DNA from: a virus
DNA length: 22,272 bases
IMG/VR virus record: IMGVR_UViG_3300046812_000468
Span: 1 to 22,272 of that record
Strand: one strand, 5' to 3'
In this document: positions 1-22,272 of the stretch, piece by piece
Layout: every line of letters begins with the position of its first letter
How positions within the stretch are numbered: position 1 is the stretch's first letter
Position numbers and translations under genes: made by a program
Notes under the pieces: model-generated
The model's input: the letters and a program-made list of their open reading frames with translations, nothing else
The model's database searches: none
What the model was told of the DNA's origin: nothing

Positions 1-2865
1 GCGACGACGCCCAACACCGGCAAATTCACCACGCTGTCCGCGACGTCGATCAACAGCACACCTATCGGCCCCACGACGCCCAGCACGGGCGCCTTCACCA
101 CTTTGAGCGCCAATGGCGCGGCGACGTTCACAGGCTCGCTGACGGCCTCGCCAGCCAGCGCCAACGTCACGTTTTCACCGACCGGCACCGGCACGGTCAC
201 TATCAACCCGGCGACCCTCGGCCACATCGACAACACCGCTGTCGGCGCGACCACACCCAGCACAGGCGCATTCACTAATTTGTCCGCGACCGGCACGGTG
301 TCGGGCGCCGGTTTCACCACGCTGCTGAATCCTTATGCGCTGGTCAATTCGCAAGTCTTCACGGGGACGCCCTCGCTGCCGACCGGCACGATTGGCGTGA
401 CGCAGGCGACGGCCACCAACAACACGACGCTGGCGACTACGGCCTTCGTCAAGGCGCAGGCTTATCTGACCGCCAACCAGAGCATCGCGCTGACCGGCGA
501 TGTTACCGGGTCTGGAGCCACGTCCATCGCCTCGACGGTGGTGCAGCTTCAGGGCCGACCGCTCGCCGCCACCGCGCCTGTCAGCGGCAACCTGATGGGC
601 TGGAACGGCTCGACGTGGGGTCCGGTCGCGGCTGGCGCGGTGTCGGCTGGCGGCACCAACGGCCAGATCCAGTACAACAACGGCGGCGTCCTCGGCGGCT
701 TGACGCTGAACGGCACCGGCAATCCGGTTGGCACGACCAGTCCCACTTTCGCAGGCTCGGTGGTTATCAATGGCACGGCGCTCGGCAGTGTCGCGGGCAA
801 CTCGCAGATCATCTTCTCGCCGGGTTCAACCGACACCAATGGCGAGGCGCTGCGCACGGAAATCCAGCGCAAGTCGGCAGGATCGGATTGGAGCACCGCC
901 GCTTGGCAGATCTACCGTCAGGTAGACGCCACCAAGATGGGTTATCTGGAATTTGGAAATGGAAGCTCCAAGCCGATAGCTTTTGGCAATGGCGTCACTG
1001 AATTTATGAGTTTAGACAACACTGGATATTTGAATGTTCTTAAAGGCGTGGGCGCTGGCGGTAATATAACTAGCTCTGTTGCTAACGCCGCTCTCATTGT
1101 GAGCAAGACGGCCAGTGGGCAAAATGCGTCTGTCTACGGTCAAATCAACGCGCTTAATCGTTGGCAAATGTCGCTGGCCGACGTTGCTGCGGAAAGCAGT
1201 GGCAACGCAGGGTCTAATTTTTCAATAAACCGCTTCAACGACGCCGGAACATACATTGACACGCCGTTTGCGATCAATCGCGCTTCTGGCATCTCTATAT
1301 TTTCGCAGGCGGTTGCTGCTGCGAGTTACACGGTAAACGCCCTAGCCGCTACCGATGCCGCTCTTTATCTAAATAAGCCTGCATCTGGTCGAGCTTCAAC
1401 TGTGTACGGCCAGATGGCTGGCTCCACTCGCTGGGGCATGAACTTTGGCGACAGCACTGCTGAAGCTACCGGCAGCGTCGGGTCCAATTTCGGCCTAGCC
1501 AGATTTGACAATACGGGCGCGTTCATCGACACGCCGTTTCAGATGATTCGCTCGACAGGTCAGGCGTATTTCACTCAGGCGCTGAACGCTCAAGCAGGCA
1601 TCATCATAAATTATGCGAATCCGGTCATTCTTATCGGCAAAACCGCCAGTGGACAGAGCAACTCCATTTACGGGCAGACCGCTAATGTCACCCGCTGGCA
1701 GCAACAATTAGGAGACGGTACGGCTGAAGGCGGCAGCAATCTTGGCTCCAATTATGTGCTGTCCACTTATTCCGACGCGGGTGCTGCTGTAGGCAATCCG
1801 TTAGTTATTGAACGCTCTTCTGGCTATATCCGGTTAAATGGCAACGGAGCCACCCCTACCGCAGCATCTACTGCGCCTTTTGGTCACAGCCAGATTGTGC
1901 TCAACAAGGCTGGATCGACAAAAACATGCAATATTGTTGGTCAAAACAACGGTTCGGCTAGATGGGAAATCGATATTGGAAATACCATTGCAGAGAGCGG
2001 CAGCAATGCCGGATCTGATTTTGCCATAGCAAGGTTTAGTGATACTGGTGCAGGTATAGACTATCCGTTATCCATACTTCGCTCAAGTGGCACTGTAACT
2101 ATATCTGGGTCCGCCGTGATTGGCAGCAATGCTACCGTTAGCGGAAATCTTACATCTGGCTCACTTGCTACAACAGGCGGTCAGGTAACAATATTCCAAC
2201 AGTCAGGTAATTCTTTTTTGAATGTGTGCGACAGCGCCGGTAACAACGGCGGCTCATACAATATGTGCGTTCGCGGACTTGGCAGCGCGTTTGCCGCTCA
2301 AGTTAACATGAATGTATTCACTATTGCAGCCGCATCTACTGTTTGCAATGGAAATCTATCCCTAACCGCCGTCAACACTAGAGTTGACTCCCTCGGCGGC
2401 TTTTTGTGCCGGTTTGGACTTAACGGCAGCGCGCTCGGCAATGTGTTCAGCATCGCCTACAACTCTGGCCCCACATACATTTACATCGACACTACCAACA
2501 TGGGAGCGGTGACGTTTACGTCCGACTACCGCATCAAGCAGAACATTGCGCCGCTGCCGTCGATGTGGGACCGCGCCAAGACGCTGAATCCAATTCGCTA
2601 TGAGCATAAGGATTGGACGCCCGAATGGGCGACGCCGAAGGAAAACGGCGACGCGCCAGATCCGATGTTTGTCGCGGATGGCAAAGAGCGGTGGGGCTTC
2701 GTCGCGCACGAGCTTCAAGAAACGCTGATCGAAGACGCGGCGACTGGCGTCAAGGATGAGCAGAACCTGATCCAGTCGCCCAATCCGTGGACAGTGATCG
2801 CCGTTCTCACCAAAGCATTGCAAGAGGCAATGGCGCGCATCGAGGCGCTGGAGGCAAGAGCATGA
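1..2865 (+). CDS. Tail fibre / tail spike with C-terminal S74 chaperone domain (5' partial)
   Basis: The frame is open from the first base, so the gene starts upstream of the window. The N-terminal visible part carries degenerate repeats of the type TTPSTGAFTxLSAxG (near 1, 70 and 247), common in phage fibre shafts, followed by the TTLATTAFV-type segment near 427. Between about 1084 and 2113 lie four units of about 89 residues. The C-terminus has an S74 intramolecular chaperone domain: SDYRIKQNI near 2521, GFVAHELQE near 2698 and a final coiled-coil-like helix EAMARIEALEARA. In this family the domain drives trimerisation and usually cleaves itself off between Ser and Asp. Its role is inferred to be host-receptor contact at the virion surface. 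It overlaps the endolysin start in an ATGA. The repeat region is visibly richer in A/T codons than either end. Confidence 0.88.
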   Translation, partial: ATTPNTGKFTTLSATSINSTPIGPTTPSTGAFTTLSANGAATFTGSLTASPASANVTFSPTGTGTVTINPATLGHIDNTAVGATTPSTGAFTNLSATGTVSGAGFTTLLNPYALVNSQVFTGTPSLPTGTIGVTQATATNNTTLATTAFVKAQAYLTANQSIALTGDVTGSGATSIASTVVQLQGRPLAATAPVSGNLMGWNGSTWGPVAAGAVSAGGTNGQIQYNNGGVLGGLTLNGTGNPVGTTSPTFAGSVVINGTALGSVAGNSQIIFSPGSTDTNGEALRTEIQRKSAGSDWSTAAWQIYRQVDATKMGYLEFGNGSSKPIAFGNGVTEFMSLDNTGYLNVLKGVGAGGNITSSVANAALIVSKTASGQNASVYGQINALNRWQMSLADVAAESSGNAGSNFSINRFNDAGTYIDTPFAINRASGISIFSQAVAAASYTVNALAATDAALYLNKPASGRASTVYGQMAGSTRWGMNFGDSTAEATGSVGSNFGLARFDNTGAFIDTPFQMIRSTGQAYFTQALNAQAGIIINYANPVILIGKTASGQSNSIYGQTANVTRWQQQLGDGTAEGGSNLGSNYVLSTYSDAGAAVGNPLVIERSSGYIRLNGNGATPTAASTAPFGHSQIVLNKAGSTKTCNIVGQNNGSARWEIDIGNTIAESGSNAGSDFAIARFSDTGAGIDYPLSILRSSGTVTISGSAVIGSNATVSGNLTSGSLATTGGQVTIFQQSGNSFLNVCDSAGNNGGSYNMCVRGLGSAFAAQVNMNVFTIAAASTVCNGNLSLTAVNTRVDSLGGFLCRFGLNGSALGNVFSIAYNSGPTYIYIDTTNMGAVTFTSDYRIKQNIAPLPSMWDRAKTLNPIRYEHKDWTPEWATPKENGDAPDPMFVADGKERWGFVAHELQETLIEDAATGVKDEQNLIQSPNPWTVIAVLTKALQEAMARIEALEARA
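1084..2113 (+). repeat. Four tandem ~89-residue repeats in the fibre shaft
   Basis: Protein-level repeats within the fibre gene. Each unit has the pattern (S/N/G)K-x-ASG, then YGQ or VGQ, then RW, then AE-x-x-(S/G)N-x-GS(N/D), then a (R/Y)(F/S)(N/D/S)-x-(A/T)GA stretch, then P, then R(A/S)(S/T)G. The conserved (S/N/G)K position falls at 1102, 1372, 1636 and 1903, giving periods of 90, 88 and 89 codons. DNA identity between units is low, so the repeats are old or under protein-level selection. They probably form successive structural blocks of the trimeric shaft. Confidence 0.8.
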
Positions 2866-3473
2866 CAATCGACAGAGAGTTTTTCTTCGACACCGTCCGC
2901 GATGAGCTATTCAGCGGCGGGATGTTGCAGTCCCAAGTGGACGGCATGAACAATCTGCTCAACATCTGGGAGGCCGACTACGCCGCCGCCAATCCGCGCG
3001 ACGGCGATATGTGGCTGTCTTACGGGCTGGCGACCGTCTATCACGAAAGCGCGCAGACCATGCAACCGATCGAGGAGTATGGTCAGGGCGAGGGTCACAG
3101 CTATGCCGACCCGACCGGCCCTTACGGCCAGTCCTATTACGGGCGCGGCCATGTTCAGCTGACGTGGTACGACAACTATGTGAAAGGCGAGGAGGTCTTC
3201 AAGAAGAAGTTCGACCGCAACGTGCCGATGGTCAAATATCCGCATCGCATGCTCGAGGAAGAGACGTCGGCGGTGATCCTGTTCGAAGGCATGATCGACG
3301 GCTGGTTCACCGGCGTCGGCCTGCCGGATTATTTTAATGCGGCTACGGGTGAAGAAGACCCGTATAATGCCCGCAAAATCATCAATGGTCTCGACAGGGC
3401 CGAGACTATCGAGGGCTATTATTGGGAATTTAAGGGCGCCATCAGGCATCAGGATGAAGTCGTGGACGTTTAA
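2862..3473 (+). CDS. GH19-type endolysin (chitinase-like muramidase)
   Basis: 203 residues. Phage members of this family cut the glycan strands of peptidoglycan at the end of infection. The start is chosen at the ATG that overlaps the fibre stop (ATGA), with GGAGG seven bases upstream; a longer frame from 2787 would lie wholly inside the fibre gene. The N-terminus has the SQVDGMNNLLN-type segment typical of these lysins. YHESAQTMQPIEEYG (from about residue 60) holds the expected catalytic Glu62 and a second acidic pair Glu71/72. GRGHVQLTWYDNY (94-106) is the family signature. There is no signal peptide, so release would need the holin-like protein encoded by the overlapping next gene. GH19 assignment is by motif only. 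Confidence 0.85.
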   Translation: MTIDREFFFDTVRDELFSGGMLQSQVDGMNNLLNIWEADYAAANPRDGDMWLSYGLATVYHESAQTMQPIEEYGQGEGHSYADPTGPYGQSYYGRGHVQLTWYDNYVKGEEVFKKKFDRNVPMVKYPHRMLEEETSAVILFEGMIDGWFTGVGLPDYFNAATGEEDPYNARKIINGLDRAETIEGYYWEFKGAIRHQDEVVDV

Positions 3474-3666
3474 TATCGCGGTGTTGATCGCCGTGTTGAC
3501 CGCAGCCACCGATGGCACCATCGCGTGGCCCGGCGTCCTTGTGTCGCCAGAAAATATTGTTCAGCTTCAAAAGGTGCTGGAGGCTATATTGAGCGTGTGG
3601 GCGATTGCGCTGCCGTTCATGCTGAAGGCTGGCGAGATTGCGCCGCCCAGCAATCGAGAGGAATGA
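3454..3666 (+). CDS. Holin-like small membrane protein
   Basis: 70 residues, beginning inside the last 20 bases of the endolysin gene with an AGG just upstream of the ATG. A longer frame exists from 3337, but it runs through the endolysin gene and lacks a site near its start. Two hydrophobic stretches are visible: TFNIAVLIAVLTAAT near the N-terminus and ILSVWAIALPFMLKAG near residues 43-58, followed by a short polar tail. Position directly after an endolysin without a signal peptide, plus two membrane segments, suggests a holin that lets the endolysin reach the cell wall. No family-specific motif is recognised, so a generic membrane protein is possible. Confidence 0.55.
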   Translation: MKSWTFNIAVLIAVLTAATDGTIAWPGVLVSPENIVQLQKVLEAILSVWAIALPFMLKAGEIAPPSNREE

Positions 3667-3669
3667 GCC

Positions 3670-4449
3670 ATGGCCACGGTCCCCGGCACAACGCCACTCA
3701 CTTATGACAGCTATATTGACGCTGTTTCCAAGCTGGCTGTGATCAACCTCCAGACGATCAGCGGGTCGACGTCGACGATCGACCCGAATTTCGGCAACAT
3801 GATTCCCCAGATGATCAACTATGCCGAGCTTCGCATTCAGCGTGATCTTGATCTGCTGCCCCTTCAAACCACAGCTCAGTATGCGCTAATATCCGGGGTC
3901 GGCTTTTTCACCATCCCAATGAATGATTTCGTCACGGTGCAGAATATTGGCATTCAGGACACGCTTGGCAAACGCAGCATCCTCACGCCGGTCAGCAAGG
4001 AATTTTTGCAAAACGTCTATCCTTCAGACGACACCGGCAGGCCAAAATTCTTTTGCGCCTCTGGCGGATCAGGTCCATCCACTGGTCCAACCGACATGGC
4101 TTACACCATCAAGCCCGCTCCCGATCAGGCTTATACCGTCTATGTGACCGGGACCACGCGCATGCCGACGCTCAACCAATACGCAGGATCCTCGCTATCC
4201 AGCACTGGGACGACTTTCATTTCGGTCTTCTTGCCGGATCTTTTCATCATGGCCAGCATGATCTTCGTCAGCGGCTACCAGCGCAATTTCAGCGCCAATA
4301 GTGATGACCCGAATATGGCGGTCAATTACGAAAAGCAGTACCAGACCCTGTTGAAGGGCGCGATGGTCGAAGAAGCGCGCAAACGCTTTCGCGCCTCGGC
4401 ATGGTCGCCCGAAGCCCCGGCGCCGGTCGCCACGCCTGTGAGGGCATGA
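3670..4449 (+). CDS. Putative head-tail adaptor / tail tube A-like protein
   Basis: 259 residues; ATG preceded by a GAGGAA-type site that overlaps the end of the holin-like gene. The N-terminal half contains IPQMINYAELRIQRDLDLLPL, a helical segment of the kind seen in podovirus adaptor proteins (T7 gp11, P22 gp4 types), followed by beta-rich sequence (FFTIPMNDFVTVQNIGI) and a C-terminal helix with basic residues (EEARKRFRASAW). The next gene is a large nozzle-like protein, the same order as gp11-gp12 in T7-like phages. It would sit between portal and nozzle in the virion. The functional call rests on size, order and weak motif resemblance. Confidence 0.6.
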   Translation: MATVPGTTPLTYDSYIDAVSKLAVINLQTISGSTSTIDPNFGNMIPQMINYAELRIQRDLDLLPLQTTAQYALISGVGFFTIPMNDFVTVQNIGIQDTLGKRSILTPVSKEFLQNVYPSDDTGRPKFFCASGGSGPSTGPTDMAYTIKPAPDQAYTVYVTGTTRMPTLNQYAGSSLSSTGTTFISVFLPDLFIMASMIFVSGYQRNFSANSDDPNMAVNYEKQYQTLLKGAMVEEARKRFRASAWSPEAPAPVATPVRA

Positions 4450-4450
4450 C

Positions 4451-6658
4451 ATGCCTCACCAGACTTTCAAACTCAATCCCGGCGTCAACACCAATGAGAC
4501 GCCTGTCCTCAATCAGGCTTCGGTCGCGGAATGCAACTTGATCCGCTTCAAGCCAGATCCGCAGCTTGGCGCTCTGGTCGAAAAATTGGGTGGTTGGAAG
4601 CCTTACGGAAATCTGCCTTACATGCCCTCGATCCCGCGCTCGATGTGGGCGTGGGAGGATCTTGACGTCAATGGCTGGCTGGCCATCGGCATGCAGTCAA
4701 ATCCAATGCCGAGCGGCCCGGCGGCGCTCACCGCCTATTCTCCGACCGGCGGGACGCCGCCGGGGACGCCGATCACTTACAATGTCACGCCGGGATTCAT
4801 TGAAACCAATCCCGGCGTCAATTTCGCGACCACGGCCGGAAGCCCGATTGTCGCAATCGCTGATCCGACCACTGCGGCTGGTTACCCGAGCGGCCTGCTG
4901 CTTTCGCCAAATGATGCGGTCTATATCACTGAGCACGTCGCGATCGGCGGCATCATTCTCTATGGCACCTATGCGATTTCAGCTGTTCTGGGCTCCGGTC
5001 ATTACCAGATCATAGCGCACGACATCCTCGGAAATCCGCAGCCAGCGGTCACGACAGTTGCGGCGCCCGGCGGCGTAGTCCCCAAATTGACATCAACCAC
5101 CAGTTCGGCGGTGATTTCGGTACACCTCCCCGCTCATGGTTTTACGGTCAATAGCATTTTTACAGTTCTCATTCCGACCGTTGTTGGCGATCTTACGGTC
5201 TATGGCGACTACGACATCATCACTGTCACGGGCGTGGACGATTTCACAATTCAGGCCAACATCACCACAGCGGCGGGGACTAGCGTCTTTATCAATGGCG
5301 GCAATGTTCGCCTGCTTTACAACAAGAGCAGCCCGCCGGGCGGCACTCTCATCGGCTATGGCGTCGGCCCATACGGCGCCAAGGGTTATGGCACCGGGCA
5401 GGCGGTTTCGGTCTATCTCGGCACTCCGGTCAATGCGCGAGACTGGGCGCTCGATAACTGGGGCGAAACTCTGCTCGCCAATCCTGAAGGCGCAGTTATT
5501 GATTCAGTTGGCGTGTCGGGTATTTTTCAATGGACGCCGAATAGCGGCATGGGTGTGGCGACGCTTATTCCGCAAGCGCCGCCAGTTAACGATGGGTTTT
5601 TCGTCGCCATGCCGCAGCGCCAGATCGTGGCGTGGGGCTCAACTTTCAGCGGCATTCAAGACCCGCTGCTGATCCGCTGGTGTGACGTCAACGACTACAC
5701 CACTTGGGTCGGCACCGTCGTCAATCAGGCCGGATCTTATCGCCTGCCCAAAGGCTCCAAGATCGTGGCCGGGCTGCAATCGTCGCAACAGGCGATCATC
5801 TGGACCGATCTTGCGGTCTGGACGATGCAGTACATCTCCCAGCCCTACATCTACAGCTTCAACGAAGTCTCGACCGGCTGCGGCCTGATCGCCCAGAAAG
5901 CCGCAGGCACCCTGTTCGGCGTCGCTTATTGGATGAGCCAGTCGCAGTTTTTCAAGATGGATGGCGGCGGTGTGGCGCCGATTCAATGCCCGGTCTGGGA
6001 TGTGATTTTTCAGAACCTTGATCCTAACAATCTCGATAAGATCCGTTTTGCGCCCAACTCGCAATTTGGCGAGGTGGCGTGGCATTTCCCGTCGAAAAAC
6101 GGCAACGGCGAAAATGATTCCTATGTCAAGTATCACACGATCCTCGGCGTCTGGGATTACAGCCTCGCGCCCCTCAATCCTCCACCGGCGAACGCCTTGC
6201 CATCCGGCTTGGCGCGCTCGTCATGGATCAACCAGAGCGTCCTTGGGCCGCCGCTTGCCGCCGGGCCAGATCCGATCACTGGGCAGATCTATATTTACCA
6301 GCATGAAGTCGGAACGGATGCTGGCAATTATCCGATGTCATCATGGTTCAGATCCGGCTTTTTCGCGCTTTCTGACGCCGATGTGAAGACCTTCATTGAT
6401 GAAGTCTGGCCGGACATGAAATGGGGATATTACGGCGGCTCTCAGAGCGCGACGGTCAGCATCTCATTCAACGTCAAGAATTATCCAAGTCAAAACCCGA
6501 TTCAGATCGGGCCGTTTGGATTGAGGCAGGGCATCGATTTTATCTCTCCGCGCGTCCGCGGGCGGCTTGTCCAGATCCAGCTCGTGAGTAATGACGTCGG
6601 CTCATTCTGGCGCATGGGCGGCATGAGATACAGGGGGTCGCCAGATGGGCGTTACTAA
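4451..6658 (+). CDS. Putative tail nozzle / packaged-DNA stabilisation protein
   Basis: 735 residues, starting one base after the previous stop, with an AGGG seven bases upstream. The N-terminus has the pattern LVEKLGGWKPYG near residues 42-53, like the 'LR-FPG' opening of P22 gp10-type and T7 gp12-type proteins. The middle has PLLIRWCDVNDYTTWVG followed by LPKGSKIVAGL and a run of beta-blade-like segments (AIIWTDLAVWTMQYI; GVAYWMSQSQFFKMDGGG), consistent with a beta-propeller nozzle at the tail tip. It is beta-strand and Gly/Pro rich, with no signal peptide. Gene order (adaptor, nozzle, then ejection proteins) supports the call. The exact family is not certain. Confidence 0.6.
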   Translation: MPHQTFKLNPGVNTNETPVLNQASVAECNLIRFKPDPQLGALVEKLGGWKPYGNLPYMPSIPRSMWAWEDLDVNGWLAIGMQSNPMPSGPAALTAYSPTGGTPPGTPITYNVTPGFIETNPGVNFATTAGSPIVAIADPTTAAGYPSGLLLSPNDAVYITEHVAIGGIILYGTYAISAVLGSGHYQIIAHDILGNPQPAVTTVAAPGGVVPKLTSTTSSAVISVHLPAHGFTVNSIFTVLIPTVVGDLTVYGDYDIITVTGVDDFTIQANITTAAGTSVFINGGNVRLLYNKSSPPGGTLIGYGVGPYGAKGYGTGQAVSVYLGTPVNARDWALDNWGETLLANPEGAVIDSVGVSGIFQWTPNSGMGVATLIPQAPPVNDGFFVAMPQRQIVAWGSTFSGIQDPLLIRWCDVNDYTTWVGTVVNQAGSYRLPKGSKIVAGLQSSQQAIIWTDLAVWTMQYISQPYIYSFNEVSTGCGLIAQKAAGTLFGVAYWMSQSQFFKMDGGGVAPIQCPVWDVIFQNLDPNNLDKIRFAPNSQFGEVAWHFPSKNGNGENDSYVKYHTILGVWDYSLAPLNPPPANALPSGLARSSWINQSVLGPPLAAGPDPITGQIYIYQHEVGTDAGNYPMSSWFRSGFFALSDADVKTFIDEVWPDMKWGYYGGSQSATVSISFNVKNYPSQNPIQIGPFGLRQGIDFISPRVRGRLVQIQLVSNDVGSFWRMGGMRYRGSPDGRY

Positions 6659-6743
6659 CCATAACGTGGTGTTCGACATTGTGATGGCGGTGGTGATCAT
6701 TATCCTCGTCGCGTGGCTGTTCACGCGCGAAAGAAGGGATTGA
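6645..6743 (+). CDS. 32-residue single-pass membrane peptide
   Basis: A small gene starting inside the last 14 bases of the nozzle gene. AGGGGG lies about seven bases before the ATG, and the stop is followed three bases later by the next ATG. The product has a short polar N-terminus (MGVTNHN), one continuous hydrophobic segment of about 19 residues (VVFDIVMAVVIIILVAWLF) and a charged tail TRERRD. This gives N-out/C-in topology by the positive-inside rule. No family is recognised. It could be a minor virion membrane peptide, a pinholin-like or holin-modulating peptide, or a small host-membrane effector. The spacing and ribosome site make it a likely real gene. Confidence 0.65.
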   Translation: MGVTNHNVVFDIVMAVVIIILVAWLFTRERRD

Positions 6744-6746
6744 TCG

Positions 6747-7118
6747 ATGACTGCCTCGCTTTCCGACATCCTGTCCGCCACCAAAAATATCGTCACGGCG
6801 ATCAACGACCAGTCGCGCGAGACGCTGCTGATCGCCGGGTCGCAAGTCATGGCGGCGCTGACCGCAGAGACGCTGGTTGCGCCGGGACAAGGCCGCATCG
6901 CTGTCGTCAGCGTGGTGGTCGCCGGAAGCGCCACTGGCATGGCCTATGACGGCTCCGCTGTCGGCGCGCACACCTTGCCGCTTTTCGTGATCCCGGCGGC
7001 GGTGGGCGTTTATGTGGTCAATCTGCCTTACAATCTCGGCCTGATTATTGTGCCCGGCACAAGCCAGAAGGTCACGGTCAGCTATTCGACGCGCGTCTAC
7101 CCCGGAGGGAACCAGTGA
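6747..7118 (+). CDS. Hypothetical small virion-associated protein
   Basis: 123 residues; AAGGGA upstream of the ATG, and its stop overlaps the next start (TGATG). The N-terminal 35 residues are a predicted amphipathic helix (LSDILSATKNIVTAINDQSRETLL). The rest is beta-rich with many Val/Ile/Gly residues (GRIAVVSVVVAGSATGMAYDG; LGLIIVPGTSQKVTVSYSTRVY), suggesting a small beta-sandwich. I do not recognise a named family. The helix-plus-sandwich design and the location between tail and ejection genes suggest a structural or decoration protein, but this is an inference. Confidence 0.6.
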   Translation: MTASLSDILSATKNIVTAINDQSRETLLIAGSQVMAALTAETLVAPGQGRIAVVSVVVAGSATGMAYDGSAVGAHTLPLFVIPAAVGVYVVNLPYNLGLIIVPGTSQKVTVSYSTRVYPGGNQ

Positions 7119-7798
7119 TGCCCCTGATCAAGAGCGGGTCGAAACAGGCGGTCAGCCGGAACATTCGGACAGAAATCGGCGCGGGCAAGCCGCAGAAGCA
7201 GGCGATCGCCATTGCGCTCGACGTCGCGCGCCGCGCGCACCGCGATGCTGGTGGTCCGTCACAAGCCTTGCCGCCGCTTGCCATGCCTGTGAAGACGCAG
7301 CCATACCCGAGCGCCAAAATCCATACTGGCGCAATTCATTCGGCCGTTGCCGGGCGCACTGATCATCTGCCGGTCACCGTGCCTTCGGGGAGCTATGTAA
7401 TTCCAGCCGACATCGTTTCCGCCATGGGTGAGGGCAACACCAATAGCGGATTCAAGATCATGAAGCGCGCCTTTGCCGGGCTTCCTTATGGAGCCAAGGG
7501 CCGAGAGCCCTACGGTCACGAAGGAGGGCCTTATGGGGCAGGAAGCAGTCCTTACAACCGCGACGTGGGAAAGCCTTATGGCGAGCCAATGCCCGGCCAT
7601 GCTGAAGGCGGAAAAACCGGTAAGGACGTCAAAGTCGTGGTTGCGGGCGGCGAATACACGCTCACGCCTGAAGAGGTAACGCGAGTGGGCGATGGCGATA
7701 TGGAGCGCGGTCATCGCGTCCTTGACGATTTTGTGAAACAATACCGGGCGCACACGATCAAAACGCTGCAGAAATTGCCCGGTCCAAAGAAGGACTGA
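7118..7798 (+). CDS. Phage protein with KPQKQAIAIAL motif and internal duplication, function unknown
   Basis: 226 residues from the ATG, which overlaps the previous stop as TGATG, with GGAGG nine bases upstream; a GTG one codon earlier is possible. The N-terminus (IKSGSKQAVSRNIRTEI, then KPQKQAIAIALDVARRA) is a basic segment I associate with small phage proteins of unknown function. Two related blocks follow: PSGSYVIPADIVSAMGEGN with SGFKIM near residue 90, and AGGEYTLTPEEVTRVGDGD with RGHRVL near residue 185, which look like a duplication. Between them lies a Gly/Tyr-rich stretch with repeated PYG (GLPYGAKG, REPYGHEG, GGPYGAG, GKPYGEP). It sits just before a GNAT-like gene and an ejection gene. 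No function is known to me. Confidence 0.65.
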   Translation: MPLIKSGSKQAVSRNIRTEIGAGKPQKQAIAIALDVARRAHRDAGGPSQALPPLAMPVKTQPYPSAKIHTGAIHSAVAGRTDHLPVTVPSGSYVIPADIVSAMGEGNTNSGFKIMKRAFAGLPYGAKGREPYGHEGGPYGAGSSPYNRDVGKPYGEPMPGHAEGGKTGKDVKVVVAGGEYTLTPEEVTRVGDGDMERGHRVLDDFVKQYRAHTIKTLQKLPGPKKD

Positions 7799-7801
7799 AA
7801 A

Positions 7802-8290
7802 ATGGAAGACATCAGGGTTCGCATAGGCGGCCCGGCGGACGTCCATAATTTCATGGATCTGACTTTCTTGTGCTCGGAAGAGAACGGCCTGCTGGCGCCG
7901 AGCACGGCAAAAATCCTGAATGAGGTGTGGGCCAGCCTGAACTATAACCGCGGCTTGATTGGCGTGATTGGCGAGCCCGGCGAGCTGCTCGAGGCGGGCA
8001 TTTTACTGCGCGTCGACAGCATGCCGTATTCGGATGAGCAGATCCTATGCGAGCGCGCGATCTTTGTGCGGCCGGAATTTCGATCGGCAAAAGGCGGCCG
8101 GGCCAGTCGACTGTGTGAATTTGCCAAGAGCACGGCTGACAAACTCGAGATGCCCCTGCTTATTGGTGTTTTGTCAACACATCGCGCTGCTGGTAAGGTG
8201 CGCCTATACGAGCGCCACTTCGGAAAACCCGCCGGAGCCTATTGGCTCTACGGCGCAAAAACTGGCCATACATTTGAGATGGCGGAGTAG
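7802..8290 (+). CDS. GNAT-family acetyltransferase-like protein
   Basis: 162 residues; AAGGA eight bases before the ATG, three-base gap from the previous stop. The fold pattern of GNAT enzymes is visible: an N-terminal strand-helix (IRVRIGGPADVHNFMDL), central strands (LIGVIGEPGELLEAGILLRV), then the acetyl-CoA motif region IFVRPEFRSAKGGRASRLCEFA (residues 87-108), where RSAKGGRA replaces the usual R/Q-x-x-G-x-G/A loop. It ends with a KVRLYERHFGKPAGAYWLYG segment like the family C-terminus. Such genes occur in the structural regions of some phages and may modify a virion or host protein. The substrate cannot be told. Confidence 0.7.
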   Translation: MEDIRVRIGGPADVHNFMDLTFLCSEENGLLAPSTAKILNEVWASLNYNRGLIGVIGEPGELLEAGILLRVDSMPYSDEQILCERAIFVRPEFRSAKGGRASRLCEFAKSTADKLEMPLLIGVLSTHRAAGKVRLYERHFGKPAGAYWLYGAKTGHTFEMAE

Positions 8291-8295
8291 AGGCC

Positions 8296-11200
8296 ATGGG
8301 CGGGAAAACTCAGCAATCCAGTCAGCAAGTTTCGATCCCGCCCGAGGTGCTCGCTCGATATAATAGCGTCAATGCGCAAGCTCAGCAGACCGCACAGACG
8401 CCTTTCCAGCAATATTCGAGCGATCCAAACGCTTTTGTCTCGCCGATGACAACAGCCCAGAATTTTGGTCTCCAGCAGACTGCCAACTACGCCAATGCCG
8501 CGCAGCCGGGCATTCAGGCTGGCATGGATATGACGCAAGCCGCCTCCGGCGCCGCCAATCCGGGCGATTTGGGCGCGGATCAGATCAACAAATACATGTC
8601 GCCTTACACATCGAACGTCACCAATCAGATGACGGCTCTGATGAACCAGCAGAACCAGCAGGCGCAATCCGGCCAGATGGGCAACGCCATGAAGAGCGGC
8701 GCCTTTGGCGGCGATCGCGCTGGCATAGCGGCGGCGAACCTCGGCGGGCAGCAGGCGCTGGCCTATGGCAACGCCATGGCTCCGGTCCTCCAGCAGGGCT
8801 ACAACACGGCGTTGCAGACCGCGCAGGGCCAGCAGGCGATCGGTCTGCAGGCCCAGCAAGCCAATCTGGCGCGCATGATGCAAGGCGGCCAGCAGATGGC
8901 CGGTTTGGGCACCGCTGGACAGACAGCGGGGCTCGCTGGGGCGCAAGCGATGATGGGCGCCGGGCAGGTGCAGCAGCAGACCCAGCAGGCCGGTCTCACG
9001 GCCCTCTACAACCAATTCCTGCAGCAGCAGTCCTATCCGTTCCAAGTCTCGCAATTCCTCGCGAACATTGCGGAAGGCACCGGCGCGCTGTCCGGCCAGA
9101 CCACGTCGACCACACAGCCCTCGAGCTTCTTCTCCGATCGACGGCTCAAAGAAAACGTCAAGCGCATCGGCACCGCCAAAAACGGCCTGCCGATCCACAG
9201 CTTCAATTACAAGGATGATCCGGACAAACTCACCCGGCTGGGCTTTATGGCCGATGAAGTGGAGCACAAGCACCCGGATGCGGTCGGCCTTGCGGGCGGC
9301 TATAAGACGGTCGATTACGGCCGCGCTGTCCGCTCCAGCGGCGGCGGCGTGGTGACCGACTTCGATCAAGGCCGGGCCTACGGCCGCGGCGGCTATGAAG
9401 ATGGCGGCCTCGCCAGTCCATACAATCCTTGGAATCAAATTGTCACTAGAGAGGCTCAGCTTGAAAGCGGTGCTGGTTTGGCGGGCGCGCCGAGCAATGA
9501 TCCATACACTTCGGCCAATCGTCACGTGCCCAAACAATCGGCGAGCGGGCCGCAGCAGCGCAGGCTGACGCCCGGCCAGATGCCTCCACAACAAAAGACC
9601 GGTTTGCAGACAGCAGGCGATCTTTTGCAGAAAGGGGTCTCTGGTTACAAAGACATCAAGGGCATGGCTGGTGACGCCAAGGACATGTATCACGACATGA
9701 CCGGCGGGGCTAAACCAGCTGCTCCGGAGACTACAACCCAAGCTCCAGCTGCGCCAGCGGCTCCAGCTGCGCCAGCAGCATCAACTCCAGCTGCAAAAAA
9801 TCCGGCCGTGGGTTCGGGGGGCAATTATTTCAGCATTTCTGAAGCAGAACCGGCTGCAGTAAATCCAACGGCGCCAGCGACAAACGTAGCTGAGCTGCTT
9901 CCGACCGATGGAGCTTCTGAAGGTCTGGGCGCTGCGGCCAGTGCTGTTTCCGATGTGATGCAAACTGCGCGCGGCGGGCGTATCGGTCGCGATATGGGCG
10001 GCGGTTTGCTGCCGCTCAATGCGCCCAGCGGCGTCAATATGCAGCCGAGCCCTGCGGTGATGGATGCGAGGATGCGGCAGAACACAGCGCCAACATGGAG
10101 CGGTCCTTTTGCGCGTGGCGGTCTGGCCGATGGCGGCCAGCCGGTTCTCGGGGCGCCTGCTGCAGGCGTGCCTGACGTCGTCGCGCCGACAGAGGCTTAC
10201 AAGCAGGGTCTGGGCGAGGCGCAAGCGGCGCAGGCGCACGCCAACGAAATGCAAGCGCAGATGCACGCCACCGAAGCGGCAGATCCTTTCAAGTATTCGC
10301 CCGACCTGTCTCCTTTCGGCGAGACGCTTCTCGGGGCGGGCGCGATGCAGAATGCGCAGGCGTTTGGCGGCATGGGCAAATACAGCCCGACTTACAGCAA
10401 CCAGCTTTTTGCGCGCGGCGGCCTTGCCGATGGCGGCGACGTCATCCCGGGTGAAAGTAGCGGCAGCGGCGGTCTCGACATTCCCGATGATAAAAGCTGG
10501 CAGCAGGACAAAGCCGAGCAGAAGTCGATGGAGCCCGCGCCGCAAAAAAGTGGCGGCGACAGCGGCGGCGGCGGGCTTGGAGCAATCGTTGGTCTAGCGA
10601 CCAAGATCCTCCCCATGTTTGCGCTTAACAGGGGCGGCTTTGCCGAAGGCGGCGGCGACCCCGATGTGGCCGCTGTCGGCAATGCAGATCTGCCGGGAAC
10701 GCGCGAAGATGCAGAGGCAAAAGCCATAGAGGACAGGAAAACCTTCGGCGACTTGCCGCATGAGGAACCGAAGAATTTGAGCCTTGGCGACATGCCGACA
10801 TCATTTGCGCGCGCAAAAGACGCCGGAGACGACCAGCCCGTGGCCGATCGGAATATGGCTCCGCCTGATTTTACGGCCAAAGCCCCAGTCCCCAGCGGCC
10901 CGCCGAAGCCGTTTGACGAATACACGCCGACCGCTGGTCTGGCTGGCGCGCAAGATAGCTCGGCCAATCGAGGCATGGCTCCGGCTGGCTTCACGCCCAA
11001 TGATCGCAGCGTGACTGACGTGAGTCCATTTACCGGGCCATCAGTTGGTGCAGCGCAAGATCGGTTTGAGGCGGGCTTGGATAAGCCTCGCGCCCAGATG
11101 CCGGGGCTCAATCCGCAAACCGCCATCAAGGCGCTCAATGCCGAAGACATGGCCGACATGTCGCCACCAAAATCGACCATGCGCGTGCTGCCTGAAACTG

Positions 11201-11892
11201 CGCCATCGCCGCCGCCGACCGCGGGCGGAAAGTTGCCGCTGCCGCCTGTAATGACCGCGGCTGCTCCCACTACAGCTCATGGCGACAATCAGGTGCGCGC
11301 CTATGCGCCGAAGCAGCCCTCGGCCGCCGATGCGCCAGCGTCACAGGCGATACAGCCGCATCTGGTGCGTACTGTTCCGGTGCAGCGGCCTGCAGTTCCG
11401 CCGCCGCCGATTCAGCAATATCAGAGCAGTCCGGGCATACCGATGAAGCGCAACGTGCATCCCAATTCGCCTGCGACGATTCACAGTTACGATGGCTGGC
11501 AGCCGCCGACCGTTGGACAGGTGTTCCAGCGCGCCGGTGAAATCGCTCGCCAGTACGGCATAAACCCGACTCTCTTTCAGCGCATGATCCAAGAGGAAAG
11601 CGGCGGCCTGATCGACAACATGGGCGACAACAAGTCTTCGTTCGGCCTGATCCAAGCGCACTTTGGTGGCATGAATCCCAGAATGCCGCACTCGGGCATG
11701 GGCGATGACATGCGTCGAGCTGGCATCAATGTTTTCAATCCGAAGACGTGGGAGGATCAGCTCAAGTTTGCGGCCAATCACATTGCGCGCAATGGATCCA
11801 AAGGATGGGCCGCATGGACGACCACCATGAGGAAATTGGGCTATAATTACGCTTCGGGCGGTCTCGTGCCGCGCAAGACTGAAGAGGTTTGA
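8296..11892 (+). CDS. Large ejection protein: internal S74 domain and C-terminal lytic transglycosylase
   Basis: 1198 residues. Residues 1-280 are Gln/Ala-rich and helical (many QQ and AQQ), the kind of sequence that can form helical bundles. Residues 281-350 carry an S74-like segment, SDRRLKENVKRIG with GFMADEVEHKHP and DAVGLAGGYKTVDYG. A long Pro/Ala/Gly linker follows, with repeated RGG-x-x-x-GG motifs. The C-terminus from about residue 1071 is a soluble lytic transglycosylase domain: QEESGG with catalytic Glu near 1101, then SSFGLIQ and a Trp-rich end (GSKGWAAWTT). The role is inferred by analogy with T7 gp16: leaving the capsid and opening a path through the peptidoglycan for DNA entry. 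An internal S74 domain is unlike the usual terminal placement. Confidence 0.8.
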   Translation: MGGKTQQSSQQVSIPPEVLARYNSVNAQAQQTAQTPFQQYSSDPNAFVSPMTTAQNFGLQQTANYANAAQPGIQAGMDMTQAASGAANPGDLGADQINKYMSPYTSNVTNQMTALMNQQNQQAQSGQMGNAMKSGAFGGDRAGIAAANLGGQQALAYGNAMAPVLQQGYNTALQTAQGQQAIGLQAQQANLARMMQGGQQMAGLGTAGQTAGLAGAQAMMGAGQVQQQTQQAGLTALYNQFLQQQSYPFQVSQFLANIAEGTGALSGQTTSTTQPSSFFSDRRLKENVKRIGTAKNGLPIHSFNYKDDPDKLTRLGFMADEVEHKHPDAVGLAGGYKTVDYGRAVRSSGGGVVTDFDQGRAYGRGGYEDGGLASPYNPWNQIVTREAQLESGAGLAGAPSNDPYTSANRHVPKQSASGPQQRRLTPGQMPPQQKTGLQTAGDLLQKGVSGYKDIKGMAGDAKDMYHDMTGGAKPAAPETTTQAPAAPAAPAAPAASTPAAKNPAVGSGGNYFSISEAEPAAVNPTAPATNVAELLPTDGASEGLGAAASAVSDVMQTARGGRIGRDMGGGLLPLNAPSGVNMQPSPAVMDARMRQNTAPTWSGPFARGGLADGGQPVLGAPAAGVPDVVAPTEAYKQGLGEAQAAQAHANEMQAQMHATEAADPFKYSPDLSPFGETLLGAGAMQNAQAFGGMGKYSPTYSNQLFARGGLADGGDVIPGESSGSGGLDIPDDKSWQQDKAEQKSMEPAPQKSGGDSGGGGLGAIVGLATKILPMFALNRGGFAEGGGDPDVAAVGNADLPGTREDAEAKAIEDRKTFGDLPHEEPKNLSLGDMPTSFARAKDAGDDQPVADRNMAPPDFTAKAPVPSGPPKPFDEYTPTAGLAGAQDSSANRGMAPAGFTPNDRSVTDVSPFTGPSVGAAQDRFEAGLDKPRAQMPGLNPQTAIKALNAEDMADMSPPKSTMRVLPETAPSPPPTAGGKLPLPPVMTAAAPTTAHGDNQVRAYAPKQPSAADAPASQAIQPHLVRTVPVQRPAVPPPPIQQYQSSPGIPMKRNVHPNSPATIHSYDGWQPPTVGQVFQRAGEIARQYGINPTLFQRMIQEESGGLIDNMGDNKSSFGLIQAHFGGMNPRMPHSGMGDDMRRAGINVFNPKTWEDQLKFAANHIARNGSKGWAAWTTTMRKLGYNYASGGLVPRKTEEV
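9385..11866 (+). repeat. Repeated RGG-x-A/E-D/E-GG short motif in the ejection protein
   Basis: Within the 1198-residue protein the motif appears as GRGGYEDGG (about 9385), ARGGRIGRDMGGG (about 9967), ARGGLADGG (10111), ARGGLADGG again (10411, exactly 300 bases later), NRGGFAEGG (about 10627), and a weaker ASGGL at the end. The two ARGGLADGG copies use different synonymous codons for Arg, Gly and Leu, so similarity is held at protein level. Related forms occur in the 226-residue protein (HAEGGKTG) and near the end of the 747-residue protein (HARGGKVGG). The purpose is unknown. Confidence 0.65.
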
Positions 11893-11894
11893 CG

Positions 11895-13589
11895 ATGGCC
11901 GACGCTCCTGCTCCCGCCCTCGACAACAGCACGGTGTTTGCGCCGCCAACGGACGCTGGAGGCGACACGCTGCTTTCCAACGCCATGAAATTTACCGCAC
12001 CGGCCGATGCGGGGCCTGCCGCCGTGCGCTCCGCTCGTTCAGCGCCTGCCACGGATCCAAACACATATCCGACCACCGCCAAATACAGCGACACCTATTC
12101 CGGCGGCAAAGGCCCAGACGAGACGACCAACCAAGCTTTGAAAGTGGCCAACGCCGCGACCGAAGGCGGTCCAAATTGGATGGACAAGCATCGGAGCATT
12201 GTCATCCCCCTCCTGTCAGGATTGGGCGCGATGGCCTCATCTGACAGCCGCTACCTTGGCTCGGCGGTCCTTCAGGGGCTTGGAGCTGGCGCTCAAGCCT
12301 ATGGCAAGGAGCGTGACGAAGAAATGGGGCTCGCGCAGCACGCCCTCAAAACTGGCGAGCAGGGGACCATCATTGGCCAGAACCAGCAGCAGATCAAAGA
12401 GAGTCAGGCTCGTGAGGCGGGCGAGCGCGCGTCCAACTGGCAGCGCGGCACTATCACGCAAAACTGGGCGGGCACGCCTTTCACCGCTCACATCTGGGAC
12501 ACGCCAGAGGGACCGATGGTCGTGAAAGACGTGGATGCGGATGATTTCCGCAAAATGTACCCCAAAGCTGCTTGGCGCGACCCCAACACGCCCGGCGCCA
12601 TCAATGCTCCGCAGTGGAATAACCCCAGCGTGAAAACTGGAGCTGCAGCGCCGGTCGTGAAAGACGATAGTGGTGCTCCGGTTGTGAAACCCGAAGTTGA
12701 AGCGCCGGTCGTGAAAGACTCTAGCGGCAATCCGGTCGTGCGGAGCGGCGCGCGCACTGCAGACGTCACCAAACCGACCCCCGGGCAGCTGCCGCCGGGT
12801 GTTCTCTATCCGCAGGAGGCGCTTGATAAAGACCGCACTGAGCAGGCGTTCAGCCCGCGAAACAGTTCTACGGCTGCGGCTTCTAAAGAGTTGAGGACTC
12901 AAGCGCAGGTTGATTCCAACGTGACGAAGGAATCGGACAGCCGCCTGAAATCGTATGCTGCAAAGGTTGCTGACTCGATTTTCAAAAAGCAAGGCGGCAC
13001 TGGAGCGAGCACCATTGAACCGTTGTGGGGCGCTTATGTGACGGCGCTCAAGGCGGCTGGTTTTACGGGGGATGTTATTAAATACACCGATGCTGAATCT
13101 GCGCGGGAATTTATGGCCAAAAACCAAGCAACCTTGTCTGGCATAGCTGCAAATTCTGTCGGGCAAAAGTCAAATGCCGCGCGTGAAGCTTTGGCTATTG
13201 CACTGCCCAATCTCGACATGCAGCCCGATGTCCGGGCCGATATGATGGCGGGGCTGATAACAGACCAGCAGCGCGTTAAAGACATTCATGCGGCTTATGA
13301 TTATTCGGACGCCAAGGTGCCGAGCAACAGCCGCACCTACCAGCACGTCGTCGACAATTACGACAAAGCCAACGGAGACCGCAATATTGCGGCCAAGCAC
13401 CAAATATCTGCTTTGCTGCAGGCCGATAACGATTTTGCCACGCGAGCGTTCAGGGGCGAATTTACGGCGGATCAGATCGAGCGTCACCTATCGGGTAACG
13501 GTGACCCGAGGAGAGCCTTTCCCGGTTATGATCCCAGCTTGCAAATTTCGCGCTTCTTCCCGCACAAAGTCCCGAAGCCGAAAACCTAA
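11895..13589 (+). CDS. Putative internal virion / ejection protein
   Basis: 564 residues from the ATG with AGAGG upstream; an in-frame TTG two codons earlier is less likely. It is Ala/Gly/Pro rich, with an unstructured N-terminal 90 residues, a Gly-rich hydrophobic patch (IVIPLLSGLGAMASS and GSAVLQGLGAGAQA near 100-135), a charged Gln/Glu/Arg helix (residues about 140-180), a Val/Lys/Pro-rich tandem repeat and a helical C-terminal half. There is no signal peptide and no catalytic motif I recognise. Its size and place between two other large proteins, directly after the transglycosylase protein, suggest an ejection-channel component comparable to T7 gp15/gp14. The family is not identified. Confidence 0.65.
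   Translation: MADAPAPALDNSTVFAPPTDAGGDTLLSNAMKFTAPADAGPAAVRSARSAPATDPNTYPTTAKYSDTYSGGKGPDETTNQALKVANAATEGGPNWMDKHRSIVIPLLSGLGAMASSDSRYLGSAVLQGLGAGAQAYGKERDEEMGLAQHALKTGEQGTIIGQNQQQIKESQAREAGERASNWQRGTITQNWAGTPFTAHIWDTPEGPMVVKDVDADDFRKMYPKAAWRDPNTPGAINAPQWNNPSVKTGAAAPVVKDDSGAPVVKPEVEAPVVKDSSGNPVVRSGARTADVTKPTPGQLPPGVLYPQEALDKDRTEQAFSPRNSSTAAASKELRTQAQVDSNVTKESDSRLKSYAAKVADSIFKKQGGTGASTIEPLWGAYVTALKAAGFTGDVIKYTDAESAREFMAKNQATLSGIAANSVGQKSNAAREALAIALPNLDMQPDVRADMMAGLITDQQRVKDIHAAYDYSDAKVPSNSRTYQHVVDNYDKANGDRNIAAKHQISALLQADNDFATRAFRGEFTADQIERHLSGNGDPRRAFPGYDPSLQISRFFPHKVPKPKT
12648..12740 (+). repeat. Tandem APVVKD repeat, 51-base period
   Basis: The string gcgccggtcgtgaaaga occurs at 12648 and again at 12699, in frame. 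It encodes APVVKDDSGAPVVK followed by APVVKDSSGNPVV. A half-unit copy (GAPVVKP, GNPVVRS) lies inside each. It is a recent small in-frame duplication in an unstructured linker of the 564-residue protein. Confidence 0.85.
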
Positions 13590-13604
13590 GAGTCGGAGTG
13601 AACC

Positions 13605-15848
13605 ATGGCTGCGACTGTTGTTGATAACGGAGATGGGCCAGAGCCCGTATATGATTTCAGCAAGGCGGCGCCGGGCGCATCGACGGCTGCTCCAGCAGCT
13701 GGCTCGGGTGAGGCACCGGCGGAGCCTGTCTATGATTTTTCTAAAGCCAAAACTACTCTGGCGTTGCCGGGAGTGAGTGAACCGGTCGACGATCGACCGA
13801 CCACAAGCGACGCTTATAAGCCGATCTATCCGGTGAGGCCCAATGAGCCGTGGAACGAGGTGCTGGCCAGCGCACCCGCCAACATACCCAGCAGCGCCGC
13901 AAGGGTGGTGGCGGGCACTCGCAATGGCGTGGTCGATACTCTTGCCGCGGGGAACCCGGTCGGCGATATGGTGGGCGCCTATAGCGGCAGCAAAGAATCA
14001 GCGTCGCGGCTCGCCAATAATCCGCTCGTGCGCGGCGCGGGCACCATAGCCGCCGCTTATCAAAACCCCGGCAGCGTCATCGAAGGCGCGAAAAAGGCGG
14101 CCACTGACTTTGGCCATAAATGGTTCACCAGCGAGGGCTGGAAGAAAAACATCGGCGAAAACATGGTGGAGACGGGGCTCGACCTTGCGCCGCTCGGCGG
14201 CGCGGCTTTGCGCGGCGTGCGCGGAGCTGCGGCGATGCGCGGGGCTGAGTTGGCCAACGATTCGCGATTTGCTTCGACGCTTTCCACGGCCTTGCCCGGC
14301 ATTTCTCCGGCTGATCTGACTCCTGCGCATCTCGATGCGATCGCCAGAAACATCAACGTAAAAGGCTTCACACCTGCCGCCGTGCGCGAGGCAGTCATGC
14401 AGCAATCTACCGGCGTGTCGCCGCCTCGAGGCGCGGCCACTGGTCATGCGCCTGTTGAAGGCGCTGAAAAATCAGCGGAGACCCGGTCGTCCGCTGGGGC
14501 CGCTGCAGCAGGCAACCGGCTGCAAGGCATGGCTGGTCCGGCGTGGCAGCCTACCGATCTTGGACAGGCATGGCATGACGCCCGGACTGCAGCCAAAACA
14601 AACACCAGAACGGATTATGAGGCTTGGAGAAATCAGCCGGGCGAATTTCATCCTGACGCGGCCAACGAACTTAGCGAAGCGGCGCAGCAAGGCGCGGAAG
14701 GCGCGCACCGGCACTTCGGCGACATGGATTATGCGCGCAATAATCCGGCGACAGCCACAACACAGAGGGCGCTCGACGATTTCCACAACCAGCTGGCCAA
14801 TCCGCTAAACGGACATTTCGATCTGCAGCATATCGATGATGCACGTCAACAACTTCGCAAATCGACGAAGGGAGAGAGCCCTGCTGACAGGCGCGTTGTC
14901 GAGGCGGCCATCACCGGCATGGACAATAAACTTGGGCAGGTCGTCAGCGACCCCACGCTGTTCAATAACAGCGCCAACGGCCCTGCAATTCACCAGCAGC
15001 TGCTGGACGCACGCTCATCTCACACTCATTACCAGACACATTATGGTCCTGATGCTTCGCCAGCAGTTGGAAGGGCAAACGGGTTTCTGGACGCCAGCAC
15101 TGGACCTGATTTGCATGGAGCTGGCACAGCACTAGAAAGCGCGCTTATCAATCCACGCACGGGCCCCGGGGTCTACAATCACATGGCGTCTGCAGGCATG
15201 GCGCCCACAGTGGATCAATATTTGCGTGATTCATTGTTGCGCGGCAATTCAGCCAAAGTTGACGCCATGTTGGCTTCGCCGGTGGGTCAGCACGTTTTCA
15301 GCCCCGAGGAGCAATCACAAATTCGCGTGACCAATGCCAGCCGCAAAGCATTTGAAGCGGAGCATGGAGAACCTGCGCCCTCTACGGTGGGGGAAAAAAT
15401 TGGAAGCATAGCCAAGCCCGCCATTATTGGTGGACTTACGGGTGCGGCGACTCACTATTTTTCTGGCAATCCGCTTATGGCAGCAGGCGCCGGTCTGCTC
15501 ACCGGCGGAGGTGATATTCTCTACAACCGCATGGGTAGCGCGGCGAGAAGGGAGTTGCGCGGCGCGCCTGCCTCTTTTGGTTACGGCGCCGGTAATGCTG
15601 CGCAGTTTGGGGCTGATGTTGGGACAGCTGCGGATCTGGCCAGAAGCCAAGAGGAGCATCGCGGACCGCCTTTCCGGCCGACGCATGCTCGAGGCGGCAA
15701 AGTGGGCGGCCACCAGCATCTGGTCGATCGCTTGTTCACTCATGTTGAGAGAGCAAAAAAGGCGGAGAAGGGCCGCACTTCGGTCCTCCTCCACCAGCCA
15801 GATGAACACATAGCTAAGGCGTTGAACGCCGCGCAGGCGGCTATTTAA
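13605..15848 (+). CDS. Putative internal virion / ejection protein with duplicated YDFSKA motif
   Basis: 747 residues; a GGAG site before the ATG and a 15-base gap from the previous stop. The N-terminus has EPVYDFSKA twice (about residues 13-21 and 40-48) with different codons, a motif I have seen at the start of other phage ejection proteins. A helical Ala-rich body follows, then a glycine-zipper-like hydrophobic segment near residues 598-640 (IAKPAIIGGLTGAATHYF, MAAGAGLLTGGGDILYN) that could insert in a membrane. The C-terminus has HARGGKVGG and HQHLVDRLFTHVERAKKAEK with a final DEHIAKALNAAQAAI, a helical end. It is inferred to be the third member of the ejection set. No enzyme motif is recognised. 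Confidence 0.65.
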   Translation: MAATVVDNGDGPEPVYDFSKAAPGASTAAPAAGSGEAPAEPVYDFSKAKTTLALPGVSEPVDDRPTTSDAYKPIYPVRPNEPWNEVLASAPANIPSSAARVVAGTRNGVVDTLAAGNPVGDMVGAYSGSKESASRLANNPLVRGAGTIAAAYQNPGSVIEGAKKAATDFGHKWFTSEGWKKNIGENMVETGLDLAPLGGAALRGVRGAAAMRGAELANDSRFASTLSTALPGISPADLTPAHLDAIARNINVKGFTPAAVREAVMQQSTGVSPPRGAATGHAPVEGAEKSAETRSSAGAAAAGNRLQGMAGPAWQPTDLGQAWHDARTAAKTNTRTDYEAWRNQPGEFHPDAANELSEAAQQGAEGAHRHFGDMDYARNNPATATTQRALDDFHNQLANPLNGHFDLQHIDDARQQLRKSTKGESPADRRVVEAAITGMDNKLGQVVSDPTLFNNSANGPAIHQQLLDARSSHTHYQTHYGPDASPAVGRANGFLDASTGPDLHGAGTALESALINPRTGPGVYNHMASAGMAPTVDQYLRDSLLRGNSAKVDAMLASPVGQHVFSPEEQSQIRVTNASRKAFEAEHGEPAPSTVGEKIGSIAKPAIIGGLTGAATHYFSGNPLMAAGAGLLTGGGDILYNRMGSAARRELRGAPASFGYGAGNAAQFGADVGTAADLARSQEEHRGPPFRPTHARGGKVGGHQHLVDRLFTHVERAKKAEKGRTSVLLHQPDEHIAKALNAAQAAI

Positions 15849-15919
15849 CGCCTCAGAAAGAGGGTCATCAGCATGGAGCCGATCCAGAATCCGAGTATGC
15901 CGAATATGACGCAGGCCAT
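15845..15919 (-). CDS. 24-residue single-pass membrane peptide on the opposite strand
   Basis: An ATG-to-TAA frame between the last ejection gene and the collar-domain gene. AAGGAG lies seven bases upstream of the ATG (15927-15932), one of the best sites in the window, and a promoter-like sequence lies just beyond. The product begins MACVIFGILGFWIG and ends in LFLRR: one hydrophobic span of about 20 residues with a basic C-terminus. Its stop overlaps the stop of the plus-strand gene by a few bases. Too short for family assignment. It could be a small membrane regulator, a toxin-like peptide or a pinholin-like peptide. Confidence 0.55.
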   Translation of the reverse strand: MACVIFGILGFWIGSMLMTLFLRR

Positions 15920-15943
15920 AATTTTTCTCCTTCTTGGAGCTGT

Positions 15944-15972
15944 AAGTTACGACATTCGTATTTGCTAGTCAA
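15944..15972 (-). promoter_or_regulatory. Promoter for the 24-residue peptide
   Basis: Read on the minus strand: -35 TTGACT, a 17-base spacer, -10-like TAACTT, then about 25 bases to the peptide's ATG. The spacer contains AAATACGAATGTC at positions 4-16, identical in sequence and position to the promoter at 21673-21701. The -10 is a weak match to the housekeeping consensus, while the -35 and spacing are good. Confidence 0.6.
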
Positions 15973-15995
15973 GTACCGCAATCTGAGGATCCGCC

Positions 15996-17006
15996 ATGGC
16001 GACCACATTCCTGCCAAACAAGCATATCGGCCAACCGGCCAATGGCGATCTGGGCTGGGATTCGCCGCTCAACACCAATTTCGCGATTATCGACGCCTGC
16101 CTCGGCTCGACGCAAAGCCTCACGCTCACGCCTGCCAAGAGTGATGTGACGCTCAATCCAACAGTGCCGCCCTACAACACCAGCGACCCGGCGCTGGCCA
16201 GCTATTTGTGCATGCGGCTCGTCATCTATGGTGCTCCGGGCAAGGCCAGCATCGTTCGCACTCCCGTTGGCGTTGCTGGCATGTGGGTAGTGATCAACGC
16301 CACGACCGATGGCCAGAACATCTATTTCGGCACTGCTTATGCAGTTGGGACTCCCGCCACTGTGCTCCTCGGCGTCAATGCAGAGGTTCTATGCTTTTCC
16401 GATGGCGTCAACACTTTCACGGTCGGCGGCGCCACCAACGTCGGCCAGCTTGCGGCGCCCGGCGATCTGAAAGCGAACGCAGGTCCGGGCTTACAGCAGG
16501 GCTGGATTTATTGCGACGGCAGGGCGGTCAGCCGCACCACTTATTCGGCGCTTTTTGCCGCCATCGGCGGCTATTATGGCGTTGGCGACGGCTCGACCAC
16601 TTTCAACGTCCCTGATCTGCGCGGGCGCGTTCTTGCCGGGTCGGATGATGGCGTAGGGCGTCTCAGTGGTTTCTCCCTCGCGGTTTCTAGTGGCAGTCAG
16701 ATATGTCAACTGACCGATCCCGGCCAGCTGCCGTACCACAATCATGGCGGCGGCGATCACGCTCACGGCGCGTCACAAGCAGGGCACCAGCATAGCGTCG
16801 GGGGAATCCTTTCTAACGCCAATCAAGCGCCCGGCGCTCAGTATGGTCCCAGCTGGCAGTTCCAAACCGTTTACACTGACTGGCAGCAGCCTGCCGTGTA
16901 TATCGGCAACAGCGGCGCCATCATAGGCGGGGCGGGCAGCAGCAATCCAGTTGCCAACATCCAGCCCACGACCGCCGTGCATTGGTTTATTTACGCTGGC
17001 GTCTAG
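15996..17006 (+). CDS. Tail fibre / adhesin with phage collar domain
   Basis: 336 residues; GAGGA upstream of the ATG. The N-terminus (LPNKHIGQPANGDLGWDSPLN) is a virion-attachment-type segment. Residues about 165-215 form a phage tail collar domain: GWIYCDGRAVSRTTYSALF, then GVGDGSTTFNVPDLRGRVLAG. The following HNHGGGDHAHG and AGHQHS are His-rich, as in metal-binding fibre trimers such as T4 gp12, where His residues coordinate ions along the trimer axis. It ends with NPVANIQPTTAVHWFIYAGV, the usual end of collar proteins. It is the second receptor-binding candidate in the window. Its stop codon shares bases with the stop of the convergent GcrA-like gene. Confidence 0.82.
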   Translation: MATTFLPNKHIGQPANGDLGWDSPLNTNFAIIDACLGSTQSLTLTPAKSDVTLNPTVPPYNTSDPALASYLCMRLVIYGAPGKASIVRTPVGVAGMWVVINATTDGQNIYFGTAYAVGTPATVLLGVNAEVLCFSDGVNTFTVGGATNVGQLAAPGDLKANAGPGLQQGWIYCDGRAVSRTTYSALFAAIGGYYGVGDGSTTFNVPDLRGRVLAGSDDGVGRLSGFSLAVSSGSQICQLTDPGQLPYHNHGGGDHAHGASQAGHQHSVGGILSNANQAPGAQYGPSWQFQTVYTDWQQPAVYIGNSGAIIGGAGSSNPVANIQPTTAVHWFIYAGV

Positions 17007-17392
17007 CGTGTAGGGGCATAAGCTCGGAGGCAATGCTCCGTGCAATAGACGTCGCCCTTCGTTTTCATGCCGCAATAAGTCACGCCGCCCTTGCGCGCGT
17101 CGCCATAGGGCCAGCGGCATGTCGTCGCCGTCAGTTGCATGAGGGTCATTTCGCCTTGTGCTGGCGACGGCTCTGAAGTCGCCGGTGGAGATGGCGGCAG
17201 GGGACGAACTTCAACCTTTTTCATGACCGGAGGACGTCCCAGATCGACGCCTTTGGCGCGCAGGCGGGCAAGAATGCCGCTGATCGTGTTCTTGGTCACG
17301 TTGAGGTTGACGCCGATCTGGGAGGCGCTAAGGCCATCAGACCACATGCCGATGATTTTCTTTTCGGTCTCCCGAAGTGGACGATCGATCAA
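17003..17392 (-). CDS. gcrA: GcrA-like cell-cycle transcription regulator
   Basis: 129 residues from TTG at 17392, which overlaps the upstream gene's stop (TTGA) and has GGGAG nine bases before it; a TTG at 17413 would add seven residues. The start chosen lines up with the known GcrA N-terminus. ETEKKIIGMWSDGLSASQIGVNL (residues 8-30) is the helix-turn-helix opening. A Pro/Ser linker follows, then the conserved C-terminal block TTCRWPYGD (90-98), TYCGMK (105-110) and VYCTEHCLRAY (115-125). In Caulobacter, GcrA binds sigma-70 RNA polymerase and acts at GANTC-methylated promoters. A phage copy may redirect host cell-cycle transcription or control the phage's own genes; which is inference. Confidence 0.85.
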   Translation of the reverse strand: MIDRPLRETEKKIIGMWSDGLSASQIGVNLNVTKNTISGILARLRAKGVDLGRPPVMKKVEVRPLPPSPPATSEPSPAQGEMTLMQLTATTCRWPYGDARKGGVTYCGMKTKGDVYCTEHCLRAYAPTR

Positions 17393-17889
17393 TAGCGCAG
17401 GCTCCCGGCCCAAGGCGCGGCCTTGGAGAAGTGATCCTGCGGCATGTTGGCGACCGCGGTCGGGCTGAACAGCAGCGAATTATCGGTCACGCCGAGCGCA
17501 TGCGCAGTGACCTTGGTCAAGACATAAAGCGCCGGTTTGGCCGTGGGCTCATCATGCCGGGTGTAGCGGAATGAACGCGGCGCCGGAGCCTCATCCTCGT
17601 CCACGCGCGGCCGATGGAAAGCGTAGTGGATCCTTGCGTGATAGGGAGCCGCGTAGACCGGCCGGAAGCGCCTGAAGTGGGCATATGGCCTCGGCGCGAC
17701 CTGATGGGGCTGGACGGCCTTCTCCGGCTGCCGGGCGCTGGTGTCATAGCCGAAGATCCGGGCGGATGGCGGCGGCGTCAGCGCGGTGGCGGCGACGTGC
17801 GACTGGCGCGGCTGGTGACGGTGCAGGTGGGCCTCTGCGCCGACCGAAGCCGTACACAAAGCGAGAATAAGGAATGCAGTTTTGCGCAT
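17389..17889 (-). CDS. Secreted His/Pro/Arg-rich protein, function unknown
   Basis: 166 residues; AAGGAG seven bases before the ATG. A signal peptide is clear (MRKTAFLILALCTASVGAEA, cleavage probably after AEA). The mature part starts HLHRHQPRQSH and is rich in His, Pro, Arg and Tyr (PYAHFRRFRPVYAAPYHARIHYAFHRPR), a low-complexity basic region. A more ordered C-terminal 50 residues follow (KPALYVLTKVTAHALGVTD; LLFSPTAVANMPQDHFSKAAPW). No family is recognised. The site for this gene lies over the stop of the membrane peptide before it, and its own stop overlaps the GcrA-like start, so they are likely co-translated. Periplasmic location is expected. Confidence 0.7.
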   Translation of the reverse strand: MRKTAFLILALCTASVGAEAHLHRHQPRQSHVAATALTPPPSARIFGYDTSARQPEKAVQPHQVAPRPYAHFRRFRPVYAAPYHARIHYAFHRPRVDEDEAPAPRSFRYTRHDEPTAKPALYVLTKVTAHALGVTDNSLLFSPTAVANMPQDHFSKAAPWAGSLRY

Positions 17890-17901
17890 GTGTGTTCTCC
17901 T

Positions 17902-18018
17902 TCAGTGCGCGAACGGGATGCCTTTTTTGTTGATCGATCGGATCAACCAGACAATGAAAACGATCAGGGCCAGAATTGGCGCGACTAAAAAACCACAGAG
18001 GAATCCGAGCCAGAACAT
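17902..18018 (-). CDS. 38-residue membrane peptide
   Basis: An ATG with a near-perfect AAAGGAGGTG site, placed inside the last 34 bases of the Cys-rich gene in another frame. The product is almost wholly hydrophobic for residues 1-26 (MFWLGFLCGFLVAPILALIV then FIVWLI) with a basic tail RSINKKGIPFAH. One transmembrane helix with the C-terminus in the cytoplasm is expected. No family is recognised. It lies in an operon with exported proteins, including a cysteine peptidase-like one, so a lysis-related or membrane-anchoring role is possible but unproven. Confidence 0.65.
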   Translation of the reverse strand: MFWLGFLCGFLVAPILALIVFIVWLIRSINKKGIPFAH

Positions 18019-18245
18019 CGCAACACCTCCTTTATTTCTTCAGCGAATTGAGCGTTGGCCTTGGCCAGCTCGATCATCGCGTGTTTTTTGTCGTAGCAGT
18101 GGCAATCGGCAGGTTGCCGATCGCCGGTGAAGTCCGGAGAGCATATGCAATGCGGGCTCGAGCAGCGGCTGATCCGCTCGATATTAGCCTTGCGGCGCTC
18201 GAGGGCGCAAATGATCCAGTCCACGGAATCAGGCTCCTGTTTCAT
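17985..18245 (-). CDS. Small Cys-rich protein, function unknown
   Basis: 86 residues from the ATG at 18245, with AAAGGA nine bases upstream, over the stop of the preceding gene; a TTG six codons earlier would overlap that gene and lacks a good site. Seven Cys are present (13, 28, 33, 35, 48, 50, 77), most in RCSSPHCIC (27-35) and DCHCYDKKH (47-55), a spacing that could bind a metal. No signal peptide is seen, so it is probably cytoplasmic. The C-terminal half is a charged helix (MIELAKANAQFAEEIKEVL). No family recognised. Confidence 0.6.
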   Translation of the reverse strand: MKQEPDSVDWIICALERRKANIERISRCSSPHCICSPDFTGDRQPADCHCYDKKHAMIELAKANAQFAEEIKEVLRCSGSDSSVVF

Positions 18246-18259
18246 ATGCGGCCATCCTT

Positions 18260-18901
18260 TCAAACTGGCGCCCGAAAAGCGACGATGCTGCGCTTGGACA
18301 CCACGCCATAGCCGACATTGTGCAAGTGATTGCCGGACAGCAGCAAGATCGACGTCGGATAAACCTTGGCGACGATGCCGATATGATGCGGCAGCACAGC
18401 GACCACGCCGGGCTTTGGAGTGCTAGGGCGTCCATAGCGGGCATAGTCGATGGCGGCAAGTGATCCCAGCCGCGTATAACCCGCCTCACGCAGCCACAGG
18501 CCGGTTGCAGCGGCGCACCATTTGCCGTGAAAGCCGGTGAAGTTGCCGTGGCCGACATAATGCTCGGCCACCCGCAGCACCCGCTCGTCGCCCACCGGCG
18601 CGGTCGCAGAATAGAAGCTGAGACCAAAAAGATTCCAGCCCTGTTCCTGCGGCTGCGGCTGCGGCTGCGGTTGTGCTCTGACATATACGCGGGCGCGAAC
18701 ACGACGGTGCGCGACATGACGCCAACGATGGCGAGGAGCTGGCGCTTGCGCGCGATCGGCAGATTGCTGCTGCACTTCCATGCCAAAAATGCGAGCGACG
18801 TTGATATTTTGATTGGAGGATTGCGGCAGCGGGTTCACTCTAGCGAAGGCCGGTGAGGAACATGCCGCGAGTAAGGCCGTGATGGTGAGGATCTTCAACA
18901 T
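18260..18901 (-). CDS. Exported cysteine peptidase/amidase-like protein (NlpC/P60-CHAP type, TIGR02594-like)
   Basis: 213 residues; AAAGGA six bases before the ATG. The N-terminus MLKILTITALLAACSSPAFA is a signal sequence. LAAC at 11-14 fits a lipobox, while AFA at 18-20 fits ordinary cleavage, so lipoprotein or periplasmic are both possible. A basic and PQ-repeat linker (QPQPQPQPQ, residues 77-85) leads to a domain from about residue 105 with the features of the family: GKWCAAATGLWLREAG (nucleophile Cys129), PHHIGIVAKV (His172/173) and LLLSGNH (Asn191). Members cleave cell-wall peptides. Because it is Sec-exported it would not need a holin, unlike the GH19 lysin. A role in lysis, entry exclusion or wall remodelling is inference. 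Confidence 0.72.
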   Translation of the reverse strand: MLKILTITALLAACSSPAFARVNPLPQSSNQNINVARIFGMEVQQQSADRAQAPAPRHRWRHVAHRRVRARVYVRAQPQPQPQPQEQGWNLFGLSFYSATAPVGDERVLRVAEHYVGHGNFTGFHGKWCAAATGLWLREAGYTRLGSLAAIDYARYGRPSTPKPGVVAVLPHHIGIVAKVYPTSILLLSGNHLHNVGYGVVSKRSIVAFRAPV

Positions 18902-18921
18902 TCTGCGTCCTTTCTGGTCAC

Positions 18922-18956
18922 AAAAAGAGCGCGCCCTGCGCTAACAAGGCGCGCTC
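18922..18956 (-). terminator. Rho-independent terminator after the Gly-rich secreted gene
   Basis: On the minus strand a perfect 9-base stem GAGCGCGCC / GGCGCGCTC with a 12-base loop is followed at once by TTTTTG. It lies 24 bases beyond the stop of the Gly-rich gene and just before the peptidase-like gene, so it either ends the upstream transcript or attenuates read-through into that gene. Confidence 0.88.
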
Positions 18957-18980
18957 GATTACTCAACTAGCTTGAGCTGC

Positions 18981-19343
18981 TCAGTGACCGGCGACGCCGC
19001 CGCCGACCGCGATCACGCTGGATCCGCCCGAGGAGGTGGAACCGGCGATGCCGTTGCCCGAAGACACGGCGCCCGTGCTGGAAACGGTCGAAGCCGTTCC
19101 GGCCCCGCCGCCGCCAGCCGCAACCGGGCCGAAGAAGCCGCCGACAGCGACGCCGCCGCCGCCCGCCACGCCGGACGCGCCAGCGGTGGTGCCGCCGATC
19201 GCCGCAGCGTGCCCCAGCGAACCGGTGACGGTCGTGGAGTGCGAGTTGGTGATGACGGTGCCGCCGCCGACGCCGAAGTCGAGAGCGAAGGCGGGAGCCG
19301 CAAGCATGGACAGGCTGGCGGCGAGAACAAAGATCTTCTTCAT
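18981..19343 (-). CDS. Small secreted Gly/Ser/Ala/Thr-rich protein
   Basis: 120 residues. The signal peptide is clear (MKKIFVLAASLSMLAAPAFA, cleavage after AFA). The mature 100 residues are almost only Gly, Ala, Ser, Thr and Val, with glycine runs (GVAGGGGVAVGGFFGPV, AAGGGGAGTAS) and no Cys. Such sequence could form a flexible or beta-roll-like surface protein. GAGG lies 11 bases before the ATG, a longer spacing than usual. It has its own terminator and a long hairpin-rich leader, so expression seems independently controlled. No family is recognised. Confidence 0.65.
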   Translation of the reverse strand: MKKIFVLAASLSMLAAPAFALDFGVGGGTVITNSHSTTVTGSLGHAAAIGGTTAGASGVAGGGGVAVGGFFGPVAAGGGGAGTASTVSSTGAVSSGNGIAGSTSSGGSSVIAVGGGVAGH

Positions 19344-19516
19344 GCGTATTTTTCCTCACATGTGATGCCGGGAAATCCGTCCCGGCGCGGATTCTTGAAG
19401 TCGCTGGCCCAGTCCACGAAACCGCCTAAGTGACAGAACCAGACCAGCGACTCACTTGCTTTCGTAGCCGTTCGGGGACTACGCCCTTGCCTCTCTCATG
19501 ACAAGGGGACGCAAGA
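19344..19516 (-). other. Hairpin-rich intergenic leader, possible structured RNA
   Basis: No gene is seen in these 173 bases. On the minus strand four inverted repeats follow each other: CCCTTG...CAAGGG (loop 12), CGTAG...CTACG (loop 11), AGTCGCTGG...CCAGCGACT (19399-19407 with 19444-19452, with an inner GTCAC/GTGGAC pairing), and GCCGGGA...TCCCGGC (19367-19386). None is followed by a T run, so they are not ordinary terminators. They precede the Gly-rich secreted gene and could be a regulatory leader or a small RNA. I do not recognise a known riboswitch. Confidence 0.45.
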
Positions 19517-20308
19517 TCAGTTGGAGGCGAACTTGACGCAGACGCCCGCATCGGCGGACTTGCGCGCGCCCTTTTCGCCGCAAGCAGCGACCACGTAATG
19601 ACGTCCCTTGCTGTCGGAATAATCAGAAGCAGCGAGCGACTTCAATTCGCGCGGATGTTCGCCGGGAACCTTGCCGTGATATTCGCCCTTATAGACCGGG
19701 CCGGAGCTGTAGGTCGAGGCGACGCGCACCTCGGCGTAAGCGCCGACGCGGCAGCGGATGCCGCCAGCGACCATAGAGCGGGCCAATTCATCGTCCAAGC
19801 ACAAAGTCTGCAACGCGGCTTCGTGCTGTCCAAAGGCCCAAAGCGTACGGGCATTCAGCCTTTTGTTGCAGGGGCCGTCCTGCCAAGGAAAACCCAGCGC
19901 GCCGCCGCCTCCGACCGCGGCGCCGCCGAGCGAGACGGAGCCGTTGCAGCTTTCGATGCCCGCGGCCGACATGCCGGGCGCAAACACCGCCGGGGACTGA
20001 CCGGTCGTGGTCGAGTTGAAGGTGTTGGTGTTGGCCGCGCCAGACTGGTTGGCGTTGACCGAGCGGACGCCGACATTCTGGCTCGAATTGATGCGCGAAT
20101 TGACGTTGGAGTTGGAATTGGAGCGCGACTGCGATTGCGCGGCCGACAGCGCGGTGTTGCGGTTATTCTGGACAGGATCCGCGACAGCGTTGGAATTGGA
20201 GCGCGAATTGGAGACGCCGACGCCGACGCCGAGCGCGTTTTGCGCCATGACAGGACCAGCGGCAAGCGCCAGAGCCATCGCAGCCAGAGAGACAACCTTA
20301 AAATTCAT
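19517..20308 (-). CDS. Secreted Ser/Asn-rich protein with Cys-containing C-terminal domain
   Basis: 263 residues; GGAGG seven bases before the ATG. Signal peptide MNFKVVSLAAMALALAAGPVMAQ, cleavage after AMA/VMA. Residues 30-105 are low-complexity Ser/Asn/Arg/Gln (SNSRSNSNAV, SQSRSNSNSNVNSR). The C-terminal part from about 110 is ordered: APGMSAAGIESCNGSVSLGG, then GPCNKRLNARTLWAFGQHEAALQTLC, a block I associate with phage proteins of unknown function, and further Cys near 185, 244 and 258 that could form disulfides in the periplasm. Function unknown. Confidence 0.7.
   Translation of the reverse strand: MNFKVVSLAAMALALAAGPVMAQNALGVGVGVSNSRSNSNAVADPVQNNRNTALSAAQSQSRSNSNSNVNSRINSSQNVGVRSVNANQSGAANTNTFNSTTTGQSPAVFAPGMSAAGIESCNGSVSLGGAAVGGGGALGFPWQDGPCNKRLNARTLWAFGQHEAALQTLCLDDELARSMVAGGIRCRVGAYAEVRVASTYSSGPVYKGEYHGKVPGEHPRELKSLAASDYSDSKGRHYVVAACGEKGARKSADAGVCVKFASN
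20100..20216 (-). repeat. Short repeats coding the Ser/Asn/Arg stretch
   Basis: On the plus strand ggaattggagcgcga occurs twice, near 20116 and near 20190, with partial copies such as gaattg and gttgga around them. They code SRSNSN-type units in the secreted Ser/Asn-rich protein and look like slippage-prone low-complexity DNA. Confidence 0.6.
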
Positions 20309-20315
20309 ACTTCTT

Positions 20316-20405
20316 CCTCCGGTTTGGGCCTGCGGCCCAGTTTATGGCAGGCGCCATAATTCTTCGTGGTTTTGCTCGAGTCCAGTCACTTTTGGCGACT
20401 GGACT
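20316..20405 (-). other. Three inverted repeats at the end of the 62-residue gene
   Basis: AGTCCAGTC/GACTGGACT (20379-20387 with 20397-20405, loop 9), TTATGGC/GCCATAA (20342-20348 with 20353-20359, loop 4, covering the stop codon) and GGGCC/GGCCC (about 20327-20339, loop 3, in the gap before the Ser/Asn-rich gene). None has a T run after it on either strand. They may stabilise an RNA end or separate the two genes. Confidence 0.45.
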
Positions 20406-20530
20406 GATTTATTGGTCGCTCGCGCCACTGCAGGCAGCCAGCCGCCAAACACCCATCCAAGGGAGCCGAAGACGATGACTTCGGCGGTTATGGACAGAAA
20501 GAGACCGACCCAAGCTGCAATTTTGCGCAT
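20342..20530 (-). CDS. 62-residue membrane protein
   Basis: Its ATG overlaps the MazG-like gene's stop as TGATG, so translation is probably coupled; no strong ribosome site of its own is seen. Residues 3-32 (KIAAWVGLFLSITAEVIVFG, then SLGWVFGGWL) are hydrophobic, enough for one long or two short membrane segments. The polar tail is NKSVQSPKVTGLEQNHEELWRLP. A perfect 9-base inverted repeat lies in the part coding the tail (20379-20405). No family recognised. Confidence 0.6.
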   Translation of the reverse strand: MRKIAAWVGLFLSITAEVIVFGSLGWVFGGWLPAVARATNKSVQSPKVTGLEQNHEELWRLP

Positions 20531-20973
20531 CAGCCGAGCCTTGTCTTGTGGCCCAGCTTTTCACTGGTCGCGTTGAATTTTTTCTTGATTGCAGGCCCGG
20601 CGTCAAAATTCAGCCGGTAGCACATTAAGTCGAGGTAGATGTAGACGTCCGCAATTTCCTCTTCGATGTCAGCTCGAGTTGAGCGTGAGCCCGGCAGGCC
20701 GAGTTTTTCACGCTCCGCCTTTTTGACGACGTTGCACAGCTCGCCGACTTCACCGGCCAAGGCATTGCTCCAATAGAGCAGGCCGAGTTTTTTCTGCGGA
20801 TCATATTCAACCTGTCGAGCAGCATTTGCTTCGCGCAGGGTCGAATAGGAAACGGTGGCGCCGGGCACAGGAACGAGGGTTGCGTTTCTGACTTGCGCTA
20901 TGGCCACGCCCAGATCCAAGCCAGCCTGATCTGCGAGCAGCTGGCCCACAGCTTCGATTTCTTGAGGCGTCAT
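20530..20973 (-). CDS. MazG-like nucleotide pyrophosphohydrolase
   Basis: 147 residues from the ATG at 20973, which overlaps the upstream stop (ATGA) and has AAGGA nine bases before it; a longer frame upstream runs through the neighbouring gene. The MazG signature is present: NALAGEVGELCNVVKKAERE (residues 70-89; Glu75 and Glu78) and ADIEEEIADVYIYLDLM (101-117; Glu105/106 and Asp109), which bind Mg and the triphosphate. A C-terminal FNATSEKLG also fits. Phage MazG proteins hydrolyse NTPs/dNTPs or alarmones and may keep the host metabolically active or clear modified nucleotides. The N-terminal 45 residues are additional to the core. Confidence 0.83.
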   Translation of the reverse strand: MTPQEIEAVGQLLADQAGLDLGVAIAQVRNATLVPVPGATVSYSTLREANAARQVEYDPQKKLGLLYWSNALAGEVGELCNVVKKAEREKLGLPGSRSTRADIEEEIADVYIYLDLMCYRLNFDAGPAIKKKFNATSEKLGHKTRLG

Positions 20974-21203
20974 TTGCCGTTTTCCTTGTTGACGAGGATC
21001 AGGTTGCGGCGAATTTCCTGCCGACGCTTGGCTTCGGCGTCCATGTTCCAGTTGACGATGAAAATGCTTGCCTCGAGGTAGCAGGACACGCGGAAGACTT
21101 GAATGTCCAAGCGCCTGCAGTTGTCGAGCGCGCGACACATGGCGACAATTTGAATCTCGTCGTCAAGCGCGCCTTTCGTAGTTTTGGCCGGACTCATGGT
21201 CAT
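20970..21203 (-). CDS. Small hypothetical protein
   Basis: 77 residues; the start overlaps the upstream gene's stop (ATGA) and the stop overlaps the MazG-like start (ATGA). A second ATG two codons in is possible. The sequence is mixed helical with a central hydrophobic strand (FRVSCYLEASIFIVNWNM) and a charged helix (DAEAKRRQEIRRNLILVNKE). No family is recognised. Its tight coupling with the MazG-like gene suggests shared early expression. Confidence 0.6.
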   Translation of the reverse strand: MTMSPAKTTKGALDDEIQIVAMCRALDNCRRLDIQVFRVSCYLEASIFIVNWNMDAEAKRRQEIRRNLILVNKENGK

Positions 21204-21421
21204 GAAATTCTCTCATCGCAGGATGCAGATTTGATGATTCGTTTGGTTCGGGCGAGGGCGTTTAGGGCGCCGCGTCGATCGGATGGGGTTTTCGCGCAGA
21301 TGATTTGGGGAAGGCCGGGGACTTTGATTTTAATGTGGCTCCCGACTGTGACTTCTGGATCGTGACCGGCTTGTCGCAATAGGTCGACGATGGTTTGGAT
21401 TTCCTCTGACATGCGTGGCAT
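21200..21421 (-). CDS. HicA-fold-like small protein
   Basis: 73 residues from the ATG at 21421, which overlaps the upstream stop (TGATG); a second ATG at 21412 is also possible. The pattern is that of the small dsRBD-like HicA fold: helix EEIQTIVDLLRQAGHD, strand with GSHIKIKVPG (Gly27-Ser28-His29, the His being catalytic in HicA toxins), strand QIICAKTPSD, then helix RRGALNALARTKRII. No HicB antitoxin partner is seen beside it, and phages often carry single genes of this type, so a toxin-antitoxin role should not be assumed. It may bind RNA. Confidence 0.6.
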   Translation of the reverse strand: MPRMSEEIQTIVDLLRQAGHDPEVTVGSHIKIKVPGLPQIICAKTPSDRRGALNALARTKRIIKSASCDERIS

Positions 21422-21639
21422 CAGCGCAACATGCCACAGCTGCCGCTGCGCTCTGAGCTGGGCATCCACGCTATGCACTCCTTGCCGATGCAAGTCATCA
21501 GCGCAACACGTGCAGAGTTATCTGATTCTGTGAAAAGATCGCCGCGGTTTGTCACGCCGCACCGCGAGCCCGATTCGGGCACAATTTGAACGTAGGGGCA
21601 CCAAAGCCGTTTGGCTTCGGTTTCAAGAATCACTGGCAC
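21421..21639 (-). CDS. Small Cys-containing phage protein
   Basis: 72 residues from GTG at 21639, chosen because AAGGAG lies six bases upstream; an upstream TTG at 21672 would sit right at the -10 of the promoter. The protein has ETEAKRLWCPYVQIV near the N-terminus and MTCIGKECIAWMPS near residues 48-61. The C-x4-C-x-A-W element is one I associate with widespread small phage proteins of unknown function. Five Cys (14, 27, 50, 55, 68) could bind a metal. It is the first gene after the internal promoter, so it should be strongly expressed early. Confidence 0.62.
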   Translation of the reverse strand: MPVILETEAKRLWCPYVQIVPESGSRCGVTNRGDLFTESDNSARVALMTCIGKECIAWMPSSERSGSCGMLR

Positions 21640-21672
21640 TTGGTTCTCCTTCAGCAATCTTTCGACAATCAA

Positions 21673-21701
21673 AGGCTATGACATTCGTATTTTGCTGTCA
21701 A
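21673..21701 (-). promoter_or_regulatory. Internal promoter of the early operon
   Basis: On the minus strand: -35 TTGACA (21696-21701), 17-base spacer, -10-like TAGCCT (21673-21678). The start would fall near 21666, giving a leader of under 30 bases to the GTG. It begins three bases after the nuclease stop codon. Its spacer shares AAATACGAATGTC, at the same distance from the -35, with the promoter at 15944-15972. Confidence 0.68.
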
Positions 21702-21704
21702 CCA

Positions 21705-22061
21705 TTAATCGAGCATAAATTGAAATCTCAGACCATCAATTTCGCGCGGGGTCCGGACGATGGCATAAATTCCGCCCGCCATCTGCCATACGGCCGCAAA
21801 ATCTTTCTGGTCTTTGGACTGGCGACCATCCAATGTTTTCACTTCGACCGCGATGGCCTGCCCGTGGCAGAGCAGGATAAAATCGGCGACGCCGGGCCGC
21901 ACGCCCATCTGGCGCAACAGCGCGGCTGTCACCTTGTCACGCTTTTCGCCATTTGGAACGTGAAACCAAACCGTCTTGCGGCACGCCGTCTTCAGGACGA
22001 AGGCCGTATATTTGGTCAGCTCGCGCTCTTCATAGTCTGGCGAATCAGGGATATTCGGCAC
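21705..22061 (-). CDS. VRR-NUC domain nuclease
   Basis: 118 residues starting at GTG, overlapping the upstream stop by 17 bases; no strong ribosome site, so coupling to the upstream gene is likely. It is about the length of a stand-alone phage VRR-NUC protein. The PD-(D/E)xK core is visible: HVPNGEKRDKVTAALLRQMG then GVRPGVADFILL (Asp60), AIAVEVKT (Glu73, Lys75) and GRQSKDQKDF (Gln81/85). These proteins cut branched DNA such as Holliday junctions, or act with helicases. A role in replication or in resolving DNA before packaging is expected. Confidence 0.84.
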   Translation of the reverse strand: MPNIPDSPDYEERELTKYTAFVLKTACRKTVWFHVPNGEKRDKVTAALLRQMGVRPGVADFILLCHGQAIAVEVKTLDGRQSKDQKDFAAVWQMAGGIYAIVRTPREIDGLRFQFMLD

Positions 22062-22272
22062 TGAACTTGTCCACAGCCATCTGGATGATATGCGACACGC
22101 TCTTGAAGCCCAGATTGCTGCGGTACATACTCTGCATCTTATCGCGCGCCTTCGGCGTGATGCGCACGGTCAACACGACCATGGGGCCCTCCTCTTCCGA
22201 GGAAAATCTAGGCGCTCTGGTCTTTGCGGGCTTCGCCGGAACGAAGGGAGGCACTTTCTTGGGCTTGCTCAC
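22045..22272 (-). CDS. Ribbon-helix-helix-like DNA-binding protein (possibly 5' partial)
   Basis: At least 75 residues; a GTG sits exactly at the window edge, so the true start may be this codon or lie outside. The N-terminal 28 residues are basic and Pro/Lys-rich. VVLTVRITPKARDKMQSMYR, then a second helix SVSHIIQMAVDKF, fits a strand followed by two helices as in ribbon-helix-helix repressors. It could regulate the operon it heads. Evidence is limited to secondary-structure pattern. Confidence 0.55.
   Translation of the reverse strand: MSKPKKVPPFVPAKPAKTRAPRFSSEEEGPMVVLTVRITPKARDKMQSMYRSNLGFKSVSHIIQMAVDKFSAEYP

Follow-up and report, generated by a model that had tools for sequence, protein, structure and literature searches.

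A minimal S74 domain, candidate autoprotease, inside a family of phage ejection proteins

A long ejection-protein gene in the window (the whole stretch of viral DNA analysed here, 22,272 nucleotides of IMG/VR record IMGVR_UViG_3300046812_000468) carries an internal, minimal S74 domain, which we lean towards reading, from its sequence and by analogy with characterised S74 proteins, as a compact, coiled-coil-free autoprotease of the intramolecular chaperone (ICA) type, located where two parts of an ejection protein join. In fibres, S74 domains are familiar as tip chaperones that release themselves. The pared-down form described here is better conserved than any other part of a widespread ejection protein; it marks the place where two genes are either separate or fused, and some members have two copies of it. 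In the proposed scheme, Ser280 of the folded domain, activated by Lys285, would cut the F279-S280 bond and free residues 1-279 as a helical ejection-protein piece of 28.9 kDa, while the C-terminal piece (residues 280-1198; 919 residues, 95.3 kDa) would keep the S74 core, the linker and a probable wall-degrading domain. Such a split into two products is plausible from the sequence; the cutting, its timing and the roles of the pieces are what we infer. The family is already recognisable with Pfam and named by automatic annotation, and what we rate as new is an S74 domain that is minimal, internal, located in ejection proteins and sometimes present in two copies. If the reading is correct, both a coiled-coil-free S74 autoprotease and an ejectosome polyprotein strategy would be undescribed in the literature searched, in which we found no paper that interprets S74 in connection with ejection proteins or internal virion proteins.

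Layout of the ejection protein and its S74 domain

The 1198-aa ORF (8296..11892, + strand, as for all of its parts) comprises an N-terminal ejection-protein domain, the minimal S74 domain, a low-complexity linker and a C-terminal domain. The N-domain (residues 1-262, 8296..9081) is predicted to be mostly helical, at low to middling pLDDT. The sequence-only reading had called this part Gln/Ala-rich, which its composition bears out (19.4% Q, 16.5% A), and had assigned the protein to the ejection type, in agreement with matches to phrog_6121 (virion structural protein; residues 63-346, E 4.4e-18) and phrog_4287 (DNA ejection protein; residues 1-343, E 4.3e-10). Both matches stop shortly past S74, where the profiles (392 positions) are nearly exhausted, whereas the window protein runs about 850 residues further. 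A spacer (residues 263-279, 9082..9132), with Phe-Phe right before Ser280, leads into the minimal S74 domain (residues 280-345, 9133..9330).

That an S74 domain lies inside this ORF had also been claimed beforehand, and Pfam confirms it: PF13884 (Peptidase_S74) matches residues 280-330 over profile positions 1-57 of 58 with 28.7 bits (E 1.6e-6), above the curated cut-off of 22 bits. The isolated minimal domain scores 34.6 bits against the same profile, and of 62 relatives aligned, 61 reach E <= 0.001 with it. Ser-Asp and Lys are retained, as first noted, in SDRRLK at residues 280-285 (nt 9133-9150); the motif was correctly seen but starts at residue 280, one earlier than the 281 originally given, and a cut at the predicted scissile bond F279-S280 (9132/9133) would give a first piece of 279 residues instead of 287. 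Ser280, the predicted nucleophile, is encoded at 9133-9135 and Lys285 at 9148-9150. A chance or artefactual S74 call is ruled out by the above-cut-off score, by recurrence in relatives and by the motif-blind search described below.

The extension of about 850 residues after S74 gave no Pfam match at E <= 0.01. It consists of a fast-evolving linker (residues 346-1050, 9331..11445), which includes the most hydrophobic 19-residue stretch of the protein (residues 759-777, 10570..10626), and a conserved C-terminal domain (residues 1051-1198, 11446..11889). RGG(L/F/Y)(A/E)(D/E)GG motifs lie within the linker at residues 364, 607, 707 and 779 (window 9385-9408, 10114-10137, 10414-10437 and 10630-10656), and similar RGG/GG motifs are dispersed in the extension of many relatives, including those without S74. 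A missed stop codon is an unlikely source of the long frame, since most loci, L001 and L013 among them, have the same open fused frame, in other assemblies and in one complete genome record.

A transglycosylase had been read near the C-terminus, some 800 residues after S74. This was not confirmed for the window protein: the C-terminal domain gave no Pfam match to PF01464 (SLT), and hhalign against the SLT domains of relatives returned a probability of 7.5%. The region matches phrog_19890 (unknown function) at E 0.0015 and is lytic-enzyme-like by eye (QEESGG), a probable wall-degrading domain. PF01464 follows S74 in L013, L146 and L095, and is found in none of the window protein, L106, L024 and L017. 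Identity to the window's C-terminal domain is 80% in L106 and 14-27% in L024, L017, L095 and L116, and the domain thus looks exchanged among close relatives; over the N-domain and S74, these last four are 66-92% identical to the window.

Fused relatives and split counterparts

Viral contigs were scanned with the whole protein, with the N-domain plus S74 and with the N-domain alone, and genome contigs were also scanned; 157 N-domain loci were obtained, of which 104 are non-redundant. S74 is present in 90 of these 104, a proportion to be read with two features of the scans: the N-domain-plus-S74 and genome-contig scans are biased towards loci with S74, as their queries contained it, and the N-domain-only scan ranks loci by similarity to the window. 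With S74 in so many members, usually right after the N-domain and followed by 700-1650 more residues, an internal S74 is the rule of the family rather than the anomaly it was first taken for, and a one-off insertion in the window is ruled out. Complete fused S74-bearing ORFs are 1064-1931 aa long, and one complete member with S74, L170 (phage OH, 380 aa), is split. Against 50,697 phage records, tblastn returned two matches, one being the 'internal virion protein D' of MW202675 (L013), over residues 1-341. This protein has the fused layout of the window protein, with S74 at 277 and SLT at 601-694; it differs in that the SLT is confirmed and lies about 275 residues past S74, and its 56% identity to the window covers the N-part only. 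A plasmid search gave no match.

No S74 was found in 14 of the 104 relatives, or in 13 when L101, whose locus meets a contig end, is left aside; in most of these 13, the end of the N-domain runs straight into a Gly-rich linker. The complete S74-less relatives are still fused, so a cut at this place is not essential for the fusion, and we count these 13-14 relatives against cleavage. Loci of this kind are L004, L097, L135, L136, L139, L142, L144, L145, L156, L158, L163 and L164. On a tree of 99 N-domains, a minimum of 6 gains or losses of S74 is required, 5 of them forced by starred branches, and one versus two copies needs at least 7 changes among 60 complete ORFs (8 with two). The S74 module has thus been lost or gained repeatedly.

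Two internal S74 domains occur in 11 of the 104 relatives (L037, L044, L049, L056, L060, L063, L083, L084, L098, L125 and L160). The second lies mostly directly behind a hydrophobic stretch similar to window residues 759-777, a correspondence drawn by eye. Its origin as a recent tandem duplicate is unsupported, the identity to the protein's own first copy being 40-74% (a range for proteins that truly have two S74 domains, leaving out L098_640, L100, L102 and L170, with longer or distant N-domains).

Ten regions round S74 matches were opened in records of cultured or named phages, besides MW202675 and Bradyrhizobium ppBeUSDA76-2. In RHph_N2, PAE2, pCB2047-C, OH, EBPR podovirus 2, Mwe-JY13, phiGT1 and two Vibrio phages, the S74 protein has about 270-380 aa and ends 61-72 residues past the Ser. 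The S74 protein of CRP-212 is longer (594 aa) and ends similarly, and the 367-aa protein of ppBeUSDA76-2 ends 70 residues past its Ser. The gene that follows the split S74 protein adjoins it directly or shares a few bases with it (14 in one Vibrio phage, 41 in the other), and is annotated as a peptidoglycan hydrolase, as an internal virion, injection or DNA injection protein, as a tape measure with hydrolase, or as hypothetical. Because the split phages end right after S74, with the next gene adjoining, the window protein looks like an S74-ending protein fused to its downstream neighbour, a fusion read from the layout and not from homology of the C-terminal part. The S74-ending proteins of the podoviruses (Sulfitobacter phiGT1, pCB2047-C, EBPR podovirus 2, Rhizobium RHph_N2, Pseudomonas PAE2 and Ochrobactrum OH) share the minimal S74 and its dyad with the window protein but differ in carrying S74 at the C-terminus and in having a separate gene for the peptidoglycan-hydrolase or injection protein. 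In these split relatives, the same cut would only trim a tail of about 65 residues, so that split and fused genomes would yield the same N-terminal piece.

Just upstream of the S74 ORF lies an acetyltransferase-like gene (7802..8290, + strand), whose counterpart by position in MW202675 shares 51% identity with it, and annotated acetyltransferases occupy this place in several cultured podoviruses. BLASTP of this gene and of the tail-tube gene against phiGT1 found no similarity, and synteny with phiGT1 is therefore one of annotation and gene order only. Among shared gene families, one paper names 'an acetyltransferase, a chaperone of endosialidase, a lysozyme' and leaves them uninterpreted; chaperone-of-endosialidase genes are listed in alphaproteobacterial phages (PMC10783043). 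The main text of the phiGT1 paper mentions neither S74 nor cleavage, the Sinorhizobium AP-20-A paper does not mention S74, and the Ochrobactrum OH paper does not mention mass spectrometry.

Conservation of the Ser-Lys dyad and selection on S74

Across 94 distinct domains, with a mean pairwise identity of 57% (minimum 29%), only S280, D281, K285, G292 and G316 are invariant. Because these domains had been gathered using the motif, a motif-blind profile was rebuilt without residues 280-286 (the first seven) and used to search the 14,455 ORFs of all loci. Ser and Lys(+5) were present in 113 of 113 distinct domains scoring at least 10 bits (107 minimal, 6 classical), with no Thr, Asp or Ala replacing dyad residues, the remaining bias being that the training set of the blind profile came from motif-bearing domains. 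Of these, 105 were scored by script and eight were read by eye, namely L084 and L168 (both minimal) and the six classical fibre domains. Diverged S74 copies of 28-52 bits are among the 113. The residue before Ser (P1) is F in 77 of the 107 minimal domains; 96 have F, L, W or I there.

The S74 domain is under purifying selection. In comparisons of the window with L106, L024, L017, L095 and L116, its dN/dS was 0.039, 0.096, 0.102, 0.053 and 0.115, respectively; in the same pairs, the N-domain gave 0.198, 0.172, 0.165, 0.228 and 0.201 and the linker (residues 346-1060) 0.32-0.47. All of these values are rough because dS is high (0.7-1.9 for S74). S74 has the lowest value of the named domains in 5 of 5 pairs, and the 17-codon spacer is lower in one pair. 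These figures bear on the idea that the domain is a mere passenger of gene fusion, in which an ancestor ended in S74, as in PAE2, pCB2047-C and phiGT1, and the domain was left in place when that gene fused with the downstream hydrolase gene. The split genomes do end exactly past S74, and S74 is absent in several lineages. A passenger would, however, sit poorly with the lowest dN/dS of the named domains, with an extra second copy in 11 of 104 relatives, and with a search for decayed copies that found none among the relatives and ORFs covered; we regard it as very improbable. Counted in favour of cleavage, as sequence evidence, are the PF13884 match, the slowest evolution among the named domains in the five pairs, the constant Ser and Lys(+5), the mostly hydrophobic P1, and the split counterparts that end after S74.

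Predicted fold, cleavage and neighbouring genes

An AlphaFold2 model of window residues 1-353, built from 65 sequences, predicts a compact beta-rich S74 core with good confidence (pLDDT about 84-93 over residues 281-340; mean 80 for the domain modelled alone). The predicted elements are a short helix (281-284), strands at 285-293, 299-305 and 313-316, a helix at 319-325, strands at 330-333 and 336-339, and a final five-residue helix. The N-domain model is helical and mostly below pLDDT 80, and no upstream beta-helix stalk is seen in it: its first strand of at least three residues starts at 285 (confidence low to middling). The alpha1 collar and the C-terminal alpha4 coiled coil, through which tailspike and MYRF S74 domains trimerise, are absent from the minimal S74 in alignment and models; both are present as sequence, by eye, in the six classical domains and in the window's fibre.

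Aligned with hhalign, the minimal and classical S74 profiles match at 98.5% probability, and their dyad segments line up. A profile search of the PDB placed MYRF (7dc3), 6f45 and 3gud first (E 0.0017-0.0068, with 7dc3 at 0.0017). Structure comparison was less decisive on whether the predicted fold is unrelated to S74, the outcome that the sequence-only reading had named as telling against it: Foldseek gave no PDB match at E <= 0.001 and no S74 structure among its best 50, but VIA realignment of 999 Foldseek PDB chains put 7dc3_B (Z 3.4, rmsd 2.8, 57 residues) and 3gud_B (Z 2.9) on top. Both are weak by the scale of the tool; the comparison speaks weakly for S74, and the faintness of this modelled match to solved S74 structures is counted against cleavage. 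In BFVD, 25 matches reached E <= 0.001, and most of the named ones are ICA proteins; since the top match, a 1329-aa uncultured-phage protein, is named 'Intramolecular chaperone auto-processing domain containing protein', long S74 proteins are already labelled in databases. A LysM-domain protein from a Megaviridae environmental sample (A0A5J6VJJ1) also matches the minimal S74 in BFVD (E 6.3e-6, rmsd 1.1, 66 columns), and on this model comparison the minimal form may occur outside phages. Two further searches were set aside: that with the 353-residue model was uninformative, giving generic helical matches only (up to Z 6.8), and a PDB search with the A3 profile gave recA fusion matches that were repeat-summed noise, with 6f45 and 3gud sub-threshold.

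The S74 domains (PF13884) of endosialidase, GA-1 gp12 and the T5 fibre share with the window domain SDxxxK, the core strands and the G-x-x-A-(Q/D)-(E/D)-V segment. Unlike these, the window domain has about 65 residues, follows a helical domain rather than a beta-helix, is succeeded by about 850 residues, and has no alpha1, tentacle or alpha4 coiled coil. In Bdellovibrio Bd3182, a classical S74 domain cuts itself, and its SDxxxK is named as the catalytic motif (PMC10769870). The ICA of MYRF (7dc3), the best PDB profile match and VIA row, is internal like the window domain, with functional parts on both sides as proposed for the window protein. Its Ser and Lys are five apart, it frees the N-terminal part and so separates two functional parts, and S587A or K592A abolishes cleavage (PMC8326128, PMC3742440); the cut-site segment threads a hole lined with aromatic and hydrophobic residues (PMC8326128). 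By analogy, both precedents are counted for cleavage. MYRF differs in keeping the alpha4 triple coiled coil, which is needed for cleavage: the reaction requires a trimer, driven mainly by alpha4 (PMC8326128). By the same analogy, the missing alpha1 and alpha4 argue against cleavage in the window protein, and they make trimerisation by its internal S74, as originally read, doubtful.

Three options may be considered, namely cleavage without a coiled coil, an N-domain that supplies the oligomer, and a domain that does not cut, the last being in our judgement the least likely because both catalytic residues are fully retained. A non-cleaving core could instead mediate docking or oligomerisation and so place the enzyme part on the ejection complex, with the protein acting at full length. 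The loss of the trimerisation helices, the existence of fused relatives without S74 and the confidently predicted core would suit such a module, but a docking fold need not retain both catalytic residues, and their strict presence in all 113 domains leaves this explanation rather unlikely; were it true, a kept Ser-Lys dyad would no longer imply cleavage. Assembly quality control is a sub-case of cutting, in which the cut would come only after the N-domains oligomerise, the N-domain replacing alpha4, and would report correct ejectosome assembly instead of just dividing a polyprotein. It follows known S74 logic, where cutting comes after correct trimer folding (PMC8326128), and suits an N-domain predicted to be helical; however, with that model mostly below pLDDT 80 and the oligomeric state a conjecture, we consider it improbable. 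Cleavage by a coiled-coil-free S74, our preferred reading, would explain how two ejected proteins arise from one gene and would offer a self-cleaving tag of about 65 residues. Its extension to a large podovirus-like class, whose ejection machinery would mature by autoproteolysis as polyproteins divided by one or two miniature coiled-coil-free S74 domains, in the virion or during ejection, is more tentative, and we entertain it seriously without quite expecting it.

The window holds two S74 domains, as had been stated from the outset. The other is classical and ends the fibre/spike ORF 1-2865 (2521..2862, + strand; residues 841-910, 24.6 bits), with SDYRIK kept and alpha1- and alpha4-like segments. 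This ORF, open at its 5' end, contains several repeats of about 75-90 residues by eye, and phrog_29706 (tail spike) matches four stretches of it. After the S74 gene, ORFs 11889-13589 (566 aa) and 13605-15848 (747 aa) have no Pfam or PHROG match and, by position, are possible further ejection proteins. Downstream of the ejection genes, ORF 15996-17006 carries a Phage Tail Collar domain (PF07484, E 7.8e-20) and is a second fibre-like gene.
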